From positions 248,001-312,000 of the forward strand of contig NZ_CP144373.1 in NCBI RefSeq assembly GCF_040450955.1: DNA of 64,000 nt. Reading direction: 5' to 3'. The position numbers were made by a program, and so were the translations under genes. The notes beneath the pieces were generated by a model. That model searched no databases, was not told where the DNA came from, and saw nothing but the letters and a program-made list of their open reading frames with translations. This document shows, piece after piece, positions 1 through 64,000 of this stretch. The DNA is from Thermodesulfovibrio sp. 3907-1M (lineage in GTDB: Bacteria; Nitrospirota; Thermodesulfovibrionia; Thermodesulfovibrionales; Thermodesulfovibrionaceae). The number at the start of each line of letters is the position of its first letter. Positions within the stretch are counted from its first letter, which is position 1.

Positions 1-13
1 CCAACTTTTCATT

Positions 14-96
14 GTCATTCCGAGGGTGGCATTCCACCCGAGGAATCTCTGAAATAGTGAGAAAGGAGGAGATTCCTCGCTGACGCTCGGAATGAC
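14..96. repeat. Palindromic intergenic repeat, copy 1
   Basis: The element opens with GTCATTCCGAG (14-24) and closes with its complement CTCGGAATGAC (86-96). Inside is a second inverted pair, GAGGAATCTCT and GAGATTCCTC. This is a REP/MITE-like palindrome that recurs at 130-208, 9346-9385, 9444-9644, 9793-9830 and 37401-37543. No gene lies within it. Confidence 0.85.
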
Positions 97-129
97 AAAG
101 GAAAAGACATGGAATGACACCTCTTTTCT

Positions 130-208
130 GTCATTGCGAGCCGAAGGCGTGGCAATCCCTATTATAAGGAGGAGATTCCTCGCCTGCCTATGGCAGGCTC
201 GGAATGAC
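130..208. repeat. Palindromic intergenic repeat, copy 2
   Basis: It starts with the variant GTCATTGCGAG (130-140) and ends with CTCGGAATGAC (198-208). The inner part carries GCCTGCCTATGGCAGGC, a small perfect hairpin. It is the same family as copy 1 with a one-base change in the left arm. Between 209 and 400 I see only AT-rich sequence. Confidence 0.8.
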
Positions 209-393
209 AAAGAAAAAATGCTCGGTATATCTTCTTTCTGAAGATTACTTGATAAAATTCCTGTAAAACTGTTCTCTACTGTCATCTAATCCCCCCTTTT
301 TTTCTTTCTGCATAGTATAAACATCTTATTCAGGAAATGTCAGATTTAATCTTGACTATGACAACCTAAGTTTATGTGCTTAAAAATGCGGAA

Positions 394-422
394 TTCAAGT
401 TGTTAATTTTAGGGTTTATAAT
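394..422 (+). promoter_or_regulatory. Likely promoter of fabG-acpP-fabF
   Basis: TATAAT at 417-422 is a perfect -10 box, with TTCAAG (394-399) 17 bases upstream as a weak -35. A second TATAAT lies at 451-456 without a recognisable -35. The start codon of fabG follows at 494 behind GGGAGG. The assignment is by consensus only. Confidence 0.5.
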
Positions 423-493
423 GGAGTGGAATTTTTAGAAAGATTTTTTTTATAATTTGATTTTTAGGGAATACTGATGAAGGGAGGTTTTTT

Positions 494-1231
494 ATGAAAG
501 GGCAGACAGCTATAATAACTGGTTCTTCAAGAGGTATCGGTAGAACAACTGCAGAAGAGTTTGCTAAAAGAGGAGTAAACATTGTAATTGTTGATATAAA
601 TGGTGGGAATGCTGAAAAAGTTGCAGAAGAAATTAAATCTCTTTATGGTGTTGAAACTTTAGGAGTTAAAGCCGATGTTTCTAATTCAGAAGATGTAAAA
701 AAACTCTTTGATGAAGCAGTTAAAAAATTCTCTAAAGTTGATATTCTTGTAAACAATGCAGGAATAACAAGAGATAATCTTCTCATAAGGATGAAAGATG
801 AAGAATGGGATGCTGTTTTAAACATAAACCTTAAAGGAGCATTTTTATGCTGCCGTGAAGCAGTTAAAATCATGTCAAAAAACAAGTATGGTAGAATTAT
901 AAATATTGCCTCTGTTGTAGCTTTTATTGGAAATCCCGGACAGGTTAACTATTCAGCATCAAAGGCAGGACTGGTAGCTTTAACGAAAACACTGGCTAAA
1001 GAGTATGCTTCCCGTGGAATCACTGTTAATGCTGTTGCTCCGGGTTTTATTCAAACAGCTATGACAGAGCAGTTGCCTGAAAAAGTTAAAGAAGAGATGC
1101 TTCGCATGATTCCTCTTCAGAGGTTTGGAACAACGCAGGATGTTGCAAATGCTATAATATTTCTGGCTTTGCCAGAATCTGGATACATAACCGGACAGGT
1201 TATTCATGTAAATGGCGGAATGTACATGTAA
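494..1231 (+). CDS. fabG: 3-oxoacyl-[acyl-carrier-protein] reductase FabG
   Basis: This 245-residue classical short-chain dehydrogenase/reductase is expected to reduce 3-oxoacyl-ACP with NADPH in fatty-acid elongation in the cytoplasm. The nucleotide loop TGSSRGIG is at residues 9-16, NNAG at 87-90, and the catalytic triad is Ser140, Tyr153 and Lys157. Length is typical. A GGGAGG ribosome site sits 8 bases before the ATG. It lies 24 bases upstream of acpP and then fabF, the usual fab operon order, which separates it from the many generic SDR proteins. Confidence 0.96.
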   Translation: MKGQTAIITGSSRGIGRTTAEEFAKRGVNIVIVDINGGNAEKVAEEIKSLYGVETLGVKADVSNSEDVKKLFDEAVKKFSKVDILVNNAGITRDNLLIRMKDEEWDAVLNINLKGAFLCCREAVKIMSKNKYGRIINIASVVAFIGNPGQVNYSASKAGLVALTKTLAKEYASRGITVNAVAPGFIQTAMTEQLPEKVKEEMLRMIPLQRFGTTQDVANAIIFLALPESGYITGQVIHVNGGMYM

Positions 1232-1255
1232 AAAAGAAAAAGGAGGAGGTAAGTA

Positions 1256-1492
1256 ATGGTAGAAGAAAAGGTAAAGGAAATTATAGCAAAACAGCTTGGG
1301 GTTGAAGTATCTCAGGTAACACCTGAAGCATCCTTTGTGGAGGATCTTGGAGCAGACTCTCTTGATACTGTTGAGCTTGTTATGGCATTTGAAGAGGCAT
1401 TCGGTATTGAGATTCCCGATGAAGATGCTGAAAAGATTAGCAAAGTGAAGGATGCAATTGACTACATAAAAAACAAAACAGGTCAGGCATAA
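1256..1492 (+). CDS. acpP: Acyl carrier protein
   Basis: A 78-residue acidic protein that carries acyl chains on a 4'-phosphopantetheine arm. The attachment motif DSL lies at residues 34-36, with Ser35 the modified residue. Size and charge fit AcpP. It has a strong GGAGG site and sits between fabG and fabF, only six bases before the latter, so translation of the three is probably coordinated. Confidence 0.97.
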
Positions 1493-1498
1493 TATTTT

Positions 1499-2737
1499 AT
1501 GAGCAAAAGAAGAGTTGTTGTGACCGGGATGGGGATGGTTTCCCCTCTCGGTCTTGATGTTAAATCTACATGGGAGGCAATTCTTCAGGGTAAATCAGGA
1601 GTTTCTTATATTACCCATTTTGATGCGAAAGACTATCCTGTAAGAATTGCAGCAGAAGTTAAAGGTTTTGATCCAGCAAACTACATTGAACAAAAAGAAA
1701 TAAAAAAAATGGATAGATTTATCCATTTTGCAATTGCTGCTACTGAGATGGCATTGCAGGATTCAGGTTTAAAAATCACTCCTCAGAATTCTGAAAGAAT
1801 TGGAATTGTGATCGGCTCAGGCATGGGAGGACTTCCAACCATTGAATATTACCACAAAGTATTGCTTGAGAAAGGATGGAAAAGGGTAAGTCCATTTTTT
1901 ATTCCTATGGTTATCGTTAATCTTGCTGCTGGTCAGATATCCATAAGATATGGAATAAAGGGACCAAATCTTGCAGTAACAACTGCCTGTGCAACAGGAA
2001 ATCATTCAATTGGAGAAGCTTTCAGAATGATTCAATATGGAGATGCCGATGTAATGATTGCAGGTGGCACAGAGGCTGTTATCACACCAATGGCGGTGGC
2101 AGGATTTGCCATAATGAGAGCTCTCTCAACAAGAAATGATGAGCCTGAGAAAGCAAGCAGACCTTTTGACATTGATAGAGATGGATTTGTAATGGGTGAA
2201 GGAAGTGGAATTATTATTCTTGAAGAGCTTGAGCATGCTTTAAAAAGAGGAGCAAAAATTTATGCAGAAGTTGTCGGATATGGAATGAGTTCAGATGCCT
2301 ATCATATTACAGCACCTGCACCAGAAGGAGAGGGTGGAGCAAGATGTATGAAGATGGCAATAAATGACGCTGGAATTCATCCAGAAGAAGTTGACTATAT
2401 AAATGCTCATGGAACAGGAACAAAACAGGGAGATGAGCTTGAGACTCAGGCAATAAAGACAGTTTTTGGTGAACATGCCTACAAACTCTGCGTAAGCTCT
2501 ACAAAATCTATGACAGGTCATCTTCTTGGTGCTGCTGGTGGAGTTGAGGCGATTTTTACAGTTTTAAGTATTTATGAAAATATTGTCCCGCCAACCATTA
2601 ATCTTGACAACCCAGACCCCGAATGCGACCTTGACTATGTTCCTTATAAACCAAAGAAAAAAGAAATCAGATATGCAATGACAAACTCCTTTGGTTTTGG
2701 TGGAACAAATGCTTCCCTTGTATTTAAAAAATTTTAA
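1499..2737 (+). CDS. fabF: 3-oxoacyl-[acyl-carrier-protein] synthase II FabF
   Basis: A 412-residue condensing enzyme (KAS II) that extends acyl-ACP with malonyl-ACP. The catalytic Cys164 lies in TTACATG, His304 in NAHGTGT, Lys336 in SSTKSMTGH and His341 follows, giving the complete Cys-His-His set with the structural lysine. There is no good separate ribosome site in the six-base gap after acpP, so coupling to acpP is likely. FabF rather than FabB is chosen on length and the adjacent acpP. Confidence 0.95.
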
Positions 2738-2753
2738 AGGGAAGTTACAGGGG

Positions 2754-2782
2754 TTGACAAAATTTTTAGCTTCGGGTATAAT
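2754..2782 (+). promoter_or_regulatory. Consensus sigma-70 promoter of the hydrogenase operon
   Basis: TTGACA at 2754-2759 and TATAAT at 2777-2782 are separated by exactly 17 bases, a perfect match to the housekeeping consensus. It lies 16 bases after the fabF stop. Transcription should start near 2789, leaving about 120 bases of untranslated leader before the first hydrogenase gene. Confidence 0.85.
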
Positions 2783-2788
2783 TAATCA

Positions 2789-2910
2789 AAATCCTACCAA
2801 GAAGGTCTAAAAAGGCAGAAGCCTTTCTAAAAACTCACTGAACCTGCCTGCCAGAAGGCTGGCTAAAAGCTAAGAAAGCAAATAACTAAAAATTTTGAGG
2901 AGGTTTTGCC
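2789..2910 (+). promoter_or_regulatory. Structured 5' leader of the hydrogenase operon
   Basis: Two short perfect hairpins are visible: AAAGGC-AGAA-GCCTTT (2811-2826) and GCCAG-AAGG-CTGGC (2850-2863), before the GAGGAGG ribosome site near 2897. Neither is followed by a T-run, so they do not look like an attenuator terminator. They could be a protein-binding or stability structure. No known riboswitch class is recognised. Confidence 0.4.
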
Positions 2911-3735
2911 ATGGAGCAGGGCTTCGAGCCTAAGATTATTGCCTTTTTATGCAATTGGTGTAGTTATGCAGGAGCAGATCTGGCAGGTTCTTTGAGGTAT
3001 AGTTACCCACCTAATTTGTATGCAATTCGTGTTCCCTGTTCAGGAAGAGTTGAACCAGAGTTTATCATTAAGGCTTTTTTATCAGGTGCTGATGGTGTTC
3101 TGGTTGCTGGCTGTCATCCAGGAGACTGTCATTACAGAACTGGAAATTATTATGCCAACAGGAGATTCAACTTACTTACAAGATTTCTTGAAATTATAGG
3201 AATTCCAAAGGAAAGGGTAAGACTTGAGTGGATCTCAGGAGCAGAAGGACTTAAATTTGCCCAGGTTGCAAGGGATTTTGTTGGAAAAATAAAAGCTCTC
3301 GGTCCTCTTTCAATTAAAACACCTGTTGATGTTGACTGGTTAACTCTTTCAAGAACTGTTGCCACAGTTGGTTCAGCAGGAAAGCTTTTCTGGGAAGAGG
3401 ATAAATGCATGGCAGAAATAATTGAGTTTTTCCTTGACTATGCTCAACAAAACTCCTGTGCTGAGTGTATTCCATGTAGAATCGGCACAAAGAGAATGCA
3501 GGAAATTGTCAAAAAAATTTTTGATGGCTCAATTTCAGATAGAGAAGTCTCTCTTCTCTATGATTTTGCAGAGGATATTGGTGCATCAAGCAAGTGTGAT
3601 CTCGGGAAAATGGCAGGTAAGGCTGTAAAGTTCGCTCTTCAGTACTGTAAGGATGATATAGATGCACACATTAAAGGAAGTTGTGGGCATTCAATCCCAG
3701 CCAATCCTGGCTGGCAAGCGATAATGATGAAATAA
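2911..3735 (+). CDS. MvhD-type [2Fe-2S] domain fused to a NuoF C-terminal iron-sulfur domain
   Basis: This 274-residue protein joins two electron-transfer modules. Residues 1-130 resemble the delta subunit of F420-non-reducing hydrogenase (MvhD), with Cys14, Cys17, Cys43, Cys68 and Cys73. Residues about 140-250 resemble the C-terminal 4Fe-4S domain of NuoF/HoxF: Cys183-x2-Cys186-x2-Cys189 in SCAECIPCR, then Cys229. The FMN- and NADH-binding parts of NuoF are absent. It is the first gene after the promoter and lies 19 bases before a [FeFe] hydrogenase. I infer that it passes electrons between that hydrogenase and a partner, possibly an HdrA-type flavoprotein encoded elsewhere. Confidence 0.8.
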   Translation: MEQGFEPKIIAFLCNWCSYAGADLAGSLRYSYPPNLYAIRVPCSGRVEPEFIIKAFLSGADGVLVAGCHPGDCHYRTGNYYANRRFNLLTRFLEIIGIPKERVRLEWISGAEGLKFAQVARDFVGKIKALGPLSIKTPVDVDWLTLSRTVATVGSAGKLFWEEDKCMAEIIEFFLDYAQQNSCAECIPCRIGTKRMQEIVKKIFDGSISDREVSLLYDFAEDIGASSKCDLGKMAGKAVKFALQYCKDDIDAHIKGSCGHSIPANPGWQAIMMK

Positions 3736-3754
3736 ATTTAGAAGGAGGATAAAC

Positions 3755-5524
3755 ATGGCTAATGTAACACTTACAATTGATGGGCAAAAAGTTACAGTGC
3801 CAGAGGGAACGACAATACTTAAGGCTGCTGAAAAGGCAGGAGTTAAAATTCCTACTCTTTGTTTTCTTGAGCATGTTGGATTAAGACACATCAAACATGA
3901 TGTTGGAGCATGCAGGGTCTGTGTTGTAGAAGTGGAAGGTAAAAAAGACTTTGTATCATCCTGCAATACACCCGTTGAAGAAGGCATGGTAGTTCGTACA
4001 CATACTCCAAAAGTTATTGCGGCAAGAAAGCTTAATCTTGAGATGATGCTAAGTGATCATCATCTTGACTGCCCAACTTGTCCGAAAAATGGAATATGTG
4101 AGCTGCAAGCAATCTGTGCAGAGCTCAATGTTAGACAGATAAGACCTCAGGGAGAGAAAAAAGATTTTCCTATAGATGATTCATCTCCTTCTATTGTGAG
4201 AAATCCGAATAAATGTATTGTCTGTCAGCGATGTATTACTGCCTGTAAGGTTCTTCAAACAGTTGATGCCCTTGAACTTTATGGAAACGGCTTTGATGCG
4301 GTTGTAAGACCAAAAGGCGGACTGCCTCTCATCGAGACTCAATGCGTTGCCTGCGGTCAGTGTGCTCTTGTATGTCCGACTGCTGCAATCGTTGAAAAGG
4401 ATGACACATGGAAAGTATGGGAAGCAATTGCTGATCCTAAAAAACATGTGGTTGTTCAGACTGCACCTGCAACTCATGTGACAATAGGTGAAGCCTTTGG
4501 ACTTCCTGTCGGAACTGACATTACAGGGAAAATGGTTGCTGCACTTAAAAGACTTGGATTTGATGCTGTTTTTGATACAAACTGGTCAGCAGACCTGACA
4601 ATAATGGAAGAAGGATATGAGCTTATTCACAGAATCAAAAATGGCGGTGTTTTGCCACAGTTTACATCCTGCTCACCTGGATGGATAAAGTTTATTGAAG
4701 AGTTTTATCCAGATCTGATTCCCCATGTTTCAACATGCAAATCACCTCAGCAGATGCTTGGACCTATTGCAAAAACCTATTATGCTGAGAAAAAAGGGAT
4801 AAATCCTGAAGACATCTTTGTTGTATCTGTCATGCCATGCACAGCAAAGAAATATGAGGCAGCTCGTCCAGAGATGAATGCAGCTTCTAAATACTGGAAC
4901 AATCCAAATATTACGAGAGACGTGGATGTAGTGCTTACATCTAGAGAGCTTATAAGGATGATTCGTGAGGCAGGAATTGATTTTGCCAGTTTGCCCGATG
5001 AACCCTATGATCCAATAATGGGTGAGGGAACAGGTGCAGCTCAGATATTTGGTGCAACGGGTGGAGTTATGGAAGCAGCATTGAGAACAGCCTATGAGGT
5101 TGTTACAGGGAAAACCCTTCCAAAGCTTGATTTTGAAGATGTAAGAGGAATGAAGGACATTAAAGAGGCATCCGTAAATATGAACGGAGTAACAGTAAAG
5201 GTTCTTGTTGCTCATTCACTCGGTGCAGCAAGGCAGCTTATGGATAAGGTAAGAGCAGGTGAGCTTAAGGATTATCACTTTATAGAAATCATGGCATGTC
5301 CTGGTGGATGTATTGGTGGAGGCGGGCAGCCAATTCCAACTACAGTTGAGGAAAGAGAAAATCGTATTAAAGGAATATACGAAAGAGATAAAAAGCTTAA
5401 AATCAGGAAAAGTCATGAAAACCCAGAAATTCAGGCAATTTATAGAGAATTCCTTAAGGAACCTCTTGGACATAAGTCTCATCAACTGCTTCACACTCAT
5501 TACACTCCAAGAGGTAAAAAATAA
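3755..5524 (+). CDS. Modular [FeFe] hydrogenase, likely cytoplasmic
   Basis: A 589-residue hydrogenase that oxidises H2 or reduces protons at an H-cluster. Domains in order: [2Fe-2S] (Cys36, 53, 56, 70), a His-Cys3 cluster (His102, Cys106, 109, 115), two 4Fe-4S clusters (Cys154-164 and Cys197-207), the H-cluster domain (TSCSPGW 304-310, MPCTAKK around Cys362, MACPGGC with Cys515 and Cys519) and a C-terminal small-subunit-like tail ending in HQLLHTHYTP. No signal peptide is seen. The first motif has Ser at 307 where many enzymes have a second Cys. The upstream MvhD/NuoF-like protein is its obvious partner. NuoE and complete NuoF are missing, so NADH-linked bifurcation is not supported here. 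Confidence 0.93.
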   Translation: MANVTLTIDGQKVTVPEGTTILKAAEKAGVKIPTLCFLEHVGLRHIKHDVGACRVCVVEVEGKKDFVSSCNTPVEEGMVVRTHTPKVIAARKLNLEMMLSDHHLDCPTCPKNGICELQAICAELNVRQIRPQGEKKDFPIDDSSPSIVRNPNKCIVCQRCITACKVLQTVDALELYGNGFDAVVRPKGGLPLIETQCVACGQCALVCPTAAIVEKDDTWKVWEAIADPKKHVVVQTAPATHVTIGEAFGLPVGTDITGKMVAALKRLGFDAVFDTNWSADLTIMEEGYELIHRIKNGGVLPQFTSCSPGWIKFIEEFYPDLIPHVSTCKSPQQMLGPIAKTYYAEKKGINPEDIFVVSVMPCTAKKYEAARPEMNAASKYWNNPNITRDVDVVLTSRELIRMIREAGIDFASLPDEPYDPIMGEGTGAAQIFGATGGVMEAALRTAYEVVTGKTLPKLDFEDVRGMKDIKEASVNMNGVTVKVLVAHSLGAARQLMDKVRAGELKDYHFIEIMACPGGCIGGGGQPIPTTVEERENRIKGIYERDKKLKIRKSHENPEIQAIYREFLKEPLGHKSHQLLHTHYTPRGKK

Positions 5525-5543
5525 CTAAAACAAGGGGGGTTGT

Positions 5544-6929
5544 ATGGTAAGAAAAGTCAAGACTTTTAAAGGGGATGGCGGAGTTAGTGCAGACACAGGA
5601 ACCTATCGGAAAGGTGAGTTAAGAGGAATTATCAAAATTGATCAGGAAACATGTGTTGGATGCGATACCTGTAGAACCGTATGTCCTGCAGGAGCTGTTA
5701 AGGGCTCTGTAGGAGAGAAGCACTCAATTGATGTTGACCGATGTATTAACTGTGGTCAATGTTTGCTTAACTGTCCCTTTGGTGCAATTGAGCAGATGAG
5801 CTTTGTTGACTATGTTATTGAAAAGCTTAAGGATAAAAAAACAAAGGTTGTTGCAATTGTGGCACCTGCTGTAAGAGTTGCAATAGCAGAGGAATTTGGT
5901 GCAGAACCTGGCACACTTACAGTAGGAAGGCTCTGGGCAGCTTTAAAAAAAGCAGGATTTGATATTTATGAAAACAACTTTGCTGCTGACCAGACAATTC
6001 TTGAAGAAGGAACAGAACTTCTTGCAAGAGTTGCAGCTCACTCAGGACTAAAGGAACTTCCAGTTGAACTCTGGGGCAAAAAAGTAGTCCTTGAAGTTGA
6101 AGAGTTTAAACATAAGCCTCTTCCTCAGTTTACATCATGCTGTCCTGCATGGGTAAGGTATGCTGAGGTTTACTATCCAAAAGTATTACCAAATCTTTCT
6201 TCATGCAAATCACCACAACAGATGGCAGGAGCCACGGCAAAAACATACGGTGCGAAAGAAATCTGGAAAGTAAAGCCCGAAAATATTTATACCGTTGGAG
6301 TAATGCCATGCACAGCAAAGATTTTTGAAGCATCCCGTCCTGAGTTTGACTCTGCAGGAAAGTTTTTAAAGAAATCTGGGATGAGAGATGTTGATGCAGT
6401 CCTTACAACAAGAGACCTTGCAGAGGTTTTGAAAAAACTGAACATTGATCCAATGAAACTTTCTGAAGAAAGACAGCCAAAAGATTTTATGCAATATACA
6501 GGTGGTGCAACTATTTTTGGAGTTAGTGGTGGAGTTATGGAAGCAGCATTGAGATTTGCCTTCCATGTTCTTTCAGGGCTTGAGCCATCTGCAATGAGTC
6601 CGCAGTGGGATTTTGAGGATGTAAGAGGATACAGGCATCCTGTTGTTTCTGCCACAATACCTGTGCCATTGAGACCAGAATACGAAAAAGTTTTCAAAAC
6701 AAAGCAGATTGATATAAAAGTTTGCGTTGTCAATGGGATAGGACCAGAAGGCGCGCATCTTAAACCGGTGATTGAAGATGTGGTAGCAGGTAAAAGCCCT
6801 TATCACTTCATTGAGGTAATGACCTGTCCTGGAGGATGTATAAACGGTGGTGGACAGCCTGTTCATCCAATTGAACTCGGTCTATGGGAAAAATTTCTTT
6901 ATGCCTTTGCCGGTTCAATAAAGAAATGA
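5544..6929 (+). CDS. [FeFe] hydrogenase large subunit, periplasmic type
   Basis: A 461-residue catalytic subunit with two N-terminal 4Fe-4S clusters (Cys37-40-43-47 and Cys67-70-73-77) and a canonical H-cluster domain: TSCCPAW with Cys199 and Cys200, MPCTAK with Cys256, and TCPGGCINGGGQP near the C terminus. It ends without the small-subunit tail, which is encoded by the next gene. That layout matches Desulfovibrio-type periplasmic HydAB, in which the large subunit has no signal of its own and is exported with its partner. It starts 19 bases after the first hydrogenase behind AAGGGGGG. Confidence 0.92.
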   Translation: MVRKVKTFKGDGGVSADTGTYRKGELRGIIKIDQETCVGCDTCRTVCPAGAVKGSVGEKHSIDVDRCINCGQCLLNCPFGAIEQMSFVDYVIEKLKDKKTKVVAIVAPAVRVAIAEEFGAEPGTLTVGRLWAALKKAGFDIYENNFAADQTILEEGTELLARVAAHSGLKELPVELWGKKVVLEVEEFKHKPLPQFTSCCPAWVRYAEVYYPKVLPNLSSCKSPQQMAGATAKTYGAKEIWKVKPENIYTVGVMPCTAKIFEASRPEFDSAGKFLKKSGMRDVDAVLTTRDLAEVLKKLNIDPMKLSEERQPKDFMQYTGGATIFGVSGGVMEAALRFAFHVLSGLEPSAMSPQWDFEDVRGYRHPVVSATIPVPLRPEYEKVFKTKQIDIKVCVVNGIGPEGAHLKPVIEDVVAGKSPYHFIEVMTCPGGCINGGGQPVHPIELGLWEKFLYAFAGSIKK

Positions 6930-6954
6930 AAAAGAGATAATTAGGAGGTGAACA

Positions 6955-7278
6955 ATGGGTAATATAACAAGAAGAGCATTTATAAAGTTTGCAGGATTAA
7001 CATCAGTTATTTTACTTACAGGATTTCCAAGACTCGGCTCTGGAGAGATAATCAGTAACAACTTTTTTGATACCCCGGTTGGAAGACAGAGACTTAATAT
7101 TATAAAGACAAGGCAGGCAGGACAATACAAAGATGATTTGATACTCAGAGAAAAATTCAAGATGGCTGCTTCCCATGAAAATCCGATGATAAAGAGATTT
7201 TACTCTGAGTTTGCCCATCATCCTCTGAGCGAAGTCAGTGAAGCACTGCTTCATACGCATTATAAGGCAAGAGTTTAA
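6955..7278 (+). CDS. [FeFe] hydrogenase small subunit with Tat signal
   Basis: A 107-residue protein. The N terminus has a twin-arginine motif (TRRAFIKFAG, Arg6-Arg7) and a short hydrophobic stretch. The remaining part matches the iron-hydrogenase small-subunit domain, ending in SEALLHTHYKARV, closely like the C-terminal tail of the modular hydrogenase at 3755-5524. It probably carries the folded large subunit across the membrane through the Tat system. It lies 25 bases after that subunit with an AGGAGG site. A perfect hairpin follows at 7282. Confidence 0.88.
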   Translation: MGNITRRAFIKFAGLTSVILLTGFPRLGSGEIISNNFFDTPVGRQRLNIIKTRQAGQYKDDLILREKFKMAASHENPMIKRFYSEFAHHPLSEVSEALLHTHYKARV

Positions 7279-7281
7279 AAA

Positions 7282-7307
7282 TTAGCCCGGGCATTGTCCC
7301 GGGCTAA
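7282..7307 (+). promoter_or_regulatory. Perfect stem-loop between the small subunit and the next gene
   Basis: TTAGCCCGGG (7282-7291) pairs fully with CCCGGGCTAA (7298-7307) across a six-base loop. No T-run follows. The ribosome site and ATG of the next gene lie directly after it. It may act as an intercistronic stabiliser, a processing site or a weak terminator. Confidence 0.6.
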
Positions 7308-7319
7308 AAGAGGATAAAG

Positions 7320-7601
7320 ATGGTGGTTTACTATAGTCTGGGAAATAGAAAATACTGGTTTGCTACAATTGAAAGACTGATACAGATTGCTGGGATTCTT
7401 TCAAGAAAAAGCTACCTTCTTTATGATTTTGATGCAATAAATGATACATACAATGACTGGTTTATCCTTAACGAAGACTATGTGAGAAAACTAAGCGAGG
7501 TTATTGAAGAAGTCTTGGAAGAAATAGAAGATGAAGATATTTTTAATGATCTTTTAGTTCTGAAACAGGTTTTCGAAGGTGGAAGTGTAGTATTTGGATA
7601 A
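7320..7601 (+). CDS. Small hypothetical protein in the hydrogenase cluster
   Basis: This 93-residue acidic protein is not recognised. It has no signal peptide, membrane segment or cysteine motif. Its C-terminal half is rich in Glu, Asp and Leu (around residues 60-85) and probably helical. It starts 12 bases after a perfect hairpin behind AGAGGA and is followed by 86 bases with another hairpin (TTTTCCCT-GAGACAG-AGGGAAAA near 7650-7673). Position inside the operon suggests a hydrogenase-linked role, but that is inference from context only. Confidence 0.6.
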   Translation: MVVYYSLGNRKYWFATIERLIQIAGILSRKSYLLYDFDAINDTYNDWFILNEDYVRKLSEVIEEVLEEIEDEDIFNDLLVLKQVFEGGSVVFG

Positions 7602-7687
7602 CTGCCTTAACCGAGGGATTTTATCCTGAGGTAAGGGCTTTAGAGTTAATTTTCCCTGAGACAGAGGGAAAAACCTGAGGTCAAAGG

Positions 7688-7948
7688 ATGAATAAAAAGA
7701 TTGGAATTGTTGGAGTAATAGTCAGTGAAAGAAAAAAGAATGCTTCCTTAGTAAATAAAATCCTCTCAGAGCATTCAGAGATAATTATCGGAAGAATGGG
7801 AATCCCTCAAAAAGATACAGATACAGGACTCATATCTCTTTTTGTAGAAGGCAATACAGACAAGATAGGCTCTCTTACAGGAAAACTGGGTATGATAAAA
7901 GGCGTTACAGTAAAGAGTCTTTTAATACCGGTTAAGGAGAATCCATGA
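7688..7948 (+). CDS. TM1266-family putative iron-only hydrogenase system regulator
   Basis: An 86-residue single-domain protein with the beta-alpha-beta pattern of an ACT/NikR-C-like fold, as in the TM1266 family usually encoded beside [FeFe]-hydrogenase maturases. Recognisable parts are the N-terminal KIGIVGVIV strand, IIGRMGIP in the middle and GVTVKSLLIP at the end. No DNA-binding domain is visible, so a direct repressor role is uncertain. It overlaps aspA by four bases, indicating one transcript. Confidence 0.78.
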   Translation: MNKKIGIVGVIVSERKKNASLVNKILSEHSEIIIGRMGIPQKDTDTGLISLFVEGNTDKIGSLTGKLGMIKGVTVKSLLIPVKENP

Positions 7949-9426
7949 GAGTAGAAAAAGACTCATTGGGTGAAATTGCTGTTCCTCGTGATGCCTACTA
8001 TGGAATTCATGCTTTAAGGGCAAGGGGGAATTTCTCTGTCACAGGACAGACTCCTCATAGAGAGCTCATATGGGCAATGGCTATGGTTAAGAAAGCCTGT
8101 GCATTTGCAAACAGACAAACAGGACTGCTTGATGAAACTAAAGCTAAAGCCATATTTAAAGCCTGTGATGAAGTTGCTCAAGGTGCTCTTGACAGTGAAA
8201 TTATCGTTGACGCTCTTTCTGGTGGTGCTGGAACATCAATTAACATGAATATTAACGAAGTCATTGCAAACAGAGCCCTTGAACACATTGGATTTGAAAA
8301 GGGAAGATATGACATCATTAGCCCTCTTGAAGATGTAAACATGAATCAGTCAACGAATGATGTTTTCCCAACAGCGGTCAAGGCTGCCATTGTAAAACTT
8401 ACAGGAGAGCTTGCTCAGGAGGTTGCTCTTCTTCAGGGAGAGTTTCAGAAAAAGGAAAAGGAGTATGCAAAGATTTTAAAGGTAGGCAGGACAGAGATGC
8501 AGGATGCAGTTCCTGTTACAGTGGGGCAGGAGTTTTCTGCATGGGCAGAGGCATTAAACAGAGACTGGTGGAGGCTTAATAAAGCAGTGGAAAGACTTCG
8601 TCAGATAAATCTCGGTGGAACAGCAGCAGGAACAGGGCTTAACTGTCCAAAGGCATATATTGAGATTGCTGTGGAGAAATTGAGAGAGCTCACAGGACTG
8701 CCTCTTGCAAAGGCTGATAATCTATTTGAGGCAACCCAGAATACAGATACTTTTTCAGAGGTTTCGGGATTTTTAAAAACTCTTGCAGTTGATTTGATAA
8801 AAATTGCCTCTGATTTGAGATTTTTAAGTTCAGGTCCACGGGCAGGGATTGGAGAGCTGAGACTTCCTGCAGTTCAGGTTGGTTCTTCAATAATGCCAGG
8901 AAAGGTAAATCCTGTTATCCCTGAGATGGTAACTCAGGTTGGGATAAAAGTGGTTGCATCCGATCATGCAGTAAGCTTTGCCTGCAGTCTTGGAAATTTT
9001 GAGCTCAATCCCTTTTTACCGCTTATAGCCCATGAAATTATTGGCGCAATCAAAATGCTTAAAAACTGTTGCAGAATTTTTAGAGAAAAGTGTGTATCTG
9101 GGATAACAGTTGATGAATTACGATGTAGGGAACTATTTGACAAAAGCTCCTGCATTATAACAGCCTTTTCACCTTATCTTGGATATGAAACCTGCGCAGA
9201 GATTTACAAAGAAGCACTGGCTACAGGAAAAAGGGTTGAAGAGCTTCTCATTGAAAAAGGCTTTTTCACTGAAGAAGAAATAAAAAGTATAACTCAGCCA
9301 CAAGAATTAACAACACCCGGCTTTGCCGGAATTAAGTATTTAAGAGCGAGATTGCTTCGCCAGCATACGCAGTCTCGCAATTACAGAATTAGGCATAGAG
9401 AAGACAATAATGATTGTGAAGAATAG
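7945..9426 (+). CDS. aspA: Aspartate ammonia-lyase with a repeat-derived C-terminal extension
   Basis: A 493-residue member of the fumarase/aspartase superfamily that deaminates L-aspartate to fumarate and ammonia. The superfamily signature GSSIMPGKVNP is present, as is the conserved NMNQSTNDVFPTA region. The gene is often found in [FeFe]-hydrogenase maturation clusters. The normal C terminus (LTTPGFAGIKYL) is followed by about 28 basic residues. The DNA there (9346-9385) resembles half of the local palindromic repeat, so the extension is probably an insertion scar. Fumarase is an alternative, but length and context favour aspartase. Confidence 0.88.
   Translation: MRVEKDSLGEIAVPRDAYYGIHALRARGNFSVTGQTPHRELIWAMAMVKKACAFANRQTGLLDETKAKAIFKACDEVAQGALDSEIIVDALSGGAGTSINMNINEVIANRALEHIGFEKGRYDIISPLEDVNMNQSTNDVFPTAVKAAIVKLTGELAQEVALLQGEFQKKEKEYAKILKVGRTEMQDAVPVTVGQEFSAWAEALNRDWWRLNKAVERLRQINLGGTAAGTGLNCPKAYIEIAVEKLRELTGLPLAKADNLFEATQNTDTFSEVSGFLKTLAVDLIKIASDLRFLSSGPRAGIGELRLPAVQVGSSIMPGKVNPVIPEMVTQVGIKVVASDHAVSFACSLGNFELNPFLPLIAHEIIGAIKMLKNCCRIFREKCVSGITVDELRCRELFDKSSCIITAFSPYLGYETCAEIYKEALATGKRVEELLIEKGFFTEEEIKSITQPQELTTPGFAGIKYLRARLLRQHTQSRNYRIRHREDNNDCEE
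9346..9385. repeat. Repeat fragment inside the 3' end of aspA
   Basis: The stretch GCGAGATTGCTTCGCC followed by TCTCGCAATTAC resembles the inner and right arms of the GTCATTCCGAG family in its GCGAG/CTCGC variant. It lies in frame and encodes part of the aspA extension. Confidence 0.55.
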
Positions 9427-9443
9427 CAACAATGGGTTTATTT

Positions 9444-9644
9444 GTCATTCCGAGGGCTCGTCCCGAGCCGAAGGCAGAGGTTACCCTTTTTTGTCATTGC
9501 AAGCCCGACGGAGTCGGGCGGTGGCAATCCTTATTATAAGGAGGAGATTCCTCACCTTCAGAGGGTGGCATCATACCCGAGGAATCTCTGAAATAGTGAG
9601 AACAAAGGAGATTCCTCGCCTGCCTCTGGCAGGCTCGGAATGAC
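9444..9644. repeat. Composite palindromic repeat cluster
   Basis: It starts with GTCATTCCGAG (9444-9454), contains a nested GTCATTGCAAG copy near 9493 with the hairpin GCCCGACGGAGTCGGGC, and closes with CTCGGAATGAC (9634-9644). At least two elements appear interleaved. It separates aspA from hydG and contains no credible gene. Confidence 0.8.
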
Positions 9645-9755
9645 AAAGTATAGTAGGCTCGGAATGACAAAGCGAAGGTTCGGGATGATAAAAAGAAGGT
9701 TTGGAATGATAAAGAGAGGGTTTTGAATGATAAAAAGAAGGCTCGTAATGACGTT
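9645..9755. repeat. Decaying tandem array of the repeat's right arm
   Basis: Units of about 20-22 bases based on AGGCTCGGAATGACAAAG follow one another with growing divergence: AGGTTCGGGATGATAAAA, AGGTTTGGAATGATAAAG, GGTTTTGAATGATAAAA, then AGGCTCGTAATGAC. The open frame across it is low-complexity and not a gene. Confidence 0.75.
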
Positions 9756-9792
9756 ATGGTCATCATTCCAAGGGAGGATTTCTTTTTCATTT

Positions 9793-9830
9793 GTCATTCC
9801 GAGGGGGTCAATCCCCCGAGGAATCTCTGA
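9793..9830. repeat. Half-copy of the palindromic repeat
   Basis: It has GTCATTCCGAG (9793-9803), the hairpin GGGGGTCAATCCCCC and GAGGAATCTCTGA, but the closing arm is missing. It lies upstream of hydG. Confidence 0.7.
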
Positions 9831-9882
9831 GCCTTTTAATACAGAGAAAGGTGAAGGAGGCAATTGAAAATTATAAAGGCTA

Positions 9883-9909
9883 GCAAGTTCTTGATTTTCA
9901 AGAGCTTGC
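9883..9909 (+). promoter_or_regulatory. Hairpin in the hydG leader
   Basis: GCAAGTTCTTGA (9883-9894) pairs with TCAAGAGCTTGC (9898-9909) across a three-base loop with one G-T wobble. It ends about 43 bases before the hydG start. No T-run follows, so it is probably a structural or regulatory element. Confidence 0.45.
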
Positions 9910-9951
9910 AAGTTTGAACACTCTTAAAACAAATAAAAGGAGGTTTTTAAG

Positions 9952-11457
9952 ATGATAGCTACATTAACAAAAAAAGAAAAAGCATGGATGGACATGGTTA
10001 TAAAAGAGGATGAAGTAACAAGATATATGGAAAATGGCAGGGACTTCATTAATGATGAAGAGATATGGGAAAAGCTCAGTAAAAATCAAGATCCAGAACC
10101 ATCAAGAATAAGGGAGATACTTAAAAAGTCTCTTTCAATTCAAACACTTGAGCCTGACGAAACAGCAGCACTTCTCAATGTAAAAGAGCCTGAACTATGG
10201 CAGGAGATTTTTGACACCGCAGCAAAGATAAAGAAAAAAGTCTATGACAACAGAGTTGTAACCTTTGCTCCCCTTTACTGTGGAAACCTATGCGTGAACA
10301 ACTGCCTTTACTGTGGCTTCAGGCGAGACAACCATGTGATAAAAAGAAGAGTTCTCACACTTGAGGAGATAAAGAGAGAAACAGAGGTTTTAGCAGGAGA
10401 GATTGGACACAAGCGTCTAATTGTTGTTTATGGAGAGCATCCTGCAACAGGACCTCAATACATAAGAGATACAATTGAAACAATCTACTCAGTCAGAGTA
10501 AAAACAAGAAACGGATATGGTCAGATAAGAAGGGTTAATGTAAATGCTGCACCAATGAGCATTGATGATTTAAAGATGCTCAAGGAAGTTGGAATAGGCA
10601 CATATCAGGTGTTTCAGGAGACATATCATCATGAAACCTATGCAAAGCTTCATCCCAAGGGAACTATAAAACACAACTATCAGTGGAGACTTTACTGTCA
10701 TCACAGAGCTCTTGAAGCAGGAGTTGACGATGTAGCACTTGGAGTGCTTTTTGGGCTTTATGACTGGAGATTTGAGGTTATGGGACTTCTTTATCATGCA
10801 AGAGACCTTGAAAGACAGTTTGGAATCGGTCCTCATACAATCTCTTTCCCAAGACTTGAGCCTGCTGCAAATACACCGTTTATTCAGGAGACAAAATACA
10901 AGGTGTCCGATGAAGATTTTAAAAAGCTTATTGCAGTTATAAGACTTTCAGTGCCATATACAGGAATGATTCTTACTGCCCGTGAGCCAGCTCATATCCG
11001 AAGAGAGATTATTGCCTCTGGAATGATTACTCAGACAGATGCTTCAACGAAGATTGGTATTGGAGCATACTCAGACAGGCTCACAGAGCAGGAGCTTGAG
11101 CGTCAGCAGTTTGAGATTGGAGACCCACGCAGTCTTGATGAGGTTATCCGTGAGCTTGCAGAGATGGGTTATATAACCAGTTTTTGCACAGCAGGATATC
11201 GTTGTGGAAGAACAGGTGAGCGTATTATGAGTCTGCTTAGAACTGGTAAAGAAGCCGTATTCTGTAAACTTAATGCAGTGCTCACATTCAGAGAATGGCT
11301 TGATGACTTTGCCTCACCTGAGACTAAGACAGCTGGTGAAAAGGTAATTCAGAAAGAGCTTGAAGAGCTGAAAGAGAGTGTTTCAGAGAAAGTTTATGAC
11401 AAGCTTCTTGAATACTACGGGAGGATTAAGAATGGAGAAAGAGACCTTTATTTCTAA
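9952..11457 (+). CDS. hydG: [FeFe]-hydrogenase maturase HydG
   Basis: A 501-residue radical SAM tyrosine lyase that supplies CO and cyanide for the H-cluster. The SAM-cluster motif is Cys114-x3-Cys118-x2-Cys121. The C-terminal auxiliary-cluster region normally reads Cys-x2-Cys-x22-Cys. Here it is Cys412-Thr-Ala-Gly415-Tyr-Arg-Cys418, with the last Cys at 438, so the middle ligand position is Gly and a Cys appears three residues later. An AAAGGAGG site precedes the ATG. The gene overlaps the next small gene and is followed by hydF and hydE, completing the maturase set. Confidence 0.95.
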   Translation: MIATLTKKEKAWMDMVIKEDEVTRYMENGRDFINDEEIWEKLSKNQDPEPSRIREILKKSLSIQTLEPDETAALLNVKEPELWQEIFDTAAKIKKKVYDNRVVTFAPLYCGNLCVNNCLYCGFRRDNHVIKRRVLTLEEIKRETEVLAGEIGHKRLIVVYGEHPATGPQYIRDTIETIYSVRVKTRNGYGQIRRVNVNAAPMSIDDLKMLKEVGIGTYQVFQETYHHETYAKLHPKGTIKHNYQWRLYCHHRALEAGVDDVALGVLFGLYDWRFEVMGLLYHARDLERQFGIGPHTISFPRLEPAANTPFIQETKYKVSDEDFKKLIAVIRLSVPYTGMILTAREPAHIRREIIASGMITQTDASTKIGIGAYSDRLTEQELERQQFEIGDPRSLDEVIRELAEMGYITSFCTAGYRCGRTGERIMSLLRTGKEAVFCKLNAVLTFREWLDDFASPETKTAGEKVIQKELEELKESVSEKVYDKLLEYYGRIKNGERDLYF

Positions 11458-11734
11458 GATTGAAGAGGAAAGGCTGAAGGCTGAGAAGGGTTCACTCACT
11501 GAAAAACTCTCTGAAATAGCTGATTTTGTTAAAGAAAAATACGGTGCCAACATCTGGTTCGTTGAGATTATGGGAAAAAGACACTCATACATAGCTGGAC
11601 ATAAGGAGGAGTCGTTTCTTCCTGCTGAGGTTATTTATCTAAGTGAGAGATATGCGGTTGTATCAAATGAGTGGGAAAAGATAAAGGAAAAAGAAGCTGT
11701 GGTCAATCTCTGCAAGGTTACAGTAAGCGAATGA
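11432..11734 (+). CDS. Small hypothetical protein between hydG and hydF
   Basis: A 100-residue protein. I chose the ATG at 11432 because GGGAGG lies just upstream; an in-frame ATG at 11378 would overlap hydG more and has no such site. The N-terminal half is charged and helical (residues 1-35), followed by a mixed region with KYGANIWFVEIMGKRHSY and a short hydrophobic stretch. No known domain is recognised. Its position, overlapping hydG by 26 bases and 13 bases before hydF, suggests a role in H-cluster assembly, which is only inference. Confidence 0.75.
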   Translation: MEKETFISKIEEERLKAEKGSLTEKLSEIADFVKEKYGANIWFVEIMGKRHSYIAGHKEESFLPAEVIYLSERYAVVSNEWEKIKEKEAVVNLCKVTVSE

Positions 11735-11747
11735 AGGAGGCAAAAAC

Positions 11748-13016
11748 ATGACAACACCAAGGAGTCAAAGACTTCACATAGCAATATTTGGAAGAAGAAA
11801 TGCGGGGAAGTCATCACTTATTAATGCCCTTACAGGGCAGAGTCTTGCCATAGTCTCAGATGTTCCAGGAACAACGACAGATCCTGTTTCAAAGGCAATG
11901 GAGATACTTCCACTTGGTCCTGTTGTCCTGATTGACACAGCAGGAATTGATGATGTTGGTGAACTCGGGCAGCTGAGGAAGAAGAAATCATATGAGGTTC
12001 TTGAGAAAACAGATCTTGTATTGCTTGTGATTGACCCAGAAAAGGGATTTGGTGAGTATGAGAAGGATGTAGTAAAAAGGGCTCAGGAAACTAAAACTTC
12101 TGTGCTTTATGTCATAAACAAGATTGACCTTTATCCAGAGGCTAAAAAATCTGATTATCCTGAGCCAAAAGTTTTTGTAAGTGCTTTAACAGGTGATGGA
12201 ATAGACGAACTTAAACAGGCATTAATAAATCATGCACCAAAGGACTGGACACTGCCCACAGTTGTTGGAGACCTCATAAATCCCGGAGATGTGGTTATCT
12301 GCGTAATTCCAGTTGACAAGGCAGCACCAAAGGGAAGGCTGATACTTCCCCAGCAGATTGTGATCAGAGACATAATTGACAGTGAAGCAATGGCAATGGT
12401 TGTAAAGGAAAGAGAACTAATCCATGCTTTCAATTATCTCAATAGAAAGCCCTCGCTTGTAGTAACCGATGCTTCAGTTTACAATAAAGTTGCCGCTGAT
12501 ACTCCCTCTGATGTGAGACTTACTTCTTTTTCTATTCTCTTTGCCAGATACAAAGGAGACCTTCAAACTCTTGTTGAGGGAGTTACAGCTGTAAAAAATC
12601 TCAAGCCAGGGGATAAGATTTTAATCTCTGAAGCATGTACCCATCATCCTGTTGAAGATGACATTGGAAGAGTTAAAATTCCAAGATGGCTCAGAGCTCA
12701 GGTTGGTGGAGAGCTTGAGATAGATGTAAAGGCAGGAGGCGGACCGCTTCCAGAACCTCTCAATGAATACAAGTTGATTGTTCACTGTGGTGCCTGTATG
12801 CTTAATCGTAAAGAGATGCTAAGCAGAATCATGCAGGCAAAAAAAGCAGGAGTTCCGATTGTCAACTATGGCGTAATAATGGCTCATATTCATGGAGTTC
12901 TTCACAGAGCACTTTCTCCGTTTCCCCATCTTCAGGCAATTATTGATGAGACAAGAAAAGATATGAAAGAGGAGATAGAGATACTAAGCAGATTAAAAAA
13001 AAGGATTTATGATTGA
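11748..13016 (+). CDS. hydF: [FeFe]-hydrogenase maturation GTPase HydF
   Basis: A 422-residue GTPase and scaffold that carries the diiron precursor of the H-cluster to the hydrogenase. The P-loop GRRNAGKS is at residues 15-22, DTAG and NKID follow in the G domain, and the C-terminal cluster-binding residues are Cys297-x-His299 and His346-Cys347-x2-Cys350. All family signatures are present and the length is typical. It overlaps hydE by eight bases, so the two are translationally coupled. Confidence 0.96.
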   Translation: MTTPRSQRLHIAIFGRRNAGKSSLINALTGQSLAIVSDVPGTTTDPVSKAMEILPLGPVVLIDTAGIDDVGELGQLRKKKSYEVLEKTDLVLLVIDPEKGFGEYEKDVVKRAQETKTSVLYVINKIDLYPEAKKSDYPEPKVFVSALTGDGIDELKQALINHAPKDWTLPTVVGDLINPGDVVICVIPVDKAAPKGRLILPQQIVIRDIIDSEAMAMVVKERELIHAFNYLNRKPSLVVTDASVYNKVAADTPSDVRLTSFSILFARYKGDLQTLVEGVTAVKNLKPGDKILISEACTHHPVEDDIGRVKIPRWLRAQVGGELEIDVKAGGGPLPEPLNEYKLIVHCGACMLNRKEMLSRIMQAKKAGVPIVNYGVIMAHIHGVLHRALSPFPHLQAIIDETRKDMKEEIEILSRLKKRIYD

Positions 13017-13956
13017 CAAAACTCAGATTCTACAGCTTCTTACAGATGTTTCATTTGAAACACTGGCTAAAGTTGCTGATAATGTAAGAAGAAAAACTCA
13101 TGGAGATGTGGTTCATCTCAGGGCAATAATTGAATTTTCAAACTACTGCAAGTGTAACTGCCTTTTCTGCGGAATAAGAAGGGATAACCGAAAACTTACA
13201 CGCTATCGCATGACTGAAAAAGAGATAGTTGAACTTGCTTGTGATGCAGTAAATGCGGGCTTTAAAACAGTAGTTTTACAGTCAGGTGAAGACCCTTTCT
13301 GGAGTGTTAAAAAACTCAGCAAGGTAGTAAGGGAGATTAAAAAGTTTGACGTGGCTGTAACTCTTTCAGTTGGAGAGTTAAGTTACAAAGACTACGCAAT
13401 GCTTAGAGAAGCTGGTGCTGATAGATACTTGCTTAAGTTTGAAACATCAGATAAAAAGCTTTTTAAGGCATTAAAGCCTGATACGACTTTTGAAAAGAGA
13501 GTTCAATGTCTTAAATGGCTCAAAGAGCTTGGATATGAAACAGGCTCAGGAGTAATTGTAGGATTGCCGGGACAGACTCTTGAATCCCTTGCAGAGGATA
13601 TCATTCTTATGAAAGAGCTTGAACTTGATATGCTTGGAGTAGGACCATTTATTCCCCATCCTGAAACTCCGCTTAAAGATGCACCGATTGGAAATCCTCT
13701 TATAACTCTGAAAACGCTTGCAATTATGAGAATACTGCTTCCCAAGGCAAACATTCCTGCAACAACAGCCCTGAGAACAATCTCTCCTGAACTGGGAATA
13801 AAAGCCCTGCAGGCAGGTGCAAATGTTGTCATGCCTGACATAACGCCTGAAAAATACAGAACCTTTTATGAGATTTACCCCGGAAAAGGACAATCAAAAG
13901 GTTCATACGAGTTCTGGAAGAACTTTTTAAATAGCATCGGAATGACAGGATGTTGA
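13009..13956 (+). CDS. hydE: [FeFe]-hydrogenase maturase HydE
   Basis: A 315-residue radical SAM enzyme that acts in building the dithiomethylamine bridge of the H-cluster. The SAM-cluster cysteines are Cys47-x3-Cys51-x2-Cys54, with an extra Cys49 between them. The context with hydG and hydF separates it from biotin synthase and PylB-like relatives. Length is slightly short but within the family. It is the last gene of the hydrogenase block; 139 bases without a clear terminator precede htpX. Confidence 0.93.
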   Translation: MIDKTQILQLLTDVSFETLAKVADNVRRKTHGDVVHLRAIIEFSNYCKCNCLFCGIRRDNRKLTRYRMTEKEIVELACDAVNAGFKTVVLQSGEDPFWSVKKLSKVVREIKKFDVAVTLSVGELSYKDYAMLREAGADRYLLKFETSDKKLFKALKPDTTFEKRVQCLKWLKELGYETGSGVIVGLPGQTLESLAEDIILMKELELDMLGVGPFIPHPETPLKDAPIGNPLITLKTLAIMRILLPKANIPATTALRTISPELGIKALQAGANVVMPDITPEKYRTFYEIYPGKGQSKGSYEFWKNFLNSIGMTGC

Positions 13957-14095
13957 AGGTGTGATGCTTTCTCCTCCATACTTTAATTAAGGTTAACTTT
14001 TATGAAATTTAAGGTGTAAAAAGAGTATTGCCTTAATGACCTGATAAATGTTAAATTTTTAGTAAATACATTAAGAATTTAAGGGGGTGTTTACT

Positions 14096-14944
14096 ATGCA
14101 TACATTGAAAACAATGGTTTTAATGGTTTTTCTTGCAGTATTTTTTGTTTTTATTGGCTCTATCATTGGTGGTAAGCAGGGAGCTACTTTTGCTTTAATT
14201 TTAGCTCTTGGCATGAACTTCTTTGCTTACTTTTTCAGTCATAAAATCGTTCTTGCCATGTATGGAGCAAAAGAAGTTACAGAAGCTGAAGCTCCAGAGC
14301 TTTACAGTATCGTAAGAAGGCTTTCACAAAGAGCAGGACTTCCAATGCCAAGGGTTTATATCATTGATTCTGAACAGCCAAATGCTTTTGCAACAGGTAG
14401 GTCTCCTAAACACGGAGTCGTTGCCGTGACAACCGGAATTATGAGAATACTATCCCGTGAGGAGCTTGAAGGAGTCATAGGTCATGAGCTTGCTCACATA
14501 AAACACAGAGACATTCTTATAAGCACCATTGCAGCAACCATCGCAGGCGCAATATCCTATCTTGCCCAGATGGCTCAATGGGCAATGATTTTTGGAGGTG
14601 GAAGACACGATGATGATGAAGGTGGTCATCCAGTAGTTGCTCTTCTTATGATGATCATTGCTCCAATTGTAGCGATGATCATTCAGCTTGCAATTAGCAG
14701 AGCTCGTGAGTATGCGGCAGATGAAGGTGGTGCAAAAATCGCAGGCAATCCTCTTTATCTTGCCAATGCCTTGAGAAAGCTACATTATGCAAGCCAGGCA
14801 ATACCAATGGATGCAAATCCCGGAACAGCCCATATGTTCATTGTAAATCCTCTTTCCGGTCGTAGCCTGATGAAACTTTTCAGCACACATCCACCAATTG
14901 AGGAAAGAATTGCTCGTCTTGAAGCAATGGCAAGAGGTTACTAA
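14096..14944 (+). CDS. htpX: Membrane zinc metalloprotease HtpX
   Basis: A 282-residue M48-family protease expected to clear misfolded inner-membrane proteins. Two membrane segments lie in residues 5-55. The zinc motif HELAH is at 130-134, and a further hydrophobic pair is at about 150-200, followed by the EYAADEGG zinc-ligand region. A GTG at 14087 is in frame, but it overlaps the AAGGGGG ribosome site, so the ATG at 14096 is chosen. It overlaps purE by one base. Confidence 0.92.
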
Positions 14945-15429
14945 TGGCAAATGTATTGATTTTAATGGGAAGTGACAGTGACTTTGATGTAATGAAAAAG
15001 GCAGCTAAGGTTCTGTCTGAGATGGATGTATCTTTTGAGATTGATGTGTGTTCAGCTCACAGAACACCTGATAGAGCAAAAAAATATGCAGAAGAGGCTG
15101 AACAAAGAGGCATAGAAGTAATAATTGCTGCTGCAGGAATGGCTGCTCATCTTGCAGGATTTATAGCAGCACATACAACCCTTCCTGTGATAGGAGTTCC
15201 TGTTGCATCTGGTGCATTAAATGGTTTTGATGCCTTGCTTTCAACTGTTCAGATGCCTCCTGGAGTTCCTGTAGCAACAGTTGGAATAAATGGAGCTGAA
15301 AACGCAGCTTACCTTGCCTGTGAGATTCTCTCCTTAAAATATCCTGAAATAAGAGATAGGCTCAAACATAAAAGAAAAGAGATGTACAATACGGTTATAG
15401 AGAAATCAGAGAAGATAAAAAAGAAGTAA
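14944..15429 (+). CDS. purE: N5-carboxyaminoimidazole ribonucleotide mutase PurE
   Basis: A 161-residue class I PurE that rearranges N5-CAIR to CAIR in purine synthesis. It has the family hallmarks GSDSD near residue 9, the SAHRTP motif near residue 39 and the GAAG-like loop (AAAGMAAHL). It starts on the A of the htpX stop codon (TAATG), so it is probably coupled to htpX although the functions are unrelated. Confidence 0.94.
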
Positions 15430-15542
15430 AAAATATTTAACTCAATTAACATTCCTGCCTGATAACCCCTGATTAAATATTCTTTCTAATTAATTTGAAT
15501 AGATAAAAGATATTTGTATTTGTAAAATTTAATAAAAAACTC

Positions 15543-15571
15543 TTGACAAAAGTTTATTTATTTTATAAAAT
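15543..15571 (+). promoter_or_regulatory. Promoter of the iron-uptake operon
   Basis: TTGACA (15543-15548) is followed 17 bases later by TAAAAT (15566-15571). The start codon of the DUF2325 gene is at 15615 after AAAGGAGG. The surrounding 185 bases are very AT-rich. No Fur-box inverted repeat is clear enough to call. Confidence 0.6.
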
Positions 15572-15614
15572 TAGAGCTATAAAATATTATTTATAAAATC
15601 TAAAGGAGGTCAGC

Positions 15615-15920
15615 ATGAGTGTTTTATTAATTGGTGGTATGGACAGGCTTAAGAGTCATTATTTGAAAGAAGCAAGCCAGAGAGGAATTAATCTCAAGTT
15701 GTTCACAAAGCCATGCAAAGAAGTAACAAGGAAGATTGGTAAGGTTGATGCTATTGTGGTATTCACAAACAAGGTTTCCCACTCTATCAGGGACGATGTT
15801 ATTAATTTTGCTCGTGCAAAGGGAATTCCTTTCTTTATGTGTCACAGTTGCGGTTTATGCACATTGAGAAAATATTTTGATGACTTAAAAAAACTAAATC
15901 AAAAAGGAGGTTTAGCATGA
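15615..15920 (+). CDS. DUF2325 family protein
   Basis: A 101-residue cytoplasmic protein with the DUF2325 pattern: an N-terminal LLIGGMDR strand-loop, a central VVFTNKVSH segment and a C-terminal CHSCG motif. The biochemical role is not established. It is the first gene of an operon with an outer-membrane-type protein and two feoA genes before feoB. It overlaps the next gene by four bases. The paired cysteines and the context suggest metal handling or sensing, as inference. Confidence 0.75.
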   Translation: MSVLLIGGMDRLKSHYLKEASQRGINLKLFTKPCKEVTRKIGKVDAIVVFTNKVSHSIRDDVINFARAKGIPFFMCHSCGLCTLRKYFDDLKKLNQKGGLA

Positions 15921-17068
15921 GAGGTTTAAAAATCATTTTATTGAGTTTCCTTGTTTTTCCTTTTTCCGTGTTTGCTGCGGATGTAACAGACTGGCTTTCA
16001 GTATCTGGCTCAGCTACTACAGTCTATCAATGGCTGCACATGACAAAGGGATATGTAGATTCTGACACGAATGATAAGACAAAAGACCGTGGCTCAGCAG
16101 TGATTGACTTTAATGTATCCCTTAAGCCTACTGAAAATGACGAATTCTTCTTAAGGGCAAGCTTTGCAAAAGGAAGTGGATTTCATTCAGAAAGCGCAAA
16201 CTATCCCTTTGTTCTTAATCCAAATGCAGATGATCTATTTGTAGACTTGAGAAACATCAATGGACATGCAAGGGATCATCTTCAGGAGTTATGGTATTCT
16301 CACAGGTTTCCAATTGAAAAAGAAGTATCCATCAAGCTTACAGCAGGAATAATTGACTCAACAGCTTTTATTGATGACAATGCCTATGCAGCTGACGAAT
16401 TACAGCAGTTCATGAATGAAGCTCTGGTCCACAACCCCCTTGCAAATCTTCCAAGCTATGATGCTGGAGTCGCAGCAGAGTTTGAAGCTGGTAAATTTCA
16501 TCTGAGAGTAGTTGGAATGCGTTCAAAAAATGAAAACGAGACAATGGATGTGAAAAGATACAACTGGATAGGAGCACAGATTGGTTACAAGCTTGAGACA
16601 GGACTTGGTGAGGGAAACTACAGGATTTATGGCTACACAACGAATAAAAGATTTGAAAACTGGGATGCTGATGCATACAAGGCATTAAAAGGAATAGGAG
16701 TATCATTTGACCAGCAACTGCTGAAAGACACTCTTGGAGCATTCTTCCGTGCAGGATGGCAGGATGACTCAGCCAGGCTGGATTACAACAGAATGGTTTC
16801 ACTGGGATTGAATCTCAATGGAAGCGTATGGGGTAGGAAGGACGATGAAGTAGGAGTTGGCTATGCCTATCTGAAAACTCCATCAAAGAATGAGAAGCTC
16901 AAGCACAGTCAGGTATTTGAGTCTTATGTGAAGTTTAAACTGTTTTCATACAAATTTCTTAGCTCAGATATAACCCTTGATTACCAGTATATTCGTGACA
17001 CTGCCCGTGAGTCTGACAACACAAAGGCAGGTCATGTTTATGGTGTTAGATGGAATTTAAATTTTTAA
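15917..17068 (+). CDS. Putative outer-membrane beta-barrel protein in the feo operon
   Basis: A 383-residue protein with a clear Sec signal peptide, cleaved near residue 20 after VFAA. The mature part has alternating polar and hydrophobic strands, many aromatic residues and a final strand ending in YGVRWNLNF, the terminal aromatic typical of beta-barrel assembly. It is probably a porin-like channel. Lying between a DUF2325 gene and feoA-feoA-feoB, it may admit ferrous iron or another substrate, which is inference. No precise family is recognised. Confidence 0.72.
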   Translation: MRGLKIILLSFLVFPFSVFAADVTDWLSVSGSATTVYQWLHMTKGYVDSDTNDKTKDRGSAVIDFNVSLKPTENDEFFLRASFAKGSGFHSESANYPFVLNPNADDLFVDLRNINGHARDHLQELWYSHRFPIEKEVSIKLTAGIIDSTAFIDDNAYAADELQQFMNEALVHNPLANLPSYDAGVAAEFEAGKFHLRVVGMRSKNENETMDVKRYNWIGAQIGYKLETGLGEGNYRIYGYTTNKRFENWDADAYKALKGIGVSFDQQLLKDTLGAFFRAGWQDDSARLDYNRMVSLGLNLNGSVWGRKDDEVGVGYAYLKTPSKNEKLKHSQVFESYVKFKLFSYKFLSSDITLDYQYIRDTARESDNTKAGHVYGVRWNLNF

Positions 17069-17080
17069 AGGAGGCTTAGA

Positions 17081-17311
17081 ATGATACCGCTTGCATTGGT
17101 GGATAATGGAGAAAAAGTGGAAGTTGTTGATTTTGCAAGAAAAGGCAGATCTATTTACTGCAGATTAAGAGATATAGGGATTTTTGTTGGTAAAGTCATT
17201 GAAGTATTGAGCAATCAAGGGCAAGGTCCCATTCTTTTAAAAATTGATGATTCAAGAATTGCCATCGGTAGAGGAATGGCAATGAAAATTCTGGTAAGGA
17301 GGATTCAATGA
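17081..17311 (+). CDS. FeoA-domain protein, first copy
   Basis: A 76-residue SH3-like FeoA domain, a small cytoplasmic partner of the FeoB ferrous-iron transporter. The core CRLRDIGIFVGKVIEVL and the terminal RIAIGRGMAMKILV match the fold. It is more divergent than the second copy and overlaps it by four bases. Confidence 0.82.
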   Translation: MIPLALVDNGEKVEVVDFARKGRSIYCRLRDIGIFVGKVIEVLSNQGQGPILLKIDDSRIAIGRGMAMKILVRRIQ

Positions 17312-17535
17312 AACTAAGTGAGGTTAAAGTTGGGCAGAAGGTAAAGGTTTTATCAATAAAAACAAAGGGAATAATTAAAAGAAGACTTATGGATATGGGA
17401 GTTCTGGATGGAGAGCCGATAATTATTGAAAAAGTTGCTCCTCTTGGCGATCCAATTGATATAGTTGTCAAAAACTATCATCTTTCATTGAGAAAACATG
17501 AAGCAGAAAAAATAGAAGTGGAGGTAATACAATGA
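17308..17535 (+). CDS. feoA: FeoA-domain protein, second copy
   Basis: A 75-residue FeoA protein. RRLMDMGVLDGEPI in the middle and SLRKHEAEKIEVE at the end are typical. It overlaps the first copy and feoB by four bases each, so all three are translationally coupled. Two separate FeoA proteins beside one FeoB suggest a two-part cytoplasmic regulator of the transporter. Confidence 0.88.
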   Translation: MKLSEVKVGQKVKVLSIKTKGIIKRRLMDMGVLDGEPIIIEKVAPLGDPIDIVVKNYHLSLRKHEAEKIEVEVIQ

Positions 17536-19673
17536 AAACAATTAAAGTTGCTGTTGCAGGAAATCCAAACTCAGGAAAATCAACCCTTATAAACGCAATA
17601 GCAGGAACACATCTTTACGTAGGTAACTGGCCTGGAGTAACAGTAGAAAAAAAGACAGCAACATTTAAGATTGATGATCTTGAAGTAAATCTCGTTGACC
17701 TTCCCGGAACATACAGTCTTAGCCCTTATACTCAAGAAGAGGTTATTGCAAGGGATTTTCTTGTAAAAGAAAGGCCAGATGTCATAGTTGATGTTGTTGA
17801 CTCCACAAACCTTGAAAGAAACCTTTATTTTACAGTTCAGCTTCTTGAGCTGGGAATTCCTGTGGTGGTTGCCCTGAATATCTATGATGAAGCAAAGAAA
17901 AAGGGTTATGAGATAAACACAAATGCAATGGAGCAGTTACTTGGCATAAAAGTAGTTCCAACTGTTGCAACAAAAAAAGAGGGAGTAAATGAATTGCTTC
18001 AGGCTTTAAAGGAAATTGCTGCAGCTCCAGATAAATTCAAGCCTGCAAAACTTAATTACGGAGAAGAGGTGGAAAACTCATTGAAGATAATTGAAGAGGC
18101 AATACAGTCCCGTAAAGAATTAACTGATACTTATCCGATAAGATGGCTTTCATTAAAGCTTCTTGAGGGAGATGAAAGAATTTTTAAGGAGATAGGGTTT
18201 AGAGCAGATGAGGAATTCCTTCAGAGAGCAAAATCACATTTCCTTGAATTCCACGAGCAGGACATTGAATCAATGCTTACTGAAATAAGATATGGAATAG
18301 CTCATGGTGTTACAGAAAAAGTTTTAAAAAAAAAGAATGGCAGAAGAGTAGACATTACAGAAAGGATAGACAAAGTAGTTTTAAACAGATACATTGGTAT
18401 ACCGATATTTTTAGCTGTTATGTGGTTTGTCTTTAAGTTTGCCTTTGATTTTTCTTCTCCTTTCTGTGACTGGATAGATGGATTAATTTCAGGACCAATT
18501 ACACACTGGGCAAAACTTGGGCTTAATGCTTTAAACTCTCCAGAATGGCTTGTTTCCCTGGTTACTGAAGGAGTTATTGCAGGAGTTGGAGCAGTGCTTG
18601 TTTTTGTTCCTCTTATTGGAATTGTAATGTTTCTTATGACTTTGCTTGAAGGAAGTGGATATATGGCAAGAGCTGCTTTTGTTATGGATAAACTTATGCA
18701 TTCCATAGGACTTCATGGAAAATCTTTCATTCCTTTGATTCTCGGATTTGGATGCAATGTTCCATCAATTTATGCAACAAGAGTTCTTGAAACACAAAGA
18801 GACAGAAAGCTCACTGCAATGATATGTCCACCTTTTTCATGCAGTGCAAGGCTTCCAGTGTATGTGCTCTTTATAGGTGCTTTTTTCACCGCCAATGGAG
18901 CTACTGTGCTATGGTCTTTGTATATATTAGGAGTAGTTATAGCAATTGTAACTGGCTTTTTACTTAAAAATACAATCCTTAAAGGTCCAATTCCGCCATT
19001 TATTATGGAACTTCCTCCTTACAGAATTCCAACATTGAGAGATCTAAAAATTCACACATGGCAGAAACTAAGACATTTTCTGATTAAAGCAGGAACATTT
19101 ATTTTTGCTTCTTCTATTGTATTCTGGTTTTTATTAAATACACCATATGGAGTGGAGAAAGAAAAGTCATATCTTGGTAAAATCGGGAAAGCAGTAAGCC
19201 CTGTTTTTGAACCTCTTGGATTTGGTAACTGGCAGGCTACTTCAGCTTTAATAACAGGTGTAATAGCAAAAGAAGTAGTTGTTAGCACAATGGCACAGAT
19301 TTATGCTCCAGAGTCTGAAGAAAAAAAAGAAGAGCCTACTTTCAGTGAAGAAATAAGAGATATTTTTATTGGATTTATCTCTGCTGTGGAAGATGCTTTT
19401 TATAATGTTTTTTCAAGTTTTGGCATAAAAAGCTGGGAAACAGAAGAACAACCAGGAAAGCTTCAAGAAAAGCTTCAAACAGTATTCAGTCCATTGAGTG
19501 CTTACGCATTCTTAGTTTTTGTTCTGCTTTATCTACCATGCCTTACCTTTGCCTTTACATTAAGAGCTGAGTTTGGTTGGAAAACCTTAGGACAGACACT
19601 GGTTATTTACTTAATTTTGCCATGGATAACTGCCTTTATAGTTTATCAAGGCGGAAAATTATTGGGATTTTAA
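17532..19673 (+). CDS. feoB: Ferrous iron transporter FeoB
   Basis: A 713-residue membrane protein that takes up Fe(II). The N-terminal G domain has GNPNSGKS at residues 10-17, the DLPG motif and ALNIYDEA at the G4 position (NIYD instead of the common NxxD form with Met). A helical spacer follows, then two Gate regions with GCNVPS and several membrane helices from about residue 285 onward. Length is typical. It closes the operon; a strong hairpin follows at 19718. Confidence 0.95.
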   Translation: MKTIKVAVAGNPNSGKSTLINAIAGTHLYVGNWPGVTVEKKTATFKIDDLEVNLVDLPGTYSLSPYTQEEVIARDFLVKERPDVIVDVVDSTNLERNLYFTVQLLELGIPVVVALNIYDEAKKKGYEINTNAMEQLLGIKVVPTVATKKEGVNELLQALKEIAAAPDKFKPAKLNYGEEVENSLKIIEEAIQSRKELTDTYPIRWLSLKLLEGDERIFKEIGFRADEEFLQRAKSHFLEFHEQDIESMLTEIRYGIAHGVTEKVLKKKNGRRVDITERIDKVVLNRYIGIPIFLAVMWFVFKFAFDFSSPFCDWIDGLISGPITHWAKLGLNALNSPEWLVSLVTEGVIAGVGAVLVFVPLIGIVMFLMTLLEGSGYMARAAFVMDKLMHSIGLHGKSFIPLILGFGCNVPSIYATRVLETQRDRKLTAMICPPFSCSARLPVYVLFIGAFFTANGATVLWSLYILGVVIAIVTGFLLKNTILKGPIPPFIMELPPYRIPTLRDLKIHTWQKLRHFLIKAGTFIFASSIVFWFLLNTPYGVEKEKSYLGKIGKAVSPVFEPLGFGNWQATSALITGVIAKEVVVSTMAQIYAPESEEKKEEPTFSEEIRDIFIGFISAVEDAFYNVFSSFGIKSWETEEQPGKLQEKLQTVFSPLSAYAFLVFVLLYLPCLTFAFTLRAEFGWKTLGQTLVIYLILPWITAFIVYQGGKLLGF

Positions 19674-19717
19674 GAAAGCAACTATGGGCTTAACTGACAT
19701 TTTAACTGCTACAGTAA

Positions 19718-19754
19718 TTCTCCTTGGAGTGGTATAATACCGCTCCAAGGAGAA
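19718..19754. other. Long stem-loop after feoB
   Basis: TTCTCCTTGGAGTGGTAT (19718-19735) pairs with ATACCGCTCCAAGGAGAA (19737-19754) with one G-T wobble, an 18-base-pair stem. There is no T-run on either side, so it is not a textbook terminator. It may stabilise the 3' end of the feo transcript. Confidence 0.6.
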
Positions 19755-19879
19755 GACTGTTCTGTCTGTATAGGCAACTACAATATGGATAAGATAATCA
19801 AAAATTGGAAATAAAGATCAGGCAAATTGATAGCTAAAGTAAATTAGTCATTCCAGCATAAAAAAACATTAAAATAACA

Positions 19880-20053
19880 ATGCGTTACAGTCATCTGTCT
19901 GTAGAACACAAAAAGCAAGCAATTAAACAGATAGAAAACCTTATTTTTCAAACCAACAAAAACTCTATGGTTACGATTTCAGTGACAGTTGACAAAAAAG
20001 GGTTGACAGAGAACTCAAAAAGTTGTTATATTTCAAAAGTTTTGGGCGATTAG
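19880..20053 (+). pseudogene. Tyrosine-integrase C-terminal scrap next to tRNA-Val
   Basis: A frame of 57 residues begins MRYSHLSVEHKKQAIKQIE, which is the typical end of phage-type tyrosine recombinases just after the catalytic tyrosine region. The remaining residues are not family-like and run into the tRNA. No catalytic part is present upstream. It looks like the scar of an old integration near tRNA-Val. Confidence 0.5.
20003..20032 (+). promoter_or_regulatory. Promoter of tRNA-Val
   Basis: TTGACA (20003-20008) is followed after 18 bases by TATATT (20027-20032), 12 bases before the tRNA. A second TTGACA at 19989 lacks a matching -10. Confidence 0.6.
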
Positions 20054-20115
20054 CTCAGGGGGAGAGCGCTTCCTTCACACGGAAGAGGTCGTGGGTTCAA
20101 ATCCCTCATCGCCCA
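20044..20115 (+). tRNA. tRNA-Val (CAC)
   Basis: The acceptor GGGCGAT pairs with ATCGCCC. The anticodon stem CTTCC/GGAAG encloses TTCACAC, giving anticodon CAC. The T loop TTCAAAT is present, and the T stem GTGGG/CCCTC has one T-T mismatch. CCA is not encoded. From 20116 to 20364 I see only an inverted pair (CAAGGGTATA at 20125-20134 with TATACCCTTG at 20183-20192) and a promoter. Confidence 0.92.
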
Positions 20116-20352
20116 TAATAAAAACAAGGGTATACGAATTTCACTTTTTAGGTCATAATGTAGTTTTTTCAGAGCCTTAAACTATACCCTTGGTTTCTCC
20201 ACTATTTGATTCCAAGCCGAAGGTGAGGGGTTCTTTCGTCTTCCTTGGTTAAGAAGTGTTACATAAAAACGCTAAAGTTGCTCAATCCAGTTTAATTCTA
20301 ATGACAATTTCAGGTTTAATAAAGTTATTGCTAACTTACACTCTATTTTTTA

Positions 20353-20365
20353 TATAATATTCAAA
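20353..20365 (+). promoter_or_regulatory. -10 box giving a probably leaderless MFS transcript
   Basis: TATAAT at 20353-20358 lies six bases before the ATG at 20365. No ribosome site is visible, so the transcript should start at or next to the ATG. The -35 region (TTGCTA near 20328) is weak. Confidence 0.5.
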
Positions 20366-21894
20366 TGAAGCGATTCTGGATAGTTTTAACAGTGATGTTG
20401 CCTACCTTTATTGAGATTCTTGATACAACAATAAATAATGTTGCATTGAGGCACATTCAGGGAAGTCTTTCAGCTGGAGTTGATGAGTCAACATGGATTA
20501 TTACTTCCTATCTTGTTTCAAATGCCATTGTAATTCCAATGGCTGGATGGTTAAGCAGAGTTTTTGGAAGAAAAAACTATCTGATTTTTTCAATAGCTCT
20601 TTTTACAATTTCCTCTTTTTTATGTGGAACAGCGTGGAGTCTTACATCTTTAATATTGTTTAGAGTTCTTCAGGGAATTGGCGGTGGAGGACTTCAGCCT
20701 TTAAGTCAGAGTATACTTCTTGAAACATTTCCAAAGGAAAAATACGGCGCAGCAATGGCAATTTATGGAATGGGAATAATAATGGCACCAATACTTGGTC
20801 CAATTGTTGGAGGCTGGATTGCTGATAATTTTTCATGGAGATGGATTTATTATATAAACATTCCTGTTGGTATCATATCCATTTTGATGACCTATCTTGT
20901 TATAGAGGACCCTCATTATTTGAAAAAGAAAGAAAAACTGAAAATTGATTATCCTGGGATTATTTTTTTAGCATTGGGCATTGGATGTCTTCAGGTAATG
21001 CTTGATAAAGGCGAAAGAGAAGACTGGTTTGAATCAAAATTTATAATCACTCTATTTGTGGTAAGTATTGTAAGTCTTATAGCTCTTTTATGGTGGGAGC
21101 TAAAGCGAGCAGAACATCCTATTGTTAATTTCAGACTTTTTAAAGATAAAAACTTTTTTTTCGGAAATCTCGTAATGTTTTTTACCTTTATCAATCTTTT
21201 CGGAAGTATTATTCTTTTGCCAATCTATGTTCAGAATTTAATGGGATATACAGCATTTTTAGCAGGATTGGTTCTTGGACCTGCAGGAATTATTCAGTTT
21301 ATAGCTTTCCCAATAAGTGGAAAAATCGTTGACAGGATAAATCCCAAGATACCCCTTGCATTTGGAATAATTATGTGTGCCTACTCAACTCATCTTATGA
21401 GTTTATTTAATCTTCAGGCAGGGTTCTGGGACTTTGTGTATCCAAGAGCTGTTCTTGCTCTTGGTATGGCTTTTGTTATAACTCCTCTGGCAGCAATGAC
21501 AGTAGCTTACATTCCAAAAGAAAAAATGCAGGATGCAACACCACTGAACGGTGTTATAAGAAACATAGGAGGTTCTGTAGGCACAGCAATAGTTACAACA
21601 ATTGTTTCTCAGAGAGCTCAGTTTCATCAGTTTAGACTTATAGAAAATCTCACTCCCTATGATATTCCCTATCAAATAGCTATTGAAAAATTGAATGAGT
21701 ATCTGCAGCCAAGAGCACTACTACCGCCTGAAGGAGCAATTTATAAGGAACTTATTAGACAGGCACAAGCAATTGCATTTAATGAAGCCTTTTGGATACT
21801 CAGCGTTGGAATGATTTCAATGCTTTTAACTATTATGTTTTTCCGGAGACCAATTTATAAAAAGAAAGGAGGTAGTCCAGATGTTGTCCATTAA
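20365..21894 (+). CDS. DHA2/EmrB-type MFS multidrug exporter
   Basis: A 509-residue protein with about 14 membrane segments, the size and layout of the drug:H+ antiporter-2 family. Conserved parts are LDTTINNVALRHIQ in helix 1, the GWLSRVFGRKN loop (motif A type) and GPIVGGWI in helix 5 (motif C type). It probably exports hydrophobic drugs or other toxic compounds with proton uptake. The transported compound cannot be told. It overlaps the downstream SDR gene by 14 bases. No EmrA-like adaptor is adjacent. Confidence 0.88.
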   Translation: MKRFWIVLTVMLPTFIEILDTTINNVALRHIQGSLSAGVDESTWIITSYLVSNAIVIPMAGWLSRVFGRKNYLIFSIALFTISSFLCGTAWSLTSLILFRVLQGIGGGGLQPLSQSILLETFPKEKYGAAMAIYGMGIIMAPILGPIVGGWIADNFSWRWIYYINIPVGIISILMTYLVIEDPHYLKKKEKLKIDYPGIIFLALGIGCLQVMLDKGEREDWFESKFIITLFVVSIVSLIALLWWELKRAEHPIVNFRLFKDKNFFFGNLVMFFTFINLFGSIILLPIYVQNLMGYTAFLAGLVLGPAGIIQFIAFPISGKIVDRINPKIPLAFGIIMCAYSTHLMSLFNLQAGFWDFVYPRAVLALGMAFVITPLAAMTVAYIPKEKMQDATPLNGVIRNIGGSVGTAIVTTIVSQRAQFHQFRLIENLTPYDIPYQIAIEKLNEYLQPRALLPPEGAIYKELIRQAQAIAFNEAFWILSVGMISMLLTIMFFRRPIYKKKGGSPDVVH

Positions 21895-22612
21895 AGGAAA
21901 AGTGGCACTCATAACAGGTGCATCAAAAGGCATAGGTTTGGCAACTGCTGAGAAATTCGCCCGTGAGGGAGCTAATCTTGTTTTAGTAGCAAGGTCTCGG
22001 GAGTTATTGAATAATTTAACTGAGAAACTTAAAACCTATGGAGCAAATGTTGTCAGTGTTTCAGCTGATCTTACAAAACCTGAAGAAGTTGAAAGAGCGT
22101 TTGAGGTGTTGAAAGATTCTTTTCAGAGACTTGATATTCTGATTAACAATGCTGGAAGGGGAATTTTTAACTACATTGAAAACGGTTCACCGGATGAATG
22201 GAAAGAAGTTATAGACCTGAATCTTACAGGGCTTATTCATTGCACCCATTTAGCTGTAAAAATGATGATTCCTCAGAGAAGTGGTCATATTGTGAATATT
22301 TCATCAGTAGCTGGAAGAGTTGGAATTCCGGGGTGGTCTGTTTACTGTGCTACGAAATGGGCTGTTATAGGTTTTTCTGAATCAATTCGTAAGGAGTTGA
22401 TAAAATACAACATTCGTGTTACAGTAATAGAGCCAGGTGTTGTTGCAACTCAGTGGGGTGAAAATATGCCAGAAGAATGGATAAAAAGCAGAGGAGCAAT
22501 GAGAGCACTAAAAGCTCATGACATTGCAGAGGCTATATACTATGTTGTAACCCAGCCCGAGCATGTCAGTATAAATGAAATACTTATAAGGCCATCAGAG
22601 CAGGAACGATGA
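21881..22612 (+). CDS. Short-chain dehydrogenase/reductase
   Basis: A 243-residue classical SDR with TGASKGIG at residues 12-19, NNAG at 89-92, and the catalytic Ser141, Tyr155 and Lys159. The substrate is unknown; it is closest in general appearance to sepiapterin-reductase/YqjQ-like SDRs. An AAAGGAGG site is embedded in the end of the MFS gene, and it overlaps moaC by four bases. The three genes form one operon without an obvious common pathway. Confidence 0.85.
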
Positions 22613-23082
22613 GCCTTACTCATTTTGATGAAAAAGGACAGGCAAGGATGGTTGATGTTACAGGAAAACCTGTAACAGAGAGAATTGCTATCACTGAAGG
22701 CATTGTAAAGATGAAGCCTGAAACCTTAAAAATGATTTTAAATAGGGAAATTGCAAAAGGTGATGTTTTTCAGGTTGCCCGTCTTGCTGGAATTATGGCT
22801 GCAAAGATGACTCCCCATCTTATTCCGCTCTGTCATCCACTTCCAATTACCTCTGTTGAGATTGATTTTGAACCTGATGAAGAAAACTCTCAGGTAAAAA
22901 TAAAAACCACTGTAAAAACAACATCGCAAACAGGAGTTGAGATGGAGGCAATGGTTGCAACCTCTTTAGCAGCGCTTACAGTATATGATATGTGTAAAGC
23001 AGTTGACAAAGAGATGATAATTGGAGATATAAAGCTTGTTTACAAAGCTGGAGGTAAAAGCGGAGAGTTTGTTAGAGTTTAA
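22609..23082 (+). CDS. moaC: Cyclic pyranopterin monophosphate synthase MoaC
   Basis: A 157-residue enzyme of molybdenum-cofactor synthesis that converts the MoaA product to cyclic pyranopterin monophosphate. The family signatures [15 protein letters not shown] and GVEMEAM are present, as is the C-terminal [11 protein letters not shown] region. It overlaps the preceding SDR and, by four bases on the opposite strand, the end of the next gene. Confidence 0.96.
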
Positions 23083-23582
23083 TTTTCCTTATCTGAGTCT
23101 CCTCCGAAATAGAGCTGTCTTTCTACATATGGATTAAGTCTTATAAAAATAAAAATAGAATCTCCTTCCTTTTTATAAACTGTTTCAACTGGCTCGAGGA
23201 TTCCAAATACCCAGGGAAAATAAATTGGTTTTAATTCATAACCTGCAAGATTTCCTCCAACTGATATGGCAGAGCATTTTATAGAACTCACATAAGCACT
23301 TTTTAAAATTTCCTCAGCTATTTTCAAAGCTTCTTTTTCGGTGAGATTTTCCATTGTTCTGTATTTAAACTCTGAAGCATAGGGAACTATTTTAACCATA
23401 TCATCCACTTTATCAAGAACCAAGAAGGTTTCAGGGTCATTGATGAAGGAATTTGAGTAGATAATCAAATTAAATGAACCCTTAATATCAGCTACATTGC
23501 ATTGATTGAGTAAAACTTCTCCATGTAAATTCAATGGCAGTATAAGGAGTCCGATAAATATTAATATTCTAATCAGCTTCAC
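23079..23582 (-). CDS. Hypothetical exported protein
   Basis: A 167-residue protein with an N-terminal hydrophobic signal (residues 3-20) and no further membrane segment, so it is probably periplasmic. No domain is recognised. It starts with GTG, seven bases downstream of a TATAAT box, suggesting a nearly leaderless transcript. It lies directly after miaA on the same strand. Confidence 0.65.
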
Positions 23583-23589
23583 AAAAATA

Positions 23590-24522
23590 TTATACTAAAA
23601 ATTGAAAAATTTTTTCTGCAATCACTTGAGGATCGTGAATTTCTGTTATATCAAACCACATTATATCTTTTTCTTTTTTAAACCATGTAAACTGCCTCTT
23701 TGCATACATTTTTGTTCTTTTTTTTATAAGCCTAACTGCTTCCTCAAGGCTGTATAAATCAGCAAGACAGCCAGCTATCTCCTTGTAACCTATTGCCTGT
23801 AATGCCGGTAATGGGAAGTCTCCAGCTGCATTTTTCTTTATCAGGTTTAAAACATTTCTTACTTCTTCAATTAGTCCTTTTTTAATCATTTCATCAACTC
23901 TTTTTTCAATCAAGCTATATAGTTGTTTTCTGTTTCTTGTAAGTCCGATTTTTATAAAATCATAGGGCAGAGGTTTTGTAAGTTTTACATGAAACTCAGT
24001 AATATTTTTTTGCTCTTTAAAAAACACTTCCAGTGCCCTGATTGTTCTTCTTAAATCAGCGGGATTAATTTTTTTCGCATAATCAGGGTCAACTTTCTTC
24101 AGGAGCCCGTAAAGTTTGCCAGGTTGAGTTTTTTCTTCTTTCAGGAGTTGTTTTCTTAAACTCCAGTCAGCTTCAGGACCTTCAAAAATTCCTTCTGTCA
24201 TGGCTCTCAGATAAAGCCCTGTACCACCAACAATCAATGGAATTTTATTTCTCTGAAAAATTTCTTCTATAATTTTTTTCACTTTTTCAATATATGTTCC
24301 TGTGCTGAAATACTCCCAGGGATTAACAATGTCTATCATGTGATGGACTACTTCCTTTCTTTGCTCTAAGGTAGGTTTTGCAGTACCGATATCCATGTAT
24401 TTATAGATTTGCATTGAATCCGAGCTTATTATCTCAGCATTTAAAAGCTTAGCAAGCCTGATTGATACTTCTGTTTTTCCAACTCCTGTAGGTCCCAAAA
24501 GAATTAAAATTTTTCTTTTCAT
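23590..24522 (-). CDS. miaA: tRNA dimethylallyltransferase MiaA
   Basis: A 310-residue enzyme that adds a dimethylallyl group to A37 of tRNAs reading UNN codons. The P-loop GPTGVGKT is at residues 9-16, followed by SSDSMQIYKYMDIGTAKP, GGTGLYLRA, the LRRTIRALEV segment and YAKRQFTWFK. All are conserved in the family. The ATG lies seven bases after a TATAAT box and has no ribosome site, so the transcript may be leaderless. It is divergent from the stator operon. Confidence 0.95.
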   Translation of the reverse strand: MKRKILILLGPTGVGKTEVSIRLAKLLNAEIISSDSMQIYKYMDIGTAKPTLEQRKEVVHHMIDIVNPWEYFSTGTYIEKVKKIIEEIFQRNKIPLIVGGTGLYLRAMTEGIFEGPEADWSLRKQLLKEEKTQPGKLYGLLKKVDPDYAKKINPADLRRTIRALEVFFKEQKNITEFHVKLTKPLPYDFIKIGLTRNRKQLYSLIEKRVDEMIKKGLIEEVRNVLNLIKKNAAGDFPLPALQAIGYKEIAGCLADLYSLEEAVRLIKKRTKMYAKRQFTWFKKEKDIMWFDITEIHDPQVIAEKIFQFLV

Positions 24523-24547
24523 AGAATTTATTATACTTAAAAAGCCA

Positions 24548-24576
24548 TTGATAAATTTTATTAATCTCTTTATAAT
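24548..24576 (+). promoter_or_regulatory. Promoter of the stator operon, apparently leaderless
   Basis: TTGATA (24548-24553), a 17-base spacer and TATAAT (24571-24576) match the consensus at 11 of 12 positions. The ATG follows after seven bases and no ribosome site is present. Confidence 0.7.
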
Positions 24577-24583
24577 TTAAGAA

Positions 24584-25345
24584 ATGGATTTGGTAGCTTT
24601 ACTTGGTTTAATCATCGGGATTGGTGCTATTATTGCCGGCAACATTGCTGAAGGGGGCACAACAGCACATCTTGTTCAGGCAGCAGCGGCTATTATTGTA
24701 TTTGGAGGAACTCTGGGAGCTACTATTTTAAGCTTTCCATTGAAAGATATAATTACAGCCTTTGTTAGCTTAAAATTTATATTTTTCAGTAGAAATGTCA
24801 ACTTTGAGGAGACCATAGAGACCATTCTTGATCTTCTGGTTATAGCCAGGAAAAGAGGGCTTCTGGCTTTACAGGAAGAAGTTGATAGAATTGATGACTC
24901 ATTTTTAAAAAGAGGAATTACCTATGTAATTGATGGACTTTCTCCGAGCATTATTAAAGAATCACTTCAGCAAGAGATTTATGCCTATGAAGAAATTATA
25001 AGAAGAGCTGCCAGGGTTTATGATTCTGCAGGAGGATTTGCTCCAACTATTGGAATTATCGGAGCTATTCTTGGACTCATTCATGTTTTAAAAAATGTTA
25101 CGGATCCATCAAAAATTGGTATAGGAATAGCAACAGCTTTTGTGGCAACTATTTATGGAGTTGGTTCTGCAAATCTTATATTTATTCCCATTGCAAAAAG
25201 AATAGTTAACAAGCTTGAAGATGAAATTCTTCTTATGGAACTCATGGTTGAAGGGATTCTTGGAATAGAAGCAGGAATGAATCCATACTTTTTAAGGGCA
25301 AAACTTGAATCCTTTGTTAGAGAGCGTCAGAAGGAAAGAATATGA
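24584..25345 (+). CDS. MotA/PomA-type flagellar stator subunit, first pair
   Basis: A 253-residue inner-membrane protein with four membrane segments (near residues 3-22, 32-52, 148-168 and 180-202) and a cytoplasmic loop between the second and third. With its MotB partner it forms the ion channel that drives the flagellar motor. It overlaps the MotB gene by four bases. Ion type cannot be fixed from sequence by eye. Confidence 0.85.
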   Translation: MDLVALLGLIIGIGAIIAGNIAEGGTTAHLVQAAAAIIVFGGTLGATILSFPLKDIITAFVSLKFIFFSRNVNFEETIETILDLLVIARKRGLLALQEEVDRIDDSFLKRGITYVIDGLSPSIIKESLQQEIYAYEEIIRRAARVYDSAGGFAPTIGIIGAILGLIHVLKNVTDPSKIGIGIATAFVATIYGVGSANLIFIPIAKRIVNKLEDEILLMELMVEGILGIEAGMNPYFLRAKLESFVRERQKERI

Positions 25346-25983
25346 AACCAAGAAAGAAAAATAACAACAACGAGGAAGAAAATATTCATCGCTGGCTTAT
25401 ATCATATTCTGATTTTCTAACTCTTCTGTTTACTTTTTTTGTGGCTCTCTATGCTCTGTCTACAGTTGATATTACAAAGGCTGAAAAAATGACCACTTCT
25501 TTAAGAAAAGTGTTCAAAGTTATTGATGAGCCAATATCATTTGAAGAAGACCGTAATAAAGCAATTATTGAAGACCTTAGAAAACTTTTAAATGATATTT
25601 CAGGAATAAACATAAAATCAGATGCCAGAGGTGTTGTAATAACTTTCCCAGATGCTCTTTTATTTAGCTCGGGTTCAGCTGAACTGAAACCTGAAGCTTA
25701 TGATGCACTCACAAGAATTGCTGAAAAATTAAAGGAAATCCCGGGGAAAGTTGCAATAGAAGGGCATACTGACAATGTTCCAATAAGCTCTTCTATATAT
25801 AAATCAAACTGGGAGCTATCTGCTGCAAGAGCCTCGTCAGTGCTACATTTTTTACTTCAAAAAGGACTCAATCCAGACAGATTTATGATCGCAGGTTATG
25901 GTGAATACAGGCCTGTTGCTTCCAATGATACTGAAGAGGGTAGAGCAAAAAACAGAAGGGTTGAACTTATCATACTCCGATGA
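25342..25983 (+). CDS. MotB/PomB-type stator subunit, first pair
   Basis: A 213-residue protein with one N-terminal membrane helix carrying the ion-binding aspartate in ISYSDFLTLLF (about residue 25), and a C-terminal OmpA/MotB peptidoglycan-binding domain (EGHTDNVPI, LSAARASSV, NRRVEL). It is shorter than most MotB proteins. The helix, with LLFTFFVALYALS, resembles the sodium-type PomB/MotS more than the second pair does. It overlaps the PilZ gene by four bases. Confidence 0.87.
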   Translation: MKPRKKNNNNEEENIHRWLISYSDFLTLLFTFFVALYALSTVDITKAEKMTTSLRKVFKVIDEPISFEEDRNKAIIEDLRKLLNDISGINIKSDARGVVITFPDALLFSSGSAELKPEAYDALTRIAEKLKEIPGKVAIEGHTDNVPISSSIYKSNWELSAARASSVLHFLLQKGLNPDRFMIAGYGEYRPVASNDTEEGRAKNRRVELIILR

Positions 25984-26525
25984 GTATAATGGTAAATATG
26001 GAAGAAACATATCAGAGAATGAGAGAGTTTTCAAGAGTAGATGCCGTTATACCTCTTGGAGTTAGATTGATTTCTCCTGAAGAAAGACAAAAGGTAAAGG
26101 CAAGAATATCTGGAGAAGTAAGTTTCCCTCATACTCCTTCTGATGAGCCCTCGGATAAAGCAGTTGCTCAATGGATAAAACTCATCAACGCAAAGCTGGA
26201 CTATCTAATTAATTTATGGAGCTTCAGGCAAGAGGGTTTTTGTGAACTTCCACTAACTGAGGTAAATATAAGCGGAGGTGGAATGAGTTTTATCTCTGAT
26301 GCATCCTATAACAAAGGTGATATCCTTGAATTAAAGATGGTTCTTGAAGCACCTTCTCCTGTGGCATTATTTCTTTACGGAGAAGTTGTAAAATCTGAGT
26401 TGATAAATAACGGTTACAGAGTGGCTGTAAAATTTGTCAACATAGATGAGGATATAAGAGATCATATTGTAAGATTTGTTTTTCATCGTCAAAGACAGAT
26501 ATTGAGACAGAAAAGGGAATTATAG
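25980..26525 (+). CDS. PilZ-domain protein between two stator pairs
   Basis: A 181-residue protein with a C-terminal PilZ-like beta-barrel. The second c-di-GMP motif form appears as VNISGGGMSF; the first (RxxxR type) may be in the N-terminal EFSRVDA region but is not clear. Placement between two motAB-type pairs, overlapping the preceding gene and abutting the next, suggests that it adjusts stator use in response to c-di-GMP, as YcgR-like proteins do. That role is inference. Confidence 0.72.
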   Translation: MSIMVNMEETYQRMREFSRVDAVIPLGVRLISPEERQKVKARISGEVSFPHTPSDEPSDKAVAQWIKLINAKLDYLINLWSFRQEGFCELPLTEVNISGGGMSFISDASYNKGDILELKMVLEAPSPVALFLYGEVVKSELINNGYRVAVKFVNIDEDIRDHIVRFVFHRQRQILRQKREL

Positions 26526-27392
26526 ATGTTTGTAGTAATTGGTGGATTAGTTGTCCTTGGAAGCATAATCAGTGGTTATCTTCTTGAAAAAGGGAATCTT
26601 TCAGTTCTTTTTCAGCCAGCAGAGGTTCTTATAATATTCGGTGCTGCTATAGGTGCACTTGTAATAGCTTCTCCTCCGCATGTATTAAAAGGCGTTATTA
26701 AAGGAACAATCCAAACAATCACAGGTGGCAAAGGTTATTCAAAAAGAGACTACATGGATACGCTATTACTTTTAAGTGAGCTTTTTACAAAGATCAGAAA
26801 AGAAGGACTTATATCAATTGAGCAAGATGTGGAAGAGCCTGAAAACAGCACTATTCTTTCTAAATATCCTAAGTTTATGAAAAATCATCATGCAATGGCA
26901 CTTCTTACGGATACCCTGAGAACAGTAATGACAACAACGGTCTCTCCATACGAGCTTGAAAGTATTCTTGACAGTGAGATTGAAACATTACATGAAACAG
27001 AATCAGGACCTGCAAGAAATCTTCTTAATATTGCTGACAGTCTCCCTGGACTTGGAATTGTGGCAGCAGTCTTGGGAGTTGTTTTAACAATGGGTAAAAT
27101 GAAGGAACCTCCTGAAGTTATAGGACATTCTGTGGGAGCAGCTTTAGTTGGAACATTTATGGGAGTCCTTATGTGCTACGGATTTGTTGGTCCCTTAGCA
27201 AGAAGGCTTGAAGCAAGCGTAAATCATGAGAAAGAATACTTACAGGTAATAAAGTCTGCATTGATAGCCTTTGTAAGCGGAGCAGCTCCTCAGATTGCTG
27301 TTGAGTTTGCTCGTAGAAATATTCCTCCTCATTTAAGACCCACTTTCCATGAATTAGAAGAAGAAATAAGAGCATTGAAGAGTGGCAGATAA
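26526..27392 (+). CDS. motA: MotA flagellar stator subunit, second pair
   Basis: A 288-residue stator subunit of the longer MotA type with four membrane segments. SLPGLGIVAAVLGVVLTM in the third segment and the conserved GTFMGVLMCYGFVGP in the fourth are typical of proton-type MotA. It starts directly after the PilZ stop codon and overlaps the next gene by 11 bases. Confidence 0.9.
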   Translation: MFVVIGGLVVLGSIISGYLLEKGNLSVLFQPAEVLIIFGAAIGALVIASPPHVLKGVIKGTIQTITGGKGYSKRDYMDTLLLLSELFTKIRKEGLISIEQDVEEPENSTILSKYPKFMKNHHAMALLTDTLRTVMTTTVSPYELESILDSEIETLHETESGPARNLLNIADSLPGLGIVAAVLGVVLTMGKMKEPPEVIGHSVGAALVGTFMGVLMCYGFVGPLARRLEASVNHEKEYLQVIKSALIAFVSGAAPQIAVEFARRNIPPHLRPTFHELEEEIRALKSGR

Positions 27393-28158
27393 ATCTAAAA
27401 CAACAATAATAGTTAAAAAAATTAAAAAAGGACATGAAGCTCATCATGGCGGAAGCTGGAAAGTAGCCTATGCTGATTTTACAACAGCCATGATGGCTTT
27501 CTTTTTACTGTTGTGGCTAATTTCCATGCTTGAACCTGCAAAAAGAGCTGCAATTGCCGATTACTTTACCAATTTCAATCTTTTCCAATCAGGTCAGTCT
27601 TTTATGCAACAGACTTCAGCAATTCATGAAGAAGTAAAGCCAGCTCAAGCAGAAAATCCTGCAGAACGATTTAAAGAGCAGATGAAAAAGGCAATTGAGG
27701 AAAAACTTAAAGAGCTTAAAGATCACATCATGATAGATACAGTTGAAGGAGGAGTAAGAATACAGATTGTTGATCTTGAAGGTGAACCAATGTTTCCTCT
27801 TTCCTCGGCAGAGCCAACTGAAAAGGCTCGGGAGATTTTAAAGGTAGTTGCAGACAATATAAAGGATGAACCGGCAAAAATTGCAGTAGAAGGTCATACA
27901 GATGCTGTGCCTTTCAGAGGAGGCAAAACTACAAACTGGGAGCTTTCCACTGCAAGAGCCTCTTCAGCAAGAAGAGAGCTTGAAAAAAATGGAGTTGCAC
28001 CGGAAAAGATTGCAAGAGTTGTTGGTTATGCTGATACAATGCCACTTATAAAGGATGATCCAAAGGATCCGAGAAATCGCAGAATAAGCATTATTTTAAT
28101 GTTTGAAAAGGGACAGACACCATCACAAACTAATTATATTCAGGAAAAACAAGGTTAA
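27382..28158 (+). CDS. motB: MotB flagellar stator subunit, second pair
   Basis: A 258-residue protein starting with GTG inside the end of motA. The N-terminal helix contains WKVAYADFTTAMMAFFLLLW with the ion-binding Asp at about residue 33, the classic proton MotB form. The OmpA-like domain (VEGHTDAVPF, LSTARASSA, NRRISII) follows. It converges with the lipid kinase gene and overlaps it by 29 bases. Confidence 0.92.
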   Translation: MADKSKTTIIVKKIKKGHEAHHGGSWKVAYADFTTAMMAFFLLLWLISMLEPAKRAAIADYFTNFNLFQSGQSFMQQTSAIHEEVKPAQAENPAERFKEQMKKAIEEKLKELKDHIMIDTVEGGVRIQIVDLEGEPMFPLSSAEPTEKAREILKVVADNIKDEPAKIAVEGHTDAVPFRGGKTTNWELSTARASSARRELEKNGVAPEKIARVVGYADTMPLIKDDPKDPRNRRISIILMFEKGQTPSQTNYIQEKQG

Positions 28159-29011
28159 GGGCATCCCTGATCAGTTCAACTTCAACAGGAGTTTTTCCAA
28201 AATAATCACCATCTATTTGAACATGGGCATCTCCTGTGATTTTTAAAGCCTCAGTTTTAAAATAATCAGTATTCATCATCTTAATGTGCTTTCCGATAAT
28301 TACACCTAAAATCTGAAGGCTCAGCTCAAGTTTAGAACGAGTTTTTGAAAGAAAAACATAAAAATTGGGCTTTTTTAAGCTTGCATCCGGCGCAATCCTA
28401 AAAGAGCCTCCATAACATGAAGCTTTACATATAACAGCACTGTATGCTTTTTTCGTTGCAGAGTCATAAATTTTAAGCTCCTGGGGTGCATAATTAATCA
28501 GGGTTCTTATTCCACTTAAGATATAGGCTATTTTTTTAAAATATTTCTTCTTTTCGGAATCTACTCCAAACACTGCCATTCCATCAAAACCAATACCTGC
28601 CATAAGGATGAAAAGTCTTTGTTTCTCCTGATTTTTTATTCTTCCAAGATGAACCCTCTGAACATTTCCTCTAAGAGCAATATCAACTGCCTTTTCAATA
28701 TTATCTGGAATCTTCAATTCCTTTGCAAGAACTGAGGTTGTTCCCATTGGAAGGATTGCCATTGGAGTTTCAGAAAAAGCAAGTCCGTTTACCACTTCAT
28801 TGTATGTTCCATCTCCACCTGCAGCAATAACAAGTATTTCCCTATTTTTTATCTTTTTAGCAAATTCTTGAGCATCACCCTTTTTTTTAGTAAGCAGAGT
28901 TTCCACTGAAATTCCTTTGTTTTTCAATATATTTTCTGCTTTTTTAATCTTTTTTAAGGCTCCTCCCCCTGCTATGGGATTTCCTATTAAGACCACCTTT
29001 TTGTATTTCAT
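28130..29011 (-). CDS. YegS/DagK-type lipid kinase
   Basis: A 293-residue member of the diacylglycerol-kinase catalytic family that phosphorylates a lipid or related substrate with ATP. NPIAGGG near residue 11 and AAGGDGTYNEVVNGLA near residue 80 are the nucleotide-binding motifs. The natural substrate is uncertain (diacylglycerol, phosphatidylglycerol or a sphingoid base). It overlaps bioW by four bases at its start. Confidence 0.85.
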   Translation of the reverse strand: MKYKKVVLIGNPIAGGGALKKIKKAENILKNKGISVETLLTKKKGDAQEFAKKIKNREILVIAAGGDGTYNEVVNGLAFSETPMAILPMGTTSVLAKELKIPDNIEKAVDIALRGNVQRVHLGRIKNQEKQRLFILMAGIGFDGMAVFGVDSEKKKYFKKIAYILSGIRTLINYAPQELKIYDSATKKAYSAVICKASCYGGSFRIAPDASLKKPNFYVFLSKTRSKLELSLQILGVIIGKHIKMMNTDYFKTEALKITGDAHVQIDGDYFGKTPVEVELIRDALNLVFPEYN

Positions 29012-29745
29012 ATGACGATTACAGGAGTTTTTTCAAGAAATTTTATTAATTTATCAATTTTTAAGGGAGTTTTAACAAAGAAGGCTCTTCCACCAATGGC
29101 CTCGCCATGTTTTTTTATGTTCGTTATTCTTAAATATCCAAACTCTTTTGACGCAATGTATCCTGTAGTATAGTTTAGATTATCAGATACACAAATTTCA
29201 GCAACCACTTCAGAACATGATGCTACTTTTGATGCTACTGTTACTGCTTCAATAACTCTCTGAGGCTCAGATGTAAGATTTTTAATTTTTCTTAGAACCT
29301 GTATTTTTCTTTTTTTATCCATATGAATTCTTGACACTCTTACACCTCTTTCTTTGTTAGGTTCAATCCTGACTCCGGTTAAACAATCAATTAATGCAGC
29401 TCCTCTCATTTTCTGTCCCTTTATTACATTCCAGCCAGTAGTGATTGCCTTTTCTGAAATTCCCAGTTTAGTTAAATGCTCATTAATAATTTCCTTGGCT
29501 TTTTCAGGAGTTTCACAGAATACAGTTTTTATTGGAAGGGCTTTAATAAACTGAATTTGCTCTTTTATTTTCTCCAGTGTAAAAAAAATTTTATCTGGAA
29601 AACCATTTGGATGCTCCGTAGCCCTTTTAAAAAATTTTTTAAGAAATCTCTCCAGTTCATCAAATTTGTAAATTCCCTCTGCTCCAGAGATATGAATTTC
29701 TTTATCATGTTCAACTCTGCTGGCTCTCATTCTAAGGGACCACAT
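29008..29745 (-). CDS. bioW: 6-carboxyhexanoate-CoA ligase BioW
   Basis: A 245-residue enzyme that activates pimelate to pimeloyl-CoA, the entry to biotin synthesis. The family start SLRMRAS, HISGAEGIY and the central GQKMRGAALIDCLTGVRIEP are clear. The ATG at 29745 is chosen because GAGG lies six bases before it; a TTG at 29757 is in frame. It overlaps bioB by 14 bases. bioF, bioA and bioD are not in the window. Confidence 0.9.
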   Translation of the reverse strand: MWSLRMRASRVEHDKEIHISGAEGIYKFDELERFLKKFFKRATEHPNGFPDKIFFTLEKIKEQIQFIKALPIKTVFCETPEKAKEIINEHLTKLGISEKAITTGWNVIKGQKMRGAALIDCLTGVRIEPNKERGVRVSRIHMDKKRKIQVLRKIKNLTSEPQRVIEAVTVASKVASCSEVVAEICVSDNLNYTTGYIASKEFGYLRITNIKKHGEAIGGRAFFVKTPLKIDKLIKFLEKTPVIVI

Positions 29746-30670
29746 GGTCAACCTCAAGTCCGTGATTTTCTACGAATTTTAAATCATCATTATAACTTCT
29801 TCCATGAGTTGTTAAATAATCGCCTGTCATTAAAGCATTTGCTCCAGAAATAAAAATCCACGATGCAAACTCACCAAGCAATGGTCTTCCCCCACAGATT
29901 CTTATATCTTTATCTGGCAGTATTAATCTAAACATTGCGATAATCTTTAATGCTTCCAAGGGAGACAAAACAGGCTGGCTCTCAAGAGGAGTTCCTTTTA
30001 TTGGAGTAAGAAAATTAATAGGAACAGAATCCACATTAAATTCTTTTAAAAAATAAGCCATGTCAACTCTATCTTTCCATGTCTCTCCCATTCCAAAAAC
30101 TCCACCTGAACATACCGAAACTTCGGCTTTTTTTGCTGCCTCCAGCGTGCGGACTTTATCTAAGAAACTATGGGTTGTGCATATTTTAGGGAAAAAATCT
30201 TCTGAAGTTTCAATGTTGCAGTGCAGCCTTTGAAGTCCGTAATCTTTTAAATAGGAAATTTCATCATAATTTAAAAGTCCTAAGGAAGCACAAGGTTTTA
30301 TTCCATTTTTTGCAATTGTTTCAATAGCCTCAGCAATTTTTTTCATTTCTTGCTTTGATGGTTTTATTCCACTTATTACAATTGAGAATCTTTTAACTTT
30401 GTAGTTTTTTGCTTCCAGGGCTCTTTTTAGAATCTCATACTTATCCATTAAAGGATAAGCTGGTGCATGGGTTTTCCATCTTAAGGATTGAGAACAGAAA
30501 GAGCAGTCTTCAGGACAGGCTCCACTTTTTGCATTCACTATTGCACATAGCTCTATCTTGTTTTTTTTGTATTTTTTTCGCTCTGAGTTTGCCATAAAGA
30601 TTAATTCATAAAAGTCTGTAGTTTCTAAAAATTTCAGTGTTGCCTCTTTTGAGTTTAACTCAGATGTCAT
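29732..30670 (-). CDS. bioB: Biotin synthase BioB
   Basis: A 312-residue radical SAM enzyme that inserts sulfur into dethiobiotin. The SAM-cluster motif is SGACPEDCSFCSQS (Cys-x3-Cys-x2-Cys). Further family parts are the VNAKSG start, the CNIETSEDF region and GGRPLLGEFASWIFISGANALMTGDYLTT. Together with bioW downstream, it supports biotin synthesis from pimelate. It overlaps the preceding transporter gene by four bases, so the three are co-transcribed. Confidence 0.96.
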   Translation of the reverse strand: MTSELNSKEATLKFLETTDFYELIFMANSERKKYKKNKIELCAIVNAKSGACPEDCSFCSQSLRWKTHAPAYPLMDKYEILKRALEAKNYKVKRFSIVISGIKPSKQEMKKIAEAIETIAKNGIKPCASLGLLNYDEISYLKDYGLQRLHCNIETSEDFFPKICTTHSFLDKVRTLEAAKKAEVSVCSGGVFGMGETWKDRVDMAYFLKEFNVDSVPINFLTPIKGTPLESQPVLSPLEALKIIAMFRLILPDKDIRICGGRPLLGEFASWIFISGANALMTGDYLTTHGRSYNDDLKFVENHGLEVDHVVP

Positions 30671-32190
30671 TTTTTCATTACCCTCATATATCTTATATCT
30701 CTCATAACAATCTCACGGCTTTTCACTGCGATAACAGAGAGAAATACAAGAAATAATAAAATGAATAATCTTGCCACAATTTTTGTAATGCTATCGGTGA
30801 ATACTACATTTTTAAAATCTCTAATTACCCAGAAGTAGAGTATTACAAAAATAAAAATCGGAGAGACAATGGCTACAATATAGACAAATAATTTTGGTAA
30901 TCTAAGCGTTGTATTCAGTTTTAATTCTTTGTAAAAGTTATTTATTCCAAAAATCCATACAAAGACAATTATTTCAATCAATCCAAATCCAAGAAGCATG
31001 AAACATCCTGCCCAGAAATCAAGCTCATCTATAAAATCAGGCATAAACGCTGAAAAATGAGCTCCAAGAGTTATTAAAATCATTGATACTGTGACTGCCT
31101 TTGTATGTTCCCACTTCATTTCATCTTCAAAAAGGGCTATTAAAGGCTGGATTAATGCTAAGGAAGATGTAAGAGCTGCCAGAAAAAGCAACAAAAACCA
31201 TATAAATGAAATAAGCCATCCAGATGGAAAATTCATTAGCACAGCAGGCATTGTCATAAAGCCAAGCCTAAAAGTTCCTTCCTTGGCAAGCTCAGGAATA
31301 GCTACAGCGGAAAACATTGCAAAAGCAGCTGGAATTGCAATTGAAGCACCTATCACAACTTCTACAAATTCATTAATTGAAGCGGTCCAGAGTCCTGCTT
31401 TTACAACATCTTCTTTAGCTCCTGCATAACTTGCATAAACTGCAATTGCTCCCATTCCCAAGGAAAGTGTAAAAAATATCTGTCCAGAGGCTTCAACCCA
31501 GACAACGGGATCCAAAATTTTTGAAAAATTAAGATTATATATGAATTTCAGTCCTTCAAATCCCTTCCATTCATTTGCTGAAATGCATATTAATCCAAGA
31601 AAAACTCCAAAGATAATTATTGCTGGCATCCCGATTTTTGCTGTAATTTCTATTCCCTTTCTTAAACCTTTTTGAAGAATAAACCAGTTAATTGCAATGG
31701 TTAAAAGGAGGAAAAGATAAGCCATAGTTGAAGGTTTTGTATATTCTTTAAAGAAACTTACATATGGCTTGACTGCTTCATGAGTATCAGAACTGATTAC
31801 AGGAGTTGGCATCTGACCAAAAAGAGAAAGAAATGCGAAGCCCAAGGTCCAGGATTCAATGTATATGTAATACATGCAAATAAGTAAAGGTATGGCAACT
31901 CCTATTGAGCCAAGAATTCTTGCCCAGCTTGCATGATTGAAAAAAAGACCTAAAATTCCAGTCATAGAGCCATGACCACGTCTGCCTGCATATCTTCCTA
32001 TGACCCATTCAACGATCATTAATGGAAATCCCAGAAGGAGCAGAGCAATGAAATAGGGAACCATAAAGGCTCCACCACCATATAAAGCAGCCTTTGAAGG
32101 AAATCTGAGAATATTTCCCAGTCCAACAGCATTGCCTGCTGCGGCAAGAATTAAACCAATTCTTGAACCCCATGATACTCTTTCCTGCAT
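30667..32190 (-). CDS. Sodium-dependent transporter, NSS/SNF family
   Basis: A 507-residue membrane protein with about 11-12 helices. The N-terminal signature WGSRIGLILAAAGNAVGLGNILRFP is diagnostic of the neurotransmitter:sodium symporter family, which in bacteria imports amino acids. The ATG at 32190 is chosen because homology begins there; an upstream ATG at 32262 would add 24 residues not in the family. It heads the operon with bioB and bioW, but the substrate is unknown. Confidence 0.9.
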   Translation of the reverse strand: MQERVSWGSRIGLILAAAGNAVGLGNILRFPSKAALYGGGAFMVPYFIALLLLGFPLMIVEWVIGRYAGRRGHGSMTGILGLFFNHASWARILGSIGVAIPLLICMYYIYIESWTLGFAFLSLFGQMPTPVISSDTHEAVKPYVSFFKEYTKPSTMAYLFLLLTIAINWFILQKGLRKGIEITAKIGMPAIIIFGVFLGLICISANEWKGFEGLKFIYNLNFSKILDPVVWVEASGQIFFTLSLGMGAIAVYASYAGAKEDVVKAGLWTASINEFVEVVIGASIAIPAAFAMFSAVAIPELAKEGTFRLGFMTMPAVLMNFPSGWLISFIWFLLLFLAALTSSLALIQPLIALFEDEMKWEHTKAVTVSMILITLGAHFSAFMPDFIDELDFWAGCFMLLGFGLIEIIVFVWIFGINNFYKELKLNTTLRLPKLFVYIVAIVSPIFIFVILYFWVIRDFKNVVFTDSITKIVARLFILLFLVFLSVIAVKSREIVMRDIRYMRVMKK

Positions 32191-32195
32191 AGAAA

Positions 32196-32207
32196 ATATA
32201 TTATAAT
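32196..32207. promoter_or_regulatory. Shared divergent -10 region
   Basis: The sequence TATATTATAATA reads TATAAT on the plus strand (32202-32207) and also on the minus strand (complement of ATTATA at 32199-32204). It lies about six bases before the ATG at 32213 and eight before the one at 32190. Neither gene has a ribosome site. The region is AT-rich, so some similarity is expected by chance. Confidence 0.5.
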
Positions 32208-32212
32208 AAAAA

Positions 32213-33271
32213 ATGAAGTTTGAGCCAAAATGGATAGCATGGGAGATAACCCGTAGATGCAATCTTCACTGCATTCACTGTCGTTCTTCTTCAGAAGAAG
32301 TAGTCAAGGAACATCCTGATCCTCCAAAGGAAGAATGTTTTAGAATCATAGATGATATATCTTCCTATGCTCAACCTGTTATAGTTCTCACAGGAGGAGA
32401 GCCTCTTTTAAGAGAGGATGTATTTGATATTGCAGAATACGGGCGTAGTAAGAATTTAAGAATATGCATGGCAACAAATGGGACACTGGTTGATGATGAA
32501 ATCTGTAAAAAAATTAAAAATGTGGATATAAAAATGGTTTCTCTTAGCCTTGATGGTCCTGATGAAAAAACGCATGATGACTTTCGTCAGCAAAAAAGTG
32601 CATTTAAAGCAACAATAAATGCTGCAAAGCTTTTTAAGAAGTATGAAATTCCCTTTTTAATAAATTCTTCATTTACGAAAAGAAATCAAAAATTTATTGA
32701 AGATACCTATCATCTTGCAAAACAGCTTGGAGCAACTGCCTGGTATATGTTTATGATCGTTCCCACTGGAAGAGGTGAGGATTTGCTTAATGAGCTTATA
32801 AATAAAGAAGACTATGAAAAAATACTACACTGGCATTACGAGATGGAGAAAAATGAAAAGGACATGCTTGTAAGACCAACCTGTGCTCCTCAGTATTACA
32901 GAATAATTTTAGAGAAATCAAAAAAAGAGGGTGAAAAGTTTGAGAGAAGATCCCTGAAGTTTTCAACTGGAGGAGCGAAAGGATGCGTGGCAGCTCAGCT
33001 TATATGTCTTATAAATGTTGATGAAGATGTAATGCCCTGTAGTTACTTCCCGCTTTCAGCCGGTAATTTAAAAAACCAGAGTTTTCGTGATATATGGGAG
33101 AGCTCAAAACTCTTCAAAGAACTGAGAGATTTTAAATCCTATAAAGGGCGTTGTGGAGTCTGTGAATATTTAAATGTATGCGGAGGATGCAGAGCTCGTG
33201 CCTATTGTTTAAAAGATGACTATATGGATGAAGATCCTCAATGTAATTACATCCCAAGGAGATTTACATGA
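32213..33271 (+). CDS. Radical SAM/SPASM protein of the AhbC/AhbD/NirJ heme group
   Basis: A 352-residue radical SAM enzyme. The SAM-cluster motif CNLHCIHC lies at residues 15-22. The C-terminal SPASM-like part has two cysteine clusters ending in [18 protein letters not shown], close to NirJ, AhbC and AhbD. These act in siroheme-dependent heme synthesis or heme d1 synthesis. The gene overlaps hemE by four bases, which supports tetrapyrrole work. AhbC and AhbD cannot be separated by eye. A hemH gene also lies in the window at 60012. Confidence 0.8.
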
Positions 33272-34296
33272 GAGATGCTTTTCTGAAAGCCTGTAAAGGT
33301 GTGAGACCTCCCTATACTCCTGTATGGTTCATGAGACAGGCAGGAAGATACATGCCAGAGTATCAAAAAATAAGGCAGAAATACGATTTTCTTACAATGT
33401 GTAAAACTCCTGAAATCGCTGCGGAAGTGACAATGCAACCTATAAAAATTTTAGATGTTGATGCAGCAATCTTGTTTTCTGATATTTTGATTCCCCTTGA
33501 GGCAATGGGTTTAAAAGTAGAGTTTATAAATGATAAAGGACCAGAGGTTTCACCCCCTGTAAGAACAGGGAGTGAGTTAAAAATTTTAAGACCTCTTGAA
33601 TTGCCAGCTATAGATTTTGTTTTTAAGACAATTAAAATTTTATTAAAAGAACTTGATGTTCCGCTGATAGGCTTTTCTGCCTCGCCATTCACTCTTGCTA
33701 CATATTTAATTGAAGGTGGTTCTTCAAAGGATTTTATTAATACAAAAAGATTTATTTTCTCGGAACCAGAGAACTTTCATAATCTCATGGAAATTCTTAC
33801 TGATGCAACCATGCAGTATCTTCTTGAGCAGATAAAAGCAGGAGTTCATGCAGTTCAGATTTTTGATACGTGGGCTGGAATTCTTTCTCCATACGATTAT
33901 GCCATATTCTGCAAACCCTATTTAAAAAAAATTATAGAAAAACTTTCTTCAACTGTTCCTTTAATCTATTTCTGCCCAAATACTTCAGGGCTTATCAATC
34001 ATATTAAAGATTTAGAAGTGGATGTTTTTAGTCTTGACTGGAGAGTAGATATCAAAGAGGCTTGTTTGAATTTTGATTATAGACCACTTCAGGGAAATCT
34101 TGATCCTCTGGTGCTTCTTGGTAGAGAAGATGAAGTTTTAAAAAGAGTAAAAACCATATTAATTGATGGCAGATGTGCAAAATCTCATATTTTCAATCTT
34201 GGTCATGGTGTTAATATCAATACCAGTGTGGATGTATTAAAAAAAGTTGTTGATTTTATTCATGAATTTCGTTTTGAGGAGGTTAACCGTGCTTAA
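33268..34296 (+). CDS. hemE: Uroporphyrinogen decarboxylase HemE
   Basis: A 342-residue enzyme that decarboxylates the four acetate groups of uroporphyrinogen III to give coproporphyrinogen III. The N-terminal signature [15 protein letters not shown] (near residue 20) and the [12 protein letters not shown] segment are diagnostic. It overlaps the radical SAM gene before it and purN after it by a few bases, so all are likely on one transcript. Confidence 0.95.
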
Positions 34297-34939
34297 AATA
34301 GGAGTTTTAGCCTCAGGAAGAGGTTCTAATTTTCAGGCAATAATTGATGAGATTGAAGCTGGAAGCCTTCCTGCAAAAATAGAGATTCTTATAGTTGACA
34401 ATCCAGAGGCTTATGCAATTGAAAGAGCTAAAAAACACGGGATACCTTATCTTTACATCAATCCAAAAGATTTTCCTACGAAGGAAGCATTTTATGAAAA
34501 AATAAGAGATGAGCTTTTAACCAGAGGTGTTGAATTGGTGGTTCTGGCTGGATTTATGAGAATTGTTAAAAAGCCATTGCTTGATGCTTTTCCAAACAGA
34601 ATTATGAATATTCATCCCGCCCTACTACCTTCTTTTCCCGGACTTCATGGGCAGAAACAGGCAGTTGATTATGGAGTTAGAATAAGTGGATGCACTGTTC
34701 ATTTTGTTGATGAGGGAGTTGATTCAGGTCCAATAATTATTCAGGCAGCTGTGCCAGTTCATCCTGAGGATACAGAAGATAGCCTTTCTGAGAGGATTTT
34801 AAAGCTTGAGCATAAGATTTATCCTGAGGCAATAAGACTTTTTGCTCAGGGAAGACTTAAGGTAGAAGGAAGAAAAGTAAAAATTTTAAATTATAGCCTT
34901 CCTGAAAAGTATTTTACAAATCCTGAGTTAGGACAATAA
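34289..34939 (+). CDS. purN: Phosphoribosylglycinamide formyltransferase PurN
   Basis: A 216-residue enzyme that formylates GAR with 10-formyl-tetrahydrofolate in purine synthesis. [13 protein letters not shown] opens the protein; the catalytic region with [21 protein letters not shown] and the Asp of [10 protein letters not shown] follows. The GTG at 34289 is chosen because GAGGAGG precedes it and homology starts there. It overlaps hemE by eight bases and lies one base before rsmD. Confidence 0.95.
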
Positions 34940-34940
34940 A

Positions 34941-35444
34941 ATGAGTAAATTCAGGGCACAAAATACAGTAAGACCAACTCCTGCTGTAGTTAGAAAGGCT
35001 ATTTTTGATATTTTACAGGATGTTGAGGATAAAACATTTGTCGACCTGTATGCAGGTAAAGGCTTTGTTGGAATAGAGGCATTAAGAAGAGGTGCCCGTG
35101 AGGTAATATTTGTAGAAAAGGATCCTGTTTTATGCATCTTTATAAAAAACACCGTCCAGAAAAAGAAACTCTCCGATAAAGCAAAAGTTTACAATCTGGA
35201 TGCAGTGCATTTTCTTGAGCAGAGTTCCAGAGCATATGACATAATTTTTGCAGATCCTCCTTATGAATCAGGAGAGCTGGAGAGATTATTCAAACTATTT
35301 GAAAAAAAACTTATTGTTAAAGAAAACGGATTATTGATACTGCAGCATTACAAAAATGAATCATTAAGGGAGAGACTTAAAGCTCTTAAAATACATAAAT
35401 GCTATAAATATGGTGATACTCTTTTAACTGTTTACAGGAGGTAA
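34941..35444 (+). CDS. rsmD: 16S rRNA (guanine-N2)-methyltransferase RsmD
   Basis: A 167-residue methyltransferase expected to methylate G966 of 16S rRNA. The N-terminal RPTPAVVRKAIFDIL, the SAM-binding DLYAGKGFVGIEALRRGA and the catalytic motif DPPY (near residue 110) fit RsmD. It is directly followed by coaD, a common bacterial pair. Confidence 0.92.
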   Translation: MSKFRAQNTVRPTPAVVRKAIFDILQDVEDKTFVDLYAGKGFVGIEALRRGAREVIFVEKDPVLCIFIKNTVQKKKLSDKAKVYNLDAVHFLEQSSRAYDIIFADPPYESGELERLFKLFEKKLIVKENGLLILQHYKNESLRERLKALKIHKCYKYGDTLLTVYRR

Positions 35445-35446
35445 GA

Positions 35447-35938
35447 GTGAAGAAAATAGGAATTTATCCAGGAACATTTGATCCTATAACAAATGGACAT
35501 CTTGATGTCATCAAAAGAGCACTTAAAATTTTTGATGAGCTTATAGTTGCTGTTGCAGTATCAAGTTATAAAAAAAATCCTGTTTTTACTGTGCAAGAGA
35601 GAGTTCATTTTATAAAAGAAACAACAAAGGGGATTAAAAATTTAAAAGTTGAACCCTTTGATGGTCTTCTCGTTGATTTTTTAAAAGAAAAGGGAGCTGT
35701 GGCTATTGTAAGAGGGTTAAGAGCAGTCTCAGACTACGAGTTTGAACTTCAACTTGCTCATGCCAATCGGAGACTTTTTAAAGAAGCTGAAACAGTATTT
35801 TTAATGCCTTCTGAAGAATACTCTTTTCTTTCTTCCAGTATTGTTAAAGAAATTGCATATTTTGGAGGCTCAGTAAAAAACCTTGTACCTGCAGTTGTGG
35901 AAAAGGCACTAAAGAAAAAATTTAAAAGTAGCGTTTAA
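35447..35938 (+). CDS. coaD: Pantetheine-phosphate adenylyltransferase CoaD
   Basis: A 163-residue nucleotidyltransferase that makes dephospho-CoA from 4'-phosphopantetheine and ATP. PGTFDPITNGH at the start carries the HxGH-like motif in its TNGH form, and VRGLRAVSDYEFE and the EEYSFLSSSIVKE segment are conserved. It starts with GTG two bases after rsmD behind AGGAGG. Confidence 0.95.
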   Translation: MKKIGIYPGTFDPITNGHLDVIKRALKIFDELIVAVAVSSYKKNPVFTVQERVHFIKETTKGIKNLKVEPFDGLLVDFLKEKGAVAIVRGLRAVSDYEFELQLAHANRRLFKEAETVFLMPSEEYSFLSSSIVKEIAYFGGSVKNLVPAVVEKALKKKFKSSV

Positions 35939-36018
35939 TGAGCAAACATTGCGTTTCTGTTTGACTTTTTAAGGTAAAATGTATTATTTTTAAATAATTA
36001 ACCTGCTTTATTTTAAAT

Positions 36019-36091
36019 GGGCAGGTAGCTCAGTCGGTAGAGCAGGGGCCTGAAAAGCCCCGTGTCGGCGGTTCGATTCCGTCCCTGCCCA
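36019..36091 (+). tRNA. tRNA-Phe (GAA), integration site of the island
   Basis: The acceptor GGGCAGG pairs with CCTGCCC. The stem GGGGC/GCCCC encloses CTGAAAA, giving anticodon GAA. The T arm GGCGGTTCGATTCCGTC is complete. CCA is not encoded. The 3' end overlaps the left copy of the direct repeat that bounds the genomic island. Confidence 0.95.
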
Positions 36092-36101
36092 TTTAATTAT
36101 A
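36082..36101 (+). other. Left attachment site (attL) of the tRNA-Phe island
   Basis: The last bases of tRNA-Phe and the following sequence, CCCATTTAATTATA (36088-36101), recur exactly at 55700-55713. Extending leftward, 18 of 20 bases match. A broken integrase gene follows within 160 bases. This is the expected layout for a P4-like element in a tRNA gene. Confidence 0.7.
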
Positions 36102-36259
36102 GTCCACTGAGGTGCGTTATTGCCCAGAAGACTTGAAAAAATATAGAAAAATCAATCAAAATATGTTCATTGTTGTCCATTATGGTTCAGGTAAAGCCAG
36201 ATAATTTTGACGGTATTTATGACGGTAACTGTAAAGTTAGATAGTTTAGATACCGTAAG

Positions 36260-36435
36260 ATGCTAACTGAAATAAAGATAAAATCAGCAAAGCCTAAGGA
36301 GAAGCCTTATAAGCTTTACGACAGTAATATTTTGTACTTACTGGTAACTCCTGGCGTTTTGACTACAGATTTAAAGGTACAGAAATTATCCCTTAGTTTT
36401 TTATTCTCTTCTGTTACTCCGGGGATTAATATAGC
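36260..36435 (+). pseudogene. Remnant of a P4-type tyrosine integrase
   Basis: The first 32 residues (MLTEIKIKSAKPKEKPYKLY and on to YLLVTP) match the N-terminal arm-binding domain of P4-type integrases. The next piece, WRFDYRFKG, appears in another frame after a small deletion, and KLSL then returns in the first frame. The catalytic domain is missing. It lies in the expected position just beyond the tRNA-Phe attachment site. Confidence 0.75.
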
Positions 36436-36455
36436 TTTTGTATGCTATGTAGAAG

Positions 36456-36712
36456 TTATATAACAAGTGTTGCTATGGCTTTATTTCTTAGTACTGATGC
36501 GATCTCCTTTGCTTTATCTTCAGCAAAAAACAGCTTAAGTGTATCTTCAAGACTGTCATACGTGCCATCAAAATCTGTTGCTATTGCATAGAATTCCTGT
36601 TTACTTGGAAGTTTTAATAACTGACCAATGTTTTCATCAGTTAAATGGAGTTCTTTAGCCAAATTATAAGGTAAAAAATAAACTACAGTATCTGCTATGG
36701 TTTTTATCCCCC
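36456..36712 (-). pseudogene. Unidentified gene fragment fused to transposase debris
   Basis: An open frame of up to about 85 codons, which could start at a TTG at 36662, contains LAKELHLTDENIGQLLKL and DFDGTYDSLEDTLKLFF. It has protein-like composition but no recognised family and no ribosome site. It lies between the integrase remnant and the IS256-like remnant and is probably a broken piece of a larger gene. Confidence 0.35.
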
Positions 36713-37360
36713 TTTTTTATATATTTTTTCTTTGATTATCTCAGTTAGCTTATCTTCGAGGTGGCACTTGTCAAGAGTTTTGTGTCTGGCCATAGAATTT
36801 TCTGTTAAAAATCTGTCTGAGTTCATAGGCATTAGCCTTGAGTATAGGGACGGGTTTTTTCCATCTGCCCTGTAATAATCGCTCCCTCTGCAAAAACAGA
36901 TTCGTCTCAAGTATTTCAACTGATTGAAAGTATCCTCCAAGCCTGAGCCTTATCTCCTCTATCCTCCGGTTAAAGTTCTCTACTGCATTGGTTGTGTATA
37001 TGTGTCTTCTTATATTTTCAGGATATCTAAGGAAATTAAAATACTTCTCTGCCTTCTCCTTCAGTTATTTCATAAAATAAGGATAACTTCTCTGGTATCT
37101 ATCTCAGAGGGCTTTAAACCTCTCTACAGCCTCCGCAAGACCTGCACTGAATTGTTTTATCTGATGAAGCTTTTTGAGAAACTCCTTGGATGCCTCCTTC
37201 CCCATATTCCTCCTTATGTTTCTCTTTAAATGCACAAAACACAACTGATGCTCTCAGCCTTCCTTACTCTCTGAGCCAAAAAACTCATAAAATCCATAGA
37301 TATCCTTCTGCCCCTGAAGGGCTATCCCCATTCATCATAGTTGAGATTTACCTTGGTCTT

Positions 37361-37397
37361 AGCCCCTTACTTCAGGGATTCCTGTTTGGACCTTAGG
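37361..37397. repeat. Direct repeat flanking the inserted palindrome, left copy
   Basis: The 36-37 base stretch with TCAGGGATTCCTGTTTGGAC at 37372-37391 recurs at 37552-37588 with only a few changes. The two copies frame the palindromic repeat inside the transposase remnant. Confidence 0.75.
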
Positions 37398-37400
37398 GTT

Positions 37401-37543
37401 GTCATTCCGAGGGTGGCATTCCACCCGAGGAATCTCTGAGTCTTTCAATGCCGAAAAAAAACAAAGGAGATTCCTCGCTTCGCTCGGAATGACAAATTAT
37501 GGGCAGGCTCGGAATGACAAATTATGGGCAGGCTCGGAATGAC
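37401..37543. repeat. Palindromic repeat copy with tandem right arms
   Basis: GTCATTCCGAG (37401-37411) opens the element. CTCGGAATGACAAA occurs at 37483, 37508 and 37533, an exact 25-base period, so the right arm has been duplicated in tandem. Confidence 0.85.
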
Positions 37544-37551
37544 AAACAAAG

Positions 37552-37588
37552 AGCCCCTGACGTCAGGGATTCCTGTTTGGACTTAAGG
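37552..37588. repeat. Direct repeat flanking the inserted palindrome, right copy
   Basis: It contains TCAGGGATTCCTGTTTGGAC at 37563-37582 and matches 37361-37397 apart from a few substitutions and a one-base shift near the end. Confidence 0.75.
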
Positions 37589-37923
37589 TCAAGGCAGAAG
37601 GAGCCTTCAGAGAGCTGACGAGGGTAATAGCCATTGGCCTTGTTCCCAGGGCTATTTTTTAGAAATATCTGCCTTTCGGATTTCATTATCTGGTTAATCG
37701 TTTCCTCAAGAAGCCTTTTTATACCTGGATGCTCACCCATTAAAGCATCTCCAAACACATTCTCAACTGCCTGCCTGAATATTTCTTCCTTTGCTGCTTC
37801 ATAGAGTTCCTTGTGGTTTTCCATGTCCCTTTTCCTCATTCAGGTTATTTTATTTTCAAAACCATATATTTTATACACAGACACAAGATTATTTTAACTT
37901 CCGATTAAGGACTAATCGGATGA

Positions 37924-37989
37924 ATTTTCAGGGACAGAATTATGATCTAACCAATACCCATTTTCAGGGACATTGAATTTTGATCTAAC
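37924..37989. repeat. Two tandem copies of an IS-end-like sequence
   Basis: ATTTTCAGGGACA...TGATCTAAC appears at 37924-37951 and again at 37960-37989. Subterminal repeats of this kind occur at IS21-type ends. No matching transposase is nearby. Confidence 0.5.
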
Positions 37990-38029
37990 ACGGAGACAGA
38001 AAGTAATATTTAGTTAGGGAGTAAAAAAT

Positions 38030-38350
38030 ATGAGAAACCCCTTTGGGGTTCCAAAGGTTTCTATAGACACACTTGATTTGGTGAAATCTAATACAGGGGG
38101 TCTTTACTTACGAATGGCTGATAGTAAAGCAAACTTGAACTTTGCACTTCCTTTAGACAAACTATTTGAATTTTTTGAAGAGAGCAAATCTTTAGATAGA
38201 GTAAATATAGCATTATATAGTTTTGATAAGCTAGGGGATTACTTAAGACCTTTGGCTGCAGTTATGATTACAAAAGAACAAATTTATGAAATGAAAGGGA
38301 TAGCCCGAGTAGCAGAAGCAGCCTACAGTTTTGAAAAAGATAAAGCGTAA
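38030..38350 (+). CDS. Hypothetical protein starting MRNPFGV
   Basis: A 106-residue soluble protein of unknown function. Its start overlaps the perfect palindrome AACCCCTTTGGGGTT (38036-38050), which encodes the Asn-Pro-Phe-Gly-Val stretch. The same palindrome begins the gene at 38743. The middle has LPLDKLFEFFEESKSLDRV and the end is helical. No membrane segment or metal motif is visible. It lies in the island upstream of an oppositely oriented small gene. Confidence 0.6.
   Translation: MRNPFGVPKVSIDTLDLVKSNTGGLYLRMADSKANLNFALPLDKLFEFFEESKSLDRVNIALYSFDKLGDYLRPLAAVMITKEQIYEMKGIARVAEAAYSFEKDKA
38036..38050 (+). promoter_or_regulatory. Palindrome at the start codon, copy 1
   Basis: AACCCC-TTT-GGGGTT lies from codon 3 of the gene at 38030. 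In RNA it forms a six-pair hairpin that could limit translation initiation. A second identical copy is at 38745-38759. Confidence 0.55.
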
Positions 38351-38362
38351 GAACAAGAGTGG

Positions 38363-38602
38363 TTAGTCATCGATACTGTTGTGAACATTACTTAGAAGAT
38401 GACTATATGCTGGATTCATAGTATAATCATAATGCCTTCTTGATTTTTCCTCAGAAATTTCGATCTCTTTTTTATTTTTACGTTTTCTATGTGAATACTG
38501 ATTAATCATTTCTTCTATATCTTGGTTTGGGTCTTTTCTTTTAGCTGATGATATTTCGTCATCGTCTTCAGGTACCCACATCCAGAATTCCTTGACATCC
38601 AT
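38363..38602 (-). CDS. Small charged hypothetical protein
   Basis: A 79-residue very hydrophilic protein with clusters of acidic (PEDDDEI) and basic (HRKRKNKKE) residues. A good CAGGAGG site lies eight bases before the ATG, so it is probably a real gene. No family is recognised. It lies between two genes that share the same palindromic start. It could be an antitoxin-like or phage-type accessory protein, but nothing proves this. Confidence 0.55.
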   Translation of the reverse strand: MDVKEFWMWVPEDDDEISSAKRKDPNQDIEEMINQYSHRKRKNKKEIEISEEKSRRHYDYTMNPAYSHLLSNVHNSIDD

Positions 38603-38742
38603 AGTTTACCTCCTGTAAATTTGTATTTGACTTATATAAATATTACTCTATGTTATAAATTATGTCAAGAGACAAAAGTAATATCTATGTAGAAAGTAGA
38701 AAATAAGTAAGTAAAAGAGTATAAAGGTTTAAAAATTTTATA

Positions 38743-39045
38743 ATGAACCCCTTTGGGGTTAAAAAAATTTTTAATGGAGGGAAAATGGAAAGTTATATCA
38801 AAGAAGGTTATATCTTTTTTGTTTTTACCTCAGTTGATGGAGAGGCTGAGGTAAAAAGAAGTTTGTTGAGACAGATTTTAGTTCAATACGGGCTAGTAAT
38901 ATCTATAGGCGGACTGCTGGTATTAAAACCAGATGACCTCTATGTTGGAAAGACAATGGAAAAGTTAAGAGAAAGAGTTTTGAAGGAATTCGAATTTATT
39001 TTTCAAGAATACAAAACAAACTTTTCCAGAGCTATCTCAAGGTAG
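38743..39045 (+). CDS. Hypothetical protein starting MNPFGV
   Basis: A 100-residue protein of unknown function whose first codons lie in the palindrome AACCCCTTTGGGGTT (38745-38759), as in the gene at 38030. An internal ATG at 38785 behind ATGGAGGG is an alternative start and would remove the palindrome-coded residues. The C-terminal half is helical and charged. A terminator follows at 39072. Confidence 0.55.
   Translation: MNPFGVKKIFNGGKMESYIKEGYIFFVFTSVDGEAEVKRSLLRQILVQYGLVISIGGLLVLKPDDLYVGKTMEKLRERVLKEFEFIFQEYKTNFSRAISR
38745..38759 (+). promoter_or_regulatory. Palindrome at the start codon, copy 2
   Basis: It is identical to 38036-38050 over 15 bases. It directly follows the ATG at 38743. 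The repeat of the same hairpin at two starts suggests a shared control or a duplicated segment. Confidence 0.55.
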
Positions 39046-39071
39046 CTGTTTAATTTTCGCACTTTTTAAAA

Positions 39072-39108
39072 CCCTGTAATGGAATTAATCCATTACAGGG
39101 ATTTTTTA
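39072..39108 (+). terminator. Intrinsic terminator
   Basis: CCCTGTAATGGA (39072-39083) pairs perfectly with TCCATTACAGGG (39089-39100) and is followed by ATTTTTTATT. It ends the transcript of the 38743 gene. The ATG at 39079 lies inside the stem, which argues against its use as a start. Confidence 0.88.
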
Positions 39109-39183
39109 TTGCAATCCCTTTTTAATGAGTCCCCGTTTTTTACTTTGAGTAATATTTATAAAAAATGTTGTAGGGGGTATCCC

Positions 39184-39894
39184 TTGAGAGAAATCGTCTT
39201 ATCATCATTCATCAATGAAAGCCTTAACAAGTTGGAAAACAGCAGTATCCAAAAAAAGCTAATTGCTACCCTGGTATTCTTTGTCTCTGTTCTTACTTTT
39301 TTTACTCCTATAACTCATGTTGGTCTTGTTGGCTTAATAGTATCTGTTTTGCTTTTTGTTAACTCTCAAAAAGTTAACCCACGAAAAATCAGGCTTGAAT
39401 CAGGTGCTCAAGGAGAAAATGTTCTTAAACAGACTTTAAGACGAATCTTGTCTGACAGCTATACTGCTTATTACGGGTATCAGACACAAAGCAATGGAGA
39501 CGTAGACTGTATCGTCGTTGGACCTAAAGGGGTGATTCTTATTGAAGTCAAAAATCACAAAGGAACTATACTTTATGAAGAAAGAACAGGTTGGCGTTGC
39601 GTAAAGACTGGCAAAAAAGGAACTTACGAAGGTTTTATCAAAAACCCTGGAAAACAAGTAACAAAAAATTACTGGGAGATAAGAGAGTTGCTTTCTTCTT
39701 ATGGAATAGATATTCCTGTATATGCAGTTGTGGTGTTTACAAACCCAAAAGCTACCCTGGAAATAAAAAGCCCTACTTTTGGTTATAAAGTTTTAAAAGT
39801 GGAAGACCTACAGAGTTACATTGATTCTTTACCTGAAAAAGTTTGTCCAAAGGCTATAGATAAAGCTAAGAAAGCTTTTAAATGTGAGAGTTAA
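39184..39894 (+). CDS. NERD-domain protein with membrane segments
   Basis: A 236-residue protein when the TTG at 39184, behind TAGGGGG, is used; an ATG at 39079 is in frame but lies in a terminator stem. Two membrane helices are at about residues 25-60. The NERD nuclease-related domain follows, with DVDCIVVGPKGVILIEVKNH (Asp near 108, Glu and Lys near 121-123), as in the PD-(D/E)xK fold. Such proteins are common in defence islands and may cut DNA at the membrane. Activity is not shown. Confidence 0.78.
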   Translation: MREIVLSSFINESLNKLENSSIQKKLIATLVFFVSVLTFFTPITHVGLVGLIVSVLLFVNSQKVNPRKIRLESGAQGENVLKQTLRRILSDSYTAYYGYQTQSNGDVDCIVVGPKGVILIEVKNHKGTILYEERTGWRCVKTGKKGTYEGFIKNPGKQVTKNYWEIRELLSSYGIDIPVYAVVVFTNPKATLEIKSPTFGYKVLKVEDLQSYIDSLPEKVCPKAIDKAKKAFKCES

Positions 39895-39916
39895 GCCAGT
39901 GGTTTCTGGCTTAACT
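39889..39916. terminator. Terminator between the NERD gene and trpF
   Basis: AGTTAAGCCAG (39889-39899) pairs with CTGGCTTAACT (39906-39916) around a six-base loop. A T-run follows about ten bases later on the plus strand. The hairpin sits between two convergent genes and may serve both. Confidence 0.6.
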
Positions 39917-39931
39917 CCTAAGGTTAGTTTT

Positions 39932-40633
39932 TTATCTTACGCTGGATGTTACTAAAGAGTTGTTGACATTATTCATTCTTTCAAATGCCTGCTTTGCATT
40001 TTTTATGAATGCTTTTACTTTTTTAAAATCTTTATTTCCATCTTCATCTTCTACACCACTGTTTACATCTACTGCTACAGGATTAACCTGTAGTATAGCA
40101 AGCTCTATGTTATCTGGGTTTAGACCTCCAGCTAGAATAACTGGCTTGCTTAATCCCATGCTTATTCTTGCACTTACTTTCCAGTCGTGTGTTTTACCTG
40201 TCCCGCCAACCCTGTTGTCTGCTGCTGTGTCAAGTATTATAGCATCTACAAAGCTTGTATAAAGCGGTATTGTAGCAATTGACCCTGGAACGTTTGCATG
40301 AAATGCTTTTATAAGTGTTAGCTCAGGGGCTACTTTCATAATAGTGTAAATTTCTTCAGGAGATATGTCGCTATGTAGTTGAACAACACTACATCCTGTT
40401 TGCTCTACAAGACTGAGAACTTCCTTAGCTGTTGTTACGTGAGTTACCATAACGGGTACAATTTCTTCTGGTAAGACTGATATGGCAAGCCTTACAAAGT
40501 CAGGGTTGACCGCATCTAAGGTAAAATGCCTTGCTCCTACGATAAAGCCAACAGCATCTGGTTTTGCCTCTGAAACAACCTTAAGATCGTGTGCTGAACG
40601 AATACCACAGATTTTTACTTGATAACTTAGCAT
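39932..40633 (-). CDS. trpF: Phosphoribosylanthranilate isomerase-like protein TrpF
   Basis: A 233-residue (beta-alpha)8-barrel enzyme of tryptophan synthesis. KICGI at residues 7-11 carries the catalytic Cys, QLHS and the phosphate loop DT..GGTGKTHDW follow, and ILAGGLNPDN with VDVNSGVE completes the family pattern including the catalytic Asp region. A good AAGGAGG site is present. No other trp gene is in the window, and it lies inside a defence-type island between a NERD gene and a restriction system, an unusual place for a biosynthetic gene. Confidence 0.88.
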   Translation of the reverse strand: MLSYQVKICGIRSAHDLKVVSEAKPDAVGFIVGARHFTLDAVNPDFVRLAISVLPEEIVPVMVTHVTTAKEVLSLVEQTGCSVVQLHSDISPEEIYTIMKVAPELTLIKAFHANVPGSIATIPLYTSFVDAIILDTAADNRVGGTGKTHDWKVSARISMGLSKPVILAGGLNPDNIELAILQVNPVAVDVNSGVEDEDGNKDFKKVKAFIKNAKQAFERMNNVNNSLVTSSVR

Positions 40634-40653
40634 GAAAACCTCCTTAAAAGTAG

Positions 40654-40671
40654 AATAGATTGCTATCTATT
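40654..40671. other. Hairpin in the trpF leader
   Basis: AATAGAT (40654-40660) pairs with ATCTATT (40665-40671) across four bases, 20 bases upstream of trpF. From 40672 to 40873 I see no gene; the stretch has a run of seven G near 40801 and no clear promoter. Confidence 0.4.
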
Positions 40672-40873
40672 TTATATTACTTTTTATTACTTTTGGCTTA
40701 AGTTATTCTTTGACATACTTTATGGAAAGCAGATTGGAGAGAGCTGTTAAGAATTCCACCTTCTTCAGGGGATTGGGAGTATGAAGTAAGTGAAAAAGTT
40801 GGGGGGGTGTAGAGATTCATTAATTACTCCCTATAATCCAAAGGGTGTAAATATTAACTCATAGGGGTCTTTT

Positions 40874-42292
40874 CTATTTTTCCTCTGATTTGGAAATATA
40901 GTCCAGTGCTTCTTTTTCATTTTTTTCGATAGCAATCTCTATTGCTTTTTTTGCTATCTCTAATAATTCCTTTGCCTTTTTTCTTGTCTCGTGAGATTTT
41001 TGAACTAATGAGGCGATTTGTTGCTGGGTTGAGAGGGGAAGAATGGGGATAAGTATTGATTTTATTTCTTTATCCGAAATTTTAGGTTGCCCTGTTTGAG
41101 TTTTTTTCTTTTCAATTTGGCTTTGGATAATCACCGATTGAAACAATATTTCCGCATACTCCGGGATGATTTCTTTGTTTAATTCCTTTTTAATTCTTAA
41201 TCTGCCTGTATTATTTGAACAAAAACCACCAGAAAGTTCTTTATAAATTCTGTTTGTTTTTCCAATAGTATCACCAATTATAGCAATAACAATATCATTT
41301 TCTTGAAGGCTATTAGCTTCATCTATCGGGTAGTTATCTTTAATGTAAATAATTTTAGATTCATCAATACCTGTCTTACCTGTGAGTTCTTTTATCCTAA
41401 TGTATGGTCTACTTGTTTTTTCTTCTGTGTAATAATCGGTAGATATAAAAATCCCCCGTCTAAAATCAAAAATTTTCTTTAAAAATTCTATCCGATGTTT
41501 TTTAGAAACAGTGCTTAAGATTTCCTCATACACAGGCTGGAAATATTCCGCATCTATTCTATAAGCAGAGAAGGTATCTGAAAGTTTAGCAGTATAGGTT
41601 TTTTTGTATCTTGGCTTGAAGTCTTTAAGCCCGAGTTCTTCTAAAAGCAAGCTTTCGGCTTGGGAGTAAAGAGATTCACTTTGTTTTAAAAGATTTTGAG
41701 CTTTTAAATACAGTATTTCTGTTCTTCTGATTATTTCTTCAGGTAATATAGGGATGGGTATTGTTTTTATATAACTTGGTGCAATATGAGGTTGTAATCC
41801 GCTATAAATTCCTCTTATCAAAATTTTCTGTCCATAGTTGGTAGTTAAAAAGACCCCTAAATAATAAGAGAATTTAAAAGTTGGTTTTGCTATTAATAAA
41901 TCTGAAGAAGCAATAATTTTTTTAGGCTCTCCTGTATAAACTGTTAAATCTCCTACATTCCCTGACCTTACAAATAGTATATCCCCTTTTTCTAACAAAT
42001 TTTTAGGCATTAGTTTTGCTTTTTCCTCAGAAATAAACTTTTTTTCTGATAGATCAAACATTAATGGTCTTACATTTTGGGCAAGTAAAAATAGATAATC
42101 TTGTTTTTCCTCTTCATATTCTCTTTTTATTTCCTTGGGATGAATAATTTCTTTTACAAGATTTTTGAAATATACAAATTTTTTCTTTAATAACTTCTGT
42201 TTTACTTCTAAATACTCTGGGTCGTAATACTCTGCATCAATCCTTTTTGCTCCTTCAAGTTCTGATAATTTTATAACGCTAAATACTGCCAT
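40874..42292 (-). CDS. Type I-like restriction-modification specificity subunit
   Basis: A 472-residue HsdS-type protein that recognises a split DNA target. Two target-recognition domains (about residues 10-190 and 235-430) are separated by a helical spacer, and a second helical region ends the protein. The repeated motifs RIDAEYYDPEYLEVK and RIDAEYFQPVYEEI mark the two halves. The ATG at 42292 is used because GGAGG overlaps the end of the methylase gene; a start at 42310 is in frame. Its partner is the gene upstream. Confidence 0.85.
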   Translation of the reverse strand: MAVFSVIKLSELEGAKRIDAEYYDPEYLEVKQKLLKKKFVYFKNLVKEIIHPKEIKREYEEEKQDYLFLLAQNVRPLMFDLSEKKFISEEKAKLMPKNLLEKGDILFVRSGNVGDLTVYTGEPKKIIASSDLLIAKPTFKFSYYLGVFLTTNYGQKILIRGIYSGLQPHIAPSYIKTIPIPILPEEIIRRTEILYLKAQNLLKQSESLYSQAESLLLEELGLKDFKPRYKKTYTAKLSDTFSAYRIDAEYFQPVYEEILSTVSKKHRIEFLKKIFDFRRGIFISTDYYTEEKTSRPYIRIKELTGKTGIDESKIIYIKDNYPIDEANSLQENDIVIAIIGDTIGKTNRIYKELSGGFCSNNTGRLRIKKELNKEIIPEYAEILFQSVIIQSQIEKKKTQTGQPKISDKEIKSILIPILPLSTQQQIASLVQKSHETRKKAKELLEIAKKAIEIAIEKNEKEALDYISKSEEK

Positions 42293-42293
42293 A

Positions 42294-44474
42294 TTACCTC
42301 CAAAAATCAAAATGATTATCGCCTTTTGCTAACTGTTCTTTGGCAAACTTAATGAAAGCCTCTGCTATTTCGTCCAAGTCGTGATCAATTACCGGGTGTC
42401 CGTATTCATCTAAGACAAGAGAGCCATCAGGGTTTTTCTTGTATCTATAGTCCCCGCTTTCATCCTTTACTGGCTTTTCATTAACAGCAAAGAAAATCGG
42501 ATAATCTATTTCCTGCATTACTTTTCCATCAAGCCAGTATTTCTTAAAGGCAGATGTTATCCTATCCTCATTTAGAACTAAGCTTATCTGTCCTGCTAAA
42601 GTCCTTTGAGAGATTTCTTTGGTGAGTTTGTTTATCTTACTTTGTAGTGTCTTTATTTCTTTTCTCAATTCAGCTTTTCTTGCAGGGTTTGCACTTTTTA
42701 ACTCCTCTTGTTTTTCTCTTAATACTTCGTCTAATTCGGATTTCTCCTGAACTAAAACATTAAGGGTTTTCTTTCCTCTGTTTTCTTCTTCTGTCTCTTC
42801 TGTTTCTTCACTTTCAGCCACATCTTCTGGTAATTCCTCAATTTCTTCTCTGCTTTCAAAATAGGTTTCCAAGAAAGAGTTTAGTTCTTCAGGAATTTCT
42901 TGTTCAGCTACCGAACTATCCCAGGTTAAATCTTGATATTTTTCTTTTAGTTTTTTCAAAAATTCTTCCCATTCACCTTCATATTTTGCCTTTGTCTGTT
43001 GAGTCTTCTCTTTTTCTTCATCTGTGTATTTTTGTAAGAACAAAATGCTTGTCTTTGTTCCTGTATGTGGTTTGAATGTGTTGACATGCAGTCCTACCAC
43101 TGCTAAAATTCTTGCCTCATCGATAATAAATCTGCGGATGTATTCAGCATTTGTATTGTTTAGTAAGCCTTGTGGCAAAACAATAGCCATTCTTCCACCA
43201 GGTCTTATAAATTGGAGAGAACGCTCTAAAAAGAGAATGTGCCTTTCGGTTTTGTTTTCCCACTTTCCATTTCTTTCAGCTAGTTTATAGAGTTTTAAGA
43301 TATCCCTTTCTTTTACTGTTCCAGCAAATGGTGGGTTGGTTATTAAGACATCAAAATCAAAGTACAAAAACTTTTCTTGATTTTCCCTGTCTTTTTCAAG
43401 ATTATTAGGAAATCTTAAGAGCCTGCTTCTTAAACCTGATTTTGTTTCATCTTCCCATGTATGAGGCGCTAATGAGTTGTCTTTATAGACATGGGACTTG
43501 CCATCCCCTACAATGAGGTTAATTGCTTTGGCTATCTTTACGGCTTTTTTTGCAAAATCAATTCCATAAATCTTGTTTTGAGCAAAGTTTCTCGCATTTT
43601 CAGGTAGAGGTTTACCGCTTATCATGCCTCCTGCAACCCACATTACAGAATGTAAAAGGAATCCAGCAGGACCACAAGCAGGATCAATAATAAACTCATC
43701 AGCTTTAGGATTAAGCATTTTAACAGCCATATCTGCAATGGGGCGGGGAGTAAAAAACTGCCCTTCTTTCTTCTTGGAAACCTGAGGAATTAGATACTCA
43801 AATGCTTCATCAATGATCCGAAGATTAGAATTGAAAAGTTTTATTTTTTCAAGAAAGGAAACGCAAATTTTTAAGTGGTCATTTCTTAACTCAATTTTAT
43901 CTGTTGGCTCAAAAATTCCTTGCCATTCTCTCTTTGCTCCTTCTAATAGATTTGCAATTGCTCTTTTTACTTGTTCTGGGCTTCTGTCACCAACGAAGAA
44001 TTCTAACTGATAATATGGGTCGTTAATCCCTCTCCATTCATCGTAGAGTTTGGCATAGATTAACTTAAAAGTCTCTTCAAATGGGTCTACTCCTGCATTG
44101 CCTAAAACAAGCTCCTCTAGGTCTAGCAGTATCTTTTTAAGGGTAGTTTTACCTTGCTTTAATTCATCATGCTCTTCAAGCCATCTAAGAGTCCATCTTT
44201 CAGTTAAAATATCTCTTAGTGTTTCTCCTGCCTTGGGTATTCTTGGAATTTCTACAAAGATATTAGGTTCTTCTCGGTGAAGCCTTATTGTTTCATTTCC
44301 ATTAGACCAAATACCAATCGGTGCTCCTTCAGCATTACAATAACTCTTTAATTGTTCTAACCCTGCGGTTCTTTGAGGTCTTTTTATTTCAAAAATTATG
44401 TAGGGATGCTGAAGGTCTTCTTGAAGGACAACTATATCTGCTAAACCAGAATCTCTTGAGCCAAAATAAATCAC
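42294..44474 (-). CDS. Restriction nuclease-adenine methyltransferase fusion, 5' end irregular
   Basis: A fusion of an HsdR-N/PD-(D/E)xK-type nuclease domain (Asp13 and EIK with Glu29 and Lys31 from the GTG at 44474) with an N6-adenine methyltransferase (DPACGPAGF near residue 263 and NPPF near 378). A C-terminal coiled region is followed by the target-recognition partner hsdS. No separate HsdR or helicase is present, so the layout resembles BcgI-like type IIB enzymes. The frame remains family-like upstream of the GTG (KPEEIVRQLWVYRLLNEY) to about 44564 without a normal start codon, so the gene may be truncated or use an unusual start. Confidence 0.78.
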   Translation of the reverse strand: MIYFGSRDSGLADIVVLQEDLQHPYIIFEIKRPQRTAGLEQLKSYCNAEGAPIGIWSNGNETIRLHREEPNIFVEIPRIPKAGETLRDILTERWTLRWLEEHDELKQGKTTLKKILLDLEELVLGNAGVDPFEETFKLIYAKLYDEWRGINDPYYQLEFFVGDRSPEQVKRAIANLLEGAKREWQGIFEPTDKIELRNDHLKICVSFLEKIKLFNSNLRIIDEAFEYLIPQVSKKKEGQFFTPRPIADMAVKMLNPKADEFIIDPACGPAGFLLHSVMWVAGGMISGKPLPENARNFAQNKIYGIDFAKKAVKIAKAINLIVGDGKSHVYKDNSLAPHTWEDETKSGLRSRLLRFPNNLEKDRENQEKFLYFDFDVLITNPPFAGTVKERDILKLYKLAERNGKWENKTERHILFLERSLQFIRPGGRMAIVLPQGLLNNTNAEYIRRFIIDEARILAVVGLHVNTFKPHTGTKTSILFLQKYTDEEKEKTQQTKAKYEGEWEEFLKKLKEKYQDLTWDSSVAEQEIPEELNSFLETYFESREEIEELPEDVAESEETEETEEENRGKKTLNVLVQEKSELDEVLREKQEELKSANPARKAELRKEIKTLQSKINKLTKEISQRTLAGQISLVLNEDRITSAFKKYWLDGKVMQEIDYPIFFAVNEKPVKDESGDYRYKKNPDGSLVLDEYGHPVIDHDLDEIAEAFIKFAKEQLAKGDNHFDFWR

Positions 44475-44559
44475 CCTTTCAACATCTATCCTTTCTTTCG
44501 GATAGTTATATTCGTTTAATAATCTATAAACCCAAAGTTGCCTTACAATTTCTTCAGGT

Positions 44560-44724
44560 TTTGCGACAGTCGCCAGATATGGCGACTATGATATTACATT
44601 TTTCGACTCGGAGAAGATAATTCTCCGGGTTGAAAGAGAGATTGGTGAGCCTAGATGGCTCACTAACCTCGTCCTTAAAAGGGATTTAAAGAGAGCGGCA
44701 GAGATAGCCGCTCTCTTTAAATAA
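44560..44724 (+). other. Open frame overlapping the hairpin run, possible gene remnant
   Basis: A plus-strand frame without a start codon reads GDYDITFFDSEKIILRV and later RDLKRAAEIAALFK before a stop five bases ahead of a terminator. It could be the 3' end of a gene cut off by the restriction genes. The same DNA contains four perfect hairpins, so it may instead be noncoding. No family is recognised. Confidence 0.35.
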
Positions 44725-44762
44725 AAGTCCTGCCCCACCCCCCAGGGGCAGGATTTTTTTTT
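44569..44762 (+). ncRNA. Candidate structured RNA: four hairpins and a terminator
   Basis: Four perfect stems with different sequences follow each other at 36-45 base spacing: GTCGCCA-GATA-TGGCGAC (44569-44586), CGGAGAA-GATAA-TTCTCCG (44609-44627), GTGAGCC-TAGAT-GGCTCAC (44645-44663) and a ten-pair AGAGAGCGGC-AGAGATA-GCCGCTCTCT (44690-44716). Every apex contains AGAT, three of them AGATA (in two cases counting the closing base). An intrinsic terminator follows. No promoter is clear upstream. This layout resembles protein-sponge or multi-hairpin regulatory RNAs. Function is unknown. Confidence 0.5.
44729..44762 (+). terminator. Strong intrinsic terminator
   Basis: CCTGCCCC (44729-44736) pairs with GGGGCAGG (44745-44752), then A and nine T. 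It ends a plus-strand transcript. On the minus strand the flank is less T-rich, so it may be only a weak terminator for the gene at 44781. Confidence 0.9.
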
Positions 44763-44780
44763 GTCTTTTTTTAGGGTAGG

Positions 44781-45002
44781 TTAGTGGTTAATCATAATAG
44801 GTATTTCGTTACCGTCTTCATCAACTATGTATACTTCAGCAGAACTTATAACTTTGTCTATGTTTTCTTCAACTTTTTGGGGGTCTACTCCTACTTCAAT
44901 AAGTGCTTTTTTAAATACAGATTTAAGCTTCTCATTTTCTTTAAGGATTTCTAGCTCCAGTTCTGTTAACCCAAAGTCTGTTAAGTTTTCCTTTTCTTTC
45001 AC
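44781..45002 (-). CDS. Small acidic hypothetical protein
   Basis: A 73-residue acidic protein with a helical N-terminal two-thirds (LTELELEILKENEKLKSV) and a short C-terminal strand region ending DEDGNEIPIMINH. It starts with GTG behind AAGGAGG and lies 32 bases downstream of the SbcD-like gene on the same strand. No family is recognised. Confidence 0.55.
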   Translation of the reverse strand: MKEKENLTDFGLTELELEILKENEKLKSVFKKALIEVGVDPQKVEENIDKVISSAEVYIVDEDGNEIPIMINH

Positions 45003-45034
45003 TTTTAAACCTCCTTAGGTTTTTTGTTGTTTTA

Positions 45035-46078
45035 TTATATCACTACTTGTTTATCTTTTGTTATCTCGATTAGTCTGCTTTTTGCGATGGTTTCAATCTC
45101 ATCTGGATCACAAAATTCGACTATCTTTATTTTGTTTTTTAGAGAGTCAGTCATTTCTATTCCTATTGACTTCATCAGTGTTTCACACTTTTCAATTAGT
45201 GTGGTTTTCTTTGAGATTCCTGCTACCCTTACAGTGTGAGTAGGCATCACTATCTTCTGAATCTTTACGTTGTCTCCCTTAAACCGCTGCTCTACTTCTC
45301 TTAACAGTTCATCCTGGTTTACATTCTCTTTTAACTTCACCACCACCCTTACAATGTCTTCAGGATTATAGCTAAGCTCTGGAATATTGTTCTCACTTAC
45401 TTCAATCTGATATATGTGTCTTACGGGTAGCTCTACGAAGTTGTGGCTGTCTTTCTTAAGGTCGTGTATCCAGAAACCTTTTGGTTCATCTTCACCTATC
45501 TGTCTTCTAATAGGACTACCTGCGTAAAATATTTTGCTGCCAATTTTCTGTGCCCTGTGTATGTGACCCAATAAACACCACTTAACTGAAAGCCCTTCAA
45601 GGGATTCTTGAGTATAGTCAAACTCTGGTAATACGCTTCCTGAGTTAACTACTGCCTTATCTACCGTTCCATGAGATACAAACAGATGCGGAGTACTGCT
45701 ATCTAATTTTAGACTTTCATCTATCATACCACGTAACTTGTTTAACTCATCAGCAACAGAGACATCAGGATTCTTCCCAAGTATTGGTAAGCTTGCAATA
45801 GCCAACACTGCACCTACATAGCTTTTTGAGAACTTCCCAGCCTTACTTAGGTAAACTACTTCTGGAGTGCTGCTTATGTAAACTGGATACTTGGTGGATA
45901 CATGTTTGATTAAGTCGAGATTGCCCCCATCATGACTTTTAGTTCCTATTAAGACAAATACACTTGAGTATTCAGCAAGAGCTTGTATAAAGTGTAAAGC
46001 ATCTATCAGCGCTTTTGAATCATGATACTGCTTGGAATGCGTTACATCACCTGCAATAATACTAACCAGTGGTTTTGT
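45035..46078 (-). pseudogene. SbcD/Mre11-like metallophosphoesterase lacking its N terminus
   Basis: The frame carries the calcineurin-type motifs AGDVTH, GTKSHDGGN (in place of the usual GNHD) and LLGHIHRAQK, then the capping domain typical of SbcD. The first motif (DxH) and a start codon are absent: upstream of about 46080 the sequence becomes that of the divergent TIR-like gene. An internal GTG at 45808 could start a shorter protein without the active site. No SbcC is adjacent. It is probably a truncated nuclease gene. Confidence 0.65.
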
Positions 46079-46082
46079 CTCT

Positions 46083-46964
46083 ATGTATGAATATGGAAAC
46101 GAAGTACTTTTATCTAGTTCTAATGTAGGAGAAATAATTCAGCAGGCAACTTATAGAAAACCTGCAAGTGTTTTTGAAAAGTTTTACAGAGTACTTAAAG
46201 CTTTAAATAACCTAGAAGAATATTATATGGAACCTATATCCCCTAGAAGTTTATGTAGAAGTTACGAAGACTCTATATCAATTTTATTCGAGAACGAGTT
46301 CAAGAATTGCCTTGATTTTTCTGATACGGTTTTAAATAAGGTACTTATTCCTTATTTAGCTGCCATGAGTTACTCAATCACTGATGGAGAGGTTATTAAT
46401 CTAATTAAAGATGGACTTAAACCTTTAGGATATGTAAAAGCTGAAAGAGGCATTTTCAATAATTCTCCTGTAAAACCAGAATATATTCAAATAACTCCAA
46501 AAGGCTATGAAAAAATTGAAGAACTCAGAAAAGAGCTGGAGTTAGAAACCAATAAAGTCTTTGTTGCTATGCCTTTTAAAGAGGACGATAAAGAACTACA
46601 AGAAATATATCAGACTATTCAAGATGTTTTAGAAAATTTAGGATACAGTCTTATTCGAGTAGATAAAATTGATTACACTGGTTACATAATAGATAAAATA
46701 ATGAGTGAAATAAAAGAAAGCAGATTTGTGATATGTGTTTTGACTCCCGAAAAAGGTAGAGAGGATCCAAATCTCAATGTAATGTTTGAATTTGGATACG
46801 CTGCGGGATTAAATAAGGGAATAATTCCTTTATGTAATGAAATTTTTAAGGATAAGTTGCCTTTTGATATAAAACAATTTAATACCATTTTTTATGAAAA
46901 TAAAGAAGAGTTAAAGGAACGATTAACTAATAGAATAAGAAATATTTATGGTAAAAGAGTCTGA
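46083..46964 (+). CDS. TIR-like/nucleoside deoxyribosyltransferase-like protein
   Basis: A 293-residue protein from the ATG at 46083; no ribosome site decides the start, and the frame opens at 46032. The C-terminal domain begins VFVAMPFKEDDKE (near residue 158) and contains SRFVICVLTPE and VMFEFGYAAGLNKGI, in which the Glu near 236 matches the catalytic position of TIR-like NAD hydrolases and deoxyribosyltransferases. The N-terminal 150 residues are helical and end in a winged-helix-like ITPKGYEKIEEL. It may be a defence effector triggered by its N-terminal part. The function is inferred. Confidence 0.68.
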   Translation: MYEYGNEVLLSSSNVGEIIQQATYRKPASVFEKFYRVLKALNNLEEYYMEPISPRSLCRSYEDSISILFENEFKNCLDFSDTVLNKVLIPYLAAMSYSITDGEVINLIKDGLKPLGYVKAERGIFNNSPVKPEYIQITPKGYEKIEELRKELELETNKVFVAMPFKEDDKELQEIYQTIQDVLENLGYSLIRVDKIDYTGYIIDKIMSEIKESRFVICVLTPEKGREDPNLNVMFEFGYAAGLNKGIIPLCNEIFKDKLPFDIKQFNTIFYENKEELKERLTNRIRNIYGKRV

Positions 46965-47070
46965 TTAGTCTCTTAAAAAGAATTTTATCTTTTTTTACTT
47001 TCTGAAGAGGATACTCTTATCTTTTTACAAGTTGATGTAATTTACCATGATCTAATCAGAAATTGATCTG

Positions 47071-47618
47071 GTTTACTTCTTTGAAAAACTCAAGCCTCTC
47101 AAATAAAATTTCCTTCAAATATTCAGTCATATCTTCAAGTTCATCTTCATACAACACATTTCTGTTCTCTTTCCTCTTTCATAAGCTTTTTTCCAGGCTT
47201 TTATTTTCTGATGCGAGGCTTCATAAAAGTCCTGAGCTTTAATCCATTCTGCAGCATAAATCTCTATGAGTTCCTTCATTTTTTCAATCTCTCACACTGA
47301 GAAACGATCTTCATCAGCCTCTTTTACAGGGATTATTACAATGTGATCATCATGTTTTTTCAATTTGTAAAGTTCAGGATCTGTTGATTCGAGATTTTTC
47401 AGTTTAAAATAAATTTCTTCCGGAACAGGACCATGTTTGTAGGCTTTAAATTTTAAACCAAAAGCAGGAATACCCCATTCCTTGACAGATTCAAATTCAA
47501 GAAAAGCAAGATATTTCAAAATCTGTGTGAGTGTGGGATATTTTCCTGTCTTTTCAAAATGCTTTTTTGCAAACCAGACTATAGCGTTGTTGAGTCTTTT
47601 CGGATTATATTTGAGCAT
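47071..47618 (-). pseudogene. Broken Panacea/DUF4065-type antitoxin gene
   Basis: The first 108 residues (YPTLTQILKYLAFLEFES, KAYKHGPVPEEIY) match the Panacea antitoxin family. An in-frame TGA at 47292-47294 stops the frame, yet family-like sequence continues in the same frame (EIEKMKELIEIYAAEWIKAQ, then QKIKAWKKAYERGKRTE). A further shift near 47160 leads to LYEDELEDMTEYLKEIL. The gene carries at least one nonsense mutation and one frameshift. A toxin partner is not evident. Confidence 0.65.
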
Positions 47619-47818
47619 GTTCCAATTTTTGGTGTAATGTTTTTTTGATATTTGTTTTGATATTTAATATTTAGGTTTAAATTTTAAAAAAAGCAAGGTT
47701 TGGGAAAGCACTCTATCAAATTTCTCTTAATTTCAACTCTTTGTTTCAATTTAGTTTTATCATCAATCCATACACAAAATAGCTCAATTTTAAAATTTTT
47801 TGTGATATTATATTAATA

Positions 47819-48514
47819 ATGGAATTTGTATCTCCTAATTTTATGGAGTCCGCCTTTACATGTCCTTATTGTAAAATATGTACAAAACATCAATGAGAAT
47901 GCCTTGGAACACGTTATTTAAAAGAATTACAGAAACCAGAATTTACCCATTCTCACGACCTGAGAGTCCCTGTCACAGTATTAGAAGAAATTTGGGTTTC
48001 AATTTGTGATTACTGTAAAAATTTTATGCTTTGGTTGAATGATAAAAAGAAAGGGAAACCAGAAATAGTTTATCCTATTTCTTCTGCTGTTTTACTCCCT
48101 CTCCCGAATTCTGACATGCCAAAAGAAGTTAGATTAGATTATGAAGAGACAGCTCAAATAGCAAAGTTTTCACCAAGAGGGGCAGCAGCCTTACTTCGTT
48201 TAGCAATTCAAAAACTTGTGAAATACTTAGGTGAAGATGAGAAAAACCTAAATCAAGCAATTGGTACTTTAGTAAAAAAGGGACTTCCTCCTGAAATATA
48301 AAGAGCTTTGGATACGATACGTATTATAGGTAATGAAGCTGTTCATCCTGGGGTATTAGATATCAGAGACAATGAAGAGATTGTATTTTCGTTATTTGGA
48401 ATTATAAATTTCATTGTAGAACGAATGATAAGCCATCCGAGAAAAATTAAGGAATTATATGAAAAATTACCTAAAACCAAAAAAGACCAAATTAAAAATC
48501 GTGATAAAAATTAA
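47819..48514 (+). pseudogene. DUF4145-type gene with two in-frame stops
   Basis: One continuous frame of 231 codons starts at the ATG at 47819. It opens with a zinc-ribbon-like CPYCKICTKHQ, followed by TGA (47894-47896) where the family usually has Trp. The core KFSPRGAAALLRLAIQKLV and EAVHPGVLDIRDNEE matches DUF4145. A TAA at 48299-48301 splits the end. The frame is intact otherwise, so decay is recent. From 47641 to 47818 I see only AT-rich sequence. Confidence 0.7.
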
Positions 48515-48567
48515 TTTGATTTTCATTTTAATTTAGTTATTCTCAGAAAAGTTTTATACTTTTAATA

Positions 48568-49652
48568 CCATAATCCGTAATGACATTTTGCAATCACCAT
48601 ATTTTTCACCTATAAGGTGCAGTTTTTGACTTCCGACCATTCCTTCCGCCCTTCTTCTAGTCCCTTCTCCGTTATCTTCCTTAACGGCTTCCATGCTTCA
48701 TCAGGTAGTCTCTCTATCTCTTTCTTTAATGCATCTACCATGTCGCAACTTATTGCATAGTAAACCTTTATATGCCTGCCTTTTACTTTGAACCCTTCCT
48801 CTAATCTGTCTATGAATTCTTCATAGTTAAGCCCAGCACTGTCTGTCCTAACCATCACCTCCCTTACACTGTCAAGCAGCATCTCTACTGAACGATAAAG
48901 TGATGTGTAACAGTCAAATGAGGCAGAAACATTACCATCCCTGAATTCATCCGCCAATATTAAATCCTCCTCAGTCCAGTAGTTAATAAGTGGCTGGTAT
49001 CCATCATGCCTAAGATATGTCGGAAGTGCCTCCTCTTTGTTGCTCGGTATTACCGTGGTGTCCTGATCTATCGTTGGTATTTGAGGTGAAAGCCTTCTGG
49101 TTGCCCTTAATATATAAGCCTTCTTTATCTTTTCCAGACCTTTCAGTTTAACAGTCTCCTCAGGCACCAAATGCACTCTTCTTTATACGCCCCATCTTTT
49201 GCTTTATTATCTCTTCATCGTGAAATCCATAAAGAAAAAATCTCGCTGACTCAGCCGATGGAAACTTTAATCCAAGTTCCTTTAATCCCTCATCACTCCT
49301 TAATCTCTCTATGTCATCTATACATTCTCCTCCAGAGATAAATAAACTAAGAAGACTCTCTATATAATCACTTTCACTGTATTTGCCCGTCTCCCTCTTC
49401 TTTATCTTGAGATTCTTCGCTATAAGCTTTGGTATTTTCATTGCCTTCATCGTCTCTATTGCCAGAGGTAATCCAGCAAAAGATGTAACTACCTCTCTGG
49501 ATTTTTCAGTTATCAGTTGAAACTTTAATATGCCCTGTGTTATACTCATTGCAGCACCTCCTTGGTGAATTTGACAATATATTATGGCTTGCTTAATCCA
49601 TTATTGAAAGCCATTTTCCAACGGAGGTGCTATTTTTGACTACGGATTATGG
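48568..49652 (-). mobile_element. Short IS1380-like element with inverted ends
   Basis: CCATAATCCGTA (48568-48579) and its complement TACGGATTATGG (49641-49652) bound about 1.09 kb that carries a broken transposase on the minus strand. The length is shorter than usual for this group, because the 3' part of the transposase is missing. No target-site duplication is visible at the borders. Confidence 0.6.
48610..49549 (-). pseudogene. IS1380-like transposase, frameshifted and shortened
   Basis: The N-terminal part (49549-49160, 129 residues) reads LAIETMKAMKIPKLIAKNLK and ECIDDIERLRSDEGL. The second part (49176-48610) has TIDQDTTVIP, ADEFRDGNVSA and MVRTDSAG, which fit a DDE-type transposase of the IS1380 group. 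The parts overlap in different frames near 49165. The C-terminal quarter is absent. It is not expected to be active. Confidence 0.65.
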
Positions 49653-49757
49653 TTTTATATAAGGAAATGAAAAAAGTATAGAAATTTTAGAAAAAGCAGA
49701 AAAAGGATTGAGAAAATTTTAGATGATGTGTGGAAAATTTAATTGCAGGGAAAAAAT

Positions 49758-51721
49758 ATGAAGGCATCTGAAACAAAAATTCAACCTATTCTTGAAGGAA
49801 CAAAACAATATGTTGTTCCACTTTTTCAACGTTCATATGACTGGGGTAATAACGAATGGGAAATATTATGGAATGATATTTTGGAACTTTACGAAATGGA
49901 AAATCCCCGTACTCATTTTTTGGGTTCTATAGTAACAATGCCAACTACTTCTGTCCCTGAAGGTGTTACGAAGTATCTTTTAATAGATGGACAACAACGA
50001 CTTACAACACTTTTTATTATACTGGCTTTGATACGTGATAAGTCGCCCCGGCTTGCTGATGAGATAACAAACACTCTTTTGACTAATCCATATAAGCAAG
50101 GAATTGATTATTTAAAACTTTTACCGACAAATGTTGATAGAGATATTTTTGAAAAATTAATCAGATACGGATACAATGAGATAGAAGAAATAAATAATTC
50201 TCATAACATTTATAAGGCATATAAATATTTTGAAAGAAAATTGAGTAATGATAATTTTGATATAGAAAGAATTAAAAATTTAATTATAAATAATTTAATA
50301 GTTGTTAGTATTGTCCTTGATAGAGATGATAATCCACATCTCGTTTTTGAGAGTCTTAACGCAAAAGGACGTGCTTTAACCCAGTCTGATTTAATCCGTA
50401 ACTATTTCCTTATGAAAATCCATATAAATGACCAAGAAAAAATATATTCAGAATATTGGAAACCAATGCAAGATTCTCTCAGTGAAAATCTAACAGAGTT
50501 TATTAGACATTATTTAATGAAAAATGGTAAACAAGTTAAAAAAATGAAATTTACTTTACACTAAAAGAAGAAGTTGAAAATAATAATCCATTAGAATATC
50601 TCAAAAATCTGTCAATTTATTCAAAATATTATGAAAAGTTAATTAATCCAGAAAAAGAAGAAGATTTGAAAATAAAAAGAATGCTCAAGCGTCTCAATAG
50701 ACTTGAAGTAACAACAGCATATCCTTTCTTATTAAATGTTTTTAGAGAATATGAAGAAAGAATAATAAATAAAGAAACTCTGATAGAGATATTGAAAATC
50801 CTTGAAAATTTTATAATTCGGAGATTTATTTGTAATATCCCGACAAATCAACTTAATAAAATTTTTCCTCCCCTTTATTCTCAGGCAAAAAGGATGGAAG
50901 GAGATTTGCTTAGTAACATAAAAACTATACTTCAAAGTAAAAATTACCCAAAGGATGCAGAATTTAAAGCGAAATTAGTAAATAAGAAACTTTATGGTAG
51001 TGGAGACCTACAAGTTAAAGCTAAGTTAATTCTTGAGTCTATTGAAGAAAATTATGCTCATAAAGAGCAGGTGCTGTTTGATGACCTTACTATTGAACAT
51101 ATAATGCCCCAAACATTAAGCGAATGGTGGCAAAAGCACTTAGGAGAAGATTGGGGAATAACTCATGAACTTTTGCTTCATACAATAGGCAACCTAACAC
51201 TAACGGCATATAACCCAGAACTCTCCAATGCAGATTTTGAAACAAAAAAACAATACTTGGGTAATAGTCATCTTGAAATGAATAAATATTTTAATGAAAT
51301 AACTTCTTGGAAAAAGGAAGATATTGAAAAAAGGGCTCAATACTTATCAGAAATCGCCATTTCTATATGGCCATATTTTGGAGATGAAAATTTTACCCAA
51401 TATAATGAGGATATTACAGGGACTAGACCCAAAAAATTATACATTTTAAGAAAACAGTTTGAAGTCCTATCTTGGAGAGATGTAATGGAAAAAACGATTA
51501 ATTGTATTATAGAATCAGACCTAGAAAAATTTGAAGAAATAATACGCCAGTTTCCGAGATTTGTTGGTAGAAATAAAAATCAATTTCGTCAAGTACGCGA
51601 ACTTATCAATGGTGCTTTTATGGAAGTAAATTTATCTGCAAAAGATATCTATAATTTTTGTATCCAAATGATAGAGACTTTAGGTCTTACATCAGAAGAT
51701 TGGAGAGTTGAATTTAGTTAA
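49758..51721 (+). pseudogene. GmrSD-like (DUF262-DUF1524) gene split by a poly-A frameshift
   Basis: The N-terminal DUF262 half has VVPLFQRSYDW and LIDGQQRLTTLF near residues 20-90. The C-terminal DUF1524 half has the HNH-type IEHIMPQTL and IGNLTLTAYNPELSN. These form type IV restriction enzymes that attack modified DNA. The frame shifts at a run of seven A (50538-50544); adding one A restores NEIYFTLKEEVEN and links both halves. The halves are otherwise intact, so slippage, phase variation or a sequence error are alternatives to a dead gene. Confidence 0.75.
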
Positions 51722-51768
51722 AGATAAGACTTGAAAAGGAAGCAGTTGATGAAAAAGAAAAATAAACA

Positions 51769-52271
51769 GGTTTAAAAAGCTTTATTCAAATCCTGTTGAT
51801 GAAAGGGCAAGTGTAAGATGCGACCAGATTATACTGCTTAAATGTTTCTATGCCCATAAGGATTATCCTGGGAGATTAAGGCGTATCAAGTATTTTGATG
51901 CAGACAATAACAAGACCCTTATATTCCTGACAAACAATTTCACTTTACCTGCAATGACCATAGCAGAACTTTACCGCTGTCGCTGGCAGGTGGAATTATT
52001 CTTTAAATGGATCAAACAACATTTAAGGATAAAGGCTTTTTACGGCACATCGGAAAATTCTGTAAAAACACAAATCTGGATAGCAATATCTGTATATGTC
52101 CTTGTGGCAATAATTAAAAAGCAACTGAAGTTGCAGCAGAGCCTCTACACTATTTTACAGATTTTGAGCATTAGCCTGTTTGAGAAAATGCCCATTTTGC
52201 AACTATTTTCGCAAAATGGTAGTATTAATTCAGATGATGATAATTCTAACCAATTGAATTTATTGATTTAA
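51769..52271 (+). pseudogene. IS4-family transposase C-terminal remnant
   Basis: A frame without an N-terminal half reads FLTNNFTLPAMTIAELYRCR, then the YREK-like WQVELFFKWIKQHLRIKAF, the hallmark of IS4-type DDE transposases, and QIWIAISVYVLVAIIKKQ. The catalytic N-terminal part is missing. It follows the GmrSD-like gene by 47 bases. Confidence 0.75.
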
Positions 52272-52281
52272 CATTGGGACA

Positions 52282-52404
52282 GTAGTGAGTGCCGGTAAAA
52301 GTAATATACTTGAAGCAATAAATTTGATATTGGGACCGACTTATCCGACCTTTAACTCAATAACAAAACAAGACCATAACTCAAAGAATTTGAAGGGAAA
52401 TTGA
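52282..52404 (+). pseudogene. Scrap of an OLD-family ATPase
   Basis: About 40 residues, VVSAGKSNILEAINLILGPT, keep the end of a P-loop (GKSN) and the following helix as in OLD-type ATP-dependent nucleases. The remainder of the gene is gone. It adjoins the IS4-like remnant. Confidence 0.5.
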
Positions 52405-52489
52405 TAAACTCGTGTATAAATATTTAATGGAGGAAGAGATAAAAATAATTGAAGGGAGTTTGGGAAATAGATAAATATTATTCAGAAAA

Positions 52490-53011
52490 ATGACTCCAGA
52501 TTTAAATCACCTTGGCACAAAATGGCTTGAACTCAAAAAACAGCGGATGCAGAATTTATTGAAAATTGCTCTTCGTGATGAAGCCCTTTACAGGGAAATT
52601 ATGCTTTCCCTTGGCTACCCCCCATAACAAAGTGAATTTTTTAGAACTCGAACTTCTAACGCCTTATAATGAAATACGAAAGCTCAAAGAAAAAGAAATC
52701 ATAGAAAAAGCCCTTTTATACAGGGCTGACTTTACAGATGATAGAGAAGGGCTACCAGAAGATTTTGATTTTTCTCTAAGAATGGATAAATCTGTCTGGA
52801 ACTATAAAAGGATAAGACCTGCAAATTTTCCAGAAAAAAATTATAGGCATATCAGCGCTTTTATCAAAAACTACTAAAGAGGGACTTGTAAATTACTTTT
52901 AGAGCACATCAGCTTAGAACTGAATACCAATGAACCTCAAAAAGCTGTAAAGAAAATAATGGACTTTGAAGGCATTTGGATTCAAAGAAAAACAGAGATT
53001 TTTTTAACATA
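52490..53011 (+). pseudogene. DUF2851-like gene remnant
   Basis: The pieces LLKIALRDEALYREIMLSLG, then in another frame KVNFLELELLTPYNEIRKLK and VWNYKRIRPANFPEK, resemble part of DUF2851. A frameshift lies near 52620 and a TAA at 52875-52877. No product is expected. Confidence 0.5.
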
Positions 53012-53112
53012 AATAATGCCATTTCTGATGGTTCATTCAAATGATATTCAGATTAAGAATTTCTTGAATTTTATATTTGAGAATCATACACCATTAAGCG
53101 TAAACAAACATT

Positions 53113-53196
53113 TTAGATTTTTTTCTTATTGGCTTTTTGATAGCGTTTAGCAAGCTTTTTTGTTAGTTCTTTTTTTGTTTTTAAGCTCAAAGCCAT
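53113..53196 (-). pseudogene. N-terminal scrap of an integrase-core transposase
   Basis: A 27-codon frame reads MALSLKTKKELTKKLAKRYQ behind AGGGGGAAGAGG. It matches the beginning of some transposases with the KTKKELTK start and then ends. From 53012 to 53334 no other feature is seen. Confidence 0.4.
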
Positions 53197-53334
53197 CCTC
53201 TTCCCCCTAGGTTGACTTATGGAAAATTTTAAAAATTTCCTTTAGATTTTTAATGAGGCAATTCGGAATTGACACTATGATGTTGAGGTAATGGAATATT
53301 CACAGGAATAATTTGTCAAATTTTTTATTTTTTT

Positions 53335-53868
53335 ATGGATCAGCCAAAATACAAACCGTTACTTAGGGAAGAACAATTCAATGATCTTATAAAATATCTA
53401 AACATTCTACGGCAAGAAATTGAGAGATGCGAGAAAGCTGGATCTTATCTGGCTGGTATATTTATGGCCGCTGCTGTCCTTGAAGCAATTATTTTAAGTA
53501 TGGCAGATCTCTTTCCAGAAAAAACCGAAAAAGCTGTTAAATCTTTACTTGAAAAGAAAAAGATTCGTGACAAAGAAATTACAAAATATGGACTCGGAGA
53601 GCTTTTGTTAATTTCTTTTGAAGCTGGATGGATATCTTATAGAGAAACAAAAGAATCGGAAGAGGGTGAATTAGGAGACTGGTTACTTAATTACGTTAAG
53701 GAGCTGAGAAACTTGATCCATCCAGGAAAGAAAATTTGTGAATATGCAAAAATGCGAATTACAAAAAATCATTTTTTAGCTGTGAAAGATTTTGTTGAAA
53801 ATACAAGAGATTTATTTTTGGAAAGAGTAGAGAAATTTATTTATAATGAGTTAAAAACAAAAAAGTGA
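53335..53868 (+). CDS. HEPN-like hypothetical protein
   Basis: A 177-residue mainly helical protein. AGIFMAAAVLEAIIL (near residue 42) and ELRNLIHPGKK (near residue 122) resemble HEPN/DUF4145-like domains, in which an RxxxH-type motif can form a nuclease site. It has no good ribosome site. It is followed 14 bases later by a 43-residue frame and then a large gene, with which it forms an intact cluster at the right end of the island. A toxin or sensor role is inferred. Confidence 0.6.
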   Translation: MDQPKYKPLLREEQFNDLIKYLNILRQEIERCEKAGSYLAGIFMAAAVLEAIILSMADLFPEKTEKAVKSLLEKKKIRDKEITKYGLGELLLISFEAGWISYRETKESEEGELGDWLLNYVKELRNLIHPGKKICEYAKMRITKNHFLAVKDFVENTRDLFLERVEKFIYNELKTKK

Positions 53869-53882
53869 TAAAATAAATAATC

Positions 53883-54014
53883 ATGATGCTTAACAATTTA
53901 AAATCTGAGATAATACAGGAAATTCAAAGTTCAGATTTAGATAAGATAGAAAACTTAATAAAAAAAAATAAACCGGTATTTCGAATTTTTATGGAACAAA
54001 ATTTCTATAAATGA
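53883..54014 (+). CDS. Possible small protein between two defence-type genes
   Basis: A 43-residue frame starts with two ATG codons and reads EIIQEIQSSDLDKIENLIKK, a charged helical peptide. It lies 14 bases after the HEPN-like gene and one base before the large gene, so translation may be coupled. Alternatively it is the detached start of the large protein. No ribosome site is seen. Confidence 0.35.
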   Translation: MMLNNLKSEIIQEIQSSDLDKIENLIKKNKPVFRIFMEQNFYK

Positions 54015-54015
54015 A

Positions 54016-55410
54016 ATGTTAAAAAGATTGAAAGAGATTTACAATCAAATGGAATTGTCTTGGAAAGATCCTGTATTATTTTCAAAAATAATTGAAAGAT
54101 TAGTTAAAAAATTAGCTTCTACTAAAAGTATATGTCCTGGTTGCTTTGAATATCTATGCAATCTTTTAGATTCAGGTAAAGAAGAAGTTATATTAATTGG
54201 ATTCAACGAAAAAGAAATCGTTTTATCTTTTATCGAGTATTATATATTTATGAAAGCAATAAGTAACATCTCTGATTTAGATATGCTAAAAAATTTAATT
54301 CCAAAAGGTGATAAAATTGACAACTTTTATCTTGAAAGAATTGTTCTTTACTGCTTTAAGAATACAAAAAGGATAAAATGGAATGAAAAGAGCAAACTTT
54401 TCTGGGAATGGGAAAAAAATCCAGTATTATTTTTCTGGAGAAAAAAAGATCCATTTTTAATACCTATATCCCCTTTAGGATATGTTAAGAATGATATTTG
54501 TTATAGAGAAAAAATATATTATAAATATCCCGAGATTTATTTTCATTCTTATTTATTAAATAGTTTGGTATTAGATTCCTATCTTTTATTAAAAGGCATT
54601 CCTGAACTACAAAAAGAAGTGAAAGAAAAAGATACAATATTCAGTCGTTGGGAAAATGAAATCAACAAACTTAATGAGAAAGTCTATTTAAATTTTTGGA
54701 GAGATGAAAAAGAGAAAGAAAAGTTGATTAAACTCATCCTTTTAGCTGTCGAAGCAAAATACTGGAATGAATCATTATCTAAGAAGTTAATTATACATAA
54801 AAATATACAGAAAAATGAAGAATTGTGGGTATTGTGCTGGCTTCTTTGCAGTATTCCTGAAGTTTATTCAAATATTGGAGAAATTTTAAAAAGCGAGGCT
54901 CCAGACTTTGTTTTGATAGCAAAAGACGGAAAAAAGATAGCTGTAGAGTTGACAGGTATTGACTCACTTGAAGAAGTTAAGAAAGAATTAAAAGGAGAAG
55001 AGCCAAAAGTTTTTAGGTTTGATCCCTATTCTTATCTATCGGAAAATTATAAAAAATTTATAAAAGCAATTTCCCAAAAAATAAATAAATATGATCCGAA
55101 GAAATATAGTGAAAACTGGCTAATTTTACACACTCGCAGTAGCAGTAATATTTTAAAATATTATACGTTAGATACTGTAAGTAAATTTAATCCACATATT
55201 TCAGAAATTCGTAAGCAAATAGAGGAGGAAATTAAAATAAATTTTAAGAATTGGTTTCAGAAAATTTACTTTTGCTTTGAAAGGGAAATAAAAGAAGTGA
55301 TAAGCGGACAGATATACCAGACAGAAGAAGAAATGAATTTTGCTTATAAATTGTTTGAAGAACTTATTAAGCCGGATCTACAAATCATGATTAACTATTA
55401 TAAACACTGA
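54016..55410 (+). CDS. Large hypothetical protein with a PD-(D/E)xK-like segment
   Basis: A 464-residue soluble protein of unknown family. The N-terminal 280 residues are helical and rich in aromatic residues, with CPGCFEYLC near residue 39. Around residues 293-314 it reads SEAPDFVLIAKDGKKIAVEL, the Asp...Glu-x-Thr arrangement of PD-(D/E)xK-like nucleases although the usual Lys is replaced by Thr. The end is again helical. It is intact in a decaying island and clusters with the HEPN-like gene. A defence role is inferred from this setting only. Confidence 0.6.
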   Translation: MLKRLKEIYNQMELSWKDPVLFSKIIERLVKKLASTKSICPGCFEYLCNLLDSGKEEVILIGFNEKEIVLSFIEYYIFMKAISNISDLDMLKNLIPKGDKIDNFYLERIVLYCFKNTKRIKWNEKSKLFWEWEKNPVLFFWRKKDPFLIPISPLGYVKNDICYREKIYYKYPEIYFHSYLLNSLVLDSYLLLKGIPELQKEVKEKDTIFSRWENEINKLNEKVYLNFWRDEKEKEKLIKLILLAVEAKYWNESLSKKLIIHKNIQKNEELWVLCWLLCSIPEVYSNIGEILKSEAPDFVLIAKDGKKIAVELTGIDSLEEVKKELKGEEPKVFRFDPYSYLSENYKKFIKAISQKINKYDPKKYSENWLILHTRSSSNILKYYTLDTVSKFNPHISEIRKQIEEEIKINFKNWFQKIYFCFEREIKEVISGQIYQTEEEMNFAYKLFEELIKPDLQIMINYYKH

Positions 55411-55522
55411 CGGGATAAATTATGTCTTTTAAGTTTAGTTTAAAGATTCAAGTAGTAAAAAGTTTTGAATCTTAATCAGAATTCTATTTCTTCCTTCCGC
55501 AAAATATAGTCTAATGAATGCT

Positions 55523-55585
55523 GCACCTGGTTAACGAAAGTGTACCAAAGTATTTTCTGGTACACCCGCCCCAGCACCAGGTGCC
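55523..55585. other. Nested inverted repeats near the right island border
   Basis: GCACCTGG (55523-55530) pairs with CCAGGTGC (55577-55584), and within it GTGTACCA (55540-55547) pairs with TGGTACAC (55558-55565). Together they would form a long interrupted hairpin 115 bases before the right direct repeat. From 55411 to 55693 no gene is seen. Confidence 0.5.
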
Positions 55586-55693
55586 GGAGCTAGCCTTACT
55601 GCCACCCTCTTCCAATCCCCTACAACCAATACTGGACTCAAGGGAGAGAAGTCCCTTATAAAAAACTTCCCAAGAAGAGAAATAAAAGTGGCT

Positions 55694-55713
55694 TCCATAC
55701 CCATTTAATTATA
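55694..55713 (+). other. Right attachment site (attR) of the tRNA-Phe island
   Basis: CCCATTTAATTATA (55700-55713) is identical to the end of tRNA-Phe and flank at 36088-36101. With the six bases to the left, 18 of 20 positions match. Beyond it lie housekeeping tRNAs, so it marks the far end of an island of about 19.6 kb. Confidence 0.65.
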
Positions 55714-55717
55714 TTTA

Positions 55718-55747
55718 TTGACAAAAATCAACTTAAAAGTTTAAATT
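55718..55747 (+). promoter_or_regulatory. Promoter of tRNA-Lys and tRNA-Glu
   Basis: TTGACA (55718-55723) is followed 18 bases later by TAAATT (55742-55747). The first tRNA begins at 55763. Confidence 0.5.
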
Positions 55748-55762
55748 ATTAAAGTTGCACAC

Positions 55763-55835
55763 GGGCCGCTAGCTCAGCAGGCAGAGCACCGCCCTTTTAA
55801 GGCGGGTGTCGTTGGTTCGAATCCAACGCGGCTCA
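55763..55835 (+). tRNA. tRNA-Lys (TTT)
   Basis: The acceptor GGGCCGC pairs with GCGGCTC with one G-T. The stem CCGCC/GGCGG encloses CTTTTAA, giving anticodon TTT. The T arm GTTGGTTCGAATCCAAC is perfect. CCA is not encoded. Confidence 0.96.
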
Positions 55836-55842
55836 TTGATAT

Positions 55843-55917
55843 GTCCCCATCGTCTAGCCAGGCCTAGGACATCGCCCTTTCAAGGCGGTAACAGGGGTTC
55901 AAATCCCCTTGGGGACG
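55843..55917 (+). tRNA. tRNA-Glu (TTC)
   Basis: The acceptor GTCCCCA pairs with TGGGGAC. The anticodon stem encloses CTTTCAA, giving TTC. The T arm AGGGGTTCAAATCCCCT is perfect. It lies seven bases after tRNA-Lys, so both are on one transcript. Confidence 0.96.
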
Positions 55918-55920
55918 TTA

Positions 55921-55953
55921 AAAAAGCCGCAGATATTATCTGCGGCTTTTTTA
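55921..55953. terminator. Bidirectional terminator after tRNA-Glu
   Basis: AAAAAGCCGCAGAT pairs with ATCTGCGGCTTTTT, giving A- and T-runs on both sides. It ends the tRNA transcript on the plus strand and the rubredoxin transcript on the minus strand. Confidence 0.9.
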
Positions 55954-56136
55954 TTTTACCGGAACAAATCCTGACTTTTTAGATTTACATACAGGACAGC
56001 GATAGTCTTCTGGTATTTCTTCAAAAGATGTTTCAGGTTTTACTTTATTTTTTTCACACCCTTGTGAAGGCTCATAAATGTATCCACAGTGACAACATCT
56101 GTAAGATACTAATTTTTTCTTATTCTCTCCGCTCAT
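55951..56136 (-). CDS. Rubredoxin
   Basis: A 61-residue iron protein for electron transfer. The two Cys-x2-Cys knuckles are CHCGY near residue 15 and CPVCKSKKSGF near the end. The central part is longer and more charged than usual (CEKNKVKPETSFEEIPEDY). It forms a small operon with the rubredoxin-like mini-gene upstream and probably works in oxygen or superoxide defence of an anaerobe. Confidence 0.9.
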   Translation of the reverse strand: MSGENKKKLVSYRCCHCGYIYEPSQGCEKNKVKPETSFEEIPEDYRCPVCKSKKSGFVPVK

Positions 56137-56151
56137 TTAAGACTCCTTTTT

Positions 56152-56259
56152 TTAGGATACTTTTTGCATTGTTCCTTTCTGTCCACATTTTGGACATTTC
56201 TGAGGCTTACATCTTCCTTCTTTTGTAGCCCCGCAATTGCTACACTTAAAAACTGCCAT
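56152..56259 (-). CDS. Rubredoxin-like 35-residue zinc/iron mini-protein
   Basis: The 35-residue frame MAVFKCSNCGATKEGRCKPQ and on to CPKCGQKG has two Cys-x2-Cys pairs (Cys6/Cys9 and Cys22/Cys25) plus Cys17. It has a perfect AAGGAGG site eight bases before the ATG and lies 15 bases upstream of rubredoxin. Such mini-proteins resemble the rubredoxin-like end of rubrerythrin. It probably binds one metal and acts with rubredoxin. Confidence 0.8.
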   Translation of the reverse strand: MAVFKCSNCGATKEGRCKPQKCPKCGQKGTMQKVS

Positions 56260-56399
56260 TTTTTAACCTCCTTATAATTTTTACTTTATTTTAAATAAAA
56301 ATATTTATAAAGTCAATCAAACCTCTCTTTCAAGTTAAGACAATAGTCTTTGAAGATTGTTTAGTTTGGCAGGTTTAAATCTTGATAGAGTTACCAGTG

Positions 56400-56696
56400 T
56401 TACTTAAAAAACAGAGCAAGAATTGCTGTAAGAGCACCAATCTGACCAGCCCAAAAAATAAACATCCATTTTATAAGGTCTGCCCGGACCCTCTCTATTT
56501 TTACTTCTAACTCAGCTATATCTTGTTTTGTTGCTGATCTTAACTCAGCTATATCTTGTTTTGTTGCGAGTATATCCTTTTTTCTTTCAAATTCCTTTTC
56601 TACCATTACATTGATGAATTCAAGAAGAGTTTTTGCGGATTTTTCTCCAACATGCTCTTTCAGAGTTTCATAAACTTCTATTTCCGTAACTGGCAT
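56400..56696 (-). CDS. Coiled-coil protein with a C-terminal membrane anchor (DUF1640-like)
   Basis: A 98-residue protein. Residues 35-75 form a coiled coil with a tandem repeat of the block ATKQDIAEL, and residues 76-97 form one membrane helix. It resembles the DUF1640/CCDC90 family, which has no firm bacterial function. From 56260 to 56399 only the rubredoxin-like leader and AT-rich sequence lie. Confidence 0.7.
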   Translation of the reverse strand: MPVTEIEVYETLKEHVGEKSAKTLLEFINVMVEKEFERKKDILATKQDIAELRSATKQDIAELEVKIERVRADLIKWMFIFWAGQIGALTAILALFFK

Positions 56697-56856
56697 AAAA
56701 AATTATATCATGAAGTCTCTGAAAATAACAATTATCTTATTCTCTAAGGTTAGGATGTGGTATTCAGGTTTAAGTCCTAACCACGATCACATGTTTTAAG
56801 CTGATGAACAAAATTGGTTATAATAACTTATTAAACTTTTTCACGGAGGATAATTA

Positions 56857-58161
56857 ATGCATATAGCTATAATTGGCACAGGATATGTAGGACTCGTAAC
56901 TGGCGCTTGCTTTGCTGAATTTGGAGTTTTCGTAACATGCGTTGATAAGGATCAGGAAAAAATTGAAAAACTAAAAAAGGGAATTATTCCTTTTTATGAA
57001 CCAGGACTTGAGGACATTGTAAAGAGAAATTTAAAGGAAAATAGATTAAAATTTACTACCTGCATTGATGAAGCAGTTAACGAATCTCTTGTAATATTTA
57101 TTGCTGTAGGAACACCACCCCGGGGAGATGGTTCTGCAAATCTTGATTATGTTGAAGAAGTTGCAAAAGAGATTGCAAAAAATATGAATAGTTACAAAGT
57201 TATTGTTACGAAGAGCACAGTTCCTGTTGGAACAGGATTAAAGATAAAAGAAATCATCAAAAAAAATCTTGAAAAAAGCGTTGAATTTGATATTGTCTCA
57301 AATCCAGAATTCTTGAGAGAAGGCTCTGCAGTTGAGGATTTCATGCGTCCTAATAGAGTTGTAATTGGTGCAGAAAGTGAACAGGCAATTGCCATAATGA
57401 AAGACCTTTATAGACCTTTGTATTTGATAGAAACTCCTTTTGTAATAACTGATATACCCACAGCTGAATTAATAAAATATGCTACAAACAGTTTTCTTGC
57501 GACAAAAATCTCATTTATTAATGAAATATCAGCACTATGCGAAACAGTTGGTGCAAATGTCAATACTGTAGCAAAGGCAATGGGACTTGATGGAAGAATT
57601 GGTCCTAAGTTTCTTCATGCAGGTATAGGGTTTGGTGGTTCATGTTTGCCAAAGGATACAATGGCACTTGTCAGAATTGCTGAAGAAAAAGGGGTAGAGC
57701 TTCGTATTATTAAGGCTGCCATTGAGGCAAATCAAAATCAAAGGGAAAGATTAACTCAAAAAATAATAAAAGCATTTAACGACAAAGTTGAGGGGAAAAT
57801 TATTGGTATACTTGGTTTATCATTCAAACCCAATACAGATGACATAAGAGAGGCTCCTGCATTGTACATCATTCAGAGTCTGCTAAATAGAAAAGCAACA
57901 GTTAAAGTTTACGACCCTCAGGCTATGGAAAATACCAGGAAGGTTTTCCCAAACATAATTTACTGCTCAGATGCTTACTCTGTAGCAAAAGATGCTGATG
58001 CTCTTGTAGTTGTTACTGAATGGAATCAATTCAGAAATCTTGATCTTGAAAGAATAAAAAAACTTATGAAGGGTAATTTATTCTTTGATTTCAGAAATAT
58101 TTATGATCCAGTGAAAGTAAAACAAATAGGATTTAGTTATTTCAGTGTAGGAAGACCATGA
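56857..58161 (+). CDS. ugd: UDP-glucose 6-dehydrogenase
   Basis: A 434-residue enzyme that oxidises UDP-glucose to UDP-glucuronate with NAD. The Rossmann motif IGTGYVGLVTGACFAE opens the protein. The central FLREGSAVEDF and the catalytic region GFGGSCLPKDT with Cys near residue 263 are conserved, and GLSFKPNTDDIREAP follows. The GDP-mannose dehydrogenase family is similar, but the overall match fits UDP-glucose. It converges with the TPR gene with a 25-base overlap. Confidence 0.93.
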   Translation: MHIAIIGTGYVGLVTGACFAEFGVFVTCVDKDQEKIEKLKKGIIPFYEPGLEDIVKRNLKENRLKFTTCIDEAVNESLVIFIAVGTPPRGDGSANLDYVEEVAKEIAKNMNSYKVIVTKSTVPVGTGLKIKEIIKKNLEKSVEFDIVSNPEFLREGSAVEDFMRPNRVVIGAESEQAIAIMKDLYRPLYLIETPFVITDIPTAELIKYATNSFLATKISFINEISALCETVGANVNTVAKAMGLDGRIGPKFLHAGIGFGGSCLPKDTMALVRIAEEKGVELRIIKAAIEANQNQRERLTQKIIKAFNDKVEGKIIGILGLSFKPNTDDIREAPALYIIQSLLNRKATVKVYDPQAMENTRKVFPNIIYCSDAYSVAKDADALVVVTEWNQFRNLDLERIKKLMKGNLFFDFRNIYDPVKVKQIGFSYFSVGRP

Positions 58162-58748
58162 AAATTTCTTTCAACAATAGCTTGAAAACAGGGATGATTT
58201 CTAATAAGATCGTATGTTTTTGATGTTTTAAGATATTTCCAGTTGTTGTAACCTTTTTCAATTGCTTTTATAAGCCATTTACAGGCTTCTTCTGGCATTC
58301 CTTTCATGGCAAAAAGCTCTGCCATGCTGTTTAATGCATATATGTTGTTAGGATTAAGTTCAATTGATTTTCTAATATCTCTTTCAGCTTCTTCTAATCT
58401 GCCCATTAATAGATAAGTGAATCCTCTATTGTTGTAAGGCATTCCATTGTTTGGCTTTAATTCAATAGCTTTATTATAATCAGCAATTGCAAGCTCGTAG
58501 AGACCTAAAACTGAGTAAACTATTCCGCGGTTATTGTATGCGAGAAAGTAATCTGGTTTTAGCTCAATTGCCTTTGTATAATCTGCTATTGCAAGATGAT
58601 AGAGCTTTTTCCTGTAATAGGCATTTCCCCTTTCTTTATAAGCCTGATAATTATTAGGGTCTTTTTCTATAATTCTTGTGTATTTTGCAATTGCAATATC
58701 ATGCTTTTTTCTTTTTATGAATTTTAAGTTTTTATTTACCTGAGACAT
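58137..58748 (-). CDS. Tetratricopeptide-repeat protein
   Basis: A 203-residue protein made of about five TPR units from residue 15 to 170, for example AYYRKKLYHLAIADYTKAIE and its neighbours, followed by a short C-terminal tail. There is no signal peptide. TPR arrays mediate protein contacts, and a partner is not evident from its neighbours. Confidence 0.88.
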   Translation of the reverse strand: MSQVNKNLKFIKRKKHDIAIAKYTRIIEKDPNNYQAYKERGNAYYRKKLYHLAIADYTKAIELKPDYFLAYNNRGIVYSVLGLYELAIADYNKAIELKPNNGMPYNNRGFTYLLMGRLEEAERDIRKSIELNPNNIYALNSMAELFAMKGMPEEACKWLIKAIEKGYNNWKYLKTSKTYDLIRNHPCFQAIVERNFHGLPTLK

Positions 58749-58792
58749 ATTTAAATTTTATTTTGTTTTCCCCTTTTATTTCAACAACTATA

Positions 58793-59377
58793 TTAGCCAA
58801 TCCATACAGTTTTATTAAAATCAAACATTCCTTCAACAAAATGATTTGTTGTGCCTCTGAACCCAACTTTTAAACTATCTTCAAGATTGTAATACTTAAG
58901 GCATGTTCCGCAGGTAAATACCTCTGTGCCCATTTCTTCAATTTTTTTAAGAAGTGAAATAAACTCCTCATCTATGGTAGAGAGTTTCACAGCTGTATTC
59001 ATTAAAAAAATCATCTGTGGAAGTTGCCTGGTAGCTATGATTGTTTCAAAATAGGCTTTCATAAGAACTCTTCCTAATTTTTCATCCTTACCAATTACAT
59101 CAGATGAGATAATAACCAGCAAATCCTTTTTCGTCTGCTTTTCTGCTGTTGAAGAAATCTGACAGGTATAACCTTTAACTATCTTTACCTTCCAGTAGTT
59201 TTCCTCATTTTCAACTTCATAGTAGTAACCAAATCTTGTAGCATATCTCTTTAAATTCTCCATAGAACCTTCATTGTCAACAATTACTGTGACAACTCCT
59301 TCTTCTATTTTTGACAATGCCTCTTCAGCAAGGATGATGGGCTTTGGACATCCTAAGCCTCTTGCATCAATTTCCAT
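58793..59377 (-). CDS. YedF-type TusA-like sulfurtransferase protein
   Basis: A 194-residue two-part protein. The N-terminal TusA-like domain begins MEIDARGLGCPKPI, with the active Cys9. The C-terminal DsrE/F-like domain starts near residue 85 and ends with CGTCLKYYNLED. The combination matches selenium-metabolism protein YedF. The ATG at 59377 is chosen because GGAGGG precedes it; an ATG at 59389 would place that site within the gene. No sel genes are nearby. Confidence 0.82.
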   Translation of the reverse strand: MEIDARGLGCPKPIILAEEALSKIEEGVVTVIVDNEGSMENLKRYATRFGYYYEVENEENYWKVKIVKGYTCQISSTAEKQTKKDLLVIISSDVIGKDEKLGRVLMKAYFETIIATRQLPQMIFLMNTAVKLSTIDEEFISLLKKIEEMGTEVFTCGTCLKYYNLEDSLKVGFRGTTNHFVEGMFDFNKTVWIG

Positions 59378-59449
59378 ATTTCCCTCCAATGTTTTTATTT
59401 CATTTTAATTTATTTTCAGGAGAGTTTATCAATATGTTAGGATAAAATA

Positions 59450-60019
59450 ATGGAAAGATTGATACTGGCAATAACAGGAGCTTCAGGCATAATTTATGGA
59501 ATAAGACTTCTTGAGGAAGTTTCTAAAATTTTTCAAGTATCAGTAATTTTATCCAGCTCTGCCACAAAGGTAATGGAGTATGAGACAGAAATTAAAAGTT
59601 TTAATGAGTTTAGAGAAAGATATGAAAAACCAAACATAAAAATTTATTTTGAAAATCATATTGATGCGCCTGTGGCAAGTGGCTCTTGTAAAAGCCGTGG
59701 AATGTTTATTGTCCCATGTTCAATGAAAACTCTCTCTGCAATTGCCACTGGTTATGCTGACAATTTAATAACAAGAGCTGCTGATGTAATAATTAAAGAG
59801 GGAAGAAGACTCGTAATTTCTCCAAGAGAGACTCCCCTCAGTGCAATTCATATTGAAAATATGCTGAAACTTGCCAGAATTGGAGTTATTATAGCACCAC
59901 CCATGCCTGCATTTTATCATAATCCTCAGACAATTGATGATATGGTGAACTTTGTCGTAGGAAAACTTCTTGACAGCATGGGAATTGAAAACAATCTTTA
60001 CAGGAGATGGAATGGATAA
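59450..60019 (+). CDS. ubiX: Flavin prenyltransferase UbiX
   Basis: A 189-residue enzyme that makes prenylated FMN, the cofactor of UbiD-type decarboxylases. It has ITGASGIIYGIRLL at the start, the central PCSMKTLSAIATGYADNLI and the end ISPRETPLSAIHIENML. No ubiD is in the window. It overlaps hemH by eight bases, so they are co-translated. The ATG has no obvious ribosome site. Confidence 0.92.
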   Translation: MERLILAITGASGIIYGIRLLEEVSKIFQVSVILSSSATKVMEYETEIKSFNEFRERYEKPNIKIYFENHIDAPVASGSCKSRGMFIVPCSMKTLSAIATGYADNLITRAADVIIKEGRRLVISPRETPLSAIHIENMLKLARIGVIIAPPMPAFYHNPQTIDDMVNFVVGKLLDSMGIENNLYRRWNG

Positions 60020-60974
60020 AATCGGAGTAATGTTACTTAACATGGGAGGACCTGATAGCCTCTCAGCAGTTAAACCCTTTCTTTATAACCTTTTTACTGA
60101 TCCTTATATTGCAAACTTTGGATTTATGCAGAAACCTCTTGCATGGCTTATTTCAAATGTAAGAGCAGGCAAACTAAAAAAAGCTTATGAAAAAATCGGA
60201 GGAAAGTCTCCTTTAAAGGAAATCACAGAGGCACAGGCAAAGGCTTTAGAGGAAGCCTTGGGAGAGGATTTTCATGTTCTCGTCGGAATGAGATACTGGC
60301 ATCCTTTTATTGAAGACTCTCTGGAGGAGTTTAAAAAGTTAAATATAAAAAAAGTGGTGGCAGTCTCACTTTATCCACAGTTTTGTAGTGCAACCACATC
60401 CTCAGCAGTTGAGAGATTCAGGGAGCTTACAAATGGAAATTTTGAATTCAAGATAATAAGTTCCTGGTGTGATTATCCTTTATTTATTGAGGCATGGATT
60501 GAACAAATTGAAAAGGCATTTGAAAGACACGGAAGTGAGTGTTTTGTTCTTTTCAGTGCTCATGGTATTCCTATTTACCTTCATAAAAAAGGAGACCCTT
60601 ACATCTCAGAAGTGCAAAAAACTGTAAATGCTATTGCTAGTAAAATGAAGTTAAAAGAGTTTAAAATATGCTTTCAGAGTAGAACAGGACCCCTTCAGTG
60701 GGTAAAGCCTTCAACTGAAGAAGTGATTAAAGAACTCAGTAAAACAGAAATAAGAAAAATTCTGATAGTTCCTGTGAGCTTTGTTTCTGATCACATTGAG
60801 ACTCTTTATGAGATTGATTTTGTATATAAAAAAATGGCTAATGATTTAGGATTACAACTTTATCGTGTTGATTCATTGAATACTTCGTCAAAGTTTATTG
60901 AAGCCTTGAAAAATCTTGTATTAGAATGTTTACAGGGAGGGAGTGAAAAATGCTTTACGGTGAAAAAGCTGTAA
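60012..60974 (+). CDS. hemH: Ferrochelatase HemH
   Basis: A 320-residue enzyme that inserts iron into a porphyrin. The start [16 protein letters not shown], the catalytic His in FSAHGIP and the metal-site Glu in [13 protein letters not shown] are conserved. The ATG at 60012 is chosen because CAGGAGA precedes it and homology starts there; an upstream start at 59970 is in frame. The porphyrin could be protoporphyrin or coproporphyrin. An Ahb-type protein is also present in the window. Confidence 0.92.
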
Positions 60975-61318
60975 AAGAAGCAAAACTTGAAGCATGGGAT
61001 AACCCATATCCTCAGAGGGATTACAGAATTGAAATAAGTTTTCCTGAATTTACCTGTTTATGCCCGAGATCTGGATATCCTGATTTTGCGACAATAAAAA
61101 TAAGTTACATTCCTGACAAAAAAATCGTAGAGCTGAAATCATTAAAGCTTTATCTCAACTCTTACAGAGATAAATACATCTCCCACGAAGCAGTCACAAA
61201 TAAAATCTATGAGGATCTTTACAATCTTCTTCAGCCAAGAGCACTGGAAGTAATGGGTGATTTCAATCCAAGAGGAAATGTGAAGACCATTATCAAAGTG
61301 TCTTCTGAAGACAGTTAA
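60950..61318 (+). CDS. queF: preQ0 reductase QueF
   Basis: A 122-residue NADPH-dependent enzyme that reduces preQ0 to preQ1 in queuosine synthesis. The catalytic Cys lies in [13 protein letters not shown], and the [14 protein letters not shown] segment is the QueF signature. It is of the short, unimodular type. It overlaps hemH by 25 bases behind GGGAGGGAG. Confidence 0.94.
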
Positions 61319-61323
61319 TGTGT

Positions 61324-61329
61324 TATAAT
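61324..61329 (+). promoter_or_regulatory. -10 box of tRNA-Arg
   Basis: TATAAT lies eight bases before the tRNA and just after the queF stop codon. No good -35 is seen at the right distance. Confidence 0.4.
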
Positions 61330-61336
61330 ATTTTTA

Positions 61337-61410
61337 GCGCCCATAGCTCAGTAGGATAGAGCGGCGGACTACGAATCCGTAGGTCGGGGGTTCAAATCCT
61401 CCTGGGCGCA
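61337..61410 (+). tRNA. tRNA-Arg (ACG)
   Basis: The acceptor GCGCCCA pairs with TGGGCGC. The anticodon stem GCGGA/TCCGT encloses CTACGAA, giving anticodon ACG. The T arm GGGGGTTCAAATCCTCC has one G-T pair. CCA is not encoded. Confidence 0.94.
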
Positions 61411-61419
61411 CTTAAATAA

Positions 61420-62217
61420 ATGCAGAGTATAAAGCAGGTGAAAATAGGAATAATTGGTGGTAGCGGACTCAGTGAATCAGAGATAAAAAAAGAGATCCTC
61501 ACCATAAAAACTCCATATGGTGAACCTTCCTGTCCCTATGAAATAGAAAAAATTGACACTCTGGAAGTTTTATTTCTCAGGCGTCACGGTGAAAAGCACA
61601 GCATACCACCTCATAAAGTTAACTACAGAGCCAACATTTATGGATTTAAACTCTGCGGAATAGAGAGAATATTCGGAGTTTTTGCCACAGGTTCATTAAA
61701 CGAAAGCATACCACCCGGAAGTATCGTAATACCCCATCAAATAATAGATTTAACTCAAGGCATGAGAGATCATACTTTCTATGACAAAGAAAAAGTCGTC
61801 CACATAGATTTCACAGAACCATTCTGCAGTGAGATAAGATACTACTTATTAGAGACAGCAAGAAGACTTGGAATTAATGTGATTCCTCACGGAACGTACA
61901 TATGTGTGAATGGTCCAAGACTTGAAACAGCTGCTGAAATAAGATTTTTTAAAAATATAGGTGCTGATATTATTGGTATGACAATTATGCCAGAGGCTGC
62001 ACTGGCAAGAGAGTTAGAGATCTGTTATGCTGCAGTTGCTGTTGTTGGTAATTATGCTGCTGGAATATCAAAGATGCCTCTTACAGTTAAGGAAGTTATT
62101 GAAACGATGCAAGACTCTGTTGATACATTAGGTTTACTTATAAGAGAAACTATCAAAAAACTACCTGATGAAAGGAACTGCCTTTGCAAAGATGCTCTTA
62201 AGAACGCTTCTTTTTAG
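61420..62217 (+). CDS. MTA/MTI-type purine nucleoside phosphorylase
   Basis: A 265-residue phosphorylase of the MTAP/PNP-II family that splits methylthioadenosine, methylthioinosine or another purine nucleoside with phosphate. IGGSGL at residues 12-17, RRHGEKHSIPPHKVNYRAN and GMTIMPEAALARE are conserved. The TIMPEA form (instead of TSMPEA) could reflect changed base preference. It begins nine bases after tRNA-Arg and overlaps the next gene by 50 bases. Confidence 0.85.
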   Translation: MQSIKQVKIGIIGGSGLSESEIKKEILTIKTPYGEPSCPYEIEKIDTLEVLFLRRHGEKHSIPPHKVNYRANIYGFKLCGIERIFGVFATGSLNESIPPGSIVIPHQIIDLTQGMRDHTFYDKEKVVHIDFTEPFCSEIRYYLLETARRLGINVIPHGTYICVNGPRLETAAEIRFFKNIGADIIGMTIMPEAALARELEICYAAVAVVGNYAAGISKMPLTVKEVIETMQDSVDTLGLLIRETIKKLPDERNCLCKDALKNASF

Positions 62218-62686
62218 TTTTCTAATTTTTATTTTTTCAGTTAACCATGTCTTTGCCTATGAAACTGCTGATTTAGTGGTTGTTATTAAGTCAAAAAGAG
62301 TTATGTTTCTTATGAAAGAAGGTAAAATACTCAAAGCCTATCGAGTTGCTCTTGGAAAAAATCCAACTGGAAAAAAAACATCTCAAGGAGATGGAAAAAC
62401 TCCTGAGGGAAGATATTACATAGTGGGAAGAAATCCTAACAGCAGTTTTTACAGGGCACTGAAAATCTCATATCCAAACGAAAAAGATATTGAACAGGCA
62501 GCAAAACTTCATGTAAATCCTGGTGGTGGAATAATGATACACGGGCTTTCAAAAAAAGTGGAGTATCTTGGCAAATATCACATAATTGATGACTGGACCG
62601 AAGGCTGCATTGCTGTCACAAATAAAGAGATGGATGAAATATGGAGGATGGTTCCTGAGGGGACTCCAGTAGAGATTCTGCCATGA
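62168..62686 (+). CDS. YkuD-type L,D-transpeptidase
   Basis: A 172-residue exported protein with a signal peptide (residues 1-30, cut near VFAYE). The YkuD domain carries the catalytic HGL...DWTEGCIAV motif, with the catalytic Cys near residue 146. It cross-links peptidoglycan or attaches proteins to it in the periplasm. The start overlaps the phosphorylase by 50 bases; an ATG at 62192 is an alternative that would keep the signal. It overlaps the helicase gene by four bases. Confidence 0.88.
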   Translation: MKGTAFAKMLLRTLLFSFLIFIFSVNHVFAYETADLVVVIKSKRVMFLMKEGKILKAYRVALGKNPTGKKTSQGDGKTPEGRYYIVGRNPNSSFYRALKISYPNEKDIEQAAKLHVNPGGGIMIHGLSKKVEYLGKYHIIDDWTEGCIAVTNKEMDEIWRMVPEGTPVEILP

Positions 62687-64000
62687 ATGAGATTGATTTA
62701 AATGAGGAGTTTCTTAAAGCTCTAAACTTAGCGGAAAATACAGATAAAAACCTATTTATAACAGGAAAGGCAGGAACAGGAAAATCAACATTTTTAACTT
62801 ATTTCAGAGAAAATACAAAAAAGAAAGTCGCAGTTCTTGCACCAACAGGTGTGGCAGCAGTAAATGTTAAAGGACAGACAATTCATTCCTTCTTTAATTT
62901 TAAACCTGACATCACCATTCATAAAATAAAGGAGATAAAGCCAAGAAATCCAGATCTTTATAAAAAGCTTGACTGTATTGTTATTGATGAAATATCAATG
63001 GTAAGGGCAGATGTTCTTGATTGCATTGATGCTTTTTTAAGAATACATGGACCAAAGAAAAAGAAGCCTTTTGGCGGCATTCAGATGATTTTTATCGGAG
63101 ACTTGTATCAACTACCTCCTGTTGTGACATCAAAAGAAAAAAGCATTTTTAAAGAGTTTTATAAAACTCCTTATTTTTTCAGCTCCAGTGTTTTTAATGA
63201 ATCTGAATTTGAATTCATTGAACTTGAAAAGGTTTACAGACAGTCTGACATTCAATTCCTTGAAATTCTCAACTCAATAAGAAACAACACTGTTAACGAT
63301 GAAATCATTGAAAGACTGAATAAAAGGGTTAATCCTGATTTTGAGCCAGGTGAGGATGATTTTTATGTTTATCTTACGACAACAAATAAAATGGCTGAAA
63401 AGATAAATTCTGAGAAGCTTTCAAAGATAAAAAGTAAAGAATTCAAGTATTATGGCTTTATTGATGGAGAGTTCAACGAACAGGATCTTCCCACATCTCG
63501 GGAGCTTATACTTAAAGTTGACTCTCAGGTAATGCTTCTTAATAATGATACAAAAGGAAGGTGGATAAACGGAGATATAGGTAAAATAGTTGAGATAAAA
63601 TTAAGAAAAACCGAGCCTGATATTATATCTGTAGAGCTTCAAAATGGAGAGACTGTTGAGGTTACCCCATTTACATGGGAGATGTATGAGTTTTACTATG
63701 ATAAAGAAAAGAAAAAAATTTTAACTCAGAGTATAGGACAGTTTACACAATATCCACTAAAACTTGCATGGGCTATAACAATTCATAAAAGTCAGGGGTT
63801 AACTTTTGATAAATTAATAGTTGACATAGGAAGAGGAACATTTTCTCATGGACAGCTTTATGTTGCACTTTCAAGATGTCGCTCTCTGGAAGGGCTGATA
63901 CTAAAAAGACCCGTATGCCAGAAACATATTCTTCTTGACAGAAGAATTGTAAGATTTCTCACTGAGTTTCAGTATAAACATGCAGAAAAAAATCTTCCCA
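62683..64000 (+). CDS. Pif1/RecD-like helicase, 3' end beyond the window
   Basis: The frame starts at an ATG overlapping the L,D-transpeptidase stop and remains open for 439 codons to the window edge. FITGKAGTGKSTFL (Walker A), VIDEISMVRADVL (Walker B), IFIGDLYQLPPV, then the C-terminal AITIHKSQGLTFDK and YVALSRCRSLEGL match superfamily 1B helicases of the Pif1/RecD2 type. It probably unwinds DNA in repair or replication. The missing part may contain an accessory domain. Confidence 0.88.
   Translation, partial: MNEIDLNEEFLKALNLAENTDKNLFITGKAGTGKSTFLTYFRENTKKKVAVLAPTGVAAVNVKGQTIHSFFNFKPDITIHKIKEIKPRNPDLYKKLDCIVIDEISMVRADVLDCIDAFLRIHGPKKKKPFGGIQMIFIGDLYQLPPVVTSKEKSIFKEFYKTPYFFSSSVFNESEFEFIELEKVYRQSDIQFLEILNSIRNNTVNDEIIERLNKRVNPDFEPGEDDFYVYLTTTNKMAEKINSEKLSKIKSKEFKYYGFIDGEFNEQDLPTSRELILKVDSQVMLLNNDTKGRWINGDIGKIVEIKLRKTEPDIISVELQNGETVEVTPFTWEMYEFYYDKEKKKILTQSIGQFTQYPLKLAWAITIHKSQGLTFDKLIVDIGRGTFSHGQLYVALSRCRSLEGLILKRPVCQKHILLDRRIVRFLTEFQYKHAEKNLP

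Follow-up and report, generated by a model that had tools for sequence, protein, structure and literature searches.

A densely folded gene tail in a bacterial chromosome, likely of foreign origin, and spacers encoding its peptide variants in an RT-Cas1 type III-D array of the same genome

Single-stranded RNA phages (Leviviricetes) carry RdRp, maturation and coat genes and have coding RNA packed with local stable hairpins. Obelisks, including those of hot springs, are small (~1 kb) coding RNAs that are matched by CRISPR spacers, some of them of type III (PMC13096302). For RT-Cas1 fusions of the kind described herein, spacer uptake from RNA is possible (PMC11014452; PMC5513706), and DNA databases account for almost none of the spacers in RT-Cas1 type III repertoires (Silas et al. 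2017, PMC5513706). What these systems record is an open question. The locus in the present study resembles those repertoires in its RT-fused Cas1, its type III affiliation and its near lack of spacer matches in DNA databases; it differs in that a piece of one protein family lies in the same chromosome, which allows several spacers to be assigned to that family. As in the Leviviricetes, which are a conceivable target of RT-CRISPR systems, a densely structured coding RNA has been observed, a feature that is not unique to these phages, but no levivirus gene is seen in the fragment, which comprises 51 codons of one gene. Compared with Obelisks, the estimated target is of similar size, whereas the circular Obelisk RNA folds as a rod and the fragment into successive local hairpins. 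The GYxDxG motif of Oblin-1 is absent from the fragment, which has RYGDYD instead and represents only the 3' end of the frame, and the hot-spring Oblins (HsOblins) likewise lack this motif (PMC13096302). The sponge RNAs CsrB and RsmZ share the row of hairpins followed by a terminator; in contrast, the fragment is coding, is present in a single copy and has a broken left end.

The 64-kb window (the whole stretch of DNA that was analysed) contains 63 perfect stems (at least 7 bp, loop of 3-9), or about one perfect 7-bp stem per kb, and five of the 63 were observed within the 190 nt of the hairpin run, where about 0.2 would be expected. The segment 44540-44770 folds at -115 kcal/mol, compared with -59.5 +/- 4.6 for dinucleotide shuffles (z -12; reached by 0 of 200). 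The most stable 156-nt stretch among the 819 tested lies in this region, which is folded in silico even at 65 C. The earlier note on this DNA had thus described a real hairpin run, with correct coordinates and stems (Table 1), and was right to call the clustering far from random; stems of the 7 to 10 bp that it gave are present, but some are longer, and the fourth extends to 16 bp. The intrinsic terminator that it placed at the end is predicted together with its T tract, but in both directions. This terminator-like hairpin may be a property of the foreign fragment or of the host gene at 44781-45002, and it was dropped as a proof of the end of the element because the prediction is bidirectional. 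Promoter-like sites are no more frequent at the hairpin run than by chance, tRNAs were the only matches in the Rfam search, and no second copy of the fragment was found in its own genome, the genus or the phylum sample.

Table 1. Positions in the window of the hairpins, the reading frame and the adjoining hsdM gene
Feature	Position	Strand	Description
hsdM, type I modification subunit without 5' end	42294..44567	-	Pfam N6_Mtase and HSDR_N_2; comparison with G001
Breakpoint between hsdM (left) and putative foreign fragment (right)	44567..44568		GCGAC-A-GTCGC inverted microhomology
Putative foreign fragment	44568..44724	+	Frame 44569-44724, last 51 codons and stop; spacer peptide variants, recoding test
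Hairpin 1	44568..44587	+	8 bp, loop GATA; stem retained in spacers 6211 and 5660
Hairpin 2	44599..44637	+	17 bp including 3 G-U, loop GATAA; core stem probably retained in spacer 7747
Hairpin 3	44642..44666	+	10 bp, 1 G-U, loop TAGAT
Short hairpin	44671..44685	+	6 bp, loop AAA
Hairpin 4	44684..44722	+	AGAGATA loop on a stem of 16 perfect bp, the longest of its kind found in the window
Terminator-like hairpin	44728..44762 (hairpin 44728-44753, then T tract)		Predicted in both directions

The hairpins lie over a plus-strand frame of 156 nt that translates to VARYGDYDITFFDSEKIILRVEREIGEPRWLTNLVLKRDLKRAAEIAALFK followed by a stop codon. The open length of this frame alone has little meaning, and the frame is taken as real because variants of its peptide are encoded by CRISPR spacers. 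The array concerned (G000:C1:315650-318010, in L010) lies 24 kb from the fragment in the same genome, has the repeat GTCTCAGCCCCTGACGTCAGGGATTCCTGTTTGGAC and contains 25 distinct spacers, six of which encode peptide variants (VAKYGDYD, YGDYDVIYFNT, EPLWLTRLIL, LTRLVLYHDLK, VTQLVLMHDL and LVLYKDLKRAAE), all in sense orientation and each with a score above those of all 150 control peptides. At the DNA level, three of these six spacers also match the fragment, each above all 190 control DNA segments, with an identity of only 79-88%. Further placements are more conditional. Spacer 7747 (TEEELRKVPF), which overlaps spacer 7609 (...YFNT) at CACGG, is probably its continuation; spacer 5660 (VVVASDYD) resembles a shortened variant of the peptide; and spacers 6420 and 7195 (VETLLGVPR) are possible further variants, for which 5 of the 150 controls were as good. 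About one quarter of the spacers in the array map within 150 nt, and several overlap one another as variants, so that, given even sampling and one source family, the target size is estimated at some 600 nt (binomial range about 300-1400).

Searches with the 51-aa peptide in Pfam, PHROGs and PDB sequences, of the kind the earlier note had proposed for the frame, revealed no significant match (none in Pfam; best E 0.23 in PHROGs), and this PHROG lead, 27756, is without a member in the genus. The AF2 model of the fragment shows strands and one helix at low confidence (mean pLDDT 69), and fold searches with it gave no significant match. The fr coat protein appeared among the weak fold matches (E 1.2, Z 2.7; non-significant) beside unrelated folds, and a coat-protein match is not claimed.

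The RNA structure is under selection in addition to the protein. The frame folds at -84.7 kcal/mol, compared with -32 kcal/mol for synonymous recodings with host codon usage, -39.7 kcal/mol with matched third-position GC and -49.9 kcal/mol with its own codons reshuffled, and none of 500 recodings in each of the three designs reached the observed fold (z values of -5.0, -8.2 and -9.9 across the designs). When 40 control coding windows of the same genome were recoded, the mean z was 0.06 and the minimum -1.8. Synonymous recoding therefore destroys the fold (z -5 to -10), which shows selection on the RNA structure as well as on the protein. The homologous spacers are consistent with this result. 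The stem of hairpin 1 is AGTCGCCA/TGGCGACT in the fragment, TAGTCGCCA/TGGCGACTA in spacer 6211 and GTCGTAGTC/GACTACGAC in spacer 5660. In spacer 6211, it has 9 bp, a loop AGTA and pairs that differ from those of the fragment; in spacer 5660, it also has 9 bp with differing pairs and a loop GCAAGT, and outer pairs restore the stem length although the frame is shorter. The core of hairpin 2, CGGAG/CTCCG, is probably retained in spacer 7747, if this spacer is correctly placed, with a loop one codon shorter (probably GAAGAG in place of GATAA). Thus, selection on an RNA structure, as supposed in the earlier note, is supported by both the recoding and the retained stem of hairpin 1, while the proposed fixed loop around changing stems is reversed: the AGAT(A) motif is shared by loops of this copy but is not kept in the homologous spacers, and the comparison supports the stem, not the loop, as the conserved element, with two or three sequences per stem and hence no covariation test. 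A conserved frame with stems broken by synonymous changes had been named beforehand as evidence against a selected structure; the frame is indeed conserved, but spacers covering hairpin 1 retain its stem, and the same is probably true for hairpin 2. Folding of most other spacers of the array is unremarkable (mean z about -0.3 to -0.4), and dense folding is therefore established only for the gene tail considered here. A general hairpin character of the spacers in this array was considered and rejected (3 stems of at least 6 bp, with 1.05 expected).

Next to the array lie cas2 and the gene for a Cas6-RT-Cas1 protein of 843 aa, and genes for III-D Cas7 and Cas5 proteins, Csx19, Cas10 and a Card1-like CARF nuclease follow farther on. 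In other words, the spacers that match the fragment stand in the same genome next to RT-Cas1 and a type III effector. An AT-rich stretch between the array and cas2 is presumably the leader, judging from its position and from the same layout in the same-genus genome G008. With the leader on this side, the crRNAs would run opposite to the direction in which the spacers code, the orientation that type III RNA targeting needs.

The left edge of the fragment is defined by comparison with another genome of the genus, G001 (L027), in which hsdM is intact (803-aa frame). The alignment of this gene to the window ends exactly at 44567, the last base before hairpin 1, and the G001 gene runs on upstream by about 50 codons that are absent from the copy in the window, where no in-frame ATG, GTG or TTG occurs before 44474. 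Relative to this sister genome, an insertion or replacement has thus been observed at the left edge. The right edge is undefined, because a counterpart of the next gene (73 aa) is missing from the genus and either strand could use the terminator. The hsdM/hsdS pair of the window (40874-44567) is damaged at the 5' end of hsdM, with no hsdR among the neighbouring ORFs examined, and the homologous pair of G001 is located near the conjugation genes TraG and TraH.

Herein, we propose that the hairpin run is likely the 3' end of a foreign gene with a densely folded message, preserved in the chromosome as a fossil, a reading for which the frame, the structure, the spacer homology, the breakpoint and the cas locus are the observed basis. 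A gene remnant had been allowed as the competing view in the earlier note, and the conserved frame and the breakpoint at 44567 speak in its favour. In the source element, the plus-strand RNA of the gene would have been folded into back-to-back stable hairpins, selected besides the protein. The host would have met many variants of this element and recorded them as spacers of the Cas6-RT-Cas1 type III-D system in antisense-crRNA orientation, and these spacers may have been acquired from RNA. The last 51 codons of the gene would have been joined to hsdM by recombination, replacing the 5' end of hsdM. The fragment probably has no present function, and it could stem from a small RNA replicon or from a structured transcript that was highly expressed.

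Protein and pattern searches covered 50,697 records of phages and 72,556 of plasmids, the IMG/VR collection, 396 phylum genomes and genomes of about 85,000 prokaryote species; within their reach they revealed no relative of the fragment, an absence that is weak evidence given the short 51-aa query. The spacers as DNA have no match in phage records or in other genomes of the order. Several candidates were rejected. Fourteen pattern matches in genome contigs are methyltransferase-like or unrelated YGDYDV motifs; short DNA matches (query 8-31) in other genomes of the order lie in an apparent aprA gene (DAVARYGDY) and represent a codon coincidence; and the matches in G019 (query 111-136) and G012 fall in the start of another coding gene and within a gene read as a sensor kinase, respectively.

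Two kinds of source have to be weighed. The first, to which we assign a probability a little below even, is a DNA element, such as a phage, plasmid or transposon, in which the 3' end of a gene was unusually structured and followed by a terminator of the element; the fragment would be an ordinary recombination remnant, and the spacers would be drawn from transcripts or DNA of the element. Such a source explains the terminator-like hairpin immediately after the stop codon, no retro-integration is needed, and type III activity also extends to transcribed DNA elements (PMC5513706). The region is moreover mobile, since the homologous hsdM of G001 lies near TraG and TraH. However, no DNA relative was found, and folding comparable to that of the fragment is absent from the 40 ordinary coding windows of this genome.

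The second source, for which this DNA element is the main rival, would be an RNA replicon, either an RNA phage or an Obelisk-like element, whose cDNA was joined to the chromosome while RT-Cas1 recorded relatives from RNA. This is a sharper form of the fossil explanation, and we consider it plausible, though somewhat less likely than not and slightly behind the DNA element. The coding strand is densely folded under selection, the spacers stand next to RT-Cas1 and are all in one sense, the overlapping variant spacers suggest a small target, and the DNA collections searched yielded no relative. On the other hand, neither an RdRp nor another RNA-virus gene is seen in the 51 codons at hand, behind the stop codon stands a T-tract terminator of the kind found in DNA-encoded genes, the database absence weighs little for so short a query, and traces of retro-integration (tail, duplication) are absent.

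Two functional explanations fare far worse. A co-opted fragment, read in minus sense ahead of the truncated hsdM to give an RNA complementary to the plus strand of the element as an antisense guard, agrees with the orientation of the fragment antisense to hsdM and with that only; a minus-strand terminator is predicted just before the fragment, and we regard this role as very unlikely. A functional non-coding sponge RNA of the CsrB type, as suggested in the earlier note from the hairpin row ending in a terminator, is the least probable of all, because the frame is conserved at the amino-acid level in six spacers, none of the loops in Table 1 is a GGA loop, the loops change among homologues (for hairpin 1, GATA, AGTA and GCAAGT), promoter-like sites are at chance level, and the single copy in one genome begins at a breakpoint in hsdM.

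With the fossil explanation, one genome supplies both the memory, in its variant spacers, and part of the remembered gene itself, with its protein sequence and RNA structure. Such a folded gene tail beside an RNA-capable CRISPR memory hints at an unknown, possibly RNA-based, parasite, for which the fragment is a concrete candidate. Judging from its aprA-bearing relatives and the temperature-stable fold, the host is probably a thermophile of the Nitrospirota that reduces sulfate. If a piece of an RNA-replicon genome of this thermophilic bacterium was copied to DNA and fixed in the chromosome, with relatives in the RT-Cas1 type III-D array, which we consider plausible though somewhat less likely than not, the bacterium would carry an endogenous fossil of RNA-virus-like kind and, linked to it, a CRISPR memory derived from RNA. 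To our knowledge, no DNA fossil of an RNA replicon in a bacterial chromosome has been described, and a literature search gave none. The fragment can serve directly as a probe in hot-spring metatranscriptomes and dsRNA libraries, and might provide a handle on the source of RT-Cas1 spacers.

Several minor observations have also been made. A second RT-Cas1 array of the genus is present at a contig end in G008 (C23; L053 16040-16624) and contains several strongly hairpinned spacers (e.g. CCCACC-AAA-GGTGGG and TGGGAT...ATCCCA). None of its spacers matches the 51-aa peptide, and a different structured RNA may thus be recorded there. The leader of the array near the fragment occurs in two copies (L010 6488-6626 and 8010-8160; G000:C1 about 316487 and 318009), one of them intra-array and followed by REP-like repeats, which gives the array the appearance of a fusion of two. 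The CRISPR repeat (TGACGTCAGGGATTCCTGTTTGGA) also occurs in stray copies outside the array, most of them joined to a dispersed inverted repeat of REP-like type (gttgtcattccgagg...ctcggaatgac), at 37558-37581 of the window, at G000:C1:748804, 1029820-1030181 and 1824194-1825938, and at L010 5525-5635 and 6488-6985; either the CRISPR repeat was captured by a mobile repeat, or these copies reflect off-target Cas1-type integration. Elsewhere in the window, a 310-aa protein with a C-terminal CAP12/Pycsar-type TIR domain (46032-46964) is a likely defence effector, and a GmrSD type IV restriction gene (49743-51721) is present as two ORFs, one for the N-terminal and one for the C-terminal domain, and is probably broken.
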